From Leucobacter soli (GTDB lineage: Bacteria; Actinomycetota; Actinomycetes; Actinomycetales; Microbacteriaceae), in the NCBI RefSeq assembly GCF_910593785.1, contig NZ_CAJVAP010000011.1:1-64000 (forward strand): a DNA stretch of 64,000 nucleotides. Reading direction: 5' to 3'. Below are positions 1-64,000 of this stretch, piece after piece. Every line of letters begins with the position of its first letter. Position 1 is the stretch's first letter. Made by a program: the position numbers and the translations under genes. A model generated the notes under the pieces. That model saw only the letters and a program-made list of their open reading frames with translations, searched no databases and was not told the origin of the DNA.

Positions 1-563
1 GGCGGACGCGGGCAGGGTAGGCGGAGGTGGATGGGCGCAGGCGGCGCGGGCGGAGGTGGGCACGTGTACCGATCACGAGCCCGCACCGCCCAGCCGCTAC
101 TGCCCGCGCCCGGATCCGGGCTTTCGCGGTCTGCATCATCACTTCGAGATCGAGAGCGGTGTGCGCGGAACCAACATGCGCCACGATGCGACGCACGCCA
201 CGCTCTTTCGACGAGATCTGCGCCGCAGTCGCTCCCGACGCGGTCCGCACGCGACGCACGAATTGACCCATACAGACAGCGGACGAACCTCGCCCGTTCG
301 TGACCCGCTACCCGAGAAACTTCCGCATAATCACGCCGATCCCGACACCCAAAACGCCGAAATCAAAGAAAACCGGTCAACTCAGGTCCTACGATCAGGA
401 GGGCGCACTCGTCGCCAGCGTTGCGCAGGAGTCGATGATCCGCCAACCAGACGGATCCTGAGCGGGCCCGCGATCACTCGCGCTGGTCATTTGCGCGGAT
501 CACCCCGCTGGTCGCTCGCGGCGATCATTTACGCGGAGCACCCGCGCTAGTGGCTCGCGCCGT
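1..563. other. Left edge with no convincing gene
   Basis: Overlapping reading frames cover much of this stretch, but none has a recognisable domain, a good ribosome site or the strong third-position GC bias of the neighbouring genes. The first 120 bases are very G-rich on the + strand. From about 463 to 575 there are three degenerate copies of a 25-39 bp unit built around GCTGGTC...ATTT(G/A)CGCGGA.CACCC, running into the end of holA. It may be the remnant of a decayed gene or repeat. I see no RNA gene here. Confidence 0.4.
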
Positions 564-1574
564 TCACCCGCGCCCGCGCCGCGCGACGAAGAGTACATAG
601 CGTTCGAGCGCATACTCCGGGTCGCGGCTCCCGCCCTTGAGGAGCCATTCGGTCTCGGCGGCCAGATCGATCGCCCGCGCGAGGTCGGCCTCGCGCCAGC
701 CCCGGGTCTCCCGCTGGGCCCGCTCGACCTGCCAGGGTGCCATCCCGAACCGCTTGGCGAACTGCCCGCCCGCCCCCTGCGCGCCGAACACGCGGGCCAT
801 CGCGCGCACCTTCATGTTGAGCGCGGCGAGCAGCGGGATCGGATCGGTGCCCGCGAGCAAGGCCTGTCGCAGCAGCAGCAGCGCCTCGCCCGCGTTGCCG
901 GCCGTCGCCGCATCCGCCATTTTGAACGCACCGGCCTCGACGCGCCCCTCGGTCGCGCGCACCACGTCGTCCTCGCTGAGCCTGGTCCCCCGATCCGACA
1001 CCAGCTGCTCGATGGCCCCGGCCAGCTCGCCCAGCCCGCTCCCGTAGGCCGCGACGAGCGCACGCACCGCGGCGGCGGGGATCTGAGCGCCCAACCTCCG
1101 GAACTCGGCTTGGGCGAAGCCGATCCGCTCCGCGTCCTTCTTCAACTCCGCGCACGGCACCTCGACGGCGCCGAGCGCGTGCCCCGGGGCGCCGCGCACC
1201 GCGTCGAGCAGCGCTTTGCCGCGCTGCCCTCCGGCGTGGCGAAGGACGAGCGTCGTGTCGTCCGCGGGCTGTTCGAGGTAGCGCTTCGCGTCGTCGATGA
1301 AGGCGTCGCTCGATTTCTCGACGCCCGTGACGCGGATGAGCCGCGGCTCGGCGAAGAGCGAGGGGCTGGCGATGGTGAAGAGCTCGCCCGCGGTATAGCC
1401 GGACGCATCCACGTCGTGGATCTCGATCGACGGGTCCGCGCTGCGCAGTGTCTCGCGGATCGTGCGTGCGGCACGATCGGCGAGGAACTGCTCCGGTCCG
1501 CTGATCAGCACCACAGGGGCCGGGCGCGCCTCGTCGTATCCGAGTTGCGCGATCTTCGCCTTGCCCACTGCCAC
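564..1574 (-). CDS. holA: DNA polymerase III delta subunit
   Basis: Clamp-loader subunit that opens the beta sliding clamp during replication. The 336-residue length fits the family. The N-terminal half (about 20-170) has the loader fold, with a line like 'VVLISGPEQFLADRA' where the P-loop lies in relatives. The C-terminal half is the helical collar ('LLLLRQALLAGTDPIPLLAAL'). The GTG start at 1574 lies inside the 3' end of comEC (70-base overlap). It is preceded by TAGAGT (reverse of 1581-1586) at 6 bases, so it may have its own promoter and a leaderless message. A second in-frame GTG lies at 1568. The comEA-comEC-holA order is common in bacteria. Confidence 0.93.
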   Translation of the reverse strand: MAVGKAKIAQLGYDEARPAPVVLISGPEQFLADRAARTIRETLRSADPSIEIHDVDASGYTAGELFTIASPSLFAEPRLIRVTGVEKSSDAFIDDAKRYLEQPADDTTLVLRHAGGQRGKALLDAVRGAPGHALGAVEVPCAELKKDAERIGFAQAEFRRLGAQIPAAAVRALVAAYGSGLGELAGAIEQLVSDRGTRLSEDDVVRATEGRVEAGAFKMADAATAGNAGEALLLLRQALLAGTDPIPLLAALNMKVRAMARVFGAQGAGGQFAKRFGMAPWQVERAQRETRGWREADLARAIDLAAETEWLLKGGSRDPEYALERYVLFVARRGRG

Positions 1575-4087
1575 GCCTCTACTCTAGGGCTGCCGACCGA
1601 CATCCGGCTCCGACCCTCCGGAGGAGGTTCCCCGGCCCGCTCGACCCACGGCGACAACCCTCCGCCCTCATCGGGGACGAGTGCGATCGCTCCGTGAAGG
1701 TCGGTCCGCAGAACGCGCGCGCCGGCACGGGACAAGGTCGCCAGCGCATCCCCGTTCGGGTGCCCGTAGCCATTGCCGGCACCGACGGACACCAGCGCCC
1801 AGCCCGCGCCGACCGCACTCGGGAGCCGTGCATCCTGGTCCCGCGAACCGTGGTGCGCGACCTTCAGCACCTCGGCCCGCAGATCCGTTCCGACCTCCAG
1901 CAGACGGCTCTGCTCCTCGAGACCGGTATCGGCGAGCATCAGCACCCGCGCCTGGCCGGCATCCACGAGGAGCACCAGACTCGCGGCGTTCGTGTCCGTC
2001 GGCGCCCCGCCATGGTTCGGCGCCAGGACGCGCCACGCCAGTCCACCCGCGCCGCCGCGATCGCCTGCACCGCCGATCCGCGTCGGGACACCGGCCGCCT
2101 CCAGCTGCCGCACGACGGCGCGCAGCTCCGTGCGCTCCCCGGCGACCGTCGGCGAGATGAGCGCCGCGTCGATCCTGTCGGAGATGGCGGGCAGCGCTCC
2201 GACGTGATCGCGATCGTCATGGGTGAGGACGAGCAGTGCGATCCGTTCGACGCCGAAGCGTTCGAGGCAGGCGTCCAGAAGCCGCGGATCGTCGCCCGTG
2301 TCGACCAGCACCGTGAGTTCGGGATGCGCGGGGTCCCGTAGCAGGACGGCGTCGCCCTGACCGACGTCGCAGGCCACGATCGCCCACCCCCTCGGCGTCG
2401 CCGCTCGCTCGCCGACGGGCACGACGAGCACGACCCCGAGGAGGAGGCCCGCAGAGCTCGCGGCGAGCCCCGCGGCGACGGCCCGGACCGCGCGCGGAGT
2501 CCGCTCCGCCGCCTGCCAGGGCCGGCGCGGAGGAGCCCGACGGCCGCCCGGCACGGAGAGGAACCCCCGACGCAGCCCCCAGGCGAGACCGGCCATCGCC
2601 TCGCAGCCTGCGAGCAGCAGCGCTCCAGGCCAGCCCTCGGGCCAGTGCCAACGCGCCAGCGGCATCGCCGCGGCGAGGTGCGCGGCGGAGGCGACCCACC
2701 GCGCCGGCAGACTCGCGAGAAGGACCGCCATGCCGCCGAGCGCTTCGTCGATCGGGAGGAGGAGCAGGCCGAGGAGGCCGATGCCCGTGCCGAACGGAGC
2801 CGCTGGACCGGCGACGACGTTGGCGAGCACACCGATGGCCGGGATCCCCGGTTGCAGCAGGAGGAGCAGCGGACCGCAGGCGATCTGCGCCGCGACGGCC
2901 ACCGACACCGCGAGGGCCAGCCACTGCGGAAGCCACGCTCGACGATGCAGCGCTCCGGAGATCGGCGCCGCGAGCAGCAGGATGCCAGCGGTCGCGGCGA
3001 CCGAGAGCGAGAACCCAGGCTGCAGCGCCTGCCAGGGGTCCGCGCCGAGCAGGACGAGCATCGCGAGGCCCAGAGCGGGCGGGGCGACCGCGCGCTTCCC
3101 TCCGAAACCCGAGACGAGCAGCACGGCAGCCATCACCGCCGCGCGCTGCACGCTCGCGTCCGGGCCCACCAGCACCACGAATCCGCCCAGCCCGATGCCC
3201 GCGCAGACCGTGCGTACGCGGCGGCCGACGCCCACCAGTGCCAGCATGCGGACGACGGCACCCGTCACCAGGGCGCAGTTCGCTCCGGAGACCGCGGTGA
3301 GATGCGTGAGCGAGCTCTCTTGCATCGCCGCATCGAGCGCATCGGTGACGAGCGAGGTGTCGCCGACGGCGAAGCCCGGAACGAGCTCAGCACCCGGCTG
3401 GCGGACGGCGGCCGCGCGAAGCCCGGCTCGGAGTTCGCTTGCGAGCACGCCCAGCCCCGCCCGCGCGGAATCGGGTTCCGCAAGCACCGCGGTGTCGACA
3501 CGGATCGCGTAGGCCGCACCTCCCGGAGGGAGTCGGCTCGTCACCCCGCGAACGCGCAGTTCGCGGCCGGGCGCCCAGCCCGCATCCGAGGTTTCGGAGA
3601 GCCAGAGCAGCACCGGCACCCGCCCCCGCGGCACGATCGCCTCAGCCCGCACCCAGGCGCGTGAGGCGCCGTCCGATCCGCTGCACCTGGGGAATCCTGC
3701 GAGCTCGACTCGGAACTCGATGGCGGCAGCCGCGTCCGCCGCCTGCGCGAGGTCCGTGTCCTCTCGCGCATGCTCCTGGGAGACGATCCTCGCAGCGACA
3801 ACCACCAGCATCGTGCAGAGGAGGATCGACGCGCCTATGGCTCTCGGCCGGATTCCCGCAGCCGTGCGCACGGATGTCCGAGTGATGACCGCGGTCGACA
3901 CCAGCAGCGTGCCGCTGAGCAGCGCTGCGACGAGCACCCAGCGAGCGGTGCCGGGCACGGCGACCGACCAGGCCGCCATGCCCCACGTGACGAACGCGGG
4001 AAGCAGAAGGCGCCAGGTCCCCGGCGGAGAACGCTGCACGGGTGCCGGAGCGTCCGTGCCGCGACCGGCGCCGCGTTCGCGCCTCAT
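1505..4087 (-). CDS. comEC: ComEC/Rec2 DNA-uptake channel protein
   Basis: Membrane channel thought to pass single-stranded DNA into the cytoplasm during transformation. Of 860 residues, the first 110 carry hydrophobic segments, about 220-520 is the polytopic competence domain, and about 570-800 is a metallo-beta-lactamase-like domain with 'THDDRDHVG' and 'HHGSRDQD', the expected metal-binding signatures. The start overlaps the comEA stop by ATGA, so translation is coupled. The arginine-rich last 25 residues overlap holA and look unlike the family; the functional protein may end near 'LVPDEGG'. Natural competence is not shown by this alone. Confidence 0.93.
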   Translation of the reverse strand: MRRERGAGRGTDAPAPVQRSPPGTWRLLLPAFVTWGMAAWSVAVPGTARWVLVAALLSGTLLVSTAVITRTSVRTAAGIRPRAIGASILLCTMLVVVAARIVSQEHAREDTDLAQAADAAAAIEFRVELAGFPRCSGSDGASRAWVRAEAIVPRGRVPVLLWLSETSDAGWAPGRELRVRGVTSRLPPGGAAYAIRVDTAVLAEPDSARAGLGVLASELRAGLRAAAVRQPGAELVPGFAVGDTSLVTDALDAAMQESSLTHLTAVSGANCALVTGAVVRMLALVGVGRRVRTVCAGIGLGGFVVLVGPDASVQRAAVMAAVLLVSGFGGKRAVAPPALGLAMLVLLGADPWQALQPGFSLSVAATAGILLLAAPISGALHRRAWLPQWLALAVSVAVAAQIACGPLLLLLQPGIPAIGVLANVVAGPAAPFGTGIGLLGLLLLPIDEALGGMAVLLASLPARWVASAAHLAAAMPLARWHWPEGWPGALLLAGCEAMAGLAWGLRRGFLSVPGGRRAPPRRPWQAAERTPRAVRAVAAGLAASSAGLLLGVVLVVPVGERAATPRGWAIVACDVGQGDAVLLRDPAHPELTVLVDTGDDPRLLDACLERFGVERIALLVLTHDDRDHVGALPAISDRIDAALISPTVAGERTELRAVVRQLEAAGVPTRIGGAGDRGGAGGLAWRVLAPNHGGAPTDTNAASLVLLVDAGQARVLMLADTGLEEQSRLLEVGTDLRAEVLKVAHHGSRDQDARLPSAVGAGWALVSVGAGNGYGHPNGDALATLSRAGARVLRTDLHGAIALVPDEGGGLSPWVERAGEPPPEGRSRMSVGSPRVEAWQWARRRSRNSDTTRRARPLWC

Positions 4088-4980
4088 ACGCGCACCCGGT
4101 CCCGGAACCCCTCGAGCGTCTTCGCACCTATCCCCGAGACCTGCAGCAGCTGATCGACGCTCTCGAACCGGCCATGCGCCTCACGCCACTCGATGATCCG
4201 CCGCGCCAATGCGGGACCGATGCGCGGCAGCTGCTCCAGTGCGCTCGCATCCGCGAGGTTCAGGTCGATGGGTGCGCCGTCCGAGGTGGAGCCGCCGCCG
4301 ACCGCGCTCGAACCGGCTGCCCCGCCGCCGGCCGCATCGCCGCCGGCTGCATCGCTGCCACCCGAACCTGCGGCTCCCGAACCGGCCCGCGTACTCACGA
4401 CGATCTGCTCGCCGTCGAGCACTGGCCGCGCCAGGTTCAGCCGCGACAGCGCCGCCGAGCTCGTCGCCCCGCCCGCTGCCTCGATGGCGTCCTGCACGCG
4501 CGCGCCGGAGGGCAGTTCGACCACCCCGGGCTCCCGCACCTTACCCACGACGTGCACGAGCACCATCGCGGCAGCGGAGCCGTCAGATGCCCCCACCGAT
4601 GCCGGGTCGTCCGTCGCCCCGGGAAGCAGCCCGGCGCCGTCCGATTCCGCCGCTCCCTCTGACCCGAACTGCGCAGTCTCGGCCTCCCCGCCGGTGTCGG
4701 GGACGTGCGACCGCAGCAGTGCGATGACGACGACCGCGCCGACGGCCAGGGCGAAGAGCACCGTGCCGACCGCCGCAGGCACGCCGACGGCGGCGAGAAC
4801 GCGGTCTCGGAATCGCGGCGGCGGGCGCCAGTCGAGCGGCACGGGCGGCTCTTCGCCGGGGTACGGGCCCCACAGCCGCCGCGATCCGGCATCGTTCGGG
4901 CTCCAGGGCGCGAGCCGGCCGGAAGCGCGCTCCTCGGCGCCGTCCTCGGTGCGACCTTCGGGGCGGTACAGGGTGGACAT
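4084..4980 (-). CDS. comEA: ComEA-like DNA-binding competence protein
   Basis: Membrane-anchored receptor for DNA. The 298-residue protein has a charged cytoplasmic N-terminus, one membrane helix (about 63-91), an SLBB-like domain ('VHVVGKVREPGVVELPSG'), a linker of Ala/Gly/Ser pentads, and a C-terminal double helix-hairpin-helix ('LNLADASALEQLPRIGPALARRI', shown in part). The linker DNA (about 4309-4389) is a degenerate 15-bp tandem repeat. The start is ATG at 4980. Reading leftward, TAGCCT (4992-4987) lies 6 bases before it, so the mRNA is probably leaderless. It is the first gene of comEA-comEC. Confidence 0.92.
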   Translation of the reverse strand: MSTLYRPEGRTEDGAEERASGRLAPWSPNDAGSRRLWGPYPGEEPPVPLDWRPPPRFRDRVLAAVGVPAAVGTVLFALAVGAVVVIALLRSHVPDTGGEAETAQFGSEGAAESDGAGLLPGATDDPASVGASDGSAAAMVLVHVVGKVREPGVVELPSGARVQDAIEAAGGATSSAALSRLNLARPVLDGEQIVVSTRAGSGAAGSGGSDAAGGDAAGGGAAGSSAVGGGSTSDGAPIDLNLADASALEQLPRIGPALARRIIEWREAHGRFESVDQLLQVSGIGAKTLEGFRDRVRV

Positions 4981-4986
4981 GGAGCC

Positions 4987-4992
4987 AGGCTA
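4987..4992 (-). promoter_or_regulatory. Leaderless promoter of comEA (-10)
   Basis: Reverse-strand TAGCCT ends 6 bases before the comEA ATG, with no ribosome site between. This is one example of the TANNNT-N6/7-start pattern seen at a dozen genes in the window. Confidence 0.5.
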
Positions 4993-5089
4993 GGCGGACG
5001 AATGCGCCGGCGATCGGCCGGAGGCCGGATCTGTGGAGAGCTCGGCGGATCCCCGGCGAATGCCGAGATGTGAGCGCCGGATCCTTCGG

Positions 5090-6436
5090 TCAGTCGAAGA
5101 GCCGCTGGCCCAGGAACTCCCCCGGCCCGACACCGCCCGGCACCGCCCAGAGTCCCGAGCCGATGTGCCGGATGTACTCGTTCAGCAGGTCCGGTTTCAG
5201 GGACTGCTGCACGCGCACGAACGCCGCCGGGTCTTTCTGGAACGAGATGAAGAAGAGCCCTGCGCCGAGTTGGCCCAGGCTGTTCGAGCCGTCCACGTAG
5301 TTGTACCCGCGGCGCAGGAGGCGGATCCCGTCGTTCTGCGACGGATGCGCCAGCCGCACGTGCGCGGCGATGTCGATGGCCGGCTCCCCGCCGGTCAGCG
5401 CGGCCAGGTCGGGATCTGCGAACTCGCCGCCGCCGGTCAGCGGCTCGCCCACGAGCTTCGTCCGCCCGATGATCCGCTCCTGCTCGTCGAGCGAGGCCCG
5501 GTCCCAGGTCTCGATCGTCATCAGGATCTTGCGGGCCACCAGGTAGCTGCCGCCGCGCAGCCATTCGGGGCCATCGTCGCCGACCCAGACGTGCGCATCG
5601 AGGTCGGCGGCCTCATCCGACATGATGTTCATCGTGCCGTCCTTGAAGCCGAAGAGATTGCGCGGCGTGTCCTGCTCGCGCGAGGTCGACGCGGTGCGCC
5701 CGAAGCCGAGCTGACTCCAGGCGAGGCGCGCCCGCCCCATCCCGATCCGGGTCAGGTTGCGGATCGCGTGCACCGCGACCTGCGGGTCGTCGGCGCAGGC
5801 CTGCACGCACAGATCGCCGCCGCTCTGAGCCGCCTCAAGGAGGTCGAATGCGAAGGAGGGCAGCGGCTCGAAGGCGTCGGGAAGGCGATGCCGGATGCCG
5901 AACGGATCGTCGGCCCCCTCCGTCCTGCCGGTGAAGAGCTCCCGGCCGAGACCGATCGTGAGGGTCAGATGACCGGCGTTCAGCCCTTCTGCTTCACCGG
6001 TGTCATCGGGAGGCAGCAGCGCGTTCGAGGGCTCGAGCCCGGTGCCGATGGCGAGACCCTGCGTCAGGATCTCGGCGGCCTCGGTCCAGTCCCTCAGCAG
6101 CGAGACGAGTTCGTCTCGGCCGGCGCCGTCCACCATCTTGAAGGCCGCGAAGTGCAGCCGATCCTGCGCCGGCGTGACGATGCCGGCCTGGTGCTCGCCC
6201 CGGAAGGGGACGATCCCGGATCGTCCGCCGCTCGCTGTGCCGCTGCCGGATCCGCTCCCGGCGAGCAGCGCTCCCCCGATCGCACCGGCGGTCAGGCCCG
6301 CAGCCCCGGCGCCGAACGCGCCGAAGAGCGCGCGCCGCGACGGGCGCGGGGTGGCGGAGGCCGAAGCCTCCGGATCCCCCGCGCCCGTCGCGCCCTCGTC
6401 CGGGACGACGCCATCGGCGTCGGCGTGAGCGGTCAT
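5090..6436 (-). CDS. efeB: EfeB, Tat-exported DyP-type haem peroxidase
   Basis: Dye-decolourising peroxidase of the EfeUOB ferrous-iron importer. It is thought to oxidise Fe(II) outside the membrane, and has also been proposed to release iron from haem. The 448-residue protein has a twin-arginine signal (SRRALFG at 33-39, then a hydrophobic Gly/Ala stretch). The DyP signature GFKDG ('LFGFKDGTMN') is present, with 'AHVRLAHPSQN' for the proximal haem histidine and 'RRGYNYVDG' near the distal arginine. It starts 5 bases after efeO's stop, so it is the last gene of efeUOB. Confidence 0.95.
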   Translation of the reverse strand: MTAHADADGVVPDEGATGAGDPEASASATPRPSRRALFGAFGAGAAGLTAGAIGGALLAGSGSGSGTASGGRSGIVPFRGEHQAGIVTPAQDRLHFAAFKMVDGAGRDELVSLLRDWTEAAEILTQGLAIGTGLEPSNALLPPDDTGEAEGLNAGHLTLTIGLGRELFTGRTEGADDPFGIRHRLPDAFEPLPSFAFDLLEAAQSGGDLCVQACADDPQVAVHAIRNLTRIGMGRARLAWSQLGFGRTASTSREQDTPRNLFGFKDGTMNIMSDEAADLDAHVWVGDDGPEWLRGGSYLVARKILMTIETWDRASLDEQERIIGRTKLVGEPLTGGGEFADPDLAALTGGEPAIDIAAHVRLAHPSQNDGIRLLRRGYNYVDGSNSLGQLGAGLFFISFQKDPAAFVRVQQSLKPDLLNEYIRHIGSGLWAVPGGVGPGEFLGQRLFD

Positions 6437-6441
6437 GTCGC

Positions 6442-7644
6442 CTAGCTTGTCACTACGGCGGCGGTCAGCTGCGACATCGGCTCGCTCAGCGCGTTGAGCT
6501 TCGCCGCGAGCTCGGCTCGGGCATCGTCGTCCACCGTGTCGTAGAACACGAAGCCCTGATCGTAGGAGCCGTAGGTGTCGAGCAGAGCGAACATATCGGC
6601 GAAACGCTCGTCGAGCTGCGCGACGAGGTCGTCGGCGCTGTTCGCGAGCGCGATGCCGCGCGCGGTGTCGAAGGCGACGTAGGATCCCTCGACGTTCGCG
6701 TAGAAATCGTAGAGGTCGGTGTGCGCGAACTCGTTCTCCTCACCGGGGAGCTTGCCGTCGGGAGCGGAGACCTCGTCGAGCAGGCCCTTGGCGCCTTCCG
6801 TGATGTCGGCGAGCGTCAGGGTGAAGTCGGGCGAGGCCACCTTCTCCTTCAGCTCGGTGACATCGGCGACCAGCTGCGCGCCGAGCTCGGCCCGGTCCTC
6901 GGAGCTCAGCGGCTCCAGATCGGGGTCGCCCGGGTAGTCGCCGTTCGCCACGGCGGCATCGTTCCACAGATCCATCTCGATCCGGTGGAAGCCGGTGAAG
7001 GGGATGCCTTCCTCGTCGGCGCCGGGCTTGCGGTAGTCGATCTTCGGGTCGAGGTCGCCGAACTGCTCGGCCGTGGGCTCGATGCGCTCGTAGTTGACGC
7101 GCGCGAGCGGGAAGAGCTGCTTCGCGGTCTCGTCGTCGCCGGAGGTGTAGGCCTCGACGAACTCCTCGACCTTGGGCAGGAGCTCCTCAGTCTGAGTCTT
7201 GACGTAGGCGACGTACTGGGCGACGACCGCGTCCGCCTCGGGAGTGCTCTGCAGAGCCGCTCCGCTCACGCTGAAGGCGGTCTGGCCCACCCCGACGCCG
7301 ATCATGCCGGGCTTGCAGGCGGTGAAGTAGTCGCCGGGGCCGACCTGCACGGTGAGATCGCGCGACGCGCCGGGGGCGATGTTCTCGACCTCGCCGACGA
7401 TCGTGAGGCCGTTCTCGCCGAGCACGTAGAACTCGTTGACCTTGGTGCCCTCGTTCGTCACGGTGAAGACAAGGGTGCCGCTCTCGGCGGTCGCGGTCTC
7501 GACGGCGCAGCCGTCGTCCGAGGCCGTGACGGCGATCTGCTGCTGGGCGTCGCCGCCCGCGTTGGGCACGCAGCCGGTCAGGGCGATCGTGGCCGCGGCG
7601 AGGCTCGTCACTGCGATCGCGCCTCGGGTCGTGATGGTGGTCAC
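6442..7644 (-). CDS. efeO: EfeO, iron-binding lipoprotein of the Efe system
   Basis: Extracytoplasmic iron-binding partner of EfeU. The GTG start at 7644 forms a GTGA overlap with the efeU stop. The 400-residue protein begins with a lipoprotein signal ending in ALTGC. Next come a cupredoxin-like domain (about 35-130) and a helical M75 (imelysin-like) domain containing the metal motif HxxE in 'FHRIEMDLW'. Longer versions of this frame run into efeU and are not real. Confidence 0.95.
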   Translation of the reverse strand: MTTITTRGAIAVTSLAAATIALTGCVPNAGGDAQQQIAVTASDDGCAVETATAESGTLVFTVTNEGTKVNEFYVLGENGLTIVGEVENIAPGASRDLTVQVGPGDYFTACKPGMIGVGVGQTAFSVSGAALQSTPEADAVVAQYVAYVKTQTEELLPKVEEFVEAYTSGDDETAKQLFPLARVNYERIEPTAEQFGDLDPKIDYRKPGADEEGIPFTGFHRIEMDLWNDAAVANGDYPGDPDLEPLSSEDRAELGAQLVADVTELKEKVASPDFTLTLADITEGAKGLLDEVSAPDGKLPGEENEFAHTDLYDFYANVEGSYVAFDTARGIALANSADDLVAQLDERFADMFALLDTYGSYDQGFVFYDTVDDDARAELAAKLNALSEPMSQLTAAVVTS

Positions 7645-8543
7645 TGCTGTTCCTTTCGTACGGTGGTCGTGCGCCTTCCGTCCCTCGCCGCGTAGGACTT
7701 GACGAGGAAGAGCGGAAGGACGATGAGGAGATAGAGCGCCCAGACGATGACCTCGAGCTTGGTCATCTCCGGAGAGAAGCCGATCGTGCCCTTCAGCAGC
7801 ACGCCGAGTACGCCGTCGGGCGGGATGATGTGCGGAATCTGGAAGGCCCATGCGGCCTCGCCGAACCAGGAGGCTGCGAAGGCGCCCGCGCCGATCGGCG
7901 CCGCCATGAAGGGGCCGGGCAGCGCGCCGGCCTCCTGCAGGTCGTGGATCCCGTAGGCGGCGATGCCTGCGGCGAAGAGGATCAGCAGGACCCCGGACCA
8001 GCGGAAGAAGCGGGTGAGGTCGATGCGGAGCAGGCCCCGGTACATGGCCCAGCCGAGGAGCACCGCGACCACGACGCCGGAGACCGCCGAGAGGAATCCG
8101 AGCAGCGGCGAGATATCGCTGGCCCGAGTCGTGGCCCAGATGAAGAGCGCCGTCTCGATCCCCTCGCGCGCGACCGAGACGAAGCCGACCGCGGCGATCC
8201 CCCAGCCGCCGCCGACGAGCGCGCGATCCATCTGCTGCCGCAGGTCCTCCGACATCCCTCTCGCCATGCGCAGCATCCAGAACACCATCCAGGTGACCAT
8301 GACGACTGCGAGGAGCGACAGCAGTCCGCCGATCATCTCCTGCGCGGTGAACGACAGGCCGTACGCACCGAAGGTGAGGATGGCGCCGAGGATCAGCGAG
8401 AGGAGGATCGCTGCGGCGACGCCGACCCAGATCTTGCGCACGGCATCGCGGCACCCGACCCGATTCGCGTAGGCGAGCAGCACACCGACCACGAGGGCCG
8501 CCTCCAGGCCTTCTCGCAGGCCGATCAGCAGCGTGGCGATCAC
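7641..8543 (-). CDS. efeU: EfeU, Ftr1-type iron permease
   Basis: Inner-membrane high-affinity iron permease. About seven membrane helices carry the two REGLE-type motifs, 'REGLEAAL' near the N-terminus and 'REGIETAL' in the middle, which bind ferric iron in Ftr1 relatives. I chose the GTG at 8543 (300 residues) because GAGGGGA lies 6 bases upstream and the protein then starts with the usual 'IATLLIGLREGLEA'; an ATG at 8579 would add 12 residues. It is the first gene of efeUOB. Two abutting palindromes and one ATCAGAT-type motif lie just upstream. Confidence 0.95.
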   Translation of the reverse strand: MIATLLIGLREGLEAALVVGVLLAYANRVGCRDAVRKIWVGVAAAILLSLILGAILTFGAYGLSFTAQEMIGGLLSLLAVVMVTWMVFWMLRMARGMSEDLRQQMDRALVGGGWGIAAVGFVSVAREGIETALFIWATTRASDISPLLGFLSAVSGVVVAVLLGWAMYRGLLRIDLTRFFRWSGVLLILFAAGIAAYGIHDLQEAGALPGPFMAAPIGAGAFAASWFGEAAWAFQIPHIIPPDGVLGVLLKGTIGFSPEMTKLEVIVWALYLLIVLPLFLVKSYAARDGRRTTTVRKEQQ

Positions 8544-8571
8544 GACGGCTCCCCTCGGGTGCCATCTCGGC

Positions 8572-8606
8572 ACCAACATGTGATGTTGGTAAGGCTATCC
8601 TTACCA
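8572..8606. promoter_or_regulatory. Two abutting palindromes in the efeUOB promoter; iron-box-like
   Basis: ACCAACAT-GTG-ATGTTGGT (8572-8590) is a perfect 8-bp dyad. Sharing its last four bases is TGGTAAGG-CTAT-CCTTACCA (8587-8606), also perfect. The second has the AGG-N4-CCT core seen in two other iron-box candidates here and resembles DtxR/IdeR boxes. The position upstream of an iron importer supports iron repression. The first dyad may be a second binding site or an mRNA hairpin. Confidence 0.65.
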
Positions 8607-8624
8607 GCTAAACCTACCACATGT

Positions 8625-8635
8625 TCATCAGATGA
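8625..8635. promoter_or_regulatory. ATCTGAT-type dyad upstream of efeU
   Basis: TCATC-A-GATGA is an odd perfect palindrome. The same core occurs before hemH (10658, 10672) and in the hemA/hemE promoter (11992, 12035, 12049, 12073). It lies about 20 bases beyond the iron-box-like palindrome and 66 bases from the hemQ stop. Confidence 0.45.
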
Positions 8636-8701
8636 TTGCCGCCATCGCGATCCGCGGGTACGCACCCGAAGACGGCACCCGCGGATCCGAGAGCTCGTCT
8701 C

Positions 8702-9442
8702 CTAGCGGAACGCGCGTCCGAGCAGCGTCTCGGCGCTCCGGCGGGGGCCGGTGAAGAACGGCGTCTCCTCGATCACGTGCCGGCGGGCGCCCGTAGCCCG
8801 GAGCTCGCGCATGAGGTCGACGATCCGGAAGAGTTCGTCGGCTTCGAATCCGAGCAGCCACTCGTAGTCGCCGAGGCCGAACGAGGCGACCGTGTTCGCC
8901 AGCACATCGCCGTAGTCCCGCGCTGCGGCGCCGTGCTCTCGCAGCATCTGACTCCGCTCGGCATCGGGCAGCAGGTACCACTCGCGCCCTCGCACGAACG
9001 GGTAGATGCAGAGATATCCCTTGGGCTCCTCCCCCGCGAGGAACGCGGGGACATGCGAACGGTTGAACTCGGCGGCGCGATGCACCCCGATGTTCGACCA
9101 GACCGGCGCGAGGCGGCCGGCTGACTCCTCGAGCACCGCACGATAGGCCGCCTGCAGCGCACCGGACGTCGGCGCGTGCAGCCAGAGCAGAAGATCGGCG
9201 TCGGCGCGGAATCCGGAGACGTCGTACCATCCCCGCACGGTGAGACCGGCCGTCGCGCAGAGACGATCGATGATCGCCCGGATCGCCTCGCCGCCCGGCG
9301 ACGGCGCACTCGGATCCTCGCGGAACACGGCGTACATCGTGTAGTTGACCGCGCTGTTGATCTCTTCAGCGATGTCGGAATGGTCGATGTGCGGAGCAGC
9401 GGAGGGCTGTGCAGCAGAGGGCGATGCAGCGTTGTCGGTCAC
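8702..9442 (-). CDS. hemQ: Coproheme decarboxylase (HemQ/ChdC)
   Basis: Last step of the coproporphyrin-dependent pathway: H2O2-dependent decarboxylation of coproheme to haem b. The 246-residue chlorite-dismutase-fold protein has '[13 protein letters not shown]', where the catalytic tyrosine of the family sits, and '[12 protein letters not shown]' with the likely proximal histidine. '[20 protein letters not shown]' is typical of actinobacterial ChdC. The GTG at 9442 is chosen because AAGGAGA lies 7 bases upstream; the longer frame adds 15 unlikely residues. It is downstream of hemH (59-base gap) and probably co-transcribed. Confidence 0.94.
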
Positions 9443-9501
9443 GGGGAGGTCTCCTTCGTTCTTTCGTGTGTTCTGCGTTCGAGTCACGGGCGCGGTGCCG
9501 C

Positions 9502-10638
9502 TCAGTCCTCGTCGCCTGCGAGCACCGGGACCCCGGTCACCTCGCCGTGCCGCATCCGGCAGCTGCCGGGCGGAGCGACGTCTGGGAAGGCCCCCAGCGC
9601 ACCGACGGTCGGCGCCTCTGCAGCTTCGCCGCGTTCTCGTGCGGCGCGCTCCAGGATCATGTCGACGAGGCCCGAGACGAAGGCCGGGCGCACGCTCGCC
9701 GTGCCCGCGCGGACGGCTCGGATCCCGTGATCCCTGGCCGTCTCCAGCGCCTCGATGTCGAGGTCGAACGCGACCTCCATGTGGTCGGAGACGAAGCCGA
9801 TAGGCGCGATCACGATCTTGCGCACTCCGTTCGCGGCGAGTTCTCCGATGTGATCGTTCACGTCGGGCTCGAGCCAGGGCACGCGCGGGTCTCCCGAACG
9901 GGAGCAGTACGCGAGCGAGGAGTCGAAGCTCGCAGCGGTGCGCGCGGCGAGGATCCGGTCGAGCTCGGCTCGCACGTCCTCGTGCTGCTCGCGATAGCCG
10001 TCCCCGGTCTCGGCCGAGGCGTCCTGCATGGTGTCCGGGATCGAGTGCGTCACGTAGACGATGTGCGCGCCGTCGAGGCCGCCGGCTGCCGCGACGGTCT
10101 CGCTGCCATACCCCTCGCCCAACCGGGCGGCAGCCTCGAGGATCGCCTCGGCGTTCGCCTCGACGAAGCCCAGATCGTTGAAGAACGGTCGCAGCATGTC
10201 GATCCGCAGTTCGTCACCGAGCTCGGCCCGCGCCGCGGCGAGGTGCTCCCTGTACTGCCGGCTTCCGGAGTAGGAGGCGTAGGCACTGGTGACCAGTGTC
10301 AGGATGCGCTTGGCGCCGAACGCCTGCGCGTCGCGGAGCGTATCCACGGTGTAGGGATGCCAGTTCCGGTTGCCCCAGACGACCGGCAGCTCGACGCCTC
10401 GCCGATCCAGTTCGGCGCGCAGCGCGACCAGCAGTGCCAGGTTCTGCTCGTTGATCGGGCTCTTGCCGCCGAAACCGTAGTAGTGCTCCCCGACCTCCTT
10501 CAACCGCGCTTCGGGGATCTGCTTGCCGCGGGTCACGTTCTGCAAGAACGGGAGGACGTCGTCGGGGCCGTTCGGGCCGCCGAACGAACAGAGGAGCAGG
10601 GCGTCGTAGGGCTGAGCTGAGCGAACCATATCCTGCAC
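9502..10638 (-). CDS. hemH: Coproporphyrin ferrochelatase
   Basis: Inserts Fe(II) into coproporphyrin III (CpfC role, inferred from the neighbouring hemQ and cgoX). The 378-residue protein opens with '[22 protein letters not shown]', carries '[17 protein letters not shown]' and the metal-site histidine in '[10 protein letters not shown]', and ends with a family-typical '[17 protein letters not shown]' (quoted in parts). GTG at 10638 has AGGAAGG 10 bases upstream; ATG at 10629 is the alternative. The 70-base gap after hemA holds two ATCTGAT-type dyads, so hemH may have its own control. Confidence 0.94.
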
Positions 10639-10657
10639 GCTATCGGAGCCTTCCTGT

Positions 10658-10682
10658 ACATCTGATGTGATACATCTGATCT
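10658..10682. promoter_or_regulatory. Paired ATCTGAT-type dyads before hemH
   Basis: ACATC-T-GATGT (10658-10668, perfect odd palindrome) and ACATCTGATCT (10672-10682, one mismatch) lie on the same strand, 14 bp centre to centre. The same 14-bp spacing recurs in the hemA/hemE promoter. Confidence 0.55.
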
Positions 10683-10708
10683 GAACTTCTCAGTGTTCCA
10701 TCGACGGT

Positions 10709-11974
10709 TCAGCGACCGAACAGCGCTGCGACGGCGTCACTCGCCTGCTCGGCTCGCCCCTCGCGACCGAGGGCGCGGATCCGCGTCATCGGGTCGTGCA
10801 GCAGACGCCCGGCGAATCGCCGAAGAGCCAGTTCGGCCTCGCTCTCCCCTGTATCGACGACGCCGGAGCCGGAACGGGAGCCCCTGCGCGAACGGTCGAC
10901 CTCGTCCTCGAGCAGCGCGAGCACGTGCTCGCGAACCGCCAGCAACGCCGGAAGAGCCGTGCGCTCGGCCAGGGAGGCATCGAACTCCTCGACGGCCTCC
11001 CGCACGATCCGGGCGGCTTCCGCCTCCACGCCGAGGCCGCGCCCGCCGCCGACACTCGCCATCTCCTCGAGATCGAGCAGGCGGATGTTCGGGAGGTCGG
11101 CCACCCCCGGATCGATGTTCCGAGGCATACCGAGATCGACCAGCACGCGCGTCGCTGCGGGGCCGGGCGCGACGAGCTCCTTCGGCGTGAGCAGAGGCTC
11201 GTCGACGCGGCTGCAGGCGATCACCAGCTCGGACTCCGCGAGCGCGTCCGCGAACCCGCCGGCGCCCACCGCCTCGAGCCCTCTTGCCGCGGCGTACGAC
11301 TCGGCCCGGCCCGAGGGCGAATGCACCTGGATGCGGCGCGCGCCGCGCGCCCGCAGCGCGGTGACGACCGCCCCCGCGTATGCGCCTGTTCCCACGAGCA
11401 GGATCGGCAGCTCCGGCCAGGGCGCCAGGTCATCTTCGACCAGGTCGAGCGCGAACCGGACGATGGATCGACCGGCCGAACGGACCGAGGTGTGCTGCTT
11501 GACGCTGCGGCCGGTTCGTGCGGCGGCCTGGAACAACCGCTCGAGCCGGTGGGTCACGGTGCCGCGCTCCCGTGCCCCGGCATGCGCGCGGCGCACCTGA
11601 CCCGCGATCTCCTCTTCGCCCAGGACCACCGATTCGAGGCCGGCGGTCACGGAGAACAGGTGTTCGACCGCTCGACGGTCGGCGCGCACGGAGGCGGACC
11701 GTCGCACTTCCGCCCCGGGAACGCCGGCGATCCCGGCGATCCGTTCGATCACGGCCTCTCCGAGCGCCTCCCCCTCGACACCCGCGGTCGCCTCGTCCGG
11801 CGCGTTCGGAGCGTCGAGGTAGAGCTCGAATCGATTGCAGGTCGAGAGGACGATCGAACCGTCAGAGAGCGAAGGATCGGATACCGCGACGGCGATGGAC
11901 TCGCCTCCGCGTGCGAGCCGTTCGAGCAGGGCGAAAGGCGCGTTGCTGTGATCGAAGGAGATGGAAAGGAGCAT
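10709..11974 (-). CDS. hemA: Glutamyl-tRNA reductase
   Basis: First committed step of the C5 route: Glu-tRNA to glutamate-1-semialdehyde with NADPH. Of 421 residues, the N-terminal catalytic domain has the thioester Cys46 in 'STCNRFELYL', followed by the NADPH domain ('PILLVGTGAYAGAVVTALRARG') and the C-terminal helical dimerisation domain. ATG at 11974 fits the family start ('MLLSISFDHSNAPFALLERL'). No clear ribosome site is visible. It is divergent from hemE and leads hemA-hemH-hemQ. An ATCTGAT-type dyad lies 18 bases upstream of the start. Confidence 0.95.
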   Translation of the reverse strand: MLLSISFDHSNAPFALLERLARGGESIAVAVSDPSLSDGSIVLSTCNRFELYLDAPNAPDEATAGVEGEALGEAVIERIAGIAGVPGAEVRRSASVRADRRAVEHLFSVTAGLESVVLGEEEIAGQVRRAHAGARERGTVTHRLERLFQAAARTGRSVKQHTSVRSAGRSIVRFALDLVEDDLAPWPELPILLVGTGAYAGAVVTALRARGARRIQVHSPSGRAESYAAARGLEAVGAGGFADALAESELVIACSRVDEPLLTPKELVAPGPAATRVLVDLGMPRNIDPGVADLPNIRLLDLEEMASVGGGRGLGVEAEAARIVREAVEEFDASLAERTALPALLAVREHVLALLEDEVDRSRRGSRSGSGVVDTGESEAELALRRFAGRLLHDPMTRIRALGREGRAEQASDAVAALFGR

Positions 11975-11991
11975 GATCCCTGTTCGAGGAC

Positions 11992-12083
11992 GATCTGATC
12001 TGGTGTTCCAAAGGGTAGTTCATCGAAGCTGAGTACATCTGATCTACCACATCAGATCTATAAGCTAGCATCACGTCTGATGA
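11992..12083. promoter_or_regulatory. Divergent hemA/hemE promoter with four ATCTGAT-type sites
   Basis: The sites are GATC-T-GATC (11992-12000), ACATCTGATCT (12035-12045), ACATCAGATCT (12049-12059, inverted) and ACGTCTGATGA (12073-12083, covering the hemE ATG). The middle two are 14 bp apart, and their ATCTGAT/ATCAGAT cores form an inverted repeat with a 7-bp spacer. Possible hemE -10 boxes are TATAAG (12059-12064) or TAGCAT (12066-12071, 8 bases before ATG), so the dyads would overlap the promoter elements. Confidence 0.55.
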
Positions 12084-13204
12084 ACATTCTCTCAGGTTCG
12101 CACCCGCTCATGGATGGGCGGACGAATAACGCCCCGCTGATCCGCGCCCTCCGGGGCGAACGACCCGAGCGCACCCCGGTCTGGTTCATGCGACAGGCGG
12201 GGCGCTCGCTTCCCGAGTACCGCGCCCTGCGCGCCGAGAACGGCATGCTCGAGGCCTGCCTCGATCCCGCTCTCGCGAGCGAGATCACACTGCAACCCGT
12301 ACGCCGGCACGGGGTCGACGCGGCGGTCTTCTTCAGCGACATCGTCGTGCCGTTCCGCCTGGCCGGTGTCGATGTCGAGCTCGTATCCGGACGCGGGCCG
12401 GTGTTCACCGAGCCCGTGCGCACGAGCGACGACGTCACCCGGCTCCGAGCCGAGCACGGCGCCGATCGCTTGCGCGAAGCGCTGGATCCGGTGCGCGAGG
12501 CGGTTCGGCTCACGACCGCGGAGCTCGGGGGCACCCCCCTGATCGGCTTCACCGGAGCGCCCTTCACCCTCGCGGCCTATCTCGTCGAGGGCGGCCCCTC
12601 GCGCGATCACCTCCGTGCACGCACGCTCATGCACTCGGACCCGGATACCTGGCGTGCGCTGCTCGAATGGGCGGCCGAACTCTGCGGTGTTTTCCTGGAG
12701 GCGCAGGCCGAGGCCGGCGCGAGCGCGGTCCAACTCTTCGACTCGTGGGCGGGGTCGCTCTCGGCAGCGGACTACCGCGACCACGTGGCCTGGGCCTCGC
12801 GTCGCACGCTCGAACCGGTCCGGCGGCTCGGCGTGCGGGACGACCGAGAGGGCGACGGAGAGGCGTCGGCGCGCATCCGCTCCGTTCCGGTCATTCATTT
12901 CGCCGTCGGCTCCGGCCATCTGCTCGAGGAACTGGCGCAGGTCGGAGTGGATGCGCTCGGGGTCGATTGGCGCACGCCGCTCGACGACGCGAGCCGTCGA
13001 CTCGGGCACCTGTTCCCACTGCAGGGCAACCTCGATCCGGCATTCCTCGGCGCACCGCCCCGGGTACTCGAGGATCACGTCGCCGACGTGCTCCGCCGCG
13101 GCGAGCAGGCGCCGGCGCACGTGCTGAACCTCGGTCACGGCGTGCCGCCGACGGCCGACCCCGACGTATTGAGCCGGATCGTGGAGCTCGCTCATGGCGA
13201 CTGA
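12080..13204 (+). CDS. hemE: Uroporphyrinogen decarboxylase
   Basis: Converts uroporphyrinogen III to coproporphyrinogen III in the cytosol. The 374-residue protein has the N-terminal signature 'VWFMRQAGRSLPEYR' and 'FTGAPFTLAAYLVEGG'. Ser replaces the more usual Tyr after 'AGR'. The C-terminal part includes 'LQGNLDPAFL' and 'LNLGHGVPPTADPDVL'. The start ATG 12080 gives the expected 'HPLMDGRT' lead-in. There is no ribosome site, so the message may be leaderless. It is the first gene of a tightly overlapping operon to hemL. Confidence 0.95.
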   Translation: MNILSGSHPLMDGRTNNAPLIRALRGERPERTPVWFMRQAGRSLPEYRALRAENGMLEACLDPALASEITLQPVRRHGVDAAVFFSDIVVPFRLAGVDVELVSGRGPVFTEPVRTSDDVTRLRAEHGADRLREALDPVREAVRLTTAELGGTPLIGFTGAPFTLAAYLVEGGPSRDHLRARTLMHSDPDTWRALLEWAAELCGVFLEAQAEAGASAVQLFDSWAGSLSAADYRDHVAWASRRTLEPVRRLGVRDDREGDGEASARIRSVPVIHFAVGSGHLLEELAQVGVDALGVDWRTPLDDASRRLGHLFPLQGNLDPAFLGAPPRVLEDHVADVLRRGEQAPAHVLNLGHGVPPTADPDVLSRIVELAHGD

Positions 13205-14837
13205 CCGCCGTCCCTCACGCATAGGCGTCATCGGCGGCGGGATCGCCGGCCTGATCGCCGCGCGAGACCTCGCCGCCGCCGGTGCGGACGTGCTGCTACT
13301 CGAGTCGTCTGAGCGACTGGGCGGGCGCATCCGCCGCGAAGAGCTCGACGGCATGCACATCGACATCGGTGCGGAATCGTTCGCGACGCGCGGTGGCGGC
13401 GTCGAGGAGCTGCTGGCCGATCTCGGCCTGCAGGACGCGTTGGTCCGCCCGGCGCCACTCGGCGCCTGGGTCGTCGAGCAGCGATCGGGCTCCGGGCGGG
13501 ACGGGGCGGCGCACGCCGTGCCCCTGCCCTCCGCCGGCGCGATCGGCATCCCCGCCGAGCCGCTCTCCCGGGCGAGTCGGCGCGCGCTCGGCCTCGTCGG
13601 GGCGCTGCGCGCCTCGATCGAGCCCCTGCTGCCCCACTCGATCGGACAAGGGAGCAGTTCCGTCGCCGAGCTGGTGCGGGCAAGGCTCGGCAGGCGCGTG
13701 CTCGACCGCTTGGTCCGCCCGGTCGCCCTCGGCGTCTACTCCGCCGACCCCGCCGACCTCGACATCTCCGCCGTCTCCGGCCTCGCGAGCGCGTTCGCGC
13801 GCCGAGGCTCCCTCGTCGCCGCAGCGGTCGAGCTGCGAGGCAGCCGCACCGCCGCCGGATCCGCGGTCGCCGGCCTCCGCCTCGGCATGGCCAGCTTGGT
13901 GGATGCCCTGACCGACGAGCTCGAGCGTCATAGCGCGGTCGTGAGACTCGGCGCCCACGTGGAACGGATCCTGCCGCTCGCGGACGCGGAACCGAGTCGA
14001 CCGTCGCAGTGCGGCTGGGGTCTGGGCGGGACCTGGGGCGAAGAAGTCGTCGACGCGGTCGTGCTGGCAGTGCCGGAGCGCCCCGCCCGCTGGCTGCTCG
14101 GCGATCGACGACCCGAGCAGGTCGCCGGGCTCTGCGCCGCCCACGATCGGGTCGAAGTCATCGCCATCGCACTCGACGCGCCCGAGCTAGACTCCGCCCC
14201 GCGCGGCACCGGAGCCCTCGTCGCCTCGGGAGACGCCCACGGACGCGACGGAACGCTCGCCGGAGAGCCCCGAACGGACGCGGAGGCTGGCGCGGGTCCC
14301 GACTCGGGTGCGGATCCGACGCCTCGGATCCTCGCCAAAGCGCTCACCCACGTCACGGCGAAATGGCCGGCACGCGCCGCCGCCGCGGGTGCCGGCCGTC
14401 ACGTGCTCCGGCTCTCCTACGGCCGCACGGGCGCCGCGCCCGAGACCGCCCAGCGGGACGATGCGACGACGCTGCGGATCGCGCTGCGCGACGCCTCCCG
14501 GATCCTGGGCAAGGATATCCGTCCCGAGATGGTCCGGGGCATGGTCCGCCGCGAGTGGCGCATCGGCCATCCCACCACCTCGCCGCCCCGGACACCACCC
14601 GGGATCGTGCTCGCCGGCGACTGGGTGAGCGGCACCGGCATCGCCTCGGTCGTCCCGGGCGCGCGAGCCGCTGCGGAGCAGGCGCTGCAGCAGGCGGAGT
14701 CCGCAGCGGTCGACGCGGCGGCTGAGGCGACAGCGACTGAGGCGAAGGCCGAGGCGACGACGACCGACGGGACCGCGAGTGCCGAACGCCGCCCGCTCGC
14801 ACCGGACGCGCACTTCGAAGGAGCGACTGCAGCATGA
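13194..14837 (+). CDS. cgoX: Coproporphyrinogen III oxidase (HemY/CgoX type)
   Basis: FAD enzyme that removes six electrons from coproporphyrinogen III to give coproporphyrin III; in other bacteria the same family acts on protoporphyrinogen. The role here is inferred from hemQ nearby. The 547-residue protein has the dinucleotide fold 'IGVIGGGIAGLIAARDLAAAG' (in parts) and 'ESSERLGGRIRREEL', with the FAD-closing 'LAGDWVSGTGIASVVPGARAA' near the end. It has two low-complexity parts: a Gly/Asp/Ala stretch around 340-375 and an Ala/Glu/Thr tail of about 45 residues after the conserved end. It overlaps hemE by 11 bases. Confidence 0.93.
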   Translation: MATDRRPSRIGVIGGGIAGLIAARDLAAAGADVLLLESSERLGGRIRREELDGMHIDIGAESFATRGGGVEELLADLGLQDALVRPAPLGAWVVEQRSGSGRDGAAHAVPLPSAGAIGIPAEPLSRASRRALGLVGALRASIEPLLPHSIGQGSSSVAELVRARLGRRVLDRLVRPVALGVYSADPADLDISAVSGLASAFARRGSLVAAAVELRGSRTAAGSAVAGLRLGMASLVDALTDELERHSAVVRLGAHVERILPLADAEPSRPSQCGWGLGGTWGEEVVDAVVLAVPERPARWLLGDRRPEQVAGLCAAHDRVEVIAIALDAPELDSAPRGTGALVASGDAHGRDGTLAGEPRTDAEAGAGPDSGADPTPRILAKALTHVTAKWPARAAAAGAGRHVLRLSYGRTGAAPETAQRDDATTLRIALRDASRILGKDIRPEMVRGMVRREWRIGHPTTSPPRTPPGIVLAGDWVSGTGIASVVPGARAAAEQALQQAESAAVDAAAEATATEAKAEATTTDGTASAERRPLAPDAHFEGATAA

Positions 14838-15925
14838 CCATCCAGCATCCGACAACGCCGACGCACGGGCGGGTCTTCGGCGTCGGCGAGGCCGCCCCCG
14901 CCGGCGCCATCCGCGTCGGAACGCGCGGCAGCACCCTCGCGGTCACCCAGACGACGACCGTCGCCGAGGGGATCGCTGAGGCGACGGGGCGCGACGTCGC
15001 ACTCGTCGTGGTGCGCACGCAGGGAGACGCCTCGAGCGCACCGCTCGCTCAGCTAGGCGGCACCGGCGTCTTCGTCAGCGCCCTGCGCGACGCGCTGCTC
15101 GCCGGGACCTGCGACATGATCGTCCACTCGATCAAGGATCTGCCCACGGGCCCCTGCCCCGGCATCGCGCTCGGCGCCGTCCCGCCACGGGCCGACCCGC
15201 GCGACGCCCTCTGCGCGCGCGATGGTCTGACCCTTTCGCAGCTGCCGACCGGCGCCCGCGTCGGAACCGGTTCGCCGCGTCGTGCGGCCCAGCTCCTGGC
15301 CCGTCGCCCCGACCTGGTGGTCACGGGCCTGCGCGGCAACGTCGACACGCGGCTTGCGCGTCTGGAGCAGGATCTCGACGCGATCGTCCTGGCGGCAGCC
15401 GGGCTCGACCGGATCGGCCGCGCCTCGGCCGTCTCGGAGCGCTTCCCGCTGGAGTCGACACCGCCGGCCCCCGGCCAGGGCGCTCTCGCGGTGGAAGTAC
15501 GCGACGCCGAACTGGGCCTATCTCCGTACGCCGAGGCGCTTGCGGCGTTGGACGACGCGCCGAGTCGGGCGTGCTCGCTCGCGGAGCGCGGACTGCTCGC
15601 AGCGCTCGAGGCGGGCTGCGCGGCGCCCGTCGGGGCCTGGGCCCGGATCGTCGGCGATCGGATCGTGCTGCGCGCGGCCGTGTACCGGGTCGACGGCAGC
15701 TCGGCCCTCACCGTCGAAGCCGCTCGCCCGTGGCCGCTGACCGGCAGCCGGGCCGGCGATGAGACCAGCACAGACGAATCCAGCGCAGTCGCCTCCAGCG
15801 CAGTCGAGTCCAGCGCCGATGAGTTCAACGCAGACGAGCTCGCCGCGAGACTGGGCCGGAACGCCGCCGCGGACCTCCTCGATCGCGGCGCAGCCGACCT
15901 CGCCCCGCTGGGCGCGGGATCGTGA
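14834..15925 (+). CDS. hemC: Hydroxymethylbilane synthase (porphobilinogen deaminase)
   Basis: Joins four porphobilinogens into hydroxymethylbilane. The 363-residue protein has '[15 protein letters not shown]', '[10 protein letters not shown]', '[13 protein letters not shown]' and the dipyrromethane-cofactor cysteine Cys262 in '[13 protein letters not shown]'. The C-terminal domain carries an inserted Ser/Glu/Asp/Ala stretch coded by five 15-bp tandem units (15758-15832), which the family lacks. Start overlaps cgoX by ATGA. Confidence 0.95.
15758..15832 (+). repeat. 15-bp tandem repeat inside hemC
   Basis: Five in-frame 15-bp units (consensus near GACGAGTCCAGCGCA) starting at 15758, 15773, 15788, 15803 and 15818 code the pentads [20 protein letters not shown] and DEFNA. 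The unit length keeps frame, so copy number could vary without breaking the enzyme. Confidence 0.8.
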
Positions 15926-16782
15926 CGGCGGTCGCCCCGCTCGCGGGCCGGAGGATCCTCGTGCCGCTCAGCGGCGCGGCCGGTGCTCGCATCTCTGCCG
16001 AGGTTCGCGCTCGAGGCGGCGATCCGGTCGTCTCGCCGCTCACGGAGACGGCCCCGGCTTCGGATGCTCGCGCGCTCCTCGACGCGGCCGAACGCATCGC
16101 ACGCGCGGAGTACGACTGGATCGCCGTCACCAGCGCGAACGGTGCGGAGGCACTGGCGGGCGCGCTCCAAGCGCACGCCACGGAAGCACTGGCGGGCGCT
16201 CTCCGAGCGCACGCCGCTCCCCCGGACTCGATCAGGATCGCCGCCGTGGGCCCGGCGACCGCGCGCGCCCTGGAGAGTCACGGGCTCGCGGTGGATCTGA
16301 TGCCGCGCACGGAGTTCTCCGGCAGCGCTCTGGCCGAGATCCTCGTCACCGCGCTCGACGCCGAGGCCCGCGCCGACGTCCGTGCCGACGCCCCCCGACC
16401 GCGCAGGGTGCTCCTCCCGCTCTCGGAGTCCGCCGACGACACCCTCGAGACGGCGCTCCGTGCCGCCGGGCACCGCCCGGAGCGAGTCGGCGCCTACCGC
16501 ACGGTCGCCGCACCACGCGACCCGGCCGTCGAGGCGGAGGTGGCCGCGGGACGCATCGATGCGCTTCTCGTCCTGAGCGGATCCGCCGCGCACGAGGTCT
16601 CCGAACGATTCGCGCCGATCCCGCCGCGCACCCGGCTCGCCGCGATCGGCGGACCCACCGCACGTGCGCTCGCCTCCCACGGGCTGCGCGCCGCGGTCGT
16701 ATCGGCCGTCCACACCGTTCCCGGGCTGCTCGACGCGCTCGGGGAGGCATTATCCGCACCCACCGAAGGAGCCCACGCATGA
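15922..16782 (+). CDS. hemD: Uroporphyrinogen-III synthase
   Basis: Closes and inverts ring D of hydroxymethylbilane to uroporphyrinogen III. The 286-residue protein has the two-lobe pattern of the divergent HemD family: '[21 protein letters not shown]', '[15 protein letters not shown]', '[16 protein letters not shown]', '[16 protein letters not shown]' and '[17 protein letters not shown]'. The GTG start overlaps hemC by GTGA. It contains a 36-bp tandem duplication (16147-16218) that gives two copies of EALAGAL(Q/R)AHA(T/A). Confidence 0.92.
16147..16218 (+). repeat. 36-bp tandem duplication inside hemD
   Basis: Two adjacent 36-base units (16147-16182, 16183-16218) differ at a few positions and code [12 protein letters not shown] and [12 protein letters not shown] in frame. 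They lie on the surface-helix side of the first domain by family comparison, so they are probably tolerated. Confidence 0.8.
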
Positions 16783-17765
16783 CCCCGGTCATCCGCCCCC
16801 GCCGCCTGCGATCGACCCCGGCGATGCGCCGACTGACGGCGGAAACCCGACTGCATCCGGCCGAGCTGATCCTCCCGATGTTCGTCCGCGAGGGCCTCGC
16901 CGCGCCCCGTGAGATCTCGTCGATGCCCGGCGTCCAGCAGCACACGATCGATTCGCTCGTCCGCGCCGCTGCCGAGGCGGCGGAGGCTGGCATCGGCGGT
17001 GTCATGCTCTTCGGCGTGCCGGCCGCCCGCGATGCGCGAGGCAGCGCCGCCGACGACCCAGACGGCATCCTGAACGCCGCGACCCGCGCCTTGGCCCGAG
17101 AAGTCGGCGACGCCCTCGTCGTCCAGACCGACCTCTGTCTCGACGAGTTCACCGATCACGGCCATTGCGGGGTGCTCGCCGAAGCCCCCGACGGCGGGTC
17201 GCCGGAGGTCGACAACGACGCGACGCTCGACCGCTATTGCGCGATGGCCCTCGCGCAGGCGGAGGCCGGCTCCGCGCTGCTCGGCCTCTCGGGCATGATG
17301 GACGGGCAGGTCGCCGCCGTGCGGAGCGCCCTTGACGGCGCGGGCTTCGAGCGCACCGCGATCCTGGCCTACGCGGCCAAGTACGCCTCGGCCTTCTACG
17401 GGCCGTTCCGCGAGGCCGTGGATTCGCAGCTCGTCGGGGACCGTCGCGGCTACCAGCAGGATCCGGCGAATCGACGCGAGGGCCTGCGCGAGGCCGCCCT
17501 CGACCTCGACGAGGGCGCAGACATCGTGATGGTCAAGCCGGCGATGAGCTACCTCGATGTGCTCGCCGACGTCGCCGCGATGAGTCCGGTTCCGGTCTGG
17601 GCGTACCAGGTCTCGGGCGAGGTCGCGATGATCGAGGCCGCCGCCGCGAACGGATGGATCGACCGGAGACGCGTGATCGAGGAGACGGTCACCGGTATCA
17701 GACGTGCGGGAGCAGATGCCGTGCTGAGCTACTTCGCCGTCGAGCTCGCGGGATGGCTGAAGTGA
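16779..17765 (+). CDS. hemB: Delta-aminolevulinic acid dehydratase (porphobilinogen synthase)
   Basis: Condenses two 5-aminolevulinates to porphobilinogen. The 328-residue protein has the two Schiff-base lysine regions '[14 protein letters not shown]' and '[12 protein letters not shown]'. The metal loop '[17 protein letters not shown]' keeps two of the three cysteines of the zinc type, with Asp in the middle place. ATG at 16779 overlaps hemD by ATGA and has GAAGGAG upstream; an upstream reading of the frame inside hemD is not real. Confidence 0.95.
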
Positions 17766-19123
17766 GCGCGGGGCGGCACGCGGGCACGCGGAGCAGCACA
17801 GCGCGAAGCGAGGAGCTCGCCGCGCGCGCGGGCCGGGTCATCCCCGGGGGTGTCAACTCGCCGGTACGGGCCTTCGCCTCCGTCGGCGGGGCGCCGCGTT
17901 TCCTGGTCTCGGGCCGAGGCGCCTACGTCACCGACGCGGACGGCAACGAGTACACGGATCTGGTGGCGGCCTGGGGACCGGCCCTGCTCGGGCACGCCCA
18001 TCCCGCCGTGATCGACGCGGTGAAGAGCGCGGCGGAACGGGGTCTCGGCTTCGGCGCATCCGTGCCCGCGGAGGCCGAGCTGGCCGAAGAGATCATCTCC
18101 CGCGTGCCGGCGGTCGAGCGCCTGCGTCTCGTCTCCACCGGCACCGAAGCGACCATGACCGCGATCCGCCTCGCGCGCGGGGCCACCGGCCGTCCGCTGC
18201 TCGTGAAGTTCGCCGGGCACTATCACGGACACTCCGACGGACTGCTCGCAGAGGCCGGATCCGGGCTCGCGACCCTGTCGCTGCCTGGATCCGCCGGAGT
18301 CACCGAGGCGACCGCGGCACAGACCCTCGTCCTGCCCTACAACGATCTGCCCGCCCTCGAGGCCGCCTTCACCGAGCACGGTGAGCGGATCGCCGCGATC
18401 ATCGCCGAGGCCGCGGCGGCCAACATGGGCGTGCTGCCGCCCGAGCCCGGCTTCACCCGCAGCATGATCGAGCTCGCCCACCGTCACGGCGCACTCGTGA
18501 TCCTCGACGAGGTGCTCACCGGCTTCCGCGCGGGGCCCTCGGGCTACCTGGGCGTCCTCGGCGACGAGCTGCGCGGCGACGGGACGGGCGACCCGGTCGC
18601 CCCCGATCTCCTGACGTTCGGCAAGGTCGTCGGCGGCGGACTCCCCCTCGCCGCGGTCGGCGGGAGAGCCGATCTGATGGATCTGCTCGCCCCGCTCGGC
18701 CCCGTCTACCAGGCGGGAACGCTCTCGGGCAATCCGGTCGCCCTCGCCGCCGGCCTGACGACCCTGCGACATGCCGATGCCGCCGCTTACAGCCGGATCG
18801 CCGCAGCCGCGGACGCGATCGCGGGAGCCGTCTCGTCCGCCCTCGACGGAGCCGGCGTACCGCACCGGGTGCAGCGGGCAGGCACGCTCTTCAGCGTGCT
18901 CTTCGGCGAGTTCGCCGCCGCTCCTCGGGGCTACGCCGAGGTGCAGCGGCAGGAGACGGTACGCTACCGGGCGTTCTTCCACGCCATGCTGGACCAGGGC
19001 GTCAACCTGCCGCCGAGCGCGTTCGAGGCCTGGTTCGTCACCGCTGCGCACGACGACGCGGCCGTGGAGCGGATCGTCGCGGCGCTCCCGGGCGCGGCAC
19101 GCGCAGCCGCGCGTTCGCTATAG
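17762..19123 (+). CDS. hemL: Glutamate-1-semialdehyde 2,1-aminomutase
   Basis: PLP enzyme forming 5-aminolevulinate, the second step after HemA. The 453-residue protein has '[19 protein letters not shown]', '[16 protein letters not shown]', '[12 protein letters not shown]', '[10 protein letters not shown]' and the PLP lysine in '[18 protein letters not shown]'. I prefer GTG 17762, which makes a GTGA overlap with hemB as elsewhere in this operon; ATG 17753 would add three residues. It is the last haem gene of the rightward operon. Confidence 0.95.
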
Positions 19124-19183
19124 TGAGGAGACCCCGTCCGGCCCGTTGCACGGGGGCTCCACACTCCAACGGCCGAGGTTCGC

Positions 19184-19939
19184 ATGCCATCATTCCAGAG
19201 CGGTTCGCAGAAGGCGCGCGATACGCTGACCTTCCTCCGCGCCCGGATCACGAGCGGCGAGTGGGCCATCGGCGAGCTCATCCCGAAGGAGCCCGAGCTC
19301 ATGGAGCTCATCGGCGTCGGCAAGTCGACCGTGCGCGAGGCGGTGCGCTCGCTCGCGACGCTCGGCATGCTCGAGACCGTTCCCGGCGTCGGCACGTTCG
19401 TCCGGGCGCGCACCCCGGTCAGTTCGCTGCTGACCGAGTTCCTCGCGGATCAGGATCTCGAGGAGGTGCTGATCTACCGGCGCTCGCTCGAGATCGAAGC
19501 GGCGCAGTCGGCCGCGGTGCATCGCAGCGATGAACAAGCGGCCGCGCTTCGGGCGGCGTACGAGCGCAGCCTGGTGTCGCGGTCCGAGGAGGCGGATCGG
19601 CACATCGCGATCGACCGGCCCGATTCGTTCCACCGGCTGATCGTCGAGGCGAGCGGGAGCAAGCTGCTGCTCGAACTCTATTCCGGCGTGATGGCCGTTC
19701 TGCGCAGCGCGAGCGACCGCGGCCTGGTGTTCCTCGGCACGACCGTCGAGACCATGCATCTGGACCATCGAGCGGTGCTGGAGGCGATCGAGCAGCGCGA
19801 CGTCCGTCATGCCGCGCATGCGATGGCGTTGCACGTGGACCGGGACCTCGGGCTCCACACCGACATGCTCGATTTCGCGCCGCACACGGAGCGGGTCGAG
19901 ACGTTCATCGAGGCCGGTCTGGATCCCCAGCCCCGGTGA
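19184..19939 (+). CDS. GntR-family (FadR subfamily) transcriptional regulator
   Basis: The 251-residue protein has an N-terminal winged helix ('GELIPKEPELMELIGVGKSTVREAVRSL', in parts) and an FCD-type all-helical ligand domain. Likely metal/ligand histidines sit in 'DSFHRLIVEASGS' and 'MHLDHRAVLEAIEQRD'. It follows hemL by 60 bases and could be co-transcribed, but FadR-type operators (TnGTnnnACnA) are not seen at the hem promoters. The effector is unknown; organic acids are common for this subfamily. Confidence 0.88.
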   Translation: MPSFQSGSQKARDTLTFLRARITSGEWAIGELIPKEPELMELIGVGKSTVREAVRSLATLGMLETVPGVGTFVRARTPVSSLLTEFLADQDLEEVLIYRRSLEIEAAQSAAVHRSDEQAAALRAAYERSLVSRSEEADRHIAIDRPDSFHRLIVEASGSKLLLELYSGVMAVLRSASDRGLVFLGTTVETMHLDHRAVLEAIEQRDVRHAAHAMALHVDRDLGLHTDMLDFAPHTERVETFIEAGLDPQPR

Positions 19940-20064
19940 CGCGGCGATCCGCCGCCCTCCGCTCGATCCGTCGCCCGTCGCTATCCGGCGTCCCGTCAGG
20001 GCACCGTTTCGCGACCCGTTCGGATGCAATGCTGAACTTTCTCCGAAAGATTCATCCGATGTTG

Positions 20065-20080
20065 TTGAGGTGTGCCTAAA
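20065..20080. promoter_or_regulatory. Iron-box-like site over the SIP gene promoter
   Basis: TTGAGG-TGTG-CCTAAA matches the AGG-N4-CCT half-dyads of DtxR/IdeR boxes (one mismatch between arms). It overlaps TAAAAT (20077-20082), which lies 6 bases before the GTG start and is probably the -10 box of a leaderless message. Confidence 0.6.
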
Positions 20081-20088
20081 ATGGAAGC

Positions 20089-20523
20089 GTGAACCACGAC
20101 GACCGCGCCCAGGATGAGCTCATCTTCATCGACCCGAGCTACCTGGACTGCGTGCTCGCGGCCGGTGACGCCGGCGACCTCCCCGTTCTCCGCGAGTGGT
20201 GCGCCCAGCTCCCGCCGACCGCCTACGGGCGGGTCTTCGTGGAATGCGCGTCCGCCGAGCCCATCGAGCTGCCGGTCCCGACCGGTGTCGGAGTCACCTG
20301 CGTCGCGCCCCGGCCGGGCGGACCCGACGGCAGCGCCGTGGTCGACGCCGTCGAGGCGTGGCTGGACGAGTGGCTGCGCGGGGATCCGCTCAGCGGTCGT
20401 CACATCGCACTGTGGGCCGGCGCGCAGGGATCCCCGGCCGCTCGCGACCACTGGAGCCGCGTGGAGTCGGAGCTCGCCGAGATCTGGGCGGCAGCGGCCG
20501 AGTACCGCGCCCAGTCCGCGTAG
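20089..20523 (+). CDS. Stand-alone SIP-domain protein (siderophore-interacting C-terminal domain)
   Basis: The 144-residue protein resembles the C-terminal NAD(P)H-binding half of siderophore-interacting (ViuB-like) ferric reductases: 'IFIDPSYLDCVLAAGDAGDLP', 'AYGRVFVECASAEPIELPVP', 'GRHIALWAGAQGSPAARDHW' (quoted in parts). The FAD-binding half is missing, so it either partners a separate flavoprotein or has another role. GTG 20089 is probably leaderless and sits under an iron box. It converges with dps. Confidence 0.8.
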   Translation: MNHDDRAQDELIFIDPSYLDCVLAAGDAGDLPVLREWCAQLPPTAYGRVFVECASAEPIELPVPTGVGVTCVAPRPGGPDGSAVVDAVEAWLDEWLRGDPLSGRHIALWAGAQGSPAARDHWSRVESELAEIWAAAAEYRAQSA

Positions 20524-20524
20524 A

Positions 20525-20547
20525 CCGACCGCGGGATCATCGGTCGG
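20525..20547. terminator. Possible hairpin between convergent SIP gene and dps
   Basis: CCGACC (20525-20530) pairs with GGTCGG (20542-20547) across an 11-base loop in the 34-base gap between two converging genes. The stem is short and has no T run, so it is a weak candidate. Confidence 0.3.
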
Positions 20548-20557
20548 CGCCGGCCGC

Positions 20558-21049
20558 TCAGTCCGCGTAGTGGGAGAAGAGGAACCAGCGATCCTTGTCG
20601 AGCTGGCGGGCCAGTTCGATCGCGATGTCCTGACTCGGCAGATCGATGTCGTCGAGTCCGTCGATCGCCGTGTAGATCGTCTCGATCACGGCGTCGAGCT
20701 GCGCAACGACTTCGGCCACCGTCACCACTGACGCCTGGAATCCGTCGCTCATCTCCGGCGTGCTGGTCTTCGCCGCGACCGTGCCGATCCGCGCATCGAC
20801 CGGGAGACCGAGCGCGACGATCCGCTCGGCGACCGTATCCGCGCCCTCCTGCGCGTGGTCCACGAGGTCGTCGAGGAACTCGTGCACGCCGATGAAGTTG
20901 GCGCCGCGCACATGCCAGTGCGCCTGCTTGCCGTTCACGGCGAGCGCGACGAGGTCGCGCACCACCGGGGCGAGGTAGCGCGCCACACCAGCGGGTCGAT
21001 CGAGTTCGCCCTTGGCGACGGTCACCGAGGTCTTCTTCGTCACAGTCAT
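20558..21049 (-). CDS. dps: Dps-family ferritin-like DNA-protection protein
   Basis: Forms a 12-subunit shell that oxidises and stores iron and shields DNA. The 163-residue protein has the Dps ferroxidase signature: 'NGKQAHWHVRGANFIGVHEF' with His, followed by 'DDLVDHAQEGADTVAERI' with the Asp/Glu ligands. ATG 21049 has a purine-rich GAGCGGAA upstream. The reading frame continues upstream opposite the flavoprotein gene, but that part is not coding. Its position beside iron-regulated genes fits its job. Confidence 0.93.
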   Translation of the reverse strand: MTVTKKTSVTVAKGELDRPAGVARYLAPVVRDLVALAVNGKQAHWHVRGANFIGVHEFLDDLVDHAQEGADTVAERIVALGLPVDARIGTVAAKTSTPEMSDGFQASVVTVAEVVAQLDAVIETIYTAIDGLDDIDLPSQDIAIELARQLDKDRWFLFSHYAD

Positions 21050-21170
21050 GGGTTCCGCTCCGTTCGTATCGTCGCACCGAGATGCGGCAGAGCGCATCGG
21101 CGTTGACTCCACGCTACTCCGATACGCCGCAGGCGCAAGGGAGGGAAGGCTCACCTTCGTCGGCCGAGGG

Positions 21171-22937
21171 CTACTCCACCAGCTTGCCCGCGACGGAATC
21201 GTCGATCCGTTCCTCCGCGAGGTGCGCGAACGCCGCAGGCGCCTCCGGCAGCGGCTCGAACACGGGGCCGCTCTGCGGGGTCCATACGAAGTTGCCGCGC
21301 AGCTCCTCGCGCTGCTCGGGGAAGTCGGAGCGGTTGTGGCACCCGCGCGTCTCGCGGCGCTCCCTGGCGCACTCGAGCGTCGCCCGAGCCGCCAGCAGCG
21401 AGCCGTAGAGGTCGAAGGCGTGCACGAGGTCGTCGAAGCCGGCGATATCGGGATGCACGCCGAGGCCCGCCGCGCGCGCCTCGATCTCATCGAGCTGCCG
21501 CAGGCCTGCTGTCAGACCGGCCTCGCTGCGCACCACGCCGGCGTGCTCGGTCATCAGGTCGCGCAGTGCGCGCTGCAGCAGACGCGGGGTCTCGGTGCCA
21601 CGGCTCGCGAGCAGGCCCTGCATCTCGGCGCGCGCCTCGGCGACGACCTCGTGCGAGCGCGAGACACTCGTCAGGTTCGTAACGTAGTCGGCGGCGTCGG
21701 TGCCGGTGATGCGCCCGTAGACCAGCAGCTCGATGAGCGAGTTGCCGCCGAGACGATTCGCTCCGTGCAGACCGCTGGAGGCCTCGCCGATCGCGTAGAG
21801 TCCGGCCACCCCGGTGCCGTGATCCTCCGGGCGCACCCAGACGCCGCCCATCGAGTAGTGCGCGGTCGGCGCGATCTCGATCGGCTCCTCGGTGATGTCG
21901 AGCATCTGCAGGTCGATGAGCGTGCGGTAGACCCGGGGAAGTTTCTCGAAGATCGTCTCGCGCGGCAGGTGCGAGACGTCGAGGAACACGCCGCCGTTCG
22001 TCGTGCCGCGGCCCTCGATGATCTCGGTGTAGCTCGCGAGCGCCACACGATCGCGGGTCGAGAGTTCCATCCGTTCGGGGTCGTACTTCTCCATGAAGCG
22101 CTCGCCGAGCGCGTTGCGCAAGATGCCGCCCTCTCCGCGCGCGGCCTCGGAGACGAGGGTGCCGGCGGCGTCCGCGGGCTCCAGGATGCCCGAGGGGTGG
22201 AACTGCACGAGCTCCGCATCGCGGATCCTGCCGCCCGCGAGCGCGGCTAGGCGGAACGAGTCGCCGGTGTTCTCATCGCGTCGCGAGGACGTGTTGCGCC
22301 AGATGCGGTTGTGACCGCCGGCGGCCAGGATCACGGCGTCCGCGTGGATGATGACCGGCGTGCCGTCGACGACGTCGAAGCCGTAGGCGCCGAAGATGCG
22401 GCCGTCATCGGCCAGGAGGCGGGTGATGTAGATCGTGTCGACGATGGGTACTTCGAGCTCGCGTGCGCGCCGCAACAGCGTGCGCTGGATCTCCAGACCC
22501 GTGTAGTCGCCCGCGTAGCAGGTGCGGCGGTACTTGTGCGCGCCGAAGAAGCGCTGGCTGATGCGGCCGTCGGCCTCCCCTGCGAACGGCATGCCCCACC
22601 GCTCGAGATCCTCGATCCCGCGAGCCGCGCCCTTCGCCACGATCTCGACGATGGCCGGATCCGCGAGGAAGTACGATTCGCGCAGTGTGTCGGCCGCGTG
22701 CTGCTCCCAGCTGTCCTCGGGATCCATCGTGCCGAGCGCGGCGTTGATCCCCCCTGCGGCGAGCGTCGTGTGGGCGTCGTGCTTGCGCCGCTTGCCGACC
22801 GCGAGCACCTGGACGCCGCGTTCGGCGAGCTCGATCGAGGCTCGGAGCCCCGCTCCGCCCGTGCCGATGACGAGCACCGAGGTCGAGAGGAGTCGTTCGG
22901 TGCGTGCGGAGACGTGTTCGGATGCGTTGATGCTCAT
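21171..22937 (-). CDS. Succinate dehydrogenase/fumarate reductase-like flavoprotein, orphan
   Basis: FAD-dependent oxidoreductase of the SdhA/FrdA/NadB group, 588 residues. Visible parts are the FAD fold 'VLVIGTGGAGLRASIELAERG' (in parts), 'HTTLAAGGINAALG', 'ELVQFHPSGI' and 'TAHYSMGGVWV' with 'GLHGANRLGGNSLIELLVYG'. No iron-sulfur or membrane subunits are nearby. An independent fumarate reductase, an L-aspartate oxidase or a paralogue of Sdh are all possible. ATG 22937 is chosen because reverse TAGCGT (22950-22945) lies 7 bases upstream; GTG 22946 falls inside that box. It is divergent from a LysR gene that probably controls it. Confidence 0.85.
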   Translation of the reverse strand: MSINASEHVSARTERLLSTSVLVIGTGGAGLRASIELAERGVQVLAVGKRRKHDAHTTLAAGGINAALGTMDPEDSWEQHAADTLRESYFLADPAIVEIVAKGAARGIEDLERWGMPFAGEADGRISQRFFGAHKYRRTCYAGDYTGLEIQRTLLRRARELEVPIVDTIYITRLLADDGRIFGAYGFDVVDGTPVIIHADAVILAAGGHNRIWRNTSSRRDENTGDSFRLAALAGGRIRDAELVQFHPSGILEPADAAGTLVSEAARGEGGILRNALGERFMEKYDPERMELSTRDRVALASYTEIIEGRGTTNGGVFLDVSHLPRETIFEKLPRVYRTLIDLQMLDITEEPIEIAPTAHYSMGGVWVRPEDHGTGVAGLYAIGEASSGLHGANRLGGNSLIELLVYGRITGTDAADYVTNLTSVSRSHEVVAEARAEMQGLLASRGTETPRLLQRALRDLMTEHAGVVRSEAGLTAGLRQLDEIEARAAGLGVHPDIAGFDDLVHAFDLYGSLLAARATLECARERRETRGCHNRSDFPEQREELRGNFVWTPQSGPVFEPLPEAPAAFAHLAEERIDDSVAGKLVE

Positions 22938-23014
22938 GCCGACCACGCTAGGGATCGCACGACGATTACTCTAATGAATAGATCGGATGCTGACGATGCA
23001 GATACGCTATCGAC
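22938..23014. promoter_or_regulatory. Divergent flavoprotein/lysR promoter region
   Basis: The 77-base gap holds two probable leaderless -10 boxes: reverse TAGCGT at 22950-22945 for the flavoprotein and TACGCT at 23003-23008 for lysR, 6 bases before its ATG. An ATT-N9-AAT dyad near the middle (in ATTACTCTAATGAAT) has the loose form of a LysR T-N11-A site. Confidence 0.45.
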
Positions 23015-23974
23015 ATGAACCTCGAGCAACTGACCGGATTCGTCGAGGTCGCAGCCCTCGGCCACTTCACGCGCGCCGCGGATCGCCTGCACCTCGCCCA
23101 GCCCTCGCTCAGCCGGCAGATCGCCGCCCTCGAACGGGAGCTCGGCGTCGAACTCTTCCACCGAGCCCGCGGCAACGTGACCCTGACCGCGGCCGGCGAA
23201 CACCTCCTGCCGATCGCCCGGCGCATGCTGGCGGACGCCGAAACCGCACGGGACGAGATGGCCGAGCTCGTCGGCCTGCGCCGCGGGCGGGTGCGGCTGG
23301 GTGCGACGCCGACGCTCTGCACGAGTCTCGTCGCCGAGGCGCTCGCAGAGTTCCATGAGGCCCATCCCGGCATCGACATCGAGATTCTCGAGCGCGGCTC
23401 CCGAACCCTCATCTCGGCGCTGATGGAGGGCGCGCTCGATCTGGTGCTGATCGTCACGAGCGTCTCGTCGGGAGCCGCCCGCGCCGTACTCGATCGCGAG
23501 GCCATCCTGAGCGAGCGTCTCGTCGCGGTCTCGTCGGCCGCGCTCCCGGATCCGTTCGTCGACACCGGCGCGAAGGCCGGCGAAGCCGTGACCCTGCGCC
23601 GCCTCTCGGAGGTGCCGCAGATCATGTTCGCGGAGAGCTACGACGTTCGCGCCGCGGTCGACGCGGCGTTCGCGGCGGAGGGCCTCACCCCCGAGGTCGT
23701 CGTCGCCGGCGCCGAGATGGACGCCGCACTGCGTTTCGCGGAGCGCGGCATCGGCGTCGCCGTCGCACCCGCGATGGTGGCGGCGGATCGCCCGCAGTTG
23801 CGCGCGACGCCGATCGCGGATCCGCGGCTCAGCCGCACAGTAAGCCTCGCCCGTCGCTCGGACATGGCTCCGACCCACGCGGGCGCGGCGCTGCAGGCCA
23901 TGATCCGCCGGGTGGCGGATCGCCTCGCGGCTCCGGGCGCACCCCTCGGCGGCCTCGTGACGCGGGTCGGCTGA
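23015..23974 (+). CDS. LysR-family transcriptional regulator
   Basis: The 319-residue protein has a textbook N-terminal helix-turn-helix ('MNLEQLTGFVEVAALGHFTR', 'LHLAQPSLSRQIAALERELG') and a periplasmic-binding-fold effector domain. Its divergent position suggests it controls the orphan flavoprotein gene, perhaps in response to a C4-dicarboxylate or aspartate-related compound (inference). Confidence 0.92.
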   Translation: MNLEQLTGFVEVAALGHFTRAADRLHLAQPSLSRQIAALERELGVELFHRARGNVTLTAAGEHLLPIARRMLADAETARDEMAELVGLRRGRVRLGATPTLCTSLVAEALAEFHEAHPGIDIEILERGSRTLISALMEGALDLVLIVTSVSSGAARAVLDREAILSERLVAVSSAALPDPFVDTGAKAGEAVTLRRLSEVPQIMFAESYDVRAAVDAAFAAEGLTPEVVVAGAEMDAALRFAERGIGVAVAPAMVAADRPQLRATPIADPRLSRTVSLARRSDMAPTHAGAALQAMIRRVADRLAAPGAPLGGLVTRVG

Positions 23975-23997
23975 AGGGCACCGACCGGGCGCGAGCA

Positions 23998-26511
23998 TCA
24001 GCGCAGGGCGATGCTCACGATCTTCGGCACCCGCACGATGACGTTCGCGATCTCGCGGTCGCCGATGGCACGCTGCACGGCCTCCGAGGCGCGCGCGGCG
24101 GCCTCGGCCTCGGCCTCGGTGACCGATGCCGGCAGCGTGAGCCGGTCGCGCACCTTGCCGTTCACCTGCACCACCATCGTGACCTCGTCCTCGACGAGCA
24201 GCGCGGGATCCGCGGCGGGCCATTCCTCGAGCGCGACGGTCGGCCGGTGCCCGAGCTTCGCCCACATGTCCTCGGCGGTGTAGGGCGCGAAGAGGGAGAG
24301 GATCACGGCGATCGCCTCGGCCGACTCCCGCACTGCCGGGTCAGCGGCGCCCGCGCCGGCATCGATCGCTTTGCGGGTCACGTTCACCTGATCCATCAGA
24401 CGAGCGACGACCACGTTGAACTTGTAGTGCTCGATCAGCCCGGGCGCATCGGCCAGCAGCTGATGCGTGTGCTTGCGGAGCGTCGCGTCGCCGCCGGCGA
24501 AGTCGACCCCGGCCTCCGAAGCGACGTCGCCCGCCACGCGCCACGCACGGGCCAGGAACTTCGCCGAGCCCTGCACCGACACGTCGGCCCAGTCGATGTC
24601 GTCCTCGGGCGGCCCGGCGAAGGCCAGAGTGACCCGCAGCGCGTCCGCGCCGTGCTCGCCGAGTTCCGAGGCGAACTCGACGAGGTTGCCCTTGGACTTC
24701 GACATCTTCGCGCCGTCCTGAAGCACCATGCCCTGATTCAGCAGCGCGCTGAAGGGCTCCTCGAAGTCGAGGTAGCCGAGATCGTGCAGCACCTTCGTGA
24801 TGAAGCGCGAGTAGAGCAGATGCAGGATCGCGTGCTCCACGCCTCCCGCGTACTGATCGATCGGGCCCCAGGCGTTCACGGCGGTCGGGTCGAAGGCCTG
24901 CGTGTCGTCCTGCGACGACAGGAAGCGCAGGTAGTACCAGGAACTGTCGACGAAGGTGTCCATCGTGTCGGGATCGCGGGTCCAGGCCGTGCCTGCCGCG
25001 TCGGTCACGCTCGCCCACTCGGTCGCCGCGCCCAGAGGCGAGGACCCCTTCGGCTTGAGATCCAGGCCCTCCGAGGCCGGCAGGCGCACCGGCAGCTCGC
25101 TCGCCCCGACCGCGCGCATCTCGCCAGCATTGCCCTCTTCGGCTCCGTGCAGGATGGGGATCGGAGTGCCCCAGTAGCGCTGGCGGGAGATCAACCAGTC
25201 GCGCAGCCGGTAGGTCTTCGCCGCGCGGCCGGTACCGCGCTCCTCGAGCACCTCGATGGCGCGCGCGATCGCCTCGGCCTTGCGCAGACCGTCGAGCGGA
25301 CCGGAGTTCACCAGCACGCCGTCTCCGGCGGTCGCGACACCGCTCTCGAGCGGATCGGGCAGCGACTCCCCCGTCTCGTCGCGCACGTCGACCACGACGC
25401 GCACGGGCAGTTCGAACTCCCGCGCGAAGTCGAGGTCGCGCTGGTCGTGCGCGGGCACGGCCATGATCGCGCCGTGGCCGTAATCGGCGAGCACGTAATC
25501 GGATGCCCAGACGGGAATGCGCTCGCCGTTCACCGGGTTGATCGCGAAGTGATCGAGGAACACGCCGGTCTTCGGGCGATCGGCGTTCTGCCGATCGATC
25601 TCGCTCTGCCGCTGCGTCTCGGTGAGATATTCCTGGAACTGCATGCGCGCCTCGGGCGAGGCGCTGACGGCCAGCTCGGCGGCGAGGTCGCTATCCGGTG
25701 CGACGACCATGAACGTCGCGCCGTAGAGCGTGTCTGGGCGGGTGGTGAACACCGGCACCTTCGCCTCGCGCCCCTCGATCTCGAACTCGACCTCGGCGCC
25801 CGTCGAGCGGCCGATCCAGTTGCGCTGCATGTTCAGCACCTTGGCCGGCCAGTGGCCCTCGAGCGCGTCGAGGTCGTCGAGCAGGCGATCCGCGTAATCG
25901 GTGATGCGGAAGTACCACTGGGTCAGCTTCTTCTTGACGACCACTGCGCCCGAGCGCTCGGAGGTGCCGTCGGCGAGCACCTGCTCGTTGGCGAGCACCG
26001 TCTGATCCACCGGATCCCAGTTCACCCAGCTCGCCTTGCGGTAGGCGAGGCCCTTCTCGTACATCTTCAGGAACAGCCACTGGTTCCACTTGTAGTACTC
26101 GGGGTCGCTCGTATGCAGCACGCGGCTCCAGTCGAACGACGGCGCATAGATGCGGAACGACGCCTTCTGCTGCGCGATGTTCGCGTAGGTCCACTCGCGC
26201 GGGTCGACGCCGCGCTTGATGGCAGCGTTCTCGGCGGGGAGGCCGAAGGAGTCCCAGCCGATCGGGTGCAGCACGTCGTAGCCGCGGCCCCGCCAGTAGC
26301 GGGCGAGGACGTCGCCGAAGCAGAACGCCTCGGCATGGCCCATGTGCAGATCGCCCGAGGGGTACGGGAACATGTCGAGCACGTACTTCTTCGGCTTGTC
26401 GCTGCCCGCGTTCGGCACCTCGAAGGGCTTCAACTCCTCCCACACGGGGAGCCAGCGATCCTGGATCGCCTGGAAGTCGTAGCTGTCGGCAGCCTGCTCG
26501 GTCACTCGCAC
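23998..26511 (-). CDS. leuS: Leucyl-tRNA synthetase
   Basis: Charges tRNA-Leu. The 837-residue class I synthetase has the HIGH-type motif HMGH at 56-59, a CP1 editing domain with the threonine-rich '[17 protein letters not shown]', and '[14 protein letters not shown]'. A C-terminal domain ends with '[15 protein letters not shown]'. Two GTG codons are possible: 26511, or 26505, which has GAGG 5 bases upstream and is probably the true start. No T-box leader is visible upstream. Confidence 0.96.
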
Positions 26512-26641
26512 CTCGAAACATCAAAGAATCGCCCCCGCTCCTGCGGGCGCGCGCACATCGCTCAAGAATACCGCAGCGTGCGGTGGCCACGGCTCGGTGC
26601 GGTCCGCCCGGATCCCGCTTGCGCGGATCGCTCTCGTGCAC

Positions 26642-26667
26642 AATACTTAGCCTTATGGATAAGTATT
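26642..26667. promoter_or_regulatory. Inverted repeat over the arsR start (autoregulatory operator)
   Basis: AATACTTA (26642-26649) and TAAGTATT (26660-26667) are perfect 8-bp arms with a 10-base spacer that contains the arsR ATG (26655). AT-rich long dyads are typical ArsR-family operators, so self-repression is likely. Confidence 0.65.
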
Positions 26668-27026
26668 TGCGAGAGATCGACCTCGTCTTCTCCGCGCTTG
26701 CCGATCCGACCCGGCGCGCAGTCGTGCAGCGCCTCGGTCGCGGCCCGGGCAGCGTCAGCGAGCTCGCGCGCGAGTTCCCGATGGCCCTCCCCTCGTTCAT
26801 GAAGCATGTCGGGGTGCTCGAGACGAGCGGCCTGATCCGCACGCGCAAGTCGGGTCGCGTCCGCAGCTGCGAGCTGAACCGGGATCGCCTCGAAGCCGTG
26901 GAGGGCTGGCTCACTGCGCAGAGACGCAGCTGGGAGAAGCATGTCGATCGGCTGCAGTTCTTCGTCGAAGCGGAAATCGACGATCCGACCATCGCAGAGA
27001 CCACCGCAGATCAGGAGCGATCATGA
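26655..27026 (+). CDS. ArsR-family winged-helix regulator
   Basis: The 123-residue protein has the SmtB/ArsR fold: 'DLVFSALADPTRRAVVQRLG', 'SVSELAREFPMALPSFMKHVGVLE' (in parts), then the wing 'IRTRKSGRVRSCEL'. The cysteine pairs of metal-sensing members are absent, so it belongs to the large non-metal group usually paired with an SRPBCC protein, as here (4-base ATGA overlap). An upstream extension to 26583 is unlikely because the operator would be coding. Confidence 0.9.
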   Translation: MDKYLREIDLVFSALADPTRRAVVQRLGRGPGSVSELAREFPMALPSFMKHVGVLETSGLIRTRKSGRVRSCELNRDRLEAVEGWLTAQRRSWEKHVDRLQFFVEAEIDDPTIAETTADQERS

Positions 27027-27523
27027 GCAACCCCACGGCCGACCCGAAACTCGACCTCGCGCTTCAGCGCGTGATCCGCGCACCGCGCAGTGCCGTCTGG
27101 CGCGCATGGACCGACTCCGCGCGCCTCTCACAGTGGTGGATCCCCGCACCGCTCGTCACTCGGGTCGACCGGCTCGACGTGCGCCCCGGTGGCGCGTTCG
27201 TCACCCAGATGAGCGAGGACGGGGAGACCTTCACGCCGCACGTCGACGGCATCTTCCTCGTCGCGGAGAAGGACCGGCGCCTGGTCTTCACCAACGGCAT
27301 CACCAGCGCGCTGCGCCCGGCGCGCGCCTTTCCGGTCTCGATGACAGCTCACATCGAGCTCGCCGACCACCCCGAAGGCACCGACTATCGCGTCGTCGTG
27401 CAGCACGCCTCCGCCGAGGACAGCGCCCGACACGCCGAGCTCGGATTCTTCGAAGGCTGGGGTACGGTGACCGAAGCACTGACACGACTCGTGGAGGCGG
27501 AAGAAGCAACCGAGCCGCGCTGA
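27023..27523 (+). CDS. SRPBCC/AHSA1-domain protein
   Basis: The 166-residue protein has the START-like fold typical of ArsR partners: 'LQRVIRAPRSAVWRAWTDSARLSQWW', 'DRLDVRPGGAFVTQMSEDGE', 'FFEGWGTVTEALTRLVE' (in parts). It binds hydrophobic ligands in relatives; no ligand can be named here. It is translationally coupled to arsR. Confidence 0.88.
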   Translation: MSNPTADPKLDLALQRVIRAPRSAVWRAWTDSARLSQWWIPAPLVTRVDRLDVRPGGAFVTQMSEDGETFTPHVDGIFLVAEKDRRLVFTNGITSALRPARAFPVSMTAHIELADHPEGTDYRVVVQHASAEDSARHAELGFFEGWGTVTEALTRLVEAEEATEPR

Positions 27524-27543
27524 AGCCGCTGTCGCAGAACGGA

Positions 27544-29190
27544 CTAGCGCCTGTCGCGCAGCCTCAGCAGCAGCGGTGCGGCCTTGAGGCGCTTCTCCGC
27601 CTCCTCGCGCCCCGGCTCGGAATCGATCGTGATGCCGCCACCGGCACCGACTCGCGCGGTCGCCGCGAGCGTACCGATGCCGCGGAACTCTACGCTGCGG
27701 ATCGTCATGGCGAGCTCGGCCTCCGTGATCCGCCCTGCCTCGACACCCAGCCATCCGAAGCAGCCGGAGTAGAGGCCGCGCGGGCCTCTCTCGAGATCGC
27801 GGAGGATCTCGACGGCACGTCGCTTCGGTGCGCCCGTCATGGATCCGCCGGGGAAGCACGCCTCGATCGCATCGATGGCGTCCGCGCTCGGCAGCAGCTC
27901 ACCCTCGACCGTGCTGACCAGCTGGTGCACATGCGGGTGCGTCTCCACCCGCAGGAACCCGCTCGTCGCCACCGTTCCCGGCGCGCAGACCCGGCTCAGG
28001 TCGTTGCGCATGAGGTCGACGATCATCAGGTTCTCGGCGCGCTCCTTGGGGTCGGTGCGGAGCTCCTGAGCCAACCGCGCATCCTCCTCCGGCGTCGCGC
28101 CGCGGGGGCGGGTGCCCTTGATCGGATGCGTCGCGATTCTTCGCCCGTCGATGCTCAGGAACCGTTCGGGGCTCGCGCTCACCAGCGCGCGTCCTCCCGC
28201 GACGATCACGCCGCCTCGCGCCGGACGACCGCGTGCGCCCTCGCGCAGTTCCAGGTAGAGGGTCAACGGATCGACGTTGGGCGCCGAGACCTCGGCGGTG
28301 TCCGTGAGGCAGAGCACGTAGGCCTCGCCGTCGCGGATCGCCGCGCGGCAGGCCTCGACCTCGGCCTCGTACGCCGCCGGGGTCTTGCGCCAGGGGCCGC
28401 GTGCTCCCCCGCCGCGCAGCGCGCCTCCGCCGTCGGGCCGGGTCCGCAGTTCGGGCTGAGACTGCAGTTCGGGCTGATCGATAACGCCGTTTCCATCAGC
28501 CCGAACTGCGATCTCCGCCGAAACTGCCCGGCTGGGCACGGATCCGGCAGGAGCGGAGTCGTCACGAGCAGATTCGCCGGCCTGCCGTTCGAATCGGGCT
28601 ACCCACGCGTCGAGTGCGGCCTCGTCCGGCCCCCGCAGCTCGGCGACCCCGCGCACATGGTCGAGGACCAGAGCGGTGTCGAGGCGCAGGGCGATGGCGG
28701 GCTCGGCATCGTCGGGTGCGGCATCGATTCCCAGCAGCGCCTGGCCGAACTCGTAGCCGAGGGCGACGACCCAGCCTTGCGGGGCGCCCTCTTCGGCGAA
28801 CACGCCGTCGGTCGGGGTGGCGCCCGTGGAGACGCCGTCGCCGGAGCGCCCGCCGGTAGCGATCCTCTCGGAGACGACTCCGGCGTCGCGCAGCTCCGCT
28901 AGAAACTCGCGCTCGCGGCCGCGCTCGGCGACCCTCAGCTCGGACGCGAGGCCGAGGACGCTCCGCCCGCCCCAGTCATCGAGCCAGCACCAGGCACCCG
29001 ACCAGTCCTCATCGGTCCCGCCCGTACCGGAGCCGCCACCGGCGGCGCCCGCACCTGCTGCCCCCGCACCCGTCGCGTCCGGACCCATGGTCCCCGAGGG
29101 AGCCGCTCGCGAAGCGGCGGTTTGCGCGGCGATGGCGCGCGCGAGGGCGGCCGCATCCGCCGGCCAGGGCACCTCACGCCGCACGCTCAC
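27544..29190 (-). CDS. pabB: Aminodeoxychorismate synthase component I (PabB)
   Basis: Chorismate to 4-amino-4-deoxychorismate, for folate. The chorismate-binding C-terminal domain is clear: 'IKGTRPRGATPEEDARLAQEL', 'ENLMIVDLMRNDLSRVC', 'HPHVHQLVSTVEGEL', 'FPGGSMTGAPKRRAVEIL' (in parts). The N-terminal half has long low-complexity inserts, including an Ala/Gly run near 30-55 and a stretch coded by an inverted-repeat element (28446-28509). GTG 29190 gives 548 residues and has reverse TACACT (29203-29198) 7 bases upstream. The longer frame runs into pabC's promoter. It is divergent from pabC. Confidence 0.9.
   Translation of the reverse strand: MSVRREVPWPADAAALARAIAAQTAASRAAPSGTMGPDATGAGAAGAGAAGGGSGTGGTDEDWSGAWCWLDDWGGRSVLGLASELRVAERGREREFLAELRDAGVVSERIATGGRSGDGVSTGATPTDGVFAEEGAPQGWVVALGYEFGQALLGIDAAPDDAEPAIALRLDTALVLDHVRGVAELRGPDEAALDAWVARFERQAGESARDDSAPAGSVPSRAVSAEIAVRADGNGVIDQPELQSQPELRTRPDGGGALRGGGARGPWRKTPAAYEAEVEACRAAIRDGEAYVLCLTDTAEVSAPNVDPLTLYLELREGARGRPARGGVIVAGGRALVSASPERFLSIDGRRIATHPIKGTRPRGATPEEDARLAQELRTDPKERAENLMIVDLMRNDLSRVCAPGTVATSGFLRVETHPHVHQLVSTVEGELLPSADAIDAIEACFPGGSMTGAPKRRAVEILRDLERGPRGLYSGCFGWLGVEAGRITEAELAMTIRSVEFRGIGTLAATARVGAGGGITIDSEPGREEAEKRLKAAPLLLRLRDRR
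28446..28509. repeat. REP-like inverted-repeat element within pabB
   Basis: GCAGTTCGGGCTGA occurs at 28446-28459 and 28464-28477 (direct copies), and the exact inverse of the second copy, ATCAGCCCGAACTGC, lies at 28495-28509. The resulting 15-bp perfect hairpin has a 16-base loop. It codes the linker residues around QPELQSQPEL. It looks like an inserted mobile palindrome kept in frame. Confidence 0.7.
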
Positions 29191-29229
29191 CCGAGCAAGT
29201 GTATTGGCCCGCCCCGTAGGCTGGTGCCC
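29191..29229. promoter_or_regulatory. pabB/pabC divergent leaderless promoters
   Basis: A 39-base gap separates the two starts. TAGGCT (29217-29222) lies 7 bases before the pabC ATG, and reverse TACACT (29203-29198) lies 7 bases before the pabB GTG. Neither gene has a ribosome site, so both messages are probably leaderless. Confidence 0.5.
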
Positions 29230-30150
29230 ATGGACTCGCTGCTCGTCGCCGACTCGTTCCGGGTGCGGTCGAACCCGAAGACCGGGGCGGCCGAGGTTCG
29301 CGGTTTCGCGCAGCACCTCGATCGATTCAAGTGGGCTGCACTCGAGGCCTGGTGCGGCCCGCACGTACCGACTGCCGACGAACGTGCCAGGCACGCGGCC
29401 GCACTGCAGGAGGCGTACGCGCAATCGCCCATGCGGGACCGGCGCGCGCGCGCCGCCGTTCTGGTCTGGGTCGAGCCGGATCGCAGCCCTGCCGAGCAGC
29501 GCGCGCTCGCTCGCATCGACGAGTTCCTCGACTCCGTTCCCGAGCGCATCGCCCGGTTCGGCGAGGGGTGGCCGCGGATGGAGATCGGGGGCGACCCCGG
29601 CCGCGATCCCGAGCCCCGTCTCGAGCTACGACTTCGTCCGCTGCCCGCGCTCGGCGAGACCCTCGATCTGCGCACCGCTGGGCGCGTCAGGTCCGCGCAT
29701 CCGCGCCGCAAGGGCCCGAACATCTCGCGTTACGCCGAGCTGAACAGCGAGCTCGGCGCCGAGGCGCTCCTGACCGACGCGCACGGCCGCGTTCGCGAGG
29801 GGGCGACCACGAGCCTGATCTGGTGGCTGTCCGGAGGCGAGGAGCAGGATCACGGCTTCGTCGCCGCGAGCACGAAGCGCGTGCCCTCGGTGACCGAGGC
29901 CCTGCTGCTGGAGGCGGCCGACCGGCGGCTCGTCGGCACCAAGCCGAACCGCAGACGCATCGGGCAACCGCAGCCCGCGCGGCTCGCTCCCGTCGAGCTC
30001 GCACAGCACGAGGTCTGGGCGGTCAATGCGCTGCACGGCATCCGTGTGGTGACGAGCATCGACGGCACTCCCCTGCCGCCGCCCGACGAACGGCGGCTGC
30101 AGTGGTTCCGCGAGGCGCTGGATCGCACGTGGGAAGCGGTGGCTGGATAG
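29230..30150 (+). CDS. pabC: Aminodeoxychorismate lyase-like PLP enzyme (PabC)
   Basis: Fold-type IV PLP protein of 306 residues, which would release pyruvate from aminodeoxychorismate to give 4-aminobenzoate. The role follows from its divergent pairing with pabB. Visible parts are 'RVRSNPKTGAAEVRGFAQHLDR' (in parts), the likely PLP lysine in 'HPRRKGPNISRYAELN', and 'REGATTSLIWW'. A branched-chain-like aminotransferase role cannot be excluded. ATG 29230 is used with no leader. Confidence 0.85.
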   Translation: MDSLLVADSFRVRSNPKTGAAEVRGFAQHLDRFKWAALEAWCGPHVPTADERARHAAALQEAYAQSPMRDRRARAAVLVWVEPDRSPAEQRALARIDEFLDSVPERIARFGEGWPRMEIGGDPGRDPEPRLELRLRPLPALGETLDLRTAGRVRSAHPRRKGPNISRYAELNSELGAEALLTDAHGRVREGATTSLIWWLSGGEEQDHGFVAASTKRVPSVTEALLLEAADRRLVGTKPNRRRIGQPQPARLAPVELAQHEVWAVNALHGIRVVTSIDGTPLPPPDERRLQWFREALDRTWEAVAG

Positions 30151-30190
30151 ATCCTGCGACTGCGTTCGCTGCGCTCACTCCGCGCAGGAT
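30151..30190. terminator. REP-like hairpin between convergent pabC and kynA
   Basis: ATCCTGCG (30151-30158) pairs exactly with CGCAGGAT (30183-30190) directly after the pabC stop. The inner sequence (CGTTCGCTGCGCTCAC) has the look of a dispersed palindromic repeat I have seen in other genomes. It probably also ends transcription from both sides. Confidence 0.55.
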
Positions 30191-30221
30191 GACGAAAGAA
30201 GGAGGCGCTCCGCCGAGTTCG

Positions 30222-31079
30222 CTACGCTCGTCCGATCTCGGTGCGCACCGCGAAGAGCTCGGGGAAGAAGGTCAGCTCGAGCGCGCGCTGCAGGAAGCCG
30301 ACGCCGCTCGATCCGCCCGTACCGATCTTCATGCCGATCGTGCGCGTCACGACGCGCAGATGGCGGAAGCGCCAGAACTGGAAGTTGTCCTCGATGTCGA
30401 CGAGCTCCTCGCACGCCTCGTAGAGGTCCCAGTGCGTCGAGGGGTCGTCGTAGATCTCCTTGATCACCGGGACGAGTTCCTCGTGCATCGTATAGGCGCG
30501 GGTGACATCGCGCTCGAGGATGGAGGCCGGGACCGGCAGCCCGCGGCGGGCCAACAGCCGCAGGAACTCGTCGTAGAGCGTCGGCCTGGCGAGCTCCGCC
30601 TCGAGCATGGCGTGACTCTCGGGCTCCGCCTCGAACACCTGCAGCATCTTCGCGTTCTTGTTGCCGAGCGAGAACTCGATCGCGCGGTACTGCACCGACT
30701 GGAAGCCCGAGGAGTTGCCGAGACTGCCGCGGAACTGCGCGTACTCGCTCGGGGTCAGCGTGGCGAGCACCGACCACTGCTGCGTGAGCACCTCTTGGAT
30801 GTGCTTGACGCGCGCGAGCGGCTTCAGCGCCTCGCCGAGCTTGTCGGCGGCGAGCAGCTCGCGCACGTGCGAGATCTCGTGCAGCACGAGCTTCATCCAC
30901 AGCTCGCTGGTCTGGTGCTGGATGATGAACAGCAGCTCGTCGTGGTGCTCGGGCACGCTGACGGGATGCTGCGCCGCGAGGAGCCGGTCGAGCTCGAGGT
31001 AGCCCCCGTAGGTCATCCGGTCGCGCAGGTCGGTGACGATGCCGGCCTCGATCTCCCGGGTGTTGTCGTTGACGGTCAT
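30222..31079 (-). CDS. kynA: Tryptophan 2,3-dioxygenase
   Basis: Haem enzyme opening the indole ring of L-tryptophan to N-formylkynurenine. The 285-residue protein has 'ELLFIIQHQTSELWMKLVLHE' (in parts), the proximal haem histidine in 'FWRFRHLRVVTRTIG', and 'GTGGSSGVGFLQRAL'. ATG 31079 has AGGAG 7 bases upstream. It is the last gene of kynB-kynU-kynA, 65 bases after kynU. Confidence 0.96.
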   Translation of the reverse strand: MTVNDNTREIEAGIVTDLRDRMTYGGYLELDRLLAAQHPVSVPEHHDELLFIIQHQTSELWMKLVLHEISHVRELLAADKLGEALKPLARVKHIQEVLTQQWSVLATLTPSEYAQFRGSLGNSSGFQSVQYRAIEFSLGNKNAKMLQVFEAEPESHAMLEAELARPTLYDEFLRLLARRGLPVPASILERDVTRAYTMHEELVPVIKEIYDDPSTHWDLYEACEELVDIEDNFQFWRFRHLRVVTRTIGMKIGTGGSSGVGFLQRALELTFFPELFAVRTEIGRA

Positions 31080-31144
31080 GGTTCGCTCCTGGTGTGTGTG
31101 GATGGGATCCTGCGGCTGCGCACAGGGTAACGGGAGGACGCCTG

Positions 31145-32425
31145 TCACGTGACGGCGCCGCGCTGCTGGAACTCCGGCGCGCGCCACAGCTCTTCGTCGA
31201 GGACGCGGCGGAAGGCCTCGACGGCGTCCCACACATCGGCGTAGCCGACGTAGAGCGGGGTGAAGCCGAAGCGCAGCACCTCGGGCTCGCGGTAGTCCCC
31301 GACCACGCCCTCGGCGATCAGGGCCTTCATCACCGCGAAGCCCTCCGGATGGCGGAAACTGACGTGACTGCCGCGGCTCGCCTCGTCACGAGGCGTGATG
31401 AGGGTGAGCGGGTGCGCGGCGAGGCGCTCCTCCACGAGTGCGATGAACAGCGACGTGAGCGCGAGCGATTTCTCGCGCAGCGCGCTCCGGTCGACGCGCA
31501 GCGCGATGTCGATGCCCGCCTCCATGGTCGCGAGGGAGAGGATGGGCTGCGTGCCGCAGAGGAACTTCGCCGCTCCCTCCGCCGGCGCATACCCCACGGC
31601 CATGTCGAAGGGCCGCCGGTGCCCCCACCAGCCGGAGAGCGGCTGCTCGGCGCGCTCCAGGTGCTTCGGCGAGATCCAGACGAAGGCCGGCGAGCCGGGG
31701 CCGCCGTTCAGATACTTGTAGGTGCAGCCGATCGCGAAGTCCGCGGCGGCGGCGGTGAGATCGACCGGCACGGCGCCGGCCGAGTGGCAGAGATCCCAGA
31801 TCATCAGGGCGCCCGCCTCGTGCGCCCGCCGCGTGATGCCGGTCATGTCCCACATGCGACCCGAGCGGTAGTTGACATGCGTCAGCATCACGACGGCCGC
31901 GTCGTCGCCGGATGCGGCGAGCTCGTCCGCGAGCGAGGCCTCGTCGTCGATGAGCCGCAGCTCGTACCCGTCGTCGAGGAACTCGACCATCCCCTCGACC
32001 ATGTAGAGGTCGGTCGGGAAGTTCTCCCGCTCCGAGATGATGACGCGGCGGTCGGGATGATCCTCGCGCTGGATGCGCAGCGCCGCGCCGAGCGCCTTGA
32101 ACACGTTGATCGAGGTGGTGTCGGTCGCGACGCATCCGCCCTCGCCACCGCCGATGAGCGCGCCGATCTTGCCGCCGATGCGGGTCGGCAGCTCGAACCA
32201 GTGGTTCTTGTTCCAGCTGCCGATCAGGTCGCGGCCCCACTCCTGCTCGAGCACCTCGCGGGCGCGTTCGCCGGCCGCGCGCGGCAGCGCGCCGAGCGAG
32301 TTGCCGTCGAGGTAGACGACGCCCTCGGGCAGCAGGAACTCGTCCCGGAATCCGGCGAGCGGGTCGGCGGCGTCGGCGGCGACGCAGGCGTCGCGGGTGT
32401 TCAAGGCGGTCGGATCGGACATCAT
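31145..32425 (-). CDS. kynU: Kynureninase
   Basis: PLP enzyme splitting kynurenine into anthranilate and alanine. The 426-residue protein has '[19 protein letters not shown]', '[20 protein letters not shown]', '[15 protein letters not shown]' and the PLP lysine in '[17 protein letters not shown]'. Two ATGs (32425, 32422) share a GAGGAG ribosome site. Anthranilate could be recycled to tryptophan or broken down; no later enzymes are in the window. Confidence 0.96.
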
Positions 32426-32441
32426 GTCGGCTCCTCGGTGC

Positions 32442-32469
32442 GGGCGGGTGCTGGTCGGGTCGGGTGGGG
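32442..32469 (+). other. G-quadruplex-forming motif between kynB and kynU
   Basis: Five G-tracts (32442, 32446, 32457, 32462, 32466) with loops of 1-8 bases lie on the + strand, which is the template strand for the kyn operon. The 108-base gap is otherwise free of recognisable signals except kynU's ribosome site. Confidence 0.45.
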
Positions 32470-32533
32470 TCGGAGACGCCGGTCGGCGGGTCGGATCGGA
32501 CGCGCGAAGGATCTCCGGCGCGCCGCGCGGGGC

Positions 32534-33190
32534 TCAGGGCAGGCGCAGCACGGCGCGCACGGGCGACGCGTCGGCATCGGCCCATGCCAGCGGCAGGGCG
32601 ATGAGCTCGCCCTCGCCCTCGGGCGCCGCGGAGAGATCGAGGCCCTCGAGCAGCACGACCCCGCGAGCGATCGCCTCGCGGTGGCAGCGGAGTTCCGTGC
32701 TTTCGGCGGGATCGAAAGAGGCGATGTCGAGGCCCATGAGGCGGCCTCCCTGCGCGGCGAACCAGCGCATGAGCGCCGGGTCGACACCGGGCAGATCGGG
32801 ATCCCACGTGCTCGGCGGGGCCGTCGAGTGACGCAGGAGCAGCCGTTCGACGGGACCGGTGAGGCCGAGCCGCTCGATCCGCGCCCGTACCGCGTGGAGC
32901 GGCGGCTGTCCGTGCGGGGAGGCGGCGCGGTCCACGAGCTCGCTGACGTCGAGCACGAGGCAGGGGCCGACGCAGGCGTCGAGCGGGATGCCGGAGATCG
33001 GCGGCGCCCCGGCCACGATATGGGACGGCGCGTCGATGTGGGCGCCGACGTGGGTGGTCGTCGTGACGGTGCCGACCGTCACGGAGTCGCCCGCGTCGAT
33101 GCTCCACTTCGGGTTCAGCCCGAAGCCGGTGTCGCCGGGCCATACCGGGGTGTCGGCGCGCACCGCCGGACTGATGTCGATGAACCGCAT
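32534..33190 (-). CDS. kynB: Kynurenine formamidase
   Basis: Hydrolyses N-formylkynurenine to kynurenine. The 218-residue cyclase-family protein has the metal motif HxGxHxDxxxH at H47, H51, D53, H57, and 'DIASFDPAES'. The start ATG 33190 gives the family opening 'FIDISPAVRADTPVWPGD'; a GAGG site precedes it. It is the first gene of the kyn operon, divergent from an Lrp-type regulator. Confidence 0.94.
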   Translation of the reverse strand: MRFIDISPAVRADTPVWPGDTGFGLNPKWSIDAGDSVTVGTVTTTTHVGAHIDAPSHIVAGAPPISGIPLDACVGPCLVLDVSELVDRAASPHGQPPLHAVRARIERLGLTGPVERLLLRHSTAPPSTWDPDLPGVDPALMRWFAAQGGRLMGLDIASFDPAESTELRCHREAIARGVVLLEGLDLSAAPEGEGELIALPLAWADADASPVRAVLRLP

Positions 33191-33246
33191 CGTTCCTCGT
33201 TCCTCTCCGATGGACACCATCCTGGTATTCATACGGGTGAGCGGCA

Positions 33247-33291
33247 AGTATTCTGGAAACTATTCAGGTCATCAGCGATCTGAAGAATACT
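33247..33291. promoter_or_regulatory. Lrp-type operator cluster between kynB and the regulator gene
   Basis: AGTATTCT (33247-33254) and AGAATACT (33284-33291) are perfect inverted arms. Between them, CTATTCAGG (33260-33268) repeats the GTATTCTGG pattern (33248-33256), and CTGAAGAATAC (33280-33290) is its inverse. Three half-sites in a row suit an Lrp/AsnC multimer controlling the kyn operon. Confidence 0.6.
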
Positions 33292-33305
33292 GACCGGAAA
33301 TCACG

Positions 33306-33785
33306 ATGGAAGGCCGGTCCACGATGAATGGATTCCAGCTCAGCGACACCGACCGCCGGATCCTCCACGAGCTCACGCTCGACGGCCGGCTGCCCTACAA
33401 GGAGCTCGCCGCACGCGTCGACCTGCCGATCTCCACCTGCCACGGGCGCGTGCGCGCGCTCGAGAAGGCCGGGGTGATCCGAGGCTACCGCGCCGACATC
33501 GACCCGGTCGCGGCCGGGCTGGGCGTCGAGGCCCTCATCTCGGTGACCGTCGGCAGCCGGCATCGCAGCGAAGTCCCCGAGATCGCGGACCGCCTGCGCA
33601 CCGTCCCGGGCGCGCAGCGCGTGTTCCTGATCGGCGGCGACCGGGACATCGTCCTGCACGTCGCCTGCGCGAGCGTCTCCGAGCTGCGCGAGTTCATCGC
33701 GACGCACCTGGGCTCGAACACCGCGCTCGAGCAGACGCGCACGAGCCTCGTCTTCGAGCAACTGCCGGGTACTGCACCCGCGTAA
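33306..33785 (+). CDS. Lrp/AsnC-family regulator, probable KynR-like
   Basis: The 159-residue protein has the AsnC helix-turn-helix ('LSDTDRRILHELTLDGRLPY', 'AARVDLPISTCHGRVRALEKAG', in parts) and the RAM ligand domain. Divergent placement next to kynB and the palindromes in between suggest it senses tryptophan or kynurenine. The start may instead be ATG 33324, giving 'MNGFQLSDTDRR' and GGAAGG 10 bases upstream. Confidence 0.92.
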   Translation: MEGRSTMNGFQLSDTDRRILHELTLDGRLPYKELAARVDLPISTCHGRVRALEKAGVIRGYRADIDPVAAGLGVEALISVTVGSRHRSEVPEIADRLRTVPGAQRVFLIGGDRDIVLHVACASVSELREFIATHLGSNTALEQTRTSLVFEQLPGTAPA

Positions 33786-33791
33786 TGGGAC

Positions 33792-35522
33792 TCAGATCTC
33801 GAGTCGGGTGAACGGGAGCCCCGCCGGCAGCTCGGTGTGCGTGATGAGCATCACCGCCCGGTCCTCGGGCACCGCGCCGAGCAGATCCTGCAGCAGGAGG
33901 TCCGCCAGCTCCCGGTCCACGCCCGCGGTCGGCTCATCGAGGATCACCACCGGGAAATCGGCGAGGATCGCGCGAGCGAGCGCGATCCTCTGCGCCTGAC
34001 CGCCGCTGACGAGCGCGCCCCGCTCGCCGACGGGCGCTGCGAGACCGCCCCGCTCGCGCAGCCAGGAGCCGAGTCCCACGCGCTCGAGCACGGCGACGAG
34101 CTCCGCATCGGTGGCGCCCTCACGCGCGAAGAGCAGGTTCTGGCGCAGATCCGCGTCGAAGAGGTGCGGCGTCTGCTCGCAGAGCCCGACGATGCTGCGC
34201 AGCTCCGCGCCGGGCAGGTCGCGGGCCTCGACCAGCTCTCCGTCGGCGGTGCGTACCCGGTAGGAGCCCGCGTATTCGAGCAGTCGGACGAGCGCCAGCG
34301 CGAGCGTGCTCTTGCCCGCACCGCTCTCCCCCGTGACGACCAGGGTGCGGCCCGGTTCGAGGACGAAGGAGACGCCGCTCAACGCCTCATCGGCGGCGCC
34401 CGGGTAGCGCGCCGAGAGGCCGCTGACCTCGAGCAGGGAGGAACCCCGAGAGGGTGCGGTGGCCGGGGCGGGCACCGAGCGCCGGCCCGACGAACGACCC
34501 GGATCACGCGGCAGCTCGGGCGGCAGCGGCGCCTCGGTGAACGTCGCCACGCGCGCCGCGCTCGCGAGCACCGTGCGACGGGCCGCGATCGCGACCGGCA
34601 ACTGGGCGAAGATCTCGAAGACCGCGGCCGGGACGATGACCGCCGCCGCGAAGAGCGGAGCGCTGAGGGTCGCCGACGCGCCGGACCCCGATGCGAACCC
34701 GGGCACGAGCGCAGGTGCGAGCACGAGGATCAGCAGCACCGTGGTGATCCCGGAGCCGAGCGAGATCAGCGCGGCGCCGAGCCCGGCGGACCGCGTCCGC
34801 CGCAGCTGGGCGTCGATCACGCGCGCCTCGGCCGCGGCGATGCGCGCGCGCTGCCGGCCCTGCGCGCCGAACGCGGCCAGCACCTCGGCCGCGGCGAAGC
34901 GTTCGAGGAGCGCATCGGCGAGTTCGCCCTGCGCCCGGGCGATGACCCGATCGCTCTCCGCCGCGATGCGCTGAGAGAGCCAGACCGAGAGCACGCCCGT
35001 CACCGCCAGCATGGCGGCGAGGATCGCGGCGCCGAGCGGCGACACGAGTGCGAGCACCGCCACGCTGAGCAGCACCACGATGCCGCTCGTCACGAGCGGC
35101 TGGCGGACGCGCAGCGGCTCGTCCTGCAGCCGATCGACGTCGTCGACGAAGGCCGCGAGCACGTCGCCCCTCCGGTGCGACTCGATCGCGCCCGGTACCC
35201 GCGGCACGAGCGCCTCGAATGTCCGGGCGCGCAGCACCGCGAGCTGACGCAGCGCCGCGTCGTGGCCCGCCAGGCGCTCACCGTACCGGAATGCGGCGCG
35301 TCCGACCGCGAAGGCGCGCACGCCGACGATCGCGAAGTTCAGATGGAGGATCGGCGGCTGCTCCCCCGCCCGCACGATCAGCCACATGCTGAGGGCGAGC
35401 AGGCCGACCACCGAGAGGTCGGCCAGCAGCCCGAGCAGGGTTCCGAGGGACGCGGCGCGGCGCGGCGGGCGGGCCCGGGCGAGCACTCGCCGGGTGGCCG
35501 GGTCGAGCCGTGGGCCGCTCAT
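33792..35522 (-). CDS. cydC: CydC, ABC exporter for cytochrome bd assembly
   Basis: Half of the CydDC thiol (cysteine/glutathione-type) exporter needed for cytochrome bd. The 576-residue protein has an N-terminal six-helix membrane domain and an ATPase domain with Walker A 'GESGAGKST', signature 'VSGGQAQRIALARA' and Walker B 'VVILDEPTAG'. Start overlaps the cydD stop by 4 bases. The operon order is cydA-cydB-cydD-cydC. Confidence 0.94.
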   Translation of the reverse strand: MSGPRLDPATRRVLARARPPRRAASLGTLLGLLADLSVVGLLALSMWLIVRAGEQPPILHLNFAIVGVRAFAVGRAAFRYGERLAGHDAALRQLAVLRARTFEALVPRVPGAIESHRRGDVLAAFVDDVDRLQDEPLRVRQPLVTSGIVVLLSVAVLALVSPLGAAILAAMLAVTGVLSVWLSQRIAAESDRVIARAQGELADALLERFAAAEVLAAFGAQGRQRARIAAAEARVIDAQLRRTRSAGLGAALISLGSGITTVLLILVLAPALVPGFASGSGASATLSAPLFAAAVIVPAAVFEIFAQLPVAIAARRTVLASAARVATFTEAPLPPELPRDPGRSSGRRSVPAPATAPSRGSSLLEVSGLSARYPGAADEALSGVSFVLEPGRTLVVTGESGAGKSTLALALVRLLEYAGSYRVRTADGELVEARDLPGAELRSIVGLCEQTPHLFDADLRQNLLFAREGATDAELVAVLERVGLGSWLRERGGLAAPVGERGALVSGGQAQRIALARAILADFPVVILDEPTAGVDRELADLLLQDLLGAVPEDRAVMLITHTELPAGLPFTRLEI

Positions 35523-37219
35523 GCCGCGGCCCCGATCCGCACGACCCGATCGGCCGCACCGATCAGCTCCGGCCGGTGGCTCACCACGAGCACCGCCCGC
35601 CCGGCGGCGGCCTCGGCGCGGAGCACCTGCGCGACGCGCGCCTCGCTCGCCGCGTCGAGCGCGGAACTCGGCTCGTCGAGGATCAGCGCCTCGGCGTCGA
35701 TCGTCCAGGCGCGGTGCATCGCCCGCGCGATGGCGACGCGCTGCGCCTGACCGCCCGAGAGGCCGGCGCCCGAGGCCCCCAGTTCGAGCTCGGTGTCGAG
35801 CTCCGGCAGCCCGGCCTCTGCGAGCGCGCGTCGAATCCGAGCCGGATCCCGAGTCTCCGCGCCCAGCGCGACGTTCTCCGCGACGCTCCCCTGCAACAAC
35901 CCCGGCTGCTGCCCGGCCCAGGCGAGCGCCGCCGGGCTCGCGAGCGTCCCGGAGCAGGGCTCGACGAAGCCCAGCAGCGCGGCGACGAGCGTCGACTTGC
36001 CGGATCCGGACGGCCCGGTGAGCGCCACGACCTCTCCGGGCGAGACCGCGAACGAGATCGGCCCGACGACGGGACGGCCGCCCCGCTCGATCACGACCCG
36101 GTCGAGGACGATGCCGGGCCGGGCGCCGCGGTGATCCGAAACGCTGTGATCCGAAGCGCCGTGATCCGAAGCGCCGTGATCCGAACCGCCGTGAGCCGCG
36201 GCGGGCCGGGACTCGGGATCCTGCCCCTCGATGATCGCGAAGACGTCCTCGGCGGCGGTGAGTCCCTCGGCCGAGGCGTGGAACGCCGCGCCGACCTGAC
36301 GGATCGGTATGAAGACCTCGGGCAGCAGGAGCAGTACGAACAGGCCGAGCGCGAGGGGGAACTCGCCGACGACGAGTCGCGTGCCGACGGTCACCGCGAC
36401 GATGGCGATCGAGAAGGTGCCGGCGAGGTCCAGCACGAATCCCGAGAGGAACGCCACGCGCAGAACGTGCATGGTGCGCGAGCGGTACTCCCCGGTCTCA
36501 CGTGCGATCCGTGCGACCTGATGCTGCTCCCTGCGGAAGATCCTGAGCGTGGCGAGCCCTTCCACCGCGTCGAGGAAGGCGCCGGAGAGCCGCTGCAGCT
36601 GCGCCCACTGCCGTTCCTGCACGCTCCGGGTCGCGAGCCCGATGAGGACCATGAATACCGGGATCACGGGGAACACCAGCAGCACGGTGATGCCGCTCAC
36701 CGGATCGGCGAGCAGCACCGCGAGCACCAGCAGCGGAGTCGCGCAGCCGGTGAGAATGAGCTGCGGCAGGTAGTTCGAGAAATAGCCGTCGAGCGCGTCG
36801 AGGCCGCGCCCGAGCGCCGTGGTCGGGGCCGCGTCCGGCCGTTCCGCGAGCCAAACCGGCGAGCGCGCATCGAGCGCATCGAGCGCTGCGGAGCGCAACT
36901 GCGCCTTCACGCGGACCGCGCCGCGGGCCGCGAGCAGATCGATGCCCCAGGAAGCGCCCGAGCGAACGATCACGGCGAGCGCCGCACCGGCGAGCAGTCC
37001 GGGCAGCGCACCGGGATCAGGCGCCCACTCGGCCACGCGCCCGGCACGCCCGGTCTCGTTCCCGAGCACCGGGATCACGAGTGCGGCGATGGCCTGCGCC
37101 GCGCACCAGCACCAGGCGATGACCGCGAGGCTGCGGACCAGGCCGAGGAGCCCCCCGAATCCGAGAACGCTGCGCGCGCTGCGGGCGTAACGCAGCAGTC
37201 TCGGATCGAGGGGCTTCAT
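35519..37219 (-). CDS. cydD: CydD, ABC exporter for cytochrome bd assembly
   Basis: Partner of CydC, 566 residues, with six membrane helices and an ATPase with 'TGPSGSGKSTLVAALLG', 'LSGGQAQRVAIARAM' and 'ALILDEPSSALD'. ATG 37219 has AGGA 8 bases upstream; the longer frame adds 22 unlikely residues. The linker between the membrane and ATPase domains is a pentapeptide repeat (GASDH type) coded by four 15-bp units. Confidence 0.94.
   Translation of the reverse strand: MKPLDPRLLRYARSARSVLGFGGLLGLVRSLAVIAWCWCAAQAIAALVIPVLGNETGRAGRVAEWAPDPGALPGLLAGAALAVIVRSGASWGIDLLAARGAVRVKAQLRSAALDALDARSPVWLAERPDAAPTTALGRGLDALDGYFSNYLPQLILTGCATPLLVLAVLLADPVSGITVLLVFPVIPVFMVLIGLATRSVQERQWAQLQRLSGAFLDAVEGLATLRIFRREQHQVARIARETGEYRSRTMHVLRVAFLSGFVLDLAGTFSIAIVAVTVGTRLVVGEFPLALGLFVLLLLPEVFIPIRQVGAAFHASAEGLTAAEDVFAIIEGQDPESRPAAAHGGSDHGASDHGASDHSVSDHRGARPGIVLDRVVIERGGRPVVGPISFAVSPGEVVALTGPSGSGKSTLVAALLGFVEPCSGTLASPAALAWAGQQPGLLQGSVAENVALGAETRDPARIRRALAEAGLPELDTELELGASGAGLSGGQAQRVAIARAMHRAWTIDAEALILDEPSSALDAASEARVAQVLRAEAAAGRAVLVVSHRPELIGAADRVVRIGAAA
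36131..36190. repeat. 15-bp tandem repeat inside cydD
   Basis: Four units of GTGATCCGAA(G/A/C)CGC(C/T) start at 36131, 36146, 36161 and 36176 and code (G/S)-(A/V)-S-D-H pentads on the minus strand. Histidines and aspartates make this linker unusually polar. Confidence 0.85.
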
Positions 37220-37253
37220 CAGATCTATCCTAGGGACCTTCGGTTCAGGCATC

Positions 37254-37289
37254 GCGGATGCGGGCCCGCGCGTGCGGAGCCGCATCCGC
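37254..37289. terminator. Stem-loop between cydB and cydD
   Basis: GCGGATGCGG (37254-37263) pairs perfectly with CCGCATCCGC (37280-37289) in the 118-base gap. There is no T run on the minus strand, so it may act as a partial terminator or mRNA-stability element separating cydAB from cydDC. Confidence 0.45.
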
Positions 37290-37337
37290 GGGCCAGGTCG
37301 CCGGGCCGTGTCCGCGCGCAGTCGCCCGGGCCCGCGC

Positions 37338-38363
37338 CTACGCGGTCGCCGGAATGTGCTCCCGGGTGACCCGCCGGCGGAAGATCCAGTAGGTCCAGGC
37401 CTGGTAGGCGATCACGAGCGGCAGGCTGAAGACCGCCAGCCAGGTCATGAGCCCGAGCGTCTTCTCCGAGCTCGCCGCGCCCTGGACGCTCATGGAGTAC
37501 GCGGGGTCGATGCTCGACACCATCAGGTTCGGGAACAGCGCCATGAAGATCGTGAGCAGCGCGCAGGCGATGCTCAGCGCGTTCGCGGTGAAGGACCACC
37601 CCTCCCGGCCGGCGATGTTGAGCAGGATCCCGGCGATGAAGGTCGCGGCGGCGAGCGCCGCGAAGAGGACCACCGCCCAGGAGTTCGCGTCGCCCAGGTG
37701 CTGTTGGACGGTCCACCCGAGGAAGATCGCCGCCGCGACGGCCGCGACGATCCCGACCCGCGTGGCGAGGGCTCGGGCACGGCCGCGGATGTCGCCGTCG
37801 GTCTTGAGCGCGATGAACACCAGCCCGTGCGTGAAGCAGAGCAGGGTCAGTGCGATGCCGCCGAGCAGCCCGTACGGGTTCAGCAGCGTGAGCAGTGTCC
37901 CCTCGTAGAGCCAGCCGCCCGTCTCCTGCGGGCGGACCGGCAGGCCCTGCGCCAGGTTCGCGAAGGCCGTGCCCCATAGGAGCGGGGGCAGCAGCGAACC
38001 CCAGAAGATGAACCGGTCGAACCAGCCCGTCCATCGCTCGCCCTTGCCCTGGTGACGGTATTCGAAGGAGACGCCGCGGAGGATGAGGGCGACGAGGATC
38101 AGCAGCAGTGCCAGGTAGAACCCGGAGAACATCGTCGCGTACCACTCGGGGAACGCCGCGAAGAGGCAGGCGCCGGCGACGATCAGCCAGGTCTCGTTGA
38201 GATCCCAGACCGGCCCGATCGTGTTGATGATCACGCGTCGGTCGGTATTGTCCCTCCCGAGGAGCGGCAGGGCCATGCCCACGCCGAAGTCGAAGCCGTC
38301 GAGGACGAAGTAGCCGACGAGCAGGACACCGACGATGAAGAACCAGAGGATCGAGAGTTCCAT
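37338..38363 (-). CDS. cydB: Cytochrome bd oxidase subunit II
   Basis: Membrane subunit of the bd quinol oxidase, 341 residues with eight or nine helices. Family lines include 'LSILWFFIVGVLLVGYFVLDGFDFG' (in parts), 'NTIGPVWDLNETWLIVAGA' and 'FPEWYATMFSGFYLALLLIL'. AGGAGG lies 8 bases before the ATG and overlaps the cydA stop. Confidence 0.96.
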   Translation of the reverse strand: MELSILWFFIVGVLLVGYFVLDGFDFGVGMALPLLGRDNTDRRVIINTIGPVWDLNETWLIVAGACLFAAFPEWYATMFSGFYLALLLILVALILRGVSFEYRHQGKGERWTGWFDRFIFWGSLLPPLLWGTAFANLAQGLPVRPQETGGWLYEGTLLTLLNPYGLLGGIALTLLCFTHGLVFIALKTDGDIRGRARALATRVGIVAAVAAAIFLGWTVQQHLGDANSWAVVLFAALAAATFIAGILLNIAGREGWSFTANALSIACALLTIFMALFPNLMVSSIDPAYSMSVQGAASSEKTLGLMTWLAVFSLPLVIAYQAWTYWIFRRRVTREHIPATA

Positions 38364-38375
38364 GTGCGCGGCCTC

Positions 38376-39821
38376 CTAGTACACCGTGGCGAATCGGGCA
38401 TGGTCGACATCGGCGCCGTCCGCGGGCTGTTCGATATCGGGCGGCCCGGCCTTCGCCGCCTTCACGATCAGCTTGAACTCGACGACGGCGAGCCCCCCGT
38501 ATACGAGGGTGAAGACGATCAACGAGACCAACACCGCCCAGGCGGGCACCCCCGGCGAGACGCCGCTCTCGGTCGTCATCACCCCGAACACGATCCAGGG
38601 CTGGCGGCCCATCTCGGTGAAGATCCAGCCGACGAGCGAGCCCAGCATCGGCAGGGGCGCCGTCCAGACGGCGAGCTTCCAGGCCCAGGCGGGGACGTCG
38701 CGCCGCGCCCGCGTGATCCACAGCCCGACCACCGAGACGAGTGCGGAGAGCAGGCCGAGGCCGATCATCCAGCGGAAGGCCCAGTAGGTCACCCACACGA
38801 TCGGCACGAAGGATCCGTCGCTCGGGCAGGTGAGTGCGGTTCCGGCGTCGCCGCAGTACAGCTCGGTGTACTCGGCCTGCAGGTCGCGGATGCCCTCGAC
38901 GGAGCCGTCGAAGCTGCCGTTCGCGAGGAACGAGAGGAGGTAGGGGACGCGGATCGAGAAGATCTCGTGCATCCCGTCCGGCGTGCCCAGGCTGAACAGC
39001 GAGAAGGAGGCGTCGGCGCCGGACGCGTTGTTGTAGAGCGCCTCCGCCGTGGCCATCTTCATCGGCTGGGTCTCGGTCATAACCATGCCGAGCGAGTGGC
39101 CGGAGAATCCGACCCCGAGGAAGGCCACGATGTTGGCCCACAGCCCGAATCGCAGGCTGGTGCGCATCTCGTCGACGTACTGGCGCCGGGAGAGGTGCCA
39201 GGCCGCGACGGCGATCATGACGGTGGCTCCGAACATGACGGAGGCGAAGATCGTGTGAGGGAACTGCCAGATGGCGACCGGGTTGGCGAGCACCGCGCCG
39301 ATGTCGGCGAGTTCGGCGCGCTGCGTCTCGGGGTTCAGCTCGTAGCCGACCGGGTTCTGCATGAACGCGTTCGCCGCGAGGATGAAATAGGCGGAGAGCA
39401 TCGTCGCCAGCGAGGTGACCCAGATGGTGGCGAGGTGGACGCCCTTGGGGAGCTTGTCCCAGCCGAAGATCCAGAGCCCGATGAAGGTCGCCTCGAGGAA
39501 GAAGGCCAGCAGCCCCTCCATCGCGAGCGGAGCGCCGAAGATATCGCCGACGAAGCGCGAGTAGTTCGACCAGTTCATGCCGAACTGGAACTCCTGCACG
39601 ATGCCGGTGACGACGCCCATCGCGAAGTTGATGAGGAAGATCTTGCCGTAGAGCTTGGTCAGTCTGAGGTACTTCGTCTCTCCGGTGCGCACCCAGGCGG
39701 TCTGCAGGAGCGCGACGAGCAGGCTGAGGCCGACCGTGAGCGGGACGAAGAGGAAGTGGTAGAGCGTCGTGAGCCCGAACTGCCAGCGGGCCAGCGTCAA
39801 CGCGTCCAAGAATTCGTTCAC
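38376..39821 (-). CDS. cydA: Cytochrome bd oxidase subunit I
   Basis: Carries haems b558, b595 and d and oxidises quinol, giving respiration at low oxygen and resistance to NO or peroxide. The 481-residue protein has a haem-ligand histidine in 'TTLYHFLFVPLTVGLS', 'GFSGHSLGMVMTETQPMKM' and the family motif 'EMGRQPWIVFGVM'. The Q-loop is of the short type by length. GTG 39821 has GGAG 5 bases upstream. Confidence 0.96.
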   Translation of the reverse strand: MNEFLDALTLARWQFGLTTLYHFLFVPLTVGLSLLVALLQTAWVRTGETKYLRLTKLYGKIFLINFAMGVVTGIVQEFQFGMNWSNYSRFVGDIFGAPLAMEGLLAFFLEATFIGLWIFGWDKLPKGVHLATIWVTSLATMLSAYFILAANAFMQNPVGYELNPETQRAELADIGAVLANPVAIWQFPHTIFASVMFGATVMIAVAAWHLSRRQYVDEMRTSLRFGLWANIVAFLGVGFSGHSLGMVMTETQPMKMATAEALYNNASGADASFSLFSLGTPDGMHEIFSIRVPYLLSFLANGSFDGSVEGIRDLQAEYTELYCGDAGTALTCPSDGSFVPIVWVTYWAFRWMIGLGLLSALVSVVGLWITRARRDVPAWAWKLAVWTAPLPMLGSLVGWIFTEMGRQPWIVFGVMTTESGVSPGVPAWAVLVSLIVFTLVYGGLAVVEFKLIVKAAKAGPPDIEQPADGADVDHARFATVY

Positions 39822-39931
39822 GAGTTCTCCAGGACCGAGCGCGCCCCCCACGGGGCGGCACTCCCGTAGTGAGCTCCGGTCCGGGGTATCGTCCCCGCCG
39901 GATCTACCGGCGTTTCGCCGGTCGTCTCCAT
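39818..39931 (-). CDS. Possible 37-residue leader peptide before cydA
   Basis: An ATG at 39931 opens a short frame ending in the TGA that overlaps the cydA GTG as GTGA, the same coupling used by many gene pairs here. The peptide is rich in Gly, Pro, Thr and Ala, with no known motif. No ribosome site at a normal distance is seen (AGGAG is 18 bases away), and the third-position GC is lower than in neighbours. It may be chance. Confidence 0.25.
   Translation of the reverse strand: METTGETPVDPAGTIPRTGAHYGSAAPWGARSVLENS
39906..39922. other. Hairpin in the cydA leader
   Basis: ACCGGCG-TTT-CGCCGGT is a perfect 7-bp stem with a 3-base loop. It lies inside a wider GGTATC/GATACC inverted repeat, about 85 bases before the cydA start. 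Confidence 0.45.
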
Positions 39932-39965
39932 GATACCGAAGCTGTGAATCTCCTGCGAATTCCCC

Positions 39966-39997
39966 TCGACGTCGAAATATATTTCTCTCGACGTCGA
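39966..39997. promoter_or_regulatory. Twin palindrome operator upstream of cydABDC
   Basis: TCGACGTCGA occurs twice (39966-39975, 39988-39997), 22 bp apart, each within CTCGACGTCGAA. Between them GAAATATATTTC (39974-39985) is a perfect 12-bp palindrome. Two turns of helix put both copies on one DNA face. A reverse-strand TATATT here could be the cydA -10. The site also lies 80-110 bases upstream of the APP1-like gene. Confidence 0.6.
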
Positions 39998-40078
39998 ATC
40001 ATTTCCCTTCGCGCCCCGCGGATCCGGGCTCGCCGCCGATCGTCCGGGCCCGGCACGAGCCCCGTCTAAGCTGGACGG

Positions 40079-41140
40079 GTGACGGAACAGCACGAGCCCG
40101 ACAGCCGCCCCCGTTTCGCGGCGCGGCTGGACGACTGGTTCCACGCTCGCCGCCAGAAGCGCGCGCTGGCCCGCGGCAAGCTGCCCGGCGTGATCCCGTA
40201 CATCGGCTACGGCTCGCCGGAGTGGATCCGCGTACTCGGCCGAGTCCTCTATCTGCGCTCCGACTCGGGCGCCACCGCCGCCGAGCCGCGTGGTCCGCGC
40301 CCCCACGTCGAACAGGTCGGGCGCGTGCGCGGCTGGCGCAGCTTCACGAGCCTGCACGTGCCCTACCACCCCGTCCGCGTGCTCATCGACGGCGAACCGG
40401 TGACCGAGATCGTGAGCGACCGCGGCGGAGTCATCGACTCCATCGTCCCCGTCGCCCTCGAGCCCGGATGGCACACGGTCACCCTGCAGACCGGCGACAC
40501 CGGCGGCGTGGATGCGCCGGTGATCGTGGCGGATCCGCGCGCCCGCTTCGGCATCATCAGCGACGTCGACGACACCATTCTGAACACCGCGCTCCCCCGC
40601 CCCCTCGTCGCGGCCTGGAACAGCTTCGTCGTCGACGAGCACGCCCGCACCTCGACGCCGGGCATGCCGGTGCTCTACGACCACCTGGTCGCCGAGCACC
40701 CGGGAGCCCCGGTCATCTACGTCTCGACGGGCGCCTGGAACGTGGCTCCGGCGCTCAGCCGCTTCCTCGAACGGAACCTCTACCCGATGGGCCCCCTGCT
40801 CCTCACCGACTGGGGCCCGACCACGGAGCGCTGGTTCCGCAGCGGCAAGGAGCACAAGCTGCGCGAGCTCAGCCGGCTCGCGCAGGAGTTCCCCGAGGTG
40901 AAGTGGCTGCTGGTCGGCGACGACGGCCAGCACGATGAGCAGCTGTACCACGAGTTCGCGATCCGGCATCCGGGCAACGTGGCCGCGGTGGCGATCCGCC
41001 AGCTCTCAGTCGGTCAGGCCGTGCTCGCCGGCGGGCGTTCCAAGGCGAGACTCCACCAGGGCGTCAGCGGCGTGCCCTGGGTGTACGGGCCCGACGGGGC
41101 GACCCTGCGCGAGGAGCTCCGATCGATCGGCCTGCTGTGA
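40079..41140 (+). CDS. APP1-like (DUF2183) phosphatidate phosphatase-type protein
   Basis: The 353-residue protein has the haloacid-dehalogenase-like DxDxT motif at 162-166 ('SDVDDTIL') and 'LLVGDDGQHDEQLYHEFA', the APP1 catalytic signatures. The N-terminal 150 residues form a beta-rich domain. Yeast App1 removes phosphate from phosphatidate; the bacterial substrate is not known. GTG 40079 follows TAAGCT (40067-40072) by 6 bases, so it is probably leaderless. It overlaps the FUSC gene by GTGA. Confidence 0.88.
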   Translation: MTEQHEPDSRPRFAARLDDWFHARRQKRALARGKLPGVIPYIGYGSPEWIRVLGRVLYLRSDSGATAAEPRGPRPHVEQVGRVRGWRSFTSLHVPYHPVRVLIDGEPVTEIVSDRGGVIDSIVPVALEPGWHTVTLQTGDTGGVDAPVIVADPRARFGIISDVDDTILNTALPRPLVAAWNSFVVDEHARTSTPGMPVLYDHLVAEHPGAPVIYVSTGAWNVAPALSRFLERNLYPMGPLLLTDWGPTTERWFRSGKEHKLRELSRLAQEFPEVKWLLVGDDGQHDEQLYHEFAIRHPGNVAAVAIRQLSVGQAVLAGGRSKARLHQGVSGVPWVYGPDGATLREELRSIGLL

Positions 41141-42204
41141 CCGATGCCCCCACCCGGATCTGGCGGCGCGTCGAACGGCGCCTGACGGGACGCTTCACCG
41201 TCGCGATGCGACCGCCGATCCTGCAGCTCATGAAGGCGGCGGGGTCCGCGATCCTCACCTGGTTCGCATGCCTCCTGCTGTTCCCCGGCGAGCTGCCGAT
41301 CTTCGGCGCGATCGCCGCACTGATCGTGGTGCAGGACAACGTGGATCAGTCCCTCACCCGCGGGATCGAACGGGTGGTCGGCGTGCTGATCGGGGTCTCC
41401 GTGGCCCTCGGGGCCGGCGCACTCTTCGGGCCTCAGGCCTGGCTCTTCATCGCCGCGATCATCGTGGCGATGGCGGTCGGCTGGCTGCTCCGGATGTCAC
41501 CGACCTCGACCAATCAGATCGCCATCAGCGCGCTCCTGATGATCGCTCTCGGCGGCCTCCAGCTGGGCTACGGCTTCGAGCGCCTCATCGAGACCGCGAT
41601 CGGTGCGGCCATCGGCGTGGTCGTCAACGCCATGGTCGTCGCGCCGGTTCGGGTCCTGCCGGTGCAGACGGCGATCTCGGATCTGACGCAGAGATCCGCC
41701 ACGATGCTGCGGCGGGTCGGCGACGCGCTCGCTCAGCCCAGGGACCAGGGCTGGCTCGCCGAGATGCACACCGAGGCGCGCACGCTGCAGAGCGAACGGT
41801 CCCGCGTGCACGCGCTGCTGCGCCAGGCCCGCGAGAGTCTCCGGCTGAACCCGCGCGGCGGCCGCTACCGTCGGGCGCTCGCCGACGCCGACGAGCTCTT
41901 CCAGCGGCTGCAGCCCATCACCATCCAGATCGTCGGCATGTCCCGCGCCGTGCACGACCTGTACTCGCCCGACCTCGTCGACGACCCGTCGGTGATCGGC
42001 ATGGTGGAAGAAATCCGTCGCGCCGCGCACGACCTCGAGGGACTCGGCCGCGCGGATGCGCCCGGCGAGCCCGCGCCGGAGCCGCCGGCCCTCACTGCGC
42101 CGTACACGATCCCGCGGCCGGACCCCGACCACTGGGTGCTGATCGGATCGCTCATGGAGGATCTGCGCCGCGTCCGCGGCCGGATCACCGGCGAGCTCGA
42201 GTAG
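41137..42204 (+). CDS. FUSC-family (aromatic acid exporter-like) membrane protein
   Basis: The 355-residue protein has five or six N-terminal membrane helices ('GELPIFGAIAALIVVQDNVDQSL', 'ERVVGVLIGVSVALGAGALFG', in parts) and a cytoplasmic helical C-terminal half rich in Arg/Glu. The family includes AaeB-type exporters, but the substrate here is unknown. It is translationally coupled to the APP1-like gene. Its 3' end is part of a short tandem duplication. Confidence 0.85.
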   Translation: MTDAPTRIWRRVERRLTGRFTVAMRPPILQLMKAAGSAILTWFACLLLFPGELPIFGAIAALIVVQDNVDQSLTRGIERVVGVLIGVSVALGAGALFGPQAWLFIAAIIVAMAVGWLLRMSPTSTNQIAISALLMIALGGLQLGYGFERLIETAIGAAIGVVVNAMVVAPVRVLPVQTAISDLTQRSATMLRRVGDALAQPRDQGWLAEMHTEARTLQSERSRVHALLRQARESLRLNPRGGRYRRALADADELFQRLQPITIQIVGMSRAVHDLYSPDLVDDPSVIGMVEEIRRAAHDLEGLGRADAPGEPAPEPPALTAPYTIPRPDPDHWVLIGSLMEDLRRVRGRITGELE

Positions 42205-42258
42205 CGAGCCGCATCGGACCGGCCTGCTCGAATAGCGGGCCGCATCGGCACCGGCCTG
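42196..42258 (+). repeat. Tandem duplication at the end of the FUSC gene
   Basis: CTCGAGTAGCGAGCCGCATC.. (42196-42226) is repeated as CTCGAATAGCGGGCCGCATC.. (42227-42258), followed by a third partial CTCGAGCAGCG. The first copy contains the stop codon, so the duplication adds untranslated DNA only. Confidence 0.7.
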
Positions 42259-42271
42259 CTCGAGCAGCGAA

Positions 42272-42303
42272 GCGGGCGAGGGAGGCAGTGCCCCCTCGCC
42301 CGC
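42272..42303. terminator. Bidirectional hairpin terminator
   Basis: GCGGGCGAGGG (42272-42282) pairs perfectly with CCCTCGCCCGC (42293-42303) over a 10-base loop, between the converging FUSC and FG-GAP genes. Neither strand has a clear T run. Confidence 0.65.
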
Positions 42304-42316
42304 CGGCGCTCCCGCG

Positions 42317-45046
42317 CTACTTCTTGATCTTCTGGGTTGCGGAAGCCGACTTGGCGTTGGTGGTCGAGGTGGAGACGAGCTTCGCCGTCACCTTCACCGA
42401 CTTCTTGAGCGCCTGGGGCGCCTTCACCTTCACGACGCCCTTGGCCGAGGCCTTCAGAGTGACGGTCTTCTGCTTCGATCCGAACTTCACCTGGACCTTG
42501 CCGGTCGGGTACCGGCCGTTGTTCAGCTTGCCGATCTTCACGGTGACGGTGGGGCGGGTGGACCGCTTGGCGGTCTTCGCCACGACCTTCATCGAGGCGG
42601 CCGAGGCCTTCGCGACGGTAAGCCGGGATGCCGCAGTGCGTTTCGCGGAATCGGCGTGGCTCTCGTCGCCGAGGAACTGCGCGGAGACGCGGTGGCTGCC
42701 GACGGCGAGCACCGGGAGGCGGAGCTCGGCGATGCCGTCCGCGCCGACGGCGGCGGTGCCGAGGTCGGTGCTGCCGGCGGTGAAGAGCACGGTTCCGCTC
42801 GTCGCCCCGTCGACGGTGACCGCTGCCGTCGCACGTACGCCGTAGACGGTCTTCAGGGTGTTCAGGCGGATCGTGGAGAGGTAGACGGGTGACGCGTCGA
42901 TGGTGACGCGCTTCGCCTTCGAGCTCGCCGCGGTGTGCGCGTCGTCCCCGGAGTACTCCGCGGTGAGCCGGTAGCTCGTCGCGGCTTCGGGGGTGTACGC
43001 GAAGTGCGCGGCGGCGTTGCGGATCTCAGCCGAGCCGAGCGGCTTCCCGTCGGCGAGGAAGACGATCTCGCCGGTCGCGCCTTCCGGGAGGTTCGCGCTG
43101 AACTCGACGGTGTCGCCGGCGATGCCCGCGGTGTCTCCGCTCAGCGTGACGGTGGTGTCGATCTTCTCGATCTCGATGTCGTGCTCGATGCTGGAGGCGA
43201 GTACGCGCTCCGCACCGTCAGGCGAGAACGACGCCCCGAGGGTATGCTCGCCCGCTGCGGCGGGCGCGTATGCGCATGCGGCGGTGCCGTTCTCATCCAC
43301 GGCGACGGCCTCGCAGCCGTCGATCGGCTGCGCATCCACGACGAACTCCACGGTGCCGCCGGCCACAGGTGTTCCCCCGGCTGCGAGGCGGCTGACTGTC
43401 GCGGTGAGCACGGTCTCGTCGCCGATCGTCGCGGCGGCGGGGGCGTCGAGCTCGGTGCGCGTCTTCAGGTCGCCGAGCAGGACGACGGCGGCCTGTCCGG
43501 CCTGGCTCCGCGCGAAGTCCGCGCCGATCACGAGGTCGTCCACACCGTTGCCGTCGAAGTCGCCGACGCCGCCGACGGCGCGGCCGAAGCGATCGCCCGC
43601 CGTGCCGCCGTCGATGCGGAAGCCCTGCTCGGCGCTCAGCGAGCCGAGCTCGAGGGTGGCCGTGCGGCTCGGGTCGCCGTAGACGACGTAGGCCGCGCCG
43701 GCTCCCGACATGGCGGTCTCCGTGTCCGGGTTGATCGGGTCGTAGCCGTAGGCGCCGAGCAGCGCGTCGGGCACGTCGTCGCCGTTCACGTCGCCGATGC
43801 CGGCGACCGCGTATCCGGTGCTGTCGCCGCTCGCCGCGCCGTTGATCCAGTACCCTCGCGGGGTGGCCAGATCGTTGCAGGATCCGGTCGTGGTGTCGAC
43901 GCCGCTCTCGTCGCAGGTGTAGACCGAGACGTCCGCGAGCGGGTCGGAGTAGACGGTGGCATCGGCGTCGGAGCCGAACACGATCGCGGCGCCGCCGGAG
44001 CGGGGACCGGTCGCGGCGTTGACGACGCCGTCGGCGCCGAGCAGCAGATCCGCCTTGCCGTCGCCGTTCACGTCGCCGGCTGCGGCGACCGAGACGCCGA
44101 GCCGGTCGCGCTGACGGGTGGGCCCGTAGATCGCGAAGCCCTTTCCTGCGAGGCTGCCGGTCTCGATCGTGCCGTTCTGTCCGCCCCAGACGACGTAGCC
44201 GGCGCCGGGAGCCGCCACGCTCGATCCCCAAGGCGTCGAGACGTAGGCGCCGAAGAGCAGGTCGTCGATCTCGTCGCCGTTCACGTCGCCGACCGTGGAG
44301 ACGACGCTGAGCGCCTCTCCGGTCTTCCCGGCCACGGTGATCGCGACGCGGTCGGGATCCTGGGTCAGGTCGATGTTGTCGATGTCCCTCTTGCCGGGGA
44401 TGACGTAGACCTTGTTTCCGCTCGAGCTTCCAACTGCGAAGTCGTCGAGGCCGTCGCCCGTCACATCGCCGATGTCCTTCACCGAGTAGCCGAAGCGCGT
44501 GTCCCCGGTGGGACCCTTGACGGTGAAGCCGCGCTCGCCCAGTGCGTCGAGGGTCACGGGTTCGAAGTTCTTCGCGCCGAACACCACGTATGCGCTCGTG
44601 GCGATGTAGTCGCCGATGATGATGTCGTCGTAGCCGTCGCCGTTCACGTCACCCGCGCAGGATGCAGAGAACCCGATCAGCGCGTTCGCCCGGGAGGGGC
44701 CGTCGATGCGGACGGCGTTCACGTCCTCGGGGTTCGCGAGCGATCCGCCGGCCGCGGTCTCGCTGCCGAGCACCGCGTAGGCTGCACCGATGCGGTTGAG
44801 GCTGCCCTTCGACCACCACCAGGCGCCGAAGACCGCGTCGTCGTAGCCGTCCCCGTTCACGTCGCAGGACGACGTGCTGACCGCTGAACTGGTGGCGGCA
44901 CCCGGGTCGCCCGTGAACGTGAGCACGGTTCCCTGTTCGGTCGGGAGCGCGTCGGCGAGGGCCGGGCTCACGGGGAGCGCGACGAGGGCGCCGAGCGCGA
45001 GTGCCGAGGCGGCGAGGCTCGCGAGTGGTCTGCTGGATGGACTCAC
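42317..45046 (-). CDS. Secreted FG-GAP-repeat protein with Ig-like domains
   Basis: The 909-residue exported protein has a signal peptide ending near 'SPALA'. At least seven FG-GAP/integrin-alpha-like repeats follow with the calcium-binding type core DVNGDG(Y/K)DD (for example 'GDVNGDGYDDIIIGDY'), forming a probable beta-propeller. From about residue 530 come three bacterial Ig-like domains ('VEFVVDAQPIDGC', 'GEIVFLADGKPLGSAEI', 'GTVLFTAGSTDLGTAAV') and a Lys-rich end. No LPXTG anchor is seen. GTG 45046 has AAGGA 8 bases upstream; the longer frame is not coding. It is the second gene after the 45142-47124 gene, 95 bases apart, so probably also under the iron box. Confidence 0.85.
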   Translation of the reverse strand: MSPSSRPLASLAASALALGALVALPVSPALADALPTEQGTVLTFTGDPGAATSSAVSTSSCDVNGDGYDDAVFGAWWWSKGSLNRIGAAYAVLGSETAAGGSLANPEDVNAVRIDGPSRANALIGFSASCAGDVNGDGYDDIIIGDYIATSAYVVFGAKNFEPVTLDALGERGFTVKGPTGDTRFGYSVKDIGDVTGDGLDDFAVGSSSGNKVYVIPGKRDIDNIDLTQDPDRVAITVAGKTGEALSVVSTVGDVNGDEIDDLLFGAYVSTPWGSSVAAPGAGYVVWGGQNGTIETGSLAGKGFAIYGPTRQRDRLGVSVAAAGDVNGDGKADLLLGADGVVNAATGPRSGGAAIVFGSDADATVYSDPLADVSVYTCDESGVDTTTGSCNDLATPRGYWINGAASGDSTGYAVAGIGDVNGDDVPDALLGAYGYDPINPDTETAMSGAGAAYVVYGDPSRTATLELGSLSAEQGFRIDGGTAGDRFGRAVGGVGDFDGNGVDDLVIGADFARSQAGQAAVVLLGDLKTRTELDAPAAATIGDETVLTATVSRLAAGGTPVAGGTVEFVVDAQPIDGCEAVAVDENGTAACAYAPAAAGEHTLGASFSPDGAERVLASSIEHDIEIEKIDTTVTLSGDTAGIAGDTVEFSANLPEGATGEIVFLADGKPLGSAEIRNAAAHFAYTPEAATSYRLTAEYSGDDAHTAASSKAKRVTIDASPVYLSTIRLNTLKTVYGVRATAAVTVDGATSGTVLFTAGSTDLGTAAVGADGIAELRLPVLAVGSHRVSAQFLGDESHADSAKRTAASRLTVAKASAASMKVVAKTAKRSTRPTVTVKIGKLNNGRYPTGKVQVKFGSKQKTVTLKASAKGVVKVKAPQALKKSVKVTAKLVSTSTTNAKSASATQKIKK

Positions 45047-45141
45047 AATGATGTTCCTTACGTGTTCGGTGGTGGTTCCGGGGTCCGGTCCGGGGTTCGG
45101 CCCGGGGTTCGGCCCGATCCGGGCCCGGCTCGGTGCTCGGT

Positions 45142-47124
45142 TCAGTTCGGCGCGTGGACGCCGTTGTTCTTGCCCCAGTCGGCGTGCAGGTCGAACTGCT
45201 GGCGCTCGAGCCTGAGGCTCGTCGCGAGGGATCCTGCGACGGCCCACTGCTCGATGGCGCCGACCCTGCGCGTCGTCTCGGCGTTGCCGCCATAGGGGTC
45301 GGTGTAGAGGGTCGGGCTCCCATCGAGGCCGACGACCTCGTTCTGACCGATGTAGAAGTCGCGCTGGGCCCCGTCGAAGGGCGAGCGGGGATCCCGGTAG
45401 TCGAAGCGCTCGCTGCCTGCGACGGTGCTCCACGGGTAGACGTTCGCCGCGCGCTCGGCGGAGGTCGCCTCCCACAGCAGGTCGAGCGGCCGGCTGACCG
45501 CGTTGGTGGTCGCGGTGCTGTAGCGCACGTCGTAGTAGCGGCTGGGATTCCGGATCCCGAACCAGGGGTCGAAGGAGGCGACGACGGTACCGTCGGCGGT
45601 CCGCAGCTCGTTCGCGCTCTGCCAGATCTCGTAGAGCGCCCAGATGTCGGAGGCACCCGAGACCGCGCTCTCGGCGCAGCCGCGATCCGGGATCTCCCTG
45701 GTTCCGCCGGCAGTGACGGCGGGCGGCAGCATGCTGCCCGTCGTCGCCACCGTGGCGCCGCGCGCGCAGGATCGGTTGAACTCGTTGGGCTCGCCGTAGA
45801 GCGAGAGCGTGGTGCTGATGAGTTCGGTGCCGTCGGTGCACTTCACCGCGTAGATGAGTTCGTGTGCGTTGTTCGAAGTGGCGTCGGCCGACCAGCTGCC
45901 CTGGTGAGCCTTGATCAGGAAGTCGCAGACGACCCGCTCACGCTCCCCCGAGGCGTTCTCGAACGTCACGCTCCGATGGTCGGCATCGACGAGTCCGACA
46001 TTGTTGCGCACGAAGACCTTGTGCCCGCCGTTGTCCTCGTGCCGCATCGACAGATGATCGTGCCCGGCGGCGATGTGGTTGTCGAGCTCCTCGCTCGCAT
46101 AGCCGAAGGGAAGCCCTCGGGGCTCGCCCTCGACCAGGTCGTCGGGCGCGAAGTGATCCGCCACCCACTCGGCGATGTCGGAGCTCGCGGGGTCGGCGCC
46201 GTGCTCGTGGCCGAAGGTGCAGAGACGGCCGGTCGCGGGATCGGTGACCTCGGCCGGATGCCAGGTCGGGTAGTACTTGCCGTCGGGGCCGACCGTGCGG
46301 TAGCTCTCGTGCAGCGAGGCCGGGCAGGTGTCGTACTCGGTCGGCGTCCAGTTGCGCTGCGCGTAGGCGACGGACGCGGTACGCACCGGGATCGCCTTCG
46401 TCAGGCGCACGGTGCGAGTGGACTGCACGGCGTCCGGTCGGGTCTCCGAGATTACGACGCGATACGCGACCGCCGCGTCGCCGAGCGACGCGTACGCGGA
46501 GGCCGGGACGCGAAGCATGACGCTCGTCGCCCCCTTCTTCGCGGTAACGGTCGTGCGTGCGACGGATCCGCCGGAGCTCGTCTGCAGTGCGACGGTTGCC
46601 GCACAGCCCGTGGACGCCGCGCAGGTCAATGCGAGCGGGAGGGTGCGATCCTTCGCGATCGCGTAGTTCGTCTGCGACAGCGAGAGCTTCGCCTTCGCCG
46701 GCCGGACGGTACGGCTCTTCGAGAAGCTCCGCTTGCTCGGCTTGACCGTGCTCCCGGTGACCGCCAGTTTCGCGGATCCCCGCTTCACGAACTTCTGATA
46801 CTGGTTCTTCGAAAGCTTCCAGGTGAGCGTCGCACTCTTGCGCTTCGCGATCCGGTAGTTGATCGTCTTCCGGCCTCCGGAGCCGAGCGTGACGACGATC
46901 TTGCCTTGGCAGGCACTGGAAAAGGTGCAGGCGAGACGGACTGCGACGATCCGGTCGGCGCCGATCGTCGCCTCGAGCGACACGGTGGGTCGGCTCGCCG
47001 CCTCCGCCGCGACCGGTGCGACGGTGAGCCCTGCCACCGCGAGTGTCACAACGGCGAGGAACGCGATAGCGCCTCGTCGCCTTCCTCCGGTCTCGACCGT
47101 CGATCGCGCACGTCGCAGCGTCAT
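45142..47124 (-). CDS. Secreted His-rich protein of unknown function
   Basis: The 660-residue protein has a signal peptide (hydrophobic 'AIAFLAVVTLAVAGLTV') and two beta-sandwich-like segments, each with a cysteine pair ('LACTFSSACQGKIVV', 'LTCAASTGCAATVAL'). The long C-terminal domain is rich in His and aromatic residues: 'LCTFGHEHGADPASSDIAEW', 'GHDHLSMRHEDNGGHKVFV', 'CDFLIKAHQGSWSADATSNN' and 'HELIYAVKCTDGT'. The conserved look of these blocks suggests metal binding or an enzyme, but I recognise no named family. ATG 47124 follows a GGGGACGG stretch. It lies behind an iron-box-like site. Confidence 0.8.
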   Translation of the reverse strand: MTLRRARSTVETGGRRRGAIAFLAVVTLAVAGLTVAPVAAEAASRPTVSLEATIGADRIVAVRLACTFSSACQGKIVVTLGSGGRKTINYRIAKRKSATLTWKLSKNQYQKFVKRGSAKLAVTGSTVKPSKRSFSKSRTVRPAKAKLSLSQTNYAIAKDRTLPLALTCAASTGCAATVALQTSSGGSVARTTVTAKKGATSVMLRVPASAYASLGDAAVAYRVVISETRPDAVQSTRTVRLTKAIPVRTASVAYAQRNWTPTEYDTCPASLHESYRTVGPDGKYYPTWHPAEVTDPATGRLCTFGHEHGADPASSDIAEWVADHFAPDDLVEGEPRGLPFGYASEELDNHIAAGHDHLSMRHEDNGGHKVFVRNNVGLVDADHRSVTFENASGERERVVCDFLIKAHQGSWSADATSNNAHELIYAVKCTDGTELISTTLSLYGEPNEFNRSCARGATVATTGSMLPPAVTAGGTREIPDRGCAESAVSGASDIWALYEIWQSANELRTADGTVVASFDPWFGIRNPSRYYDVRYSTATTNAVSRPLDLLWEATSAERAANVYPWSTVAGSERFDYRDPRSPFDGAQRDFYIGQNEVVGLDGSPTLYTDPYGGNAETTRRVGAIEQWAVAGSLATSLRLERQQFDLHADWGKNNGVHAPN

Positions 47125-47236
47125 CCGTCCCCGCCTCGTTCTTCTCCGCGTCGCGATGCCGCATGCGGGCGTCGCGGATCGGCGCCTCACTCGGTGCCGC
47201 ATCGCGCGGAACCCGCTGCGGCGAGTTCATCTTACT

Positions 47237-47259
47237 TAGATTAGGTTTGCCTAAGCAAG
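47237..47259. promoter_or_regulatory. Iron-box-like operator of the secreted-protein operon
   Basis: TTAGG-TTTG-CCTAA (47241-47254) is a perfect dyad and close to the DtxR/IdeR consensus; TTAG and AAG continue on the flanks. Reverse-strand TTGCTT and TAAGAT, 18 bp apart, could be -35 and -10, with the box between them, 113 bases before the ATG. This is the best iron-box match in the window. Confidence 0.7.
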
Positions 47260-47300
47260 ATCGGATGAGATCGGCTGACCGGAGGTCCGGGTAAACGCGA

Positions 47301-47336
47301 ACGGGCGGGGACGATGTCTCCACCGTCCCCGCCCGT
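47301..47336. terminator. Strong hairpin downstream of yceI
   Basis: ACGGGCGGGGAC (47301-47312) pairs perfectly over 12 bp with GTCCCCGCCCGT (47325-47336). It lies 84 bases after the yceI stop and before the next operon's promoter, so it is a likely terminator. Confidence 0.7.
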
Positions 47337-47419
47337 ATCGTGCGGGAGCTGCAGGGGTCCGCGCTCGGAGAGCCGAGCCGGCGCATCCAGCGCCGCTCAG
47401 GAGCGGATCCCGCGAAACC

Positions 47420-47980
47420 CTACTCCTGGACGAGAGCCGCCTGCACGTCCAGCGTGATCGTCACATCGCTCCCGAGCAGCAGGCCGCCCGTCTCGAGCGG
47501 CGCGTTCCACTGAATGCCGTAGTCCTCGCGCTTGACCACCGTGCTGGCGGTGAAGCCTGCCTTGTAGTTGCCGTAGGCGTCCTGGCCGAAGCCGCCGAGC
47601 TCGAAGTCGAAGGTGACGGGCTTGGTCACACCGCGCAGGGTGAGGTCGCCGTCCACCTTGAAAGAGCCGTCGTCCTCGCGCACACCGGTGCTGACGAACG
47701 AAAACTCGGGGAACTCCTCGATCGCGAAGAAGTCGTTGGTGCGCAGGTGGTTGTCGCGATCCGCCTGGTTCGTGTTGATCGAGCCGACCTCGACGGTAGC
47801 CTTCACGCTCGACTCGAGCGGGCTCTCCCCGGTGACCAGCTCGCCCGCGAACCGCTCGAACTTGCCCTTGACCTTGCTGATCGCGAGGTGCCGGACCGAG
47901 AAGCCGACCTCGGTGTGGGTGGGATCGATGACCCAGGTGCCAGCGCGGTAGCCGGGGATCTGATCTGCGGTAATGGACAT
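47420..47980 (-). CDS. YceI-family polyisoprenoid-binding protein
   Basis: The 186-residue lipocalin-like protein has 'GTWVIDPTHTEVGFSVRHLAISKVKG' (in parts), 'LRTNDFFAIEEFPEFSF', 'LTLRGVTKPVTFDFEL' and 'GSDVTITLDVQAAL'. There is no signal peptide, so it acts in the cytoplasm, as usual for actinobacterial members. ATG 47980 has AGGAGG 4 bases upstream. Two MarR-like dyads surround the promoter. Confidence 0.92.
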   Translation of the reverse strand: MSITADQIPGYRAGTWVIDPTHTEVGFSVRHLAISKVKGKFERFAGELVTGESPLESSVKATVEVGSINTNQADRDNHLRTNDFFAIEEFPEFSFVSTGVREDDGSFKVDGDLTLRGVTKPVTFDFELGGFGQDAYGNYKAGFTASTVVKREDYGIQWNAPLETGGLLLGSDVTITLDVQAALVQE

Positions 47981-48006
47981 GAGGCCTCCTGTGTTGCCGG
48001 GTATGC

Positions 48007-48064
48007 TTACTTGACGGTTCAATTAAAATCAGTGTAACGCAGATTTAGTTGAATTTGCAAGTAA
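48007..48064. promoter_or_regulatory. yceI promoter with two MarR-like operators
   Basis: TTACTTGA-CGGT-TCAATTAA (48007-48026; arms match at 7 of 8) and TTAGTTGA-ATTT-GCAAGTAA (48045-48064; 6 of 8) lie 38 bp apart and mirror each other: the outer TTACTTG and CAAGTAA are exact inverses. On the minus strand, TTGCAA and TACACT with 18 bp between fit -35/-10. One dyad covers -35 and the other sits just past -10. No MarR gene is in the window. Confidence 0.65.
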
Positions 48065-48069
48065 TAATT

Positions 48070-48795
48070 TCAGCGGGGTCGGCGGCGCGCCGCAGCCCGC
48101 GCTCGCGCCGTGGTCGTGTCGTCGATCTCGGCAGGGACGAAGGAGCCGTGACGGCGCCGTGCGGCCTCGCCGATGAGGAAGTCGGCGATCGCCGGGTTCT
48201 TCGGCAGGAGTGAACCGTGGAGGTAGCTGCCGATCACGTTCCCGGTACGGGCCCCCTCGTGCTCGTCGCGCGGGTTGTTCCCCGCCCCTTGGAGCACCCG
48301 CCCGAGCGGCGCGGATCCCGGTCCGAGCACCGTGTCGCCGCTGTGGTTCTCGAATCCGATGATCTCGCCGAACTCGTCGCTCTCGACCACTATGTTGCCG
48401 ATCATGCGCTCACCGCCGCCGCGCGTCTCGACGTCGAGCACTCCGATCCCGGTCAGTTCCTCGCCCTCATGGGTGAGGAATCGATGGCCGAAGAGCTGGT
48501 ACAGGCCGCAGATCACCAGCATGGGCGTGCCGTCCGAGGCGAGCGCGCGTATCGCGTCGCCGCGCGCCAGCAGATCGACGGCCACGCGGCCCTGACCCGA
48601 ATCCTGCCCGCCGCCGCCGATCACGATATCGACCTGCTCGGGCAGCGGGTCGCCCGGGTTCACGTCGACCACGCGCGGGGTGAAACCGTGCGCCGTCGCA
48701 CGACGCGTGAGCGCGAGCACATTGCCGCGATCGCCGTAGATGTTCATGTCGCGCGGGTAGAGCGACACGATGACGAGTTCCCGTTCGCCGCTCAC
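48070..48795 (-). CDS. gatD: GatD, lipid II isoglutaminyl synthase amidotransferase subunit
   Basis: Supplies ammonia from glutamine for amidation of lipid II D-glutamate. The 241-residue class I amidotransferase has nucleophile Cys96 in 'MLVICGLYQLFG' and the catalytic histidine in 'IGSYLHGSLLPKNP'. The GTG start overlaps murT by GTGA, ensuring equal expression of the two subunits. Confidence 0.93.
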   Translation of the reverse strand: MSGERELVIVSLYPRDMNIYGDRGNVLALTRRATAHGFTPRVVDVNPGDPLPEQVDIVIGGGGQDSGQGRVAVDLLARGDAIRALASDGTPMLVICGLYQLFGHRFLTHEGEELTGIGVLDVETRGGGERMIGNIVVESDEFGEIIGFENHSGDTVLGPGSAPLGRVLQGAGNNPRDEHEGARTGNVIGSYLHGSLLPKNPAIADFLIGEAARRRHGSFVPAEIDDTTTARARAAARRRPR

Positions 48796-50162
48796 CAGAC
48801 ATCCTCCACATCGGTCAACCCCGAGAGCTCCTTGCGCAGGGCGAGCATCGCCGTGTAGGTGCAGAAGATGCGCCGCGGTCGGCCGGGTGTTCGCTCGCGG
48901 AAGCCCGCGAGCGCGCGGCTCAGGTCCTCCTCGACCGCGCCGACCGCGACATCGTCGTGCTCGAGCCGCAGCGCCATGTCCCAGGCGCGCACCCCGCTCA
49001 CGGTATCGACGCCCTCCGTGGCCAGCGAGGCGAAGTCCACGTCCCAGAGCCACGACATGTCGCGCCCGTCGGCGTACTGATCGTTGATCGCGATCATCGC
49101 GGCCACACCCTTCGGGTCGAACGAGGCGAGCCCCAGGCGGAAGCCCGCGGGGTTCTTGACGAGCACGAGCTCGAGCGGCTGCCCGTCCAGCTCGAGCCGT
49201 TCACCGCGACCGAATGCCGGCCGCACCTCGGCGAGGGCGGCGATCAGCTGCTCGGTCGTCGCCTCCGCCCGGCGGCTGCCGGGGCTCGTGTCGGCCGCAG
49301 AGCCGTTCGCAGAGCCGTCCGCAAGCGCGACACGTGCGGTCGCGAGCGCGGCCGCCGCGTTGAAGGTGTTGTAGAGGCCCTCGAGCTGGAGGGTGGTCTC
49401 GTGACGCGTCCCCTCGATCTCGAACACCGCGCGGTGATCGCCGAGCTCGACGAGCGTCACATCTGCGGACTGCCGACCTGCGGAGTCGGCCCGGTCGGCT
49501 GCGGAGTCGACGGCGGCGCCGTGGAACTCGCCGTCGCTCGGGAACATCGCCCGCAGCTCGTTCGAGAGTCCGAACCGGACGACGGCCGGTCCCGCCGAGG
49601 CGTCCCGCACGGCGCGTTCGCGGACGCTTTCGCCGATCGCGGCGATGAGCGGGTCCTCACGATTCACGACGAGACCGCGCGTCGTGGCGTCGGCGATGCG
49701 CTGCAGCAGCTTCGCCGTGGTGTCGATCTCGCCGAAGCGGTCGAGCTGGTCCCGCAGCACGTTGAGCAGCAGCGTGACGTCCGGTTGGACGCGCGCGATG
49801 AAATGCATCGCGTGGGCCTCGTCGAGCTCGAGCACCGCGACATCGGCGTCGAGCCGGCCGCGGAACGAGCACTCCCCGAGCGCCGCCGCGATGATGCCGC
49901 GCGTGAAGTTCGAGCCGGTGCGGTTCGTGAACACGCGGAGCCCCTGCGACTCGAGCAGCTCGACGATCATCTTCGTGGTCGTCGTCTTGCCGTTGGTGCC
50001 GCTCACGACGACGACGCCTCGGGGCAGGCCGTCGAGCATGTGGGCCAGAAAGCCCGGGTCGATCTTCTCGACGACGAGCCCGGGCAGAGCGGATCCTCCC
50101 CCGCGGAGTCGTGCCAGCTGCCGCACGGTCTTTCCGATCACGGCGGAGAACAGGTGGCGCAT
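48792..50162 (-). CDS. murT: MurT, lipid II isoglutaminyl synthase ligase subunit
   Basis: Mur-ligase-like ATPase that activates the D-Glu carboxylate. The 456-residue protein has the ATP loop 'GTNGKTTTTKM' (Lys59), 'NRTGSNFTRGIIAAALG', 'LELDEAHAMHFIARVQPDV' and 'NVLRDQLDRFGEID'. The zinc-ribbon cysteines known from staphylococcal and pneumococcal MurT are absent; the matching stretch (about 200-230) is Ala/Asp/Ser rich. ATG 50162 follows reverse TAACCT (50175-50170) by 7 bases, so it is probably leaderless. Confidence 0.93.
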   Translation of the reverse strand: MRHLFSAVIGKTVRQLARLRGGGSALPGLVVEKIDPGFLAHMLDGLPRGVVVVSGTNGKTTTTKMIVELLESQGLRVFTNRTGSNFTRGIIAAALGECSFRGRLDADVAVLELDEAHAMHFIARVQPDVTLLLNVLRDQLDRFGEIDTTAKLLQRIADATTRGLVVNREDPLIAAIGESVRERAVRDASAGPAVVRFGLSNELRAMFPSDGEFHGAAVDSAADRADSAGRQSADVTLVELGDHRAVFEIEGTRHETTLQLEGLYNTFNAAAALATARVALADGSANGSAADTSPGSRRAEATTEQLIAALAEVRPAFGRGERLELDGQPLELVLVKNPAGFRLGLASFDPKGVAAMIAINDQYADGRDMSWLWDVDFASLATEGVDTVSGVRAWDMALRLEHDDVAVGAVEEDLSRALAGFRERTPGRPRRIFCTYTAMLALRKELSGLTDVEDVW

Positions 50163-50167
50163 GCGTT

Positions 50168-51319
50168 CTAGGTTAGGGCACCCGCCGAGGCATCGTGGGG
50201 CGCAGTGCCGGTGCGCTCGACGCGGGAACCGGGAAGATCGCGATACCGATCCCGGCTCACCGGAGCGAGTCCGGCGAAGAGCGCGGCGACGATCGCGAAC
50301 TGCCCGATCATCGAGATGAGCCCGCCGGCCGGGGCCGCATCACCGCCGTCGGTGCCGAACGTGTCCGCGATCCCCATGCCCATGCCGAAGCCGAGGAGGA
50401 ACTCGAGCCAGCTCACGGCGGCGATCGAGAGCAGGCCGAGCACGACGATCCGGCGCGCCGCACGCGGCCCCGCGAGCACTCGCGTGCCGGCGAGCACCAC
50501 GGGCACGAGCAGTGCGAGGACGATGAGCGCGGTGAAGACCCCTGTCGTGATGATTCCCGGCCCCTCGCCCGCGAGTCGCATCGCGGCGTAGATCTCGTCG
50601 AGCGTCATGCCGGGCAGTTTCGCGAGCGGGTTCCAGACGAAGACGTGCAGCAGGAGGGCGGCGAGCAGCAGCAGCCCACCGGCGGCGAAGGGCAGCGCCA
50701 GCAGGATGCGACGCATGGACCTCAGCGGCTCGCCCGGCCGCCCGCCGGCCGGGCCTCCGGCTGCGAGCACGAGCGCCGTCACCAGACCGGCGAGACCGTA
50801 CGCCATGCCCGCGAGCGGAATGATCACGGCGAATCCCAGCGCGACGATGCAGACGATTCCGAGCAGTCCGACGAACAGCACGCGCTTCGCGCCGTAGGCG
50901 TCGAAGCCGATGAAGAGCGCCCGAAGCACCTGCCAGGATCCCGCGACGGCGAGCACCGCGGCGATCCCGACCACGCCCAGGCCGATCCACTCGAGACCAT
51001 GGCCCGCGAACGGGTCGCCGCCGTACATCCACAGCCAGAGCAGGAGAAGCACGGCGCTCGAGAGGCACGCCGCGGCCCAGCGCGCACGGCGGACGGCTTC
51101 AGCCGAGGCGGGAATGCCGAGCACGACCGGACTGTCGCGATCCATCGACACCGATGTGGCCAGTGCGCCGAGCAGGATCGAACCCCGCGAGAGCCCGAGC
51201 TCCTCCGCGCCTGCCAGGTCGGAGAGCCACTCCTCCCGGTAGCGGCCGCGCACGTGCTGCGGCAGTGTGCCCGCGAGCAGACGCGCCGTCCAGCCGGCGA
51301 GGCCGCCGGTCGCCTTCAC
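50168..51319 (-). CDS. Polytopic membrane protein partner of PadR
   Basis: The 383-residue protein has a cytoplasmic N-terminal segment ('LPQHVRGRYREEWLSDLAGA'), a prefix common before actinobacterial membrane proteins paired with PadR regulators. Eight or nine membrane helices follow. No transporter or enzyme motif is visible. GTG 51319 overlaps padR by GTGA, so the PadR protein probably controls its level. Confidence 0.75.
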   Translation of the reverse strand: MKATGGLAGWTARLLAGTLPQHVRGRYREEWLSDLAGAEELGLSRGSILLGALATSVSMDRDSPVVLGIPASAEAVRRARWAAACLSSAVLLLLWLWMYGGDPFAGHGLEWIGLGVVGIAAVLAVAGSWQVLRALFIGFDAYGAKRVLFVGLLGIVCIVALGFAVIIPLAGMAYGLAGLVTALVLAAGGPAGGRPGEPLRSMRRILLALPFAAGGLLLLAALLLHVFVWNPLAKLPGMTLDEIYAAMRLAGEGPGIITTGVFTALIVLALLVPVVLAGTRVLAGPRAARRIVVLGLLSIAAVSWLEFLLGFGMGMGIADTFGTDGGDAAPAGGLISMIGQFAIVAALFAGLAPVSRDRYRDLPGSRVERTGTAPHDASAGALT

Positions 51320-51660
51320 GCGCCCGCCCCCAGAACTCGTCCGGCCATCCCGGGGACCGCTCGGCCCGATCCGCTCTGACGCCTCCGGGCTCGAGCATGC
51401 GCGAGCGCGGCAGGCACGGCTGCCGCTCCCCCGTCGGTGAGGCGATAGAGTCGCCGCCGCGGGCCGCTCCGACCGGGATCCTCCTCCCATTCGGACTCCG
51501 CCCAGCCGAGCCTCTCCAGTCGCTCCAGTATCGGGTACACGCTCCCGGCCGGCCGGCCGGTGCGCTTCACCAGTTGCAGACCCCACGTCGGCTCGTCGAG
51601 CTCGAACAGCGCGGCGAGCACGTCTGCGGTCGCGGGGGTGATTCTCGCAAGCGGTTCCAT
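51316..51660 (-). CDS. PadR-family transcriptional regulator
   Basis: Small winged-helix protein of 114 residues: 'ITPATADVLAALFELDEPTWG', 'LVKRTGRPAGSVYPILERLERLG' (in parts) and the wing 'RRRLYRLTDGG'. ATG 51660 is chosen because reverse TAGAGT (51672-51667) lies 6 bases upstream, so it is probably leaderless; a TTG at 51666 would fall inside the promoter spacer. A perfect palindrome covers the promoter. Confidence 0.88.
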   Translation of the reverse strand: MEPLARITPATADVLAALFELDEPTWGLQLVKRTGRPAGSVYPILERLERLGWAESEWEEDPGRSGPRRRLYRLTDGGAAAVPAALAHARARRRQSGSGRAVPGMAGRVLGAGA

Positions 51661-51666
51661 GCTCAA

Positions 51667-51690
51667 ACTCTATCTATATAGAGATAGAGT
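51667..51690. promoter_or_regulatory. Palindromic operator of padR
   Basis: ACTCTATCT-ATATAG-AGATAGAGT is a 24-bp dyad with perfect 9-bp arms. One arm contains the reverse-strand TAGAGT -10 box, so a bound regulator would block the polymerase; self-repression by PadR is likely. Confidence 0.7.
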
Positions 51691-51965
51691 GGCAAGATCG
51701 AAGCGCCCCTTCCCAAGCAACACCCCCGGCAGCACTCCGGCAACATCGGCGAAAGGCGGGAAACGGCTTTTCCTCGCCTCGAAAAGCACCATTTCCCGCC
51801 TTTCGCCGCAGGTACCCCTCAGGGCCAGAAACGGCTGTTCACCTCATGCTGCGCGTCAGGTCTAGCAGCACGCGCGCGCACTGCGCAGCGCGCTGCACCG
51901 GGGTCGAGACGACCCCGGGACCTGCCACGAACAGCCAGAAATGGCTGTTCGCCTGATGCTTTGCA
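51691..51965. repeat. Palindrome-rich non-coding element between padR and nei2
   Basis: A 17-bp perfect arm at 51747-51763 (core GGCGAAAGGCGGGAAA) pairs with 51792-51808, and an inner 7-bp stem GCTTTTC/GAAAAGC makes a 62-base hairpin. Farther on, a 27-bp direct repeat (51824-51850, 51934-51960; GCCAGAAA.GGCTGTTC core) flanks a hairpin CCGGGGTC-GAGAC-GACCCCGG (51898-51918). I see no gene in the stretch. It looks like a composite REP-type element and also ends nei2. Confidence 0.65.
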
Positions 51966-52970
51966 TCAGGACTGGCAGGTCGGGCACCAGTAGAGCTTGC
52001 GGTTGCCCATCTCCTCGAGCACGATGTTCGTGCCGCAACGCTTGCAGGGCGTGCCCTCGAGCTTGTAGACCCAATGCCGCTCATCTCGGTCGCGCAGCGC
52101 CCGCGCGTACTCCTCGCCCTCGAGCCCGTCGATCGTCATCATCTGCCCGACAGTGATGCCGATCTCGAGCAGGTGCGCCCAATCGTCCCAGAGCGCCTCG
52201 AGCACCGTGCGATCGAGGCTGTTGGCCGGAGCGTGCGGATCGAGCCCGGCGCGGAACAGCATCTCGGCACGGTAGATGTTGCCGATCCCCGCCACGACGG
52301 ACTGATCCATCAGTACGAGCCCGATCGGAGTCTTCTTCTTGTGCGCGCGCTCGACGAAGCGCTGCTGCTCTTCGGGCGTGTTCGCGTTCGCGGGGTCGGG
52401 GCCGAGACGGTCCAGAACCCGTTCCACCTCGGCCGGGGTCAGCACCTCGCAAGCAGTGGGTCCGCGCAGGTCGGCGCACACCGAGTCGTTCAGCAGCCGG
52501 ACGCGCACCTGGCCTCGCGGCTCGGGCGGCCAGGCGCCCGTCTCCCCCGCTGCGGCATCGTGTTCCGCCATGCGCACACGCGTACGGCGCGGGGCTCCGA
52601 TCGAGGCCACCGAATCCTCGGCGTCGCGGTCCACCAGCGCAGCACCCGCGACCCGCGAGTACTCCCCGGTCTGCCCATAGCGCAGGTGCGTGTCGCCCGT
52701 ACCGTGGATCTGGATCGACGGGTCGACCCTGATCTCGCCCGAGAAGTCCCAAGCGCCGTAGATGCCGAGGTGCACGCGCAGCCACTCGTCGCCAGCGAAC
52801 TCGAGGAACATGTGCTTGCCGACCGCGCGCGAGTCCGTGATCTCGCGGTGGTTCAGGATCGCGGCGCCCTGCGCAAAACGCCCCTGCGGGCTCGTGACCT
52901 CGGGCGCGGTGCCGACGAAGTTCGCGCCGAACTGGCGCGCGATGCGGTGTACGGAGTGGCCCTCTGGCAT
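51966..52970 (-). CDS. Fpg/Nei-family DNA glycosylase (Nei2-like)
   Basis: Removes oxidised bases and cuts the strand. The 334-residue protein starts MPEGHS, giving the catalytic Pro-Glu pair after Met removal and the EGHS(V/T)HR form of the Nei branch. The middle has the H2TH region ('DQSVVAGIGNIYRAEMLFRAG', in parts), and the end is a zinc finger 'CKRCGTNIV...YWCPTC'. ATG 52970 has GGAG 7 bases upstream. Its neighbours match mycobacterial Rv2464c (nei2) onward. Confidence 0.92.
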   Translation of the reverse strand: MPEGHSVHRIARQFGANFVGTAPEVTSPQGRFAQGAAILNHREITDSRAVGKHMFLEFAGDEWLRVHLGIYGAWDFSGEIRVDPSIQIHGTGDTHLRYGQTGEYSRVAGAALVDRDAEDSVASIGAPRRTRVRMAEHDAAAGETGAWPPEPRGQVRVRLLNDSVCADLRGPTACEVLTPAEVERVLDRLGPDPANANTPEEQQRFVERAHKKKTPIGLVLMDQSVVAGIGNIYRAEMLFRAGLDPHAPANSLDRTVLEALWDDWAHLLEIGITVGQMMTIDGLEGEEYARALRDRDERHWVYKLEGTPCKRCGTNIVLEEMGNRKLYWCPTCQS

Positions 52971-52999
52971 CGTTGTGCTCCCTGCTTCCCTCTGGTCCC

Positions 53000-53061
53000 C
53001 GTTCATCTGTCGCTCCGCTGCATGATTCCGGCGAATACCGCGCCGAACCGACAGATGAACG
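53000..53061. repeat. 13-bp inverted repeat between nei2 and rpiB
   Basis: CGTTCATCTGTCG (53000-53012) and CGACAGATGAACG (53049-53061) are perfect inverses around a 36-base centre, with CCCC/GGGG just outside. The length suits a terminator for rpiB or a mobile palindrome. Confidence 0.6.
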
Positions 53062-53101
53062 ACGGGGCGGTGCGCCGGGCCGAGGCGGCGCGGCCAGCGG
53101 G

Positions 53102-53593
53102 CTACGGCGCGTCGATCTGCTTGCCTGCGATGGCGCCGGTCCGCTCGTACTCGCCCAGCTGCCCGATGCGGCGCACGTGCCGCTCGTCACCGGTGAACGG
53201 GGTCGCGATGAACAGGTCGATGAAACGGATCGCCTCATCGACCGTGTGCTGGCGCGCGCCGATCGAGATCACATTGGCGTCGTTGTGCTCCCGGGCGAGG
53301 GCCGCGGTCGAGTCGTTCCAGACGAGCGCGGCGCGGATCCCATCGACCTTGTTGGCGGCCATCTGCTCGCCGTTGCCCGAGCCGCCGAAGACGACGCCGA
53401 GAGCCTCGACGCCGCTGCGCGCGTCGCGCGCCACGCCGAGTGCGGCATTGATGCAGAACGACGGGTAGTCGTCGAGCGCATCGTACTCCTGCGGCCCGTG
53501 ATCGATGACCTCGTGCCCCTCCTCGCGCAGATGCTGCTGCAGGTGCTGACTGAACTCGAGGCCGGCGTGGTCGGTGGCGACGTGGATGCGCAT
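53102..53593 (-). CDS. rpiB: Ribose-5-phosphate isomerase B
   Basis: Interconverts ribose-5-phosphate and ribulose-5-phosphate. The 163-residue protein has 'RIHVATDHAGLEFSQHL' and 'VFGGSGNGEQMAANKV', the mycobacterial type in which a glutamate replaces the E. coli catalytic cysteine. ATG 53593 follows reverse TAGACT (53606-53601) by 7 bases, so it is probably leaderless; the longer frame is rejected. Confidence 0.95.
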   Translation of the reverse strand: MRIHVATDHAGLEFSQHLQQHLREEGHEVIDHGPQEYDALDDYPSFCINAALGVARDARSGVEALGVVFGGSGNGEQMAANKVDGIRAALVWNDSTAALAREHNDANVISIGARQHTVDEAIRFIDLFIATPFTGDERHVRRIGQLGEYERTGAIAGKQIDAP

Positions 53594-53683
53594 GACTCCG
53601 AGTCTACCGAGCGGGGATCGGCGGGTCGGCAGCGCCGGCGCACCGAGGTATCGGCGCACCAAGATATCGGTGCCGCCGATCGA

Positions 53684-54283
53684 CTAGAACTGCGGTCCGC
53701 TGGTGCGCCCGCGTTTCAGCTCGTAGAAGCCGGGCACGCTGGCGGCCGCGAAGATCCCGTCCCACAGCTGCAGGGCGGCGTCTCCCGTCGGCGCCGGGGT
53801 GACGACCGGGCCGAAGAAGGCGACACCGTCGATGGAGATGATCGGCACGCCCACGTCGGGGCCGGCGATCTCCATGGCGTGGTCGGTGTTCGCTCGGAGC
53901 ACGGCGTCGGACTCCGCATCCGCGGATGCGGCGAGTTCGACCGGAAGCCCGGCCTCGGAGAGCGCCTCGGAGAAGATCGCATCGAAGTCGTCGCGCCCGC
54001 CGGGATGGATCCGCGTGCCGACCGCGGTGTAGAACCGGCCGACGGCCGCATCGTCCGCGCTCTCGGCGATCGCGACCGCGACCTGGCCGGCGCGCTTGCC
54101 CTGCCGATGACCCTCGGCATGGTCTCCCGTGTCGCGCCCCTCGTTCAGGATCGCGAGGCTGATGGGCCGCCACGAGACCGGGAAGCCGCGCGTCTCGGCG
54201 ACCTCCTGCACCCACCGGCTCGTCATCCAGCACCAGGGGCAGATCGGATCGAAGTAGAACTCGACGTTCGGCTGAGCACTCAT
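53684..54283 (-). CDS. DsbA-family oxidoreductase, mycothiol-dependent nitroreductase-like
   Basis: The 199-residue thioredoxin-fold protein has the active CPWC at 15-18 ('YFDPICPWCWMTSRW') and a cis-proline region 'VGVPIISIDGVAFFGPVV'. There is no signal peptide, so it is cytoplasmic. It resembles Rv2466c of M. tuberculosis, a mycothiol-dependent reductase of nitro compounds, and has the same neighbours (rpiB, pepN). ATG 54283 follows reverse TAGACT (54296-54291) by 7 bases. Confidence 0.88.
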   Translation of the reverse strand: MSAQPNVEFYFDPICPWCWMTSRWVQEVAETRGFPVSWRPISLAILNEGRDTGDHAEGHRQGKRAGQVAVAIAESADDAAVGRFYTAVGTRIHPGGRDDFDAIFSEALSEAGLPVELAASADAESDAVLRANTDHAMEIAGPDVGVPIISIDGVAFFGPVVTPAPTGDAALQLWDGIFAAASVPGFYELKRGRTSGPQF

Positions 54284-54293
54284 GTCAGCGAGT

Positions 54294-55271
54294 CTATTCG
54301 ACCGCGGCCTCGGTCTGCGCGCCGGGCACCGGGAAGAGCCGCTCGATAGCCGCGCGCTGCGCCGCGTCCGGCCGGAACGCCTCAGCCGCGGCAGCGTTCT
54401 GCCGCACCTGATCCGGGGTGGTCGCTCCCGCGATGACGCTCGCGATCGGCTCGTGGGTCAGCAGCCAGCCGAAGGTCGCCTCGAGCATCGTGACCCCCCA
54501 CTCGTCGCAGAGCGCCCGATAGGCGTCGAGCGCGTCCCAGTCGGCCTGCTCGGCGACCTCGGGGCGCTGCCGCATGATCCGCGAGTCCGCGGGAAAGCCG
54601 TCGCGCGAGAACTTCCCGGTGAGCAGCCCGTTCGCGAGAGGGAAGAACGGGAGCAGCCCGAGCCCCAGCCGCCGCGCGGCCGGCGTCTCCTCGCGATCCG
54701 TCTCCCGCTTCACGAGGCTCAGCTCGTTCTGCGCGGAGACGAACCGGGCGAGGCCGAGCTCGGCGGCGGTCCGCGCGGCTTCCTCCATCTGGGCCGCGCT
54801 GAAGTTCGAATGCCCGATGTACCGCACCTTCCCCTCCTCGACGAGCTCGTCGAGCGCCGCCAGCGTCTCGGCGATCGGCGTCTCGGGATCGGGCATGTGC
54901 ATCTGATAGAGGTCGATGCGGTCCGTGCGCAGGCGGTTCAGCGACCCCTCGATCGACGCCCGGATGTAGGCTCTGGAGCCTCGCGCGCCGGCGTAGGGCG
55001 CACCCGACTCGGGGTAGCCGAACTTGGTCGCGAGCACGATGTCGTCGCGGCGGGCGCCGAGCGCCGACCCCATCATGGTCTCGCTGCGTCCGAAGGCGTA
55101 GCCGTAGAGGTCGGCGGTGTCGAAGAGCGTGATCCCGGCGTCGATCGCGGCACCGATCACCGCGTCCGTGCCGGCTTGATCCTCGGTCGCGGATCCCGGC
55201 CGCCCGAAGTTGTTGCAGCCGAGCCCGGCTGCCGAGACGATCAGATCCGAAGTTCCCAGCGTGCGCGTCAT
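54294..55271 (-). CDS. Aldo/keto reductase
   Basis: NAD(P)H-dependent carbonyl reductase of 325 residues with a TIM-barrel fold: 'LGTSDLIVSAAGLGCNNFGRP' (in parts), 'TLFDTADLYGYAFGRSE' with catalytic Asp and Tyr, 'IVLATKFGYP' with Lys, 'IDLYQMHMPDP' with His and 'YIGHSNFSAAQMEEA'. The substrate is unknown. ATG 55271 follows reverse TATCGT (55283-55278) by 6 bases. It is divergent from pepN. Confidence 0.93.
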   Translation of the reverse strand: MTRTLGTSDLIVSAAGLGCNNFGRPGSATEDQAGTDAVIGAAIDAGITLFDTADLYGYAFGRSETMMGSALGARRDDIVLATKFGYPESGAPYAGARGSRAYIRASIEGSLNRLRTDRIDLYQMHMPDPETPIAETLAALDELVEEGKVRYIGHSNFSAAQMEEAARTAAELGLARFVSAQNELSLVKRETDREETPAARRLGLGLLPFFPLANGLLTGKFSRDGFPADSRIMRQRPEVAEQADWDALDAYRALCDEWGVTMLEATFGWLLTHEPIASVIAGATTPDQVRQNAAAAEAFRPDAAQRAAIERLFPVPGAQTEAAVE

Positions 55272-55429
55272 GCCTCAACGATAGGCCGCATCGGCGGCGG
55301 TCGCTCGGGACGCTTCGCCCGTCCGGAACACAGGCGATCCATAACCCCTCGGGAATAAGCTGGAGGGGTACGTCGCGGCTCGCGGATCACCGCTGCCGCG
55401 GACCGGTGGATCGACAACGGAGGAGTGCC

Positions 55430-58033
55430 GTGCCCGGAGAGAACCTGACCCGAGCCGAGGCCCGCGAGCGCGCGGGGGTCGTGCGCACCCGGAGCTACGA
55501 GATCTCGCTCGATCTCACCACCGGTGCGGAGGTGTTCCGAGCCGAGACGACCATCCGTTTCGACGGCACGCCGGGCGCCGACACGTTCATCGACCTGATC
55601 GCCCGCAGGGTGCTGAGCGTCGAGTTGAACGGGCGCTCGCTCGATCCCGCGGAGGTCTTCGCCGACTCTCGTGTCGCCTTGCCGGGGCTCGAGGCCGAGA
55701 ACGTGCTCACGATCGTCAGCGACCAGCTCTACATGAACACCGGCGAGGGCCTGCACCGCTTCGTCGATCCCGCCGACGGCGAGGTCTACCTCTACTCGCA
55801 GTTCGAGGTGCCCGATTCGCGCCGCATGTACCCCGTCTTCGAGCAGCCCGATCTCAAGGCCACATTCCAGTTCACGGTCGTCGCCCCGGCTCGCTGGCAG
55901 GTCATCAGCAATCAGCCGACACCGGTCTCCGAACCGGTCGACGGCGCCGGCGGCGAGTCGACGATCGTGGAGGACGCCCTGGGCACGGGCGTCGCAGAGC
56001 CCGTCGCGGTCTGGCGCTTCGAGCCGACCCCCGTGATGTCGAGCTACATCACGGCGCTCATCGCGGGCCCCTACCGGGTGGTCCGCAGCGAGCTCACCAG
56101 CAGCGACGGCCGCACGATCCCGCTCGGCGTGTTCTGCCGCGAGTCGCTCGGCGAATACCTCGACGCCGACTACATCTTCGAGAAGACCCGCGAGGGCTTC
56201 GCCTTCTTCGAGCGCGAGTTCGACTACCCGTACCCGTTCGACAAGTACGACCAGATCTTCGCGCCCGAGTACAACATGGGTGCGATGGAGAACGCGGGCG
56301 CCATCACCTTCACCGAGGCGTACGTGTTCCGCAGCCAGGTCACGGATGCGATGCGCGAGCGCCGCGTCGTCACGATCCTGCACGAGCTCGCCCACATGTG
56401 GTTCGGGGATCTCGTGACCATGCGGTGGTGGAACGACCTCTGGCTCAACGAGTCGTTCGCCGAGTACATGTCGACGCTGGGCGTGGCCGAGGCCACCGAG
56501 TGGACCGACTGCTGGACCACCTTCGTCGCGAGCGAGAAGTCGTGGGCCTACCGGCAGGATCAGCTGCCGTCGACGCACCCGATCGTGGCCGAGATCCGCG
56601 ACCTCGAGGACGTGCTCGTGAACTTCGACGGGATCACGTACGCGAAGGGCGCCTCGGTGCTCAAGCAGCTCGTCGCCTGGGTGGGGCGCGAACCCTTCAT
56701 GCGCGGGGTGCACGACTACTTCGTGAAGCATCACCACGCGAACACCGAGCTCCCGGATCTGCTCGCCGAGCTGGAGGCGCGGAGCGGCCGCGAGCTCACG
56801 AGCTGGTCGCAGAAGTGGCTCGAGACCGCGGGGGTGAACACGCTGCGGCCGGTCTTCGAGGTCGACGGCGACGGTCGCTACACGAGCTTCGCGATCGAGC
56901 AGACCGCGGTGGCGGATCACCCGACTCTGCGGCCGCATCGGATCGCGGTCGGGCTGTACGACGACGAAGGCGGCCGGCTCATCCGCGGCAAGCGGATCGA
57001 GCTCGACGTCGACGGCGCGCGGACCGAGGTGCCCGAGCTCGTCGGCGAGGCCAGGCCGGCGCTGCTGCTCCTGAACGACGACGATCTGACGTACGCGAAG
57101 ATCCGACTCGACGAGCGCTCCCTCGCCACCGCGACCGGCAGGATCCGCGACATCGACGATTCGCTCGCCCGTTCGCTCGTCTGGGGCACCCTCTGGGACC
57201 AGACCCGCGACGGCGAACTCCCGGCGAGCCGCTTCGTCGAGGTCGTGCTCGGCGGGATCGACGTCGAGACCAATTCGACGACGCTGCGCACTCTGATCGG
57301 GCAGCTGCTGCTCGCGGCGAGCAGCTACGTCGCGCCCGAGCGGAGGGAGGCGACGCTGGCGAAGGTGGCCGACGGGCTCTGGGTTCTGGCGCTGACCGCC
57401 GCACCGGGAAGCGACCTGCAGTTCCAGTTCGTGAAGGCGTTCGCTCAGCTGGCGGCGACCGATGCCCAGCTCGACACGGTGCTCGCGCTGCTCGAGGAGA
57501 AGACGCCGCTCGAGGGGCTCGATATCGACACCGACCTCGGATGGGAGCTGCTGATCTCCCTCGCTGCCGGCGGCCGAGCGACCCGCGAGGAGATCGAGGC
57601 GACGCTGGCGGAGGATCTCACCGCGAGCGGGCAGCAATCGGCAGCGCACGCCCGCGCCGCGCTCCCCACCGCCTCGGACAAGGCTGCGGCCTGGGCGGCG
57701 GTCTTCGACGAGCCCGGCCTGCCGAACGCCATCATCCGGGCGACCGGCCTCGGGTTCCTGCGCGCGCACGACCGTGCCCTGCTCGAGCCCTACGTCGAGC
57801 GGTTCTTCGGCGCCGCGCTCGACATCTACCGTTCGCGCAGCCACGCCATCATGGACGAGATCATCGACGGCTTCTACCCGGCCACCCTCGCGAACGAGGC
57901 GCTGCGCGACGCAACGGCGGGCTGGCTCGAGGGGAACCCCGACGCGCCGGCGGCCCTGCGCCGCATGATCGTCGAGCACCTGGCAGGCGTCGAGCGCGCA
58001 CTCGCCGCGCAAGCGGCGGACGCGCGGGCGTGA
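55430..58033 (+). CDS. pepN: Aminopeptidase N (M1 metallopeptidase)
   Basis: Zinc aminopeptidase trimming N-terminal residues. The 867-residue protein has the exopeptidase motif GAMEN at 284-288 and HELAH at 318-322 with the third ligand Glu in 'WLNESFAEY'. An ERAP1-like helical C-terminal domain follows. GTG 55430 is chosen because GGAGGAG ends 4 bases upstream; GTG 55406 is the alternative. Ten bases separate it from mscS. Confidence 0.96.
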   Translation: MPGENLTRAEARERAGVVRTRSYEISLDLTTGAEVFRAETTIRFDGTPGADTFIDLIARRVLSVELNGRSLDPAEVFADSRVALPGLEAENVLTIVSDQLYMNTGEGLHRFVDPADGEVYLYSQFEVPDSRRMYPVFEQPDLKATFQFTVVAPARWQVISNQPTPVSEPVDGAGGESTIVEDALGTGVAEPVAVWRFEPTPVMSSYITALIAGPYRVVRSELTSSDGRTIPLGVFCRESLGEYLDADYIFEKTREGFAFFEREFDYPYPFDKYDQIFAPEYNMGAMENAGAITFTEAYVFRSQVTDAMRERRVVTILHELAHMWFGDLVTMRWWNDLWLNESFAEYMSTLGVAEATEWTDCWTTFVASEKSWAYRQDQLPSTHPIVAEIRDLEDVLVNFDGITYAKGASVLKQLVAWVGREPFMRGVHDYFVKHHHANTELPDLLAELEARSGRELTSWSQKWLETAGVNTLRPVFEVDGDGRYTSFAIEQTAVADHPTLRPHRIAVGLYDDEGGRLIRGKRIELDVDGARTEVPELVGEARPALLLLNDDDLTYAKIRLDERSLATATGRIRDIDDSLARSLVWGTLWDQTRDGELPASRFVEVVLGGIDVETNSTTLRTLIGQLLLAASSYVAPERREATLAKVADGLWVLALTAAPGSDLQFQFVKAFAQLAATDAQLDTVLALLEEKTPLEGLDIDTDLGWELLISLAAGGRATREEIEATLAEDLTASGQQSAAHARAALPTASDKAAAWAAVFDEPGLPNAIIRATGLGFLRAHDRALLEPYVERFFGAALDIYRSRSHAIMDEIIDGFYPATLANEALRDATAGWLEGNPDAPAALRRMIVEHLAGVERALAAQAADARA

Positions 58034-58043
58034 GGATGCGCGT

Positions 58044-58934
58044 ATGACCGAGTTCTGGGCGGCGATCACCGCGTTCTACACGGATTACCGGGTACTGTTC
58101 AACATCCTGCTCATCGTCCTCCTGGCGATCACGGCGAACTGGCTGCTGCGGCGCCTGCTCACGCGTGCCGTGCAGGGCGTAGTCAGCGGGGTGAAGCGTT
58201 CGCAGGACGTCGAATCCACGCAGGAGCTGACCGCCGGACCCTACCTGAACGCGCGCGCCGTGCAGCGGACGCGCACGCTCGGCACCGTCGGCCGGCACGT
58301 CATCACCTGGGTCATCGTGGTGATCGCCCTGATCCTGATCCTCGGCCAGCTCCAGGTGAACCTCACCGCGATCCTCGCCTCCGCCGGCGTCATCGCCGCC
58401 GGCCTGGCCTTCGGCGCGCAGAACATCGTGAAGGACATCCTCAACGGCGTCTTCATGGTGTTCGAGGATCAGCTCGGCGTCGGCGACCTCATCACGGTCG
58501 GCGAGATCACGGGCACGGTGGAGGATGTGGGGATCCGCATCACCAAGGTGCGCGCCGGCGACGGCACGCTGTGGTTCATCCGCAACGGCGAGATCCTCAC
58601 CCTCGGCAACGCCTCGCAGGGGTGGGGCAAGGCGATCATCGACATCACGGTGAGCGCGGACGAGGATCTCGAGGCCGTCGAGCGCGCCGCGCTGGAGAGC
58701 GCGGCCGAGCTGGTGCACTCCCCGGAGTTCGCCCGCCGCGTGACCGGGGAGCCGGAGGTGCTGGGGCTCGAGAGCGTCTACGGGGATCGCGCGACGATCC
58801 GTCTCACGGTGCGCACACGGCCCGAAGCGCAGTTCGCGGTCCAGCGCGCGCTTCGAGCACGGATCAAGGCCCACTTCGGCACTATCGGCATCCAACTCGC
58901 CGATCAGCTGCCCCGCCCGGAGGGATCGGTATGA
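58044..58934 (+). CDS. MscS-family mechanosensitive channel
   Basis: The 296-residue protein has an N-terminal helix, a second helix 'VITWVIVVIALILILGQL' and the pore helix 'LAGLAFGAQNIVKDILNGVF', followed by the beta domain 'DQLGVGDLITVGEITGTVEDVGIR' (in parts). It protects against osmotic downshock or tunes turgor. GTGAGG lies 8 bases upstream. It is coupled to glbO by ATGA. Confidence 0.93.
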   Translation: MTEFWAAITAFYTDYRVLFNILLIVLLAITANWLLRRLLTRAVQGVVSGVKRSQDVESTQELTAGPYLNARAVQRTRTLGTVGRHVITWVIVVIALILILGQLQVNLTAILASAGVIAAGLAFGAQNIVKDILNGVFMVFEDQLGVGDLITVGEITGTVEDVGIRITKVRAGDGTLWFIRNGEILTLGNASQGWGKAIIDITVSADEDLEAVERAALESAAELVHSPEFARRVTGEPEVLGLESVYGDRATIRLTVRTRPEAQFAVQRALRARIKAHFGTIGIQLADQLPRPEGSV

Positions 58935-59458
58935 CGCAGGATCCTCAGCCTCAGGCTCAGCCTCAAGGGCTGCCGCTCCTGCACGGACCGGCGGCCGAAC
59001 AGGCAGCTGAACCGGCGCCCGTCGCCGAACCGGGCCCGCGCGCCGGTCTCACCCTGCGCCAGGGCGAGACCGGACCGGCCGTCACCGAGACGCTCTGGTC
59101 GCAGGTCGGCGGCACGGAGACGTTCGAGCGCATCGTGCGCGCCTTCTACCGGGAGGTGCGCGAGGATCCGCTGCTCGCCCCCATGTATCCCGACGCCGAC
59201 TGGGAGGGCGCGATCTGGCGCCTGCGCAGCTTTCTCGAGCAGTACTGGGGCGGGCCGACGACCTACTCGGAGCAGCGCGGGCACCCGCGGCTGCGGATGC
59301 GGCATCAGCCGTTCCCCGTCACCCCGGCCGCGAAGGATCGCTGGCTCGTGCACATGCACGCGGCGCTCGACGAGGTCGGGCTGCCCCCGATGCACGACGC
59401 CGCATTCCGCGACTACATCGAGCGCGCCGCCGTCGCGATGGTGAACAGCTTCGAGTAG
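58931..59458 (+). CDS. glbO: Truncated haemoglobin, group II (GlbO-like)
   Basis: Oxygen/NO-binding haem protein. The 175-residue chain begins with a Gln/Pro/Ala-rich extension of about 45 residues, then the 2-on-2 globin: 'ETFERIVRAFYREVREDPLL' with the B10 tyrosine, proximal His125 in 'LRMRHQPFPV', and the G8 tryptophan in 'DRWLVHMHAAL'. It lies in an operon after pepN and mscS, as in mycobacteria, where glbO is near pepN. Confidence 0.93.
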   Translation: MTQDPQPQAQPQGLPLLHGPAAEQAAEPAPVAEPGPRAGLTLRQGETGPAVTETLWSQVGGTETFERIVRAFYREVREDPLLAPMYPDADWEGAIWRLRSFLEQYWGGPTTYSEQRGHPRLRMRHQPFPVTPAAKDRWLVHMHAALDEVGLPPMHDAAFRDYIERAAVAMVNSFE

Positions 59459-59510
59459 GCGTTCCGACACCGTTGAACCGGCAGAACCGTATCGCCGTCC
59501 GCTCGCTGCA

Positions 59511-59567
59511 CCGATGCCGGCGACGCGGATGCCGTCGATAACGATCGGGCATCGTCCGCGGCATCGG
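59511..59567. terminator. Nested hairpins between glbO and the HlyD-like gene
   Basis: CCGATGCCG (59511-59519) pairs with CGGCATCGG (59559-59567); inside it GATGCC (59528-59533) pairs with GGCATC (59548-59553). The 204-base gap separates converging genes, so this is a probable two-way terminator. Nothing else was recognised in the gap. Confidence 0.5.
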
Positions 59568-59662
59568 CTTTGCATCGTCGTGCCGCGACGGTAGCGTCAT
59601 GAGGGACCTGAGGTTCGTTCAACGGCGAGCGCGCCCCCGGTCCCTGCTCGTTCCTTCTCTCG

Positions 59663-61588
59663 CTACTGACCGGGGAAGCCGCCGCTCGGCGGGCCTGGCA
59701 TGCTTCCGCCACCGGGGAACGATCCGCCGCCCGGGCCAGCACCGGCACCGACTCCCGAACCGGAGAGTCCGGTCAGTCCGCCGGAGCCCGCGTCGCTCTC
59801 ACCGCCGTCTATCGCCGCGGCGAGATCCGCCAGGATGACCGTCGTCCCCGGGTCGATCCCCGAGCGGATCTCGGTGCGCTCCGCGCCGACCGCTCCGGTC
59901 TCCACTCCGACCGCCGTCGATTCGCCGTCGCGGAGCACGTTCACCGTGGCGACGTTGCCGTTCCGGTGCACCGCCGAGGTCGGCACCGTGAGCACCGACT
60001 CCGCGACGGCCGTCTCTATGCCGAGGCGGGCGGAGCCGCCGTTCAGCAGTTCGTCCTCCCCCGTGTCGAGCGCGACGGTCACGCTGAAGGCGGGCGTACC
60101 CGTGCTCGACTGATCGATGACGCCGATCGACGAGACTTCTCCGGGGTATGCAGTGCCGGTCGCGGCCACTGCGACGTCCCCGGTCTGGCCGACCTCCAGC
60201 TTCCCGATGTCGGTCAGCGACACGGTCGTCTCGACGAGGTAGCCGTCCTCGCCGATCACGGTAATGATCGAGGAGTCGGAGCCCGCCGTGACGTCATTGC
60301 CCTCGGCGAGGGAGACGGCGGCCACGCGTCCGTCGACCGGGCTCGTGAGCTCGGCGAGGGCGAGCTGCGCCCGTGCGATCTTCAGCTCGGCTTCGGCCGC
60401 AGCGATCGCAGCCTGGTCGGCGAGCAGCTGCTCGGCGGTGATCGTGGCGGTCGATCCGCCGGCTGCGGAATCCGAGGATCCCCCGCCTGGAGCGCTGCCG
60501 TCGGAGGCGCCACCGGAGGCGCCGCCGGGCGTCTCACCGCCCGAGTCGCCGCCCGAGGGGCGCTCGCCGGCATCGGAATCGTCGTCGCCGGAACCCGAAC
60601 CGCCGGAGGTCGATCCATCGTCCGTCTCGAGCGCCGCCAGCAGGTCGTCGACTGCGTCGTCGAGCTCGGCCGCGAGGTCCTGCACCCGCTGCTGGCCCTC
60701 GCCGATCGAGACCTGGGCCGCCTGCACGGTCGTGATCTCGGCCTGGCAGGCCGCGAGCGCGGCCTGCGCCTCCTCGAGCGTCATCCCGGCGGCCGTGCCC
60801 GGGTCCGTCCCGGGATCCTCCGCCGCTCCCCCGGATCCGTCTCCGCCGCTCGAATCATCATCGCCTGCGGCCAGCGCCGCGTGCAGGAAGACCCGGCAGG
60901 TCTCGGACGCGGTCGCGATGAGTCCGTCCGTGGTGTCGATCTCGCCCTGCACCCTCGTGTACTCGGTGAGCATCGCCTCCTGCGCATCAGTGACCTTCGT
61001 CCTGGCCTCGGTCACGGCAGGGTCGACCGTCGCTGCCGTGTTCTGCACTGCCGACTTCCGCACCGCCGCGTTCGACGCGACCGCGTTGGAGATCACGGTG
61101 TTCGACGTCGTCATGTTCGACACCGCTGTGCTTGACACCGCTGTACTCGACGACACCGTCGCAGAGGTATCGGTGGTGCCCGTCGCCTGCGCCTCCTGGT
61201 GTTCTGCGAGCGTCTGCTCGGCGTCCGCGACCGCCTGCTCGGCATCCGCGATCGCCTCCTCGAGCTCGGACCGGTCGAGCACTGCCAGCGTGTCGCCGGC
61301 GGCGACGGTGTCTCCGACCGAGACGCGCACGCGTTCCACGGTGCCGCCGGTCTGGAACGCGAGGTCGCGGCGCGTGGCCGAAGCGACGGTCCCGTTGGCG
61401 TTCACGGTCTCCGTCACCGTGGCGGACTCCGCGGTGGCGGTCCGGAAGCTCGCGCCTGAGGAGAGTGCGGAGGCCAGGCTGGTGCCGACGACAATCAGTG
61501 CCCCGGCCGTCAGAATGCCGCCGGCGGCGAAGAGGGTCGTGCGCAGCTTCGGCACGATCCGACGCCCGGTGCCCTGCCCGTCACGCAT
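59663..61588 (-). CDS. HlyD/MacA-type periplasmic adaptor-like protein
   Basis: Accessory subunit of the ABC export system upstream. The 641-residue protein has one N-terminal membrane helix, the biotinyl-lipoyl half 'FQTGGTVERVRVSVGDTVAAGDTLAVLD' (in parts), a central region and the second half 'LTSPVDGRVAAVSLAEGNDV', then beta-barrel domains and a Gly-rich tail. The central part has a 15-bp-unit repeat (61041-61160) and a long Gly/Ser/Pro/Asp insert (about 370-430), making it much longer than usual. ATG 61588 overlaps the lipoprotein gene by 8 bases. Confidence 0.85.
   Translation of the reverse strand: MRDGQGTGRRIVPKLRTTLFAAGGILTAGALIVVGTSLASALSSGASFRTATAESATVTETVNANGTVASATRRDLAFQTGGTVERVRVSVGDTVAAGDTLAVLDRSELEEAIADAEQAVADAEQTLAEHQEAQATGTTDTSATVSSSTAVSSTAVSNMTTSNTVISNAVASNAAVRKSAVQNTAATVDPAVTEARTKVTDAQEAMLTEYTRVQGEIDTTDGLIATASETCRVFLHAALAAGDDDSSGGDGSGGAAEDPGTDPGTAAGMTLEEAQAALAACQAEITTVQAAQVSIGEGQQRVQDLAAELDDAVDDLLAALETDDGSTSGGSGSGDDDSDAGERPSGGDSGGETPGGASGGASDGSAPGGGSSDSAAGGSTATITAEQLLADQAAIAAAEAELKIARAQLALAELTSPVDGRVAAVSLAEGNDVTAGSDSSIITVIGEDGYLVETTVSLTDIGKLEVGQTGDVAVAATGTAYPGEVSSIGVIDQSSTGTPAFSVTVALDTGEDELLNGGSARLGIETAVAESVLTVPTSAVHRNGNVATVNVLRDGESTAVGVETGAVGAERTEIRSGIDPGTTVILADLAAAIDGGESDAGSGGLTGLSGSGVGAGAGPGGGSFPGGGSMPGPPSGGFPGQ
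61041..61160. repeat. 15-bp tandem repeat inside the HlyD-like gene
   Basis: Eight degenerate 15-bp units (starts every 15 bases from 61041; typical unit TTCGACACCGCTGTG) code SNxVx-type pentads on the minus strand (SSTAV, SNMTT, SNTVI, SNAVA). The unit resembles pentapeptide repeats in sequence rhythm, but here it sits in the adaptor's coiled region. Confidence 0.75.
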
Positions 61589-62432
61589 CGTCGCCCCCGC
61601 GCCCCGGCATCCCGCGCCCGCCGAAGCCGGAGGTGCAGCCTTCGTCCCCGGCCTCCGAGAGCGCCAGCGACGACGCCGCGTACTGCTCCCCCGCATACTC
61701 GCCCATCGCGACGACGCAGACGCCCGCGGCGAGGGCCTCGCTCGTCGCGGCTTCCGTCCTCGTGAAGACGGTCGCGTCGTCGACCGAGACCTCCTGCTCG
61801 GCCGTCGTTCCGTCCATCGAGGCCGCCTCGATCGTGATCGTGGTGCCGGCGACCGCCGTCACCAGGCCGCTCGAGAGGCCGCCGAAGCCGCCGCCCGCCG
61901 CACCGTCGGGCCGCTCCGGCATATCCTCCGGCATGCCCCCGGGCATCTCCCCGCCCTCGGGGGGCGCCGCACCATCGGGCGCGCCCTCCTGCCCCGGGTT
62001 CGCCCCGCCGCGCATGCCGCCGAATCCCGGTGAGCACTCGCCGCCGACCGCATCGGTGATCATGACGGTCGTCAGCGCTTCGGATCCCTCACCACCGGAG
62101 ACGTCGGAGACGCCGGTGATGCACACGCCGGTGGCCACGTCGGCGAGGGAGGCGGAGACCTGCTGCGTGATCGTCGTGTCGTCGTCGTAGGCGACGGCGG
62201 TCTGGGAGTCGGAGTCCTGCACCTGCAGCAGGCCGTCCTGCACCACGGCGATGCTGCCGCTCACCCCCCTCGGCCCCTGGTCGGCGCCCGTTCCGGGGCC
62301 GGCTTCCTGCTGCTGCGCGGCGTCGTCCGCCGGTGCGGCTCCGCTCGCGGTCGAGGAGCAGCCGAGCAGCAGGAGCGAGGCTGCACCGAGCAGTCCGAGA
62401 GCTGCGCAGGTCTTGGTACGGTCGAGTCTCAT
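61581..62432 (-). CDS. Secreted lipoprotein with duplicated beta domain
   Basis: The 283-residue protein has a lipobox LLLGC and two copies of a DUF5666-like beta unit: 'VSGSIAVVQDGLLQVQDSDS' ... 'GVCITGV' and 'SSGLVTAVAGTTITIEAASM' ... 'GVCVVAM'. Each carries a Cys in GVC and a second Cys before a Gly-rich SPGFGG or TSGFGG. A Gly/Pro/Met-rich linker joins them. AAGGAC lies 5 bases upstream of ATG 62432. The role is unknown; it sits between the permease and adaptor genes. Confidence 0.8.
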   Translation of the reverse strand: MRLDRTKTCAALGLLGAASLLLLGCSSTASGAAPADDAAQQQEAGPGTGADQGPRGVSGSIAVVQDGLLQVQDSDSQTAVAYDDDTTITQQVSASLADVATGVCITGVSDVSGGEGSEALTTVMITDAVGGECSPGFGGMRGGANPGQEGAPDGAAPPEGGEMPGGMPEDMPERPDGAAGGGFGGLSSGLVTAVAGTTITIEAASMDGTTAEQEVSVDDATVFTRTEAATSEALAAGVCVVAMGEYAGEQYAASSLALSEAGDEGCTSGFGGRGMPGRGGDDA

Positions 62433-62478
62433 GGTGGGTCCTTGTCTCTGATTGGTCGAGTTCAGTGCGGATCCGGGG

Positions 62479-63711
62479 CTACTCGGCCCGGAGCGCGTCG
62501 ATCGGAGCGAGTCTGGCCGCGCGTGTCGCCGGGTAGACGCCGAAGACGACGCCGATGCCGACGGCCACGACGAGCGAGAGGACGACGGCGACGGGCGAGA
62601 CGACGATCGAGCTGCCGATCACGCCCGGGAGCGCGAGCGCCGCTCCGATCCCGAGCACCGCGCCGACCAGACCGCCGGTGAGTCCGAGGATCGCGGCTTC
62701 GGTGAGGAACTGGCGGCGGATCGCCCACCCCGGGGCGCCGAGGGCCTTGCGCAGCCCGATCTCGCGCGTCCGCTCGGTCACCGAGACCAGCATGATGTTC
62801 ATGACGCCGATGCCGCCGACGAGCAGCGACAGCGCGGCGATTCCGGTGAGCAGCACGGTCAGGGTCTGGTAGACGCTGGTGGCGGTCGAGACCAGAGCGT
62901 CCTGGCTGTCGATCGAGAAGTCGGCGCTGTCGGCGTCCGTGATTCCGTGCAGGTTCAGCAGCAGCTGGTTCGCCTGCTGGTATGCCGCGGAGAGCCGGTC
63001 GGTCGACGCCGCCTGCAGGTAGATCGTCGAAACGCTCTGGCTGGTCGTGCCGCCGATCAGCTGGTTCGCGGCTGTCGAGAGCGGGACGATGGCGATGTCG
63101 TCGAGGTTGCTCGAGGAGTCGGATCCTGCGCTCTCGAGCACGCCGATCACCTCGAACGTCTTGCCGTCGATGGCGACCGCGGATCCGACGGCGCGCGGTG
63201 TGCCGAAGAGTTCCTCGGCGGTCTCCGATCCGAGCACCACGACCGCGGCGCCGGCCGCATCCTGCTCCTCGGTGATGAACTCGCCCGAGGCGACTTCCCG
63301 GGAACGGACGTCGATCCAGCTCGCCGTCGTGCCGGTGACGGTGGTGGTCCAGTTCGTGTCGTTGGCCTCGAGCGACAGGGACGTGGATTTCTCCGCCGCG
63401 ACCGCGACGACATCGGGCGCCGCGATCCCGCTCTCGAGCGCCTCGGCATCCGCACGCGTCAGCGTGGTACCCGTGCCGAAGCCGCCGCGGGCCCCGTCGC
63501 TGCCGGTGCTCGATCCCGGGGAGACGATCAGCAGGTTGCTGCCGAGCGAGCTGATCTGCTCGCTCACGTCCTTCTGCGTGCCGAGGCCGAGGCCGACCGT
63601 GAGGATCACCGCCGCGATCCCGATCAGGATCCCGAGGACGGTGAGCAGCGAGCGCATCGTGTGCGCGCGCACCGCGGCCCAGCTCGAATGAAGTGTCTCG
63701 CTCCAGTTCAT
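62479..63711 (-). CDS. MacB-type ABC transporter permease
   Basis: The 410-residue protein has an N-terminal membrane helix ('[22 protein letters not shown]', in parts), a large extracytoplasmic MacB core (about 50-270) and three C-terminal helices of the FtsX type ('[24 protein letters not shown]', in parts). It is coupled by 4 bases to the ATPase gene. MacB-like pumps work by mechanotransmission; the substrate is unknown. Confidence 0.92.
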
Positions 63712-64000
63712 CGGCGGGTCGCCTCGTCTCGGTCGATCACGCCGTCGCGCACCCAGACGATCCGCTCGGCGCGCGCTCCGACCTCCTGCTCGTGGGTGAT
63801 GAGAACGATGGTGCGTCCGGCCGCGTGGAGCTCGTCGAACAGTGCGAGCACCTCCTCCGTCGACGTGGTGTCGAGGTTGCCCGTGGGCTCATCCGCCAGG
63901 AGCATGGTCGGCTCGGTGACGAGTGCGCGAGCGACGGCCACGCGCTGCTGCTGGCCGCCGGAGAGCTCTCCCGGCCGGTTGTCCAGGCGATCCCCGAGCC
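63708..64000 (-). CDS. MacB-type ABC transporter ATPase (cut by window edge)
   Basis: Only the C-terminal part is present. The frame reads '[23 protein letters not shown]' (ABC signature, in parts), then Walker B '[13 protein letters not shown]', the D-loop and the switch '[22 protein letters not shown]'. The N-terminal part with Walker A lies beyond 64000. Confidence 0.93.

Follow-up and report, generated by a model that had tools for sequence, protein, structure and literature searches.

Two paralogous GntR-type proteins as candidate regulators of haem, iron and respiratory genes in Leucobacter

The short palindrome repeated in front of the haem and iron genes of Leucobacter soli is, judging from sequence comparison, very probably the landing site of a small GntR family, one of whose members has its gene at the end of the same haem operon. 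The copies are likely to be operators of two paralogous FCD-type GntR regulators, GntR-A and GntR-B, which would share a haem, iron and respiration regulon. This reading draws on the sites, their conservation, their linkage to genes, the co-occurrence of site and regulator and a change of flanking bases, all observed in silico. The first-pass annotation had proposed a haem and iron regulon and left its regulator unnamed; the regulon was retained and appears larger than proposed, and the regulator is now assigned to GntR candidates.

The palindrome in the haem locus

All seven copies listed by the first-pass annotation are present as 11-mers in the 64,000-nt stretch of DNA analysed (the window), starting at 8625, 10658, 10672, 11991, 12035, 12049 and 12073; the fourth had been placed at 11992, off by one. 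As had been claimed, all seven lie within the efeU, hemH and hemA/hemE gaps, and the 14-bp spacings of the hemH and hemE pairs are both exact. The core ATCWGAT is exact in six of the seven (the copy at 12073 reads GTCTGAT), and among them perfect ACATCTGATGT was found only at 10658 and perfect TCATCAGATGA only at 8625. The features of the locus are listed below, with boxes given without strand.

7641..8579, minus strand: efeU (NF041756 above cut-off)
8585..8604: dyad ttggtaaggctatccttacc beside the efeU operator, which we take to be DtxR-box-like (by eye)
8625..8635: putative efeU operator (TCATCAGATGA), T-type
8702..9487, minus strand: hemQ (NF042928 above cut-off)
9502..10638, minus strand: hemH, ferrochelatase (best model 395 bits, just below the cut-off of 408)
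10658..10668: putative hemH operator, box 1 (ACATCTGATGT)
10672..10682: putative hemH operator, box 2 (ACATCTGATCT), 14 bp from box 1
10709..11974, minus strand: hemA, glutamyl-tRNA reductase (NF000750 above cut-off)
11991..12001: lone box close to the start of hemA (CGATCTGATCT)
12035..12045: putative hemE operator, upstream box of the conserved 14-bp pair (ACATCTGATCT)
12049..12059: putative hemE operator, downstream box of the same conserved pair (ACATCAGATCT)
12066..12071, plus strand: TAGCAT, resembling a -10 hexamer, in the hemE promoter (by eye)
12073..12083: third, degenerate box (ACGTCTGATGA), covering the start codon of hemE
12080..13204, plus strand: hemE (TIGR01464 above cut-off)
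13194..19123, plus strand: remaining hem operon, with hemY (matched below model cut-offs), hemC, a hemD-like gene (assigned from its position alone; no NCBIfam model matched at 1e-20), hemB and hemL
19184..19939, plus strand: gntR-A, for a GntR regulator that has an FCD domain and is proposed to bind A-type pairs
37216..37226: TCATCAGATCT over the cydD start codon, missing from the first-pass list

A consensus scan at hemE found no sigma-70 promoter, and TAGCAT was placed by eye alone. In the stretches upstream of hemE that were read in relatives, no counterpart of the box at 11991 was seen at the corresponding position; at the place of the third box, an exact core was found in all 8 genomes read that lack gntR-A (G058 aside). 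T-type sites also lie upstream of efeU in G003 and G011, and upstream of efeU homologues (35% identity) in G133 and G195.

The window holds 13 exact cores versus 4.4 expected, a number reached in 0 of 100 shuffles. Seven of the 13 are absent from the first-pass list, among them the one at 37218, which covers the start codon of cydD. There is hardly any enrichment of the core once one mismatch is tolerated (90 versus 74.5 expected; 5 of 100 shuffles as high). Equal frequency inside coding regions had been raised beforehand as a point against the motif, and the exact core alone is indeed unspecific, with 61 of 82 own-genome sites inside called genes, a count biased by taking sites from stretches fetched around matches. 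The 7-mer was dropped as a genome-wide marker because it is common inside genes. In the same genome perfect CATCWGATG occurs 14 times, 7 of these outside called genes, TCATCWGATGA only twice, and TTCATCWGATGAA not at all. The gene caller had window ORFs and longer stretches of the own genome as its training set; it fails at lower GC, where the longest ORF was used instead, and in L381, L385 and L461 its ORFs came out fused or over-extended, so 'in gene' status there was judged by eye.

Paired boxes at hemE and the gntR-A gene

Conservation at the hemE promoters of relatives, which the first-pass annotation had put forward as a check, was confirmed. The exact pair, ATCWGAT-N7-ATCWGAT, precedes hemE at 15 of 18 named Leucobacter loci versus 0 of 62 other actinobacterial loci; of these 62, none has even a single core within 200 bp upstream. 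It was considered that the copies might be coincidental, or might be a promoter element instead of operators, given that the 7-mer is common in genes and hardly enriched with one mismatch, and that the boxes overlap the presumed -35 region. We give this explanation almost no credence: the 14-bp spacing is exact across the genus, no core precedes hemE at the 62 loci from other genera, and TTCATCWGATGAA occurs 63 times in 54 genomes as compared to once for the reversed pattern (an imperfect control, as the reversed pattern contains TAG and CTA). Chance was rejected on the window shuffles, the genus-wide spacing and the absence of the pair at the 62 other actinobacterial loci.

Both paralogues have the N-terminal winged helix and C-terminal FCD domain that define the FadR subfamily of GntR/FCD proteins; GntR-A scored 59.7 bits with PF00392 (cut-off 27) and 59.6 bits with PF07729 (cut-off 24.3), and GntR-B likewise. 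A gntR-A orthologue was found, by our own threshold, in 42 of 54 genus genomes, with the gene scored as missing when nothing but the roughly 50% class gave a match. Among 30 gntR-A loci, 27 adjoin hemH (13), the binding-protein gene of a haem/iron importer (13) or hemL (1, the window); in G042 some 10 kb separate the gene from the importer and hemH. ATCWGAT stands between gntR-A and hemH in 11 of the 13 hemH-linked loci of relatives. No box was found between the two genes in the stretch read at 19 of the 30 loci, an importer gene adjoining in 13.

The hemE pair is exact in 36 of the 39 genus genomes with a gntR-A orthologue, and carries one mismatch in the remaining three. It was found in one of nine genomes without gntR-A, namely G058 (80% complete), which has the pair and no gntR-A match. 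In genomes lacking gntR-A the hemE boxes are mostly T-type and differently spaced. At -5, A is the base in 95% of the 75 paired hemE boxes (both orientations pooled, G058 boxes included), and T in 85% of 13 boxes from gntR-A-less genomes (both orientations pooled). On the hemE tree the presence of gntR-A requires only two changes, one being G058, so the agreement of gntR-A with the pair amounts to a single event. Two genomes with no hemE match retain hemH and gntR-A; the 14-bp pair stands in one and a lone box in the other.

GntR-B, T-type sites and related regulators

GntR-B (G000:C45), the paralogue of GntR-A, is present in 53 of 54 genus genomes, and is well conserved, at 78-88% among the Leucobacter copies compared. 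At the 17 gntR-B loci read (in L398 the gene is uncalled) there was no ATCWGAT near the gntR-B start and no hem gene nearby. It was asked whether GntR-B alone binds every site, paired or single, while GntR-A controls something else near the haem genes. The wide presence and good conservation of GntR-B favor this, as do ATCWGAT cores at hemE with or without GntR-A. It is nevertheless unlikely, since the A-type pair accompanies gntR-A at hemE (36 of 39 exact), most hemH-linked loci have a box between gntR-A and hemH, and base -5 differs between the box classes.

In many genomes of the genus, T-type sites (TTCATCWGATGAA) are found next to haem oxygenase, sdhC, ctaE-qcrC, aconitase, efeU and siderophore genes, and they also stand beside efeB, SIP and FecCD genes. 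Of 30 haem oxygenase loci read, only 5 had the box where it was expected. The regulon appears to span haem synthesis, haem/iron import, haem oxygenase, succinate dehydrogenase, cytochrome oxidase and aconitase. Several palindromes (efeU, haem oxygenase, L011, L045 and L062) adjoin DtxR-like boxes; DtxR/IdeR boxes differ in sequence from the palindrome, and the DtxR-like calls were made by eye.

The first-pass annotation had held that the GntR gene after hemL does not fit the motif. This was not supported: the palindrome equals the operator of LutR, and together with linkage and co-occurrence this implicates the GntR family. According to the available part of PMC11734750, Bacillus subtilis LutR, of the GntR family, has the operator TCATC-N-GATGA, the same 11-bp palindrome as here; by sequence match, this form is found at 8625-8635 and in the T-type sites of the genus. 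The LutR DNA-binding domain, the chain compared (8PQM), matches those of GntR-A (E 7e-4) and GntR-B (E 8.6e-5). LutR controls L-lactate use, whereas the targets here are haem, iron and respiratory genes, and the 14-bp paired sites and second paralogue are likewise unlike LutR.

Three further genera (G104, G081 and G335) have a GntR homologue beside a ferrochelatase-like gene, with three, two and two copies of TCATCWGATGA, respectively, between or over their starts; the ferrochelatase model was above cut-off in G104 and G335, the two genes run. Across the family, TCATCWGATGA was found in 14 of 14 genomes with an A/B-like GntR versus 35 of 136 without (Fisher p = 3.8e-8). Its position in or out of genes did not separate the two groups: 8 of 15 sites lay outside called genes at 12 loci with the GntR versus 7 of 18 at 18 loci without, no clear excess in a comparison where the gene caller errs in at least G081. 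Three sites in G082 and one in G090 are inside genes. The exclusion of GntR was rejected on the LutR operator, co-occurrence across the family and linkage both within the genus and in other genera.

HrrSA and ChrSA are two-component systems whose response regulator belongs to a protein family other than GntR. A haem-responsive system of this type is a highly improbable binder of the palindrome: that sequence is identical to an established GntR operator, and haem genes and boxes have GntR homologues linked to them, both within the genus and in three further genera. The targets are similar all the same; hemA, hemE, hemH, hmuO, ctaE-qcrCAB and sdhCD are near those of HrrA in Corynebacterium, whose motif is palindromic too (available part of PMC7337898).

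Proposed regulation and its meaning

GntR-A would act on haem synthesis and haem/iron import by binding A-S-ATCWGAT-S-T boxes 14 bp apart, and GntR-B would be the general regulator of the haem, iron and respiration regulon, binding single T-C-ATCWGAT-G-A sites. Two dimers on the hemE pair would occupy the stretch from 43 to 29 bp ahead of the start codon, and RNA polymerase would be blocked whenever there is ample haem (or a porphyrin or iron signal).

The FCD metal ligands are one Asp and three His. The His motifs are retained in 33-34 of 34 GntR-A rows; Asp or Glu at -4 of the first FCD His is present in all 20 GntR-B rows (19 distinct genes, that of G110 being entered twice) as compared to 3 of 34 GntR-A rows. 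The only two cysteines of GntR-B lie in a CxxCP motif, invariant in the same 20 rows. Nine positions in the first 80 residues, including 35, 40, 42 and 69, differ between the paralogues at 85% or more. A small alignment with one out-of-frame row (L181) was left unused. Tentatively, a GntR paralogue with changed DNA contacts (35, 40, 42 and 69) may have arisen in one Leucobacter lineage and taken over the hemE operator, whose T-type boxes, spaced about 25 bp, would at the same time have given way to A-type boxes with 14-bp spacing, and GntR-B, the older paralogue, may sense haem directly through CxxCP.

Among the matches listed in a literature search, which left most subscription journals outside its coverage, no title or abstract described a GntR haem regulator. 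A 2024 review of the regulation of haem synthesis names Corynebacterium glutamicum and C. diphtheriae among the Actinomycetota whose mechanisms are known and includes, for Mycobacterium, a putative IdeR case; the word GntR is absent from the part available (PMC10991733). A haem control system of this kind would be one for which we found no earlier report.

With a candidate regulator and a defined operator, haem control in Leucobacter and its relatives becomes directly testable, which bears on haem-dependent Leucobacter, given the two genomes with no hemE match that keep hemH and gntR-A. A paralogue and its operator changing together would be a readable case of regulatory rewiring and, if the tentative scheme is true, FCD-type GntR proteins would be a new class of bacterial haem sensor.

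Palindrome copies in the window and in its own genome

The seven palindrome copies reported in the first-pass annotation were all found in the window, one of them displaced by one position, and its two 14-bp spacings were both exact. The window held 13 exact ATCWGAT cores versus 4.4 expected, and none of 100 shuffles was as high; with one mismatch allowed the excess was small (90 versus 74.5). The ATCWGAT core by itself is not specific: in the same genome, 61 of 82 core sites examined (a biased sample) were within called genes. The perfect CATCWGATG occurred 14 times in this genome, and the seven copies outside called genes were at efeU, hemH, a haem oxygenase, an ABC-transporter pair, sdhC, a small membrane protein and the gap separating an Ig-like secreted protein from a nitroreductase.

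Features of the window
-43 and -29 bp relative to the hemE start codon: starts of the paired boxes
Over the hemE start codon: third box, degenerate
20089-20523: small protein directly after gntR-A; SIP-domain match (PF04954) just below cut-off
37216-37226: copy of TCATCAGATCT spanning the cydD start codon in the cydA-cydB-cydD-cydC cluster

The cydD copy is placed over a start codon like the third hemE box. The cydB, CydD and CydC models scored above their cut-offs and cydA below, and cydD is a candidate for a further haem-related target. Relatives of the small protein in two other loci (L403, L412) had TTCATCAGATGAA just upstream.

Paired boxes at hemE and the presence of gntR-A

Among named genomes, the closest hemE loci were those of Leucobacter. 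Of 80 hemE loci, an exact pair (ATCWGAT-N7-ATCWGAT) was present within 200 bp upstream in 15 of 18 from Leucobacter versus 0 of 62 others, none of which had even one exact core in that interval. In 20 further hemE loci from whole genomes of the family, 17 were without an exact core; the three with one (G183, G114, G110) had hemE genes of 71-74% identity, closer to Leucobacter than the other 17.

The exact pair was found somewhere in 39 of the 54 genomes of the genus. The gene for the GntR protein GntR-A, scored as present when a match of the 67-76% class was obtained, was found in 42 of the 54, counting the two pieces in G059. The pair occurred in 38 of these 42 genomes and in 1 of the 12 others (G058, 80% complete). 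A hemE match was absent from 6 of the 54. At hemE, the gntR-A genomes had an exact pair in 36 of 39 cases and a one-mismatch pair in the remaining 3, and the genomes lacking gntR-A had a pair in 1 of 9, again G058. The other eight had a different architecture, with two exact cores near -29 and at -5 (five genomes) or a single one at -5 (three genomes).

In 95% of 75 paired boxes base -5 was A; the 13 boxes from the eight gntR-A-less genomes had T there in 85% of cases (both orientations pooled, genomes related). Since gntR-A presence requires two changes on the hemE tree, one of them G058, the gain of gntR-A and the operator change coincide, but count as one event; several forks of the tree were weakly supported.

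Neighbourhood and relatives of gntR-A

GntR-A has GntR and FCD domains. The DNA-binding domain of LutR (8PQM) matched GntR-A, its paralogue GntR-B and a homologue in another genus (G335); LutR, a GntR protein of B. subtilis, is described as binding TCATC-N-GATGA (PMC11734750). In 27 of 30 loci gntR-A adjoined a haem-related gene: hemH (13), an importer binding protein (13) or, in the window, hemL (1). The other three showed no haem-related neighbour, one being near a contig end. An exact core lay between gntR-A and hemH in 11 of the 13 hemH-linked loci.

Gene order in selected genomes
G053, G059: hemH, box(es), divergent permease, ATPase, binding protein, gntR-A
G090: same order, with hemQ replacing hemH
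G039: hemH and its pair present, as is the binding protein; intervening ORFs fused by the gene caller
G042: three boxes flanked by importer and hemH; gntR-A about 10 kb away

By likeness only, the importer would be of the haem type. In G042 the best model for the ATPase was a haem ABC ATPase (182 bits, below the cut-off of 261), that for the permease was BtuC, also below cut-off, and the binding protein matched PF01497. The genomes G053 (L380) and G059 (L384) had no hemE match and kept hemH, an ABC importer and a gntR-A accompanied by operator boxes, G053 also keeping hemQ; scavenging of haem or coproporphyrin would fit this gene set. A Leucobacter with hmuTUV that may have lost hemABCE has been described (PMC6868719).

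A GntR protein like GntR-A or GntR-B (E ≤ 1e-40) was found in 14 of 150 genomes drawn from the family. TCATCWGATGA was held by all 14 versus 35 of the 136 others, with a p-value (3.8e-8) that is optimistic because the genomes are related. In three genera (G104, G081, G335) a homologue adjoined a ferrochelatase-like gene, and TCATCWGATGA lay between the called starts of the two genes or overlapped them, in three copies in G104 and two each in G081 and G335. The three homologues fell into a single group separate from GntR-A and GntR-B. The G104 and G335 ferrochelatase-like genes exceeded the TIGR00109 cut-off; that of G081 was a BLAST match (27% identity) with a provisional start. In further genera, sites preceded an efeU homologue (G133, G195), a haem oxygenase and an HtaA protein (G151), and sdhC (G069). 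As counter-evidence, the three sites of G082 and the one of G090 fell within genes, and sites outside genes, by the gene caller, did not differ clearly between loci with (8/15) and without (7/18) GntR.

Candidate targets and proposed mode of control

There were 63 occurrences of TTCATCWGATGAA in 37 of the 54 genus genomes versus one for the reversed pattern, and none in the genome of the window. Of the 46 distinct sites examined among these 63, 39 were outside called genes. Neighbours included haem oxygenase, sdhC, ctaE-qcrC, aconitase, efeU, efeB, hemE, siderophore-interacting proteins, FecCD transporters and an AraC-type regulator adjoining a likely siderophore-binding protein; at L291, L311, L313 and L417 they had no evident link. 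Haem oxygenase is not a general target: an exact core was at the expected position in 5 of 30 loci read and, by coordinates, the 13-mer was there in four more genomes (G002, G010, G053, G059).

By eye, DtxR-box-like dyads were seen near several palindromes: at L011:1502, L045:2069 and L062:2044, upstream of haem oxygenase in L315 and at 8585-8604 in the window; this proximity suggests joint control by iron and haem. L076 (L. tardus) had hemE with no hemA or hemL match within its stretch, and in G011, which had hemE, no hemA match was found; aminolevulinate from another source is possible in both.

Most likely, one GntR dimer would bind each palindrome, and two dimers 14 bp apart would sit over the presumed -35 region of hemE, repressing the gene. 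Cys-Pro motifs are known haem-regulatory motifs. GntR-B (e.g. L284:1325-2107) had exactly two cysteines, both within a CxxCP motif of the effector domain that all 20 rows compared (19 distinct genes) shared. This is possibly a haem-regulatory motif, and GntR-B might, as a guess, sense haem. Of 34 GntR-A sequences, 31 carried a cysteine in this same linker; there was none in the window's copy, for which haem sensing by a Cys-Pro mode is unlikely.

The word GntR is absent from a review of haem-synthesis regulation (PMC10991733), and no GntR haem regulator was among the literature matches listed. HrrSA of Corynebacterium has a similar target set and logic (PMC7337898); unlike in HrrSA, the DNA-binding protein proposed here belongs to another family.
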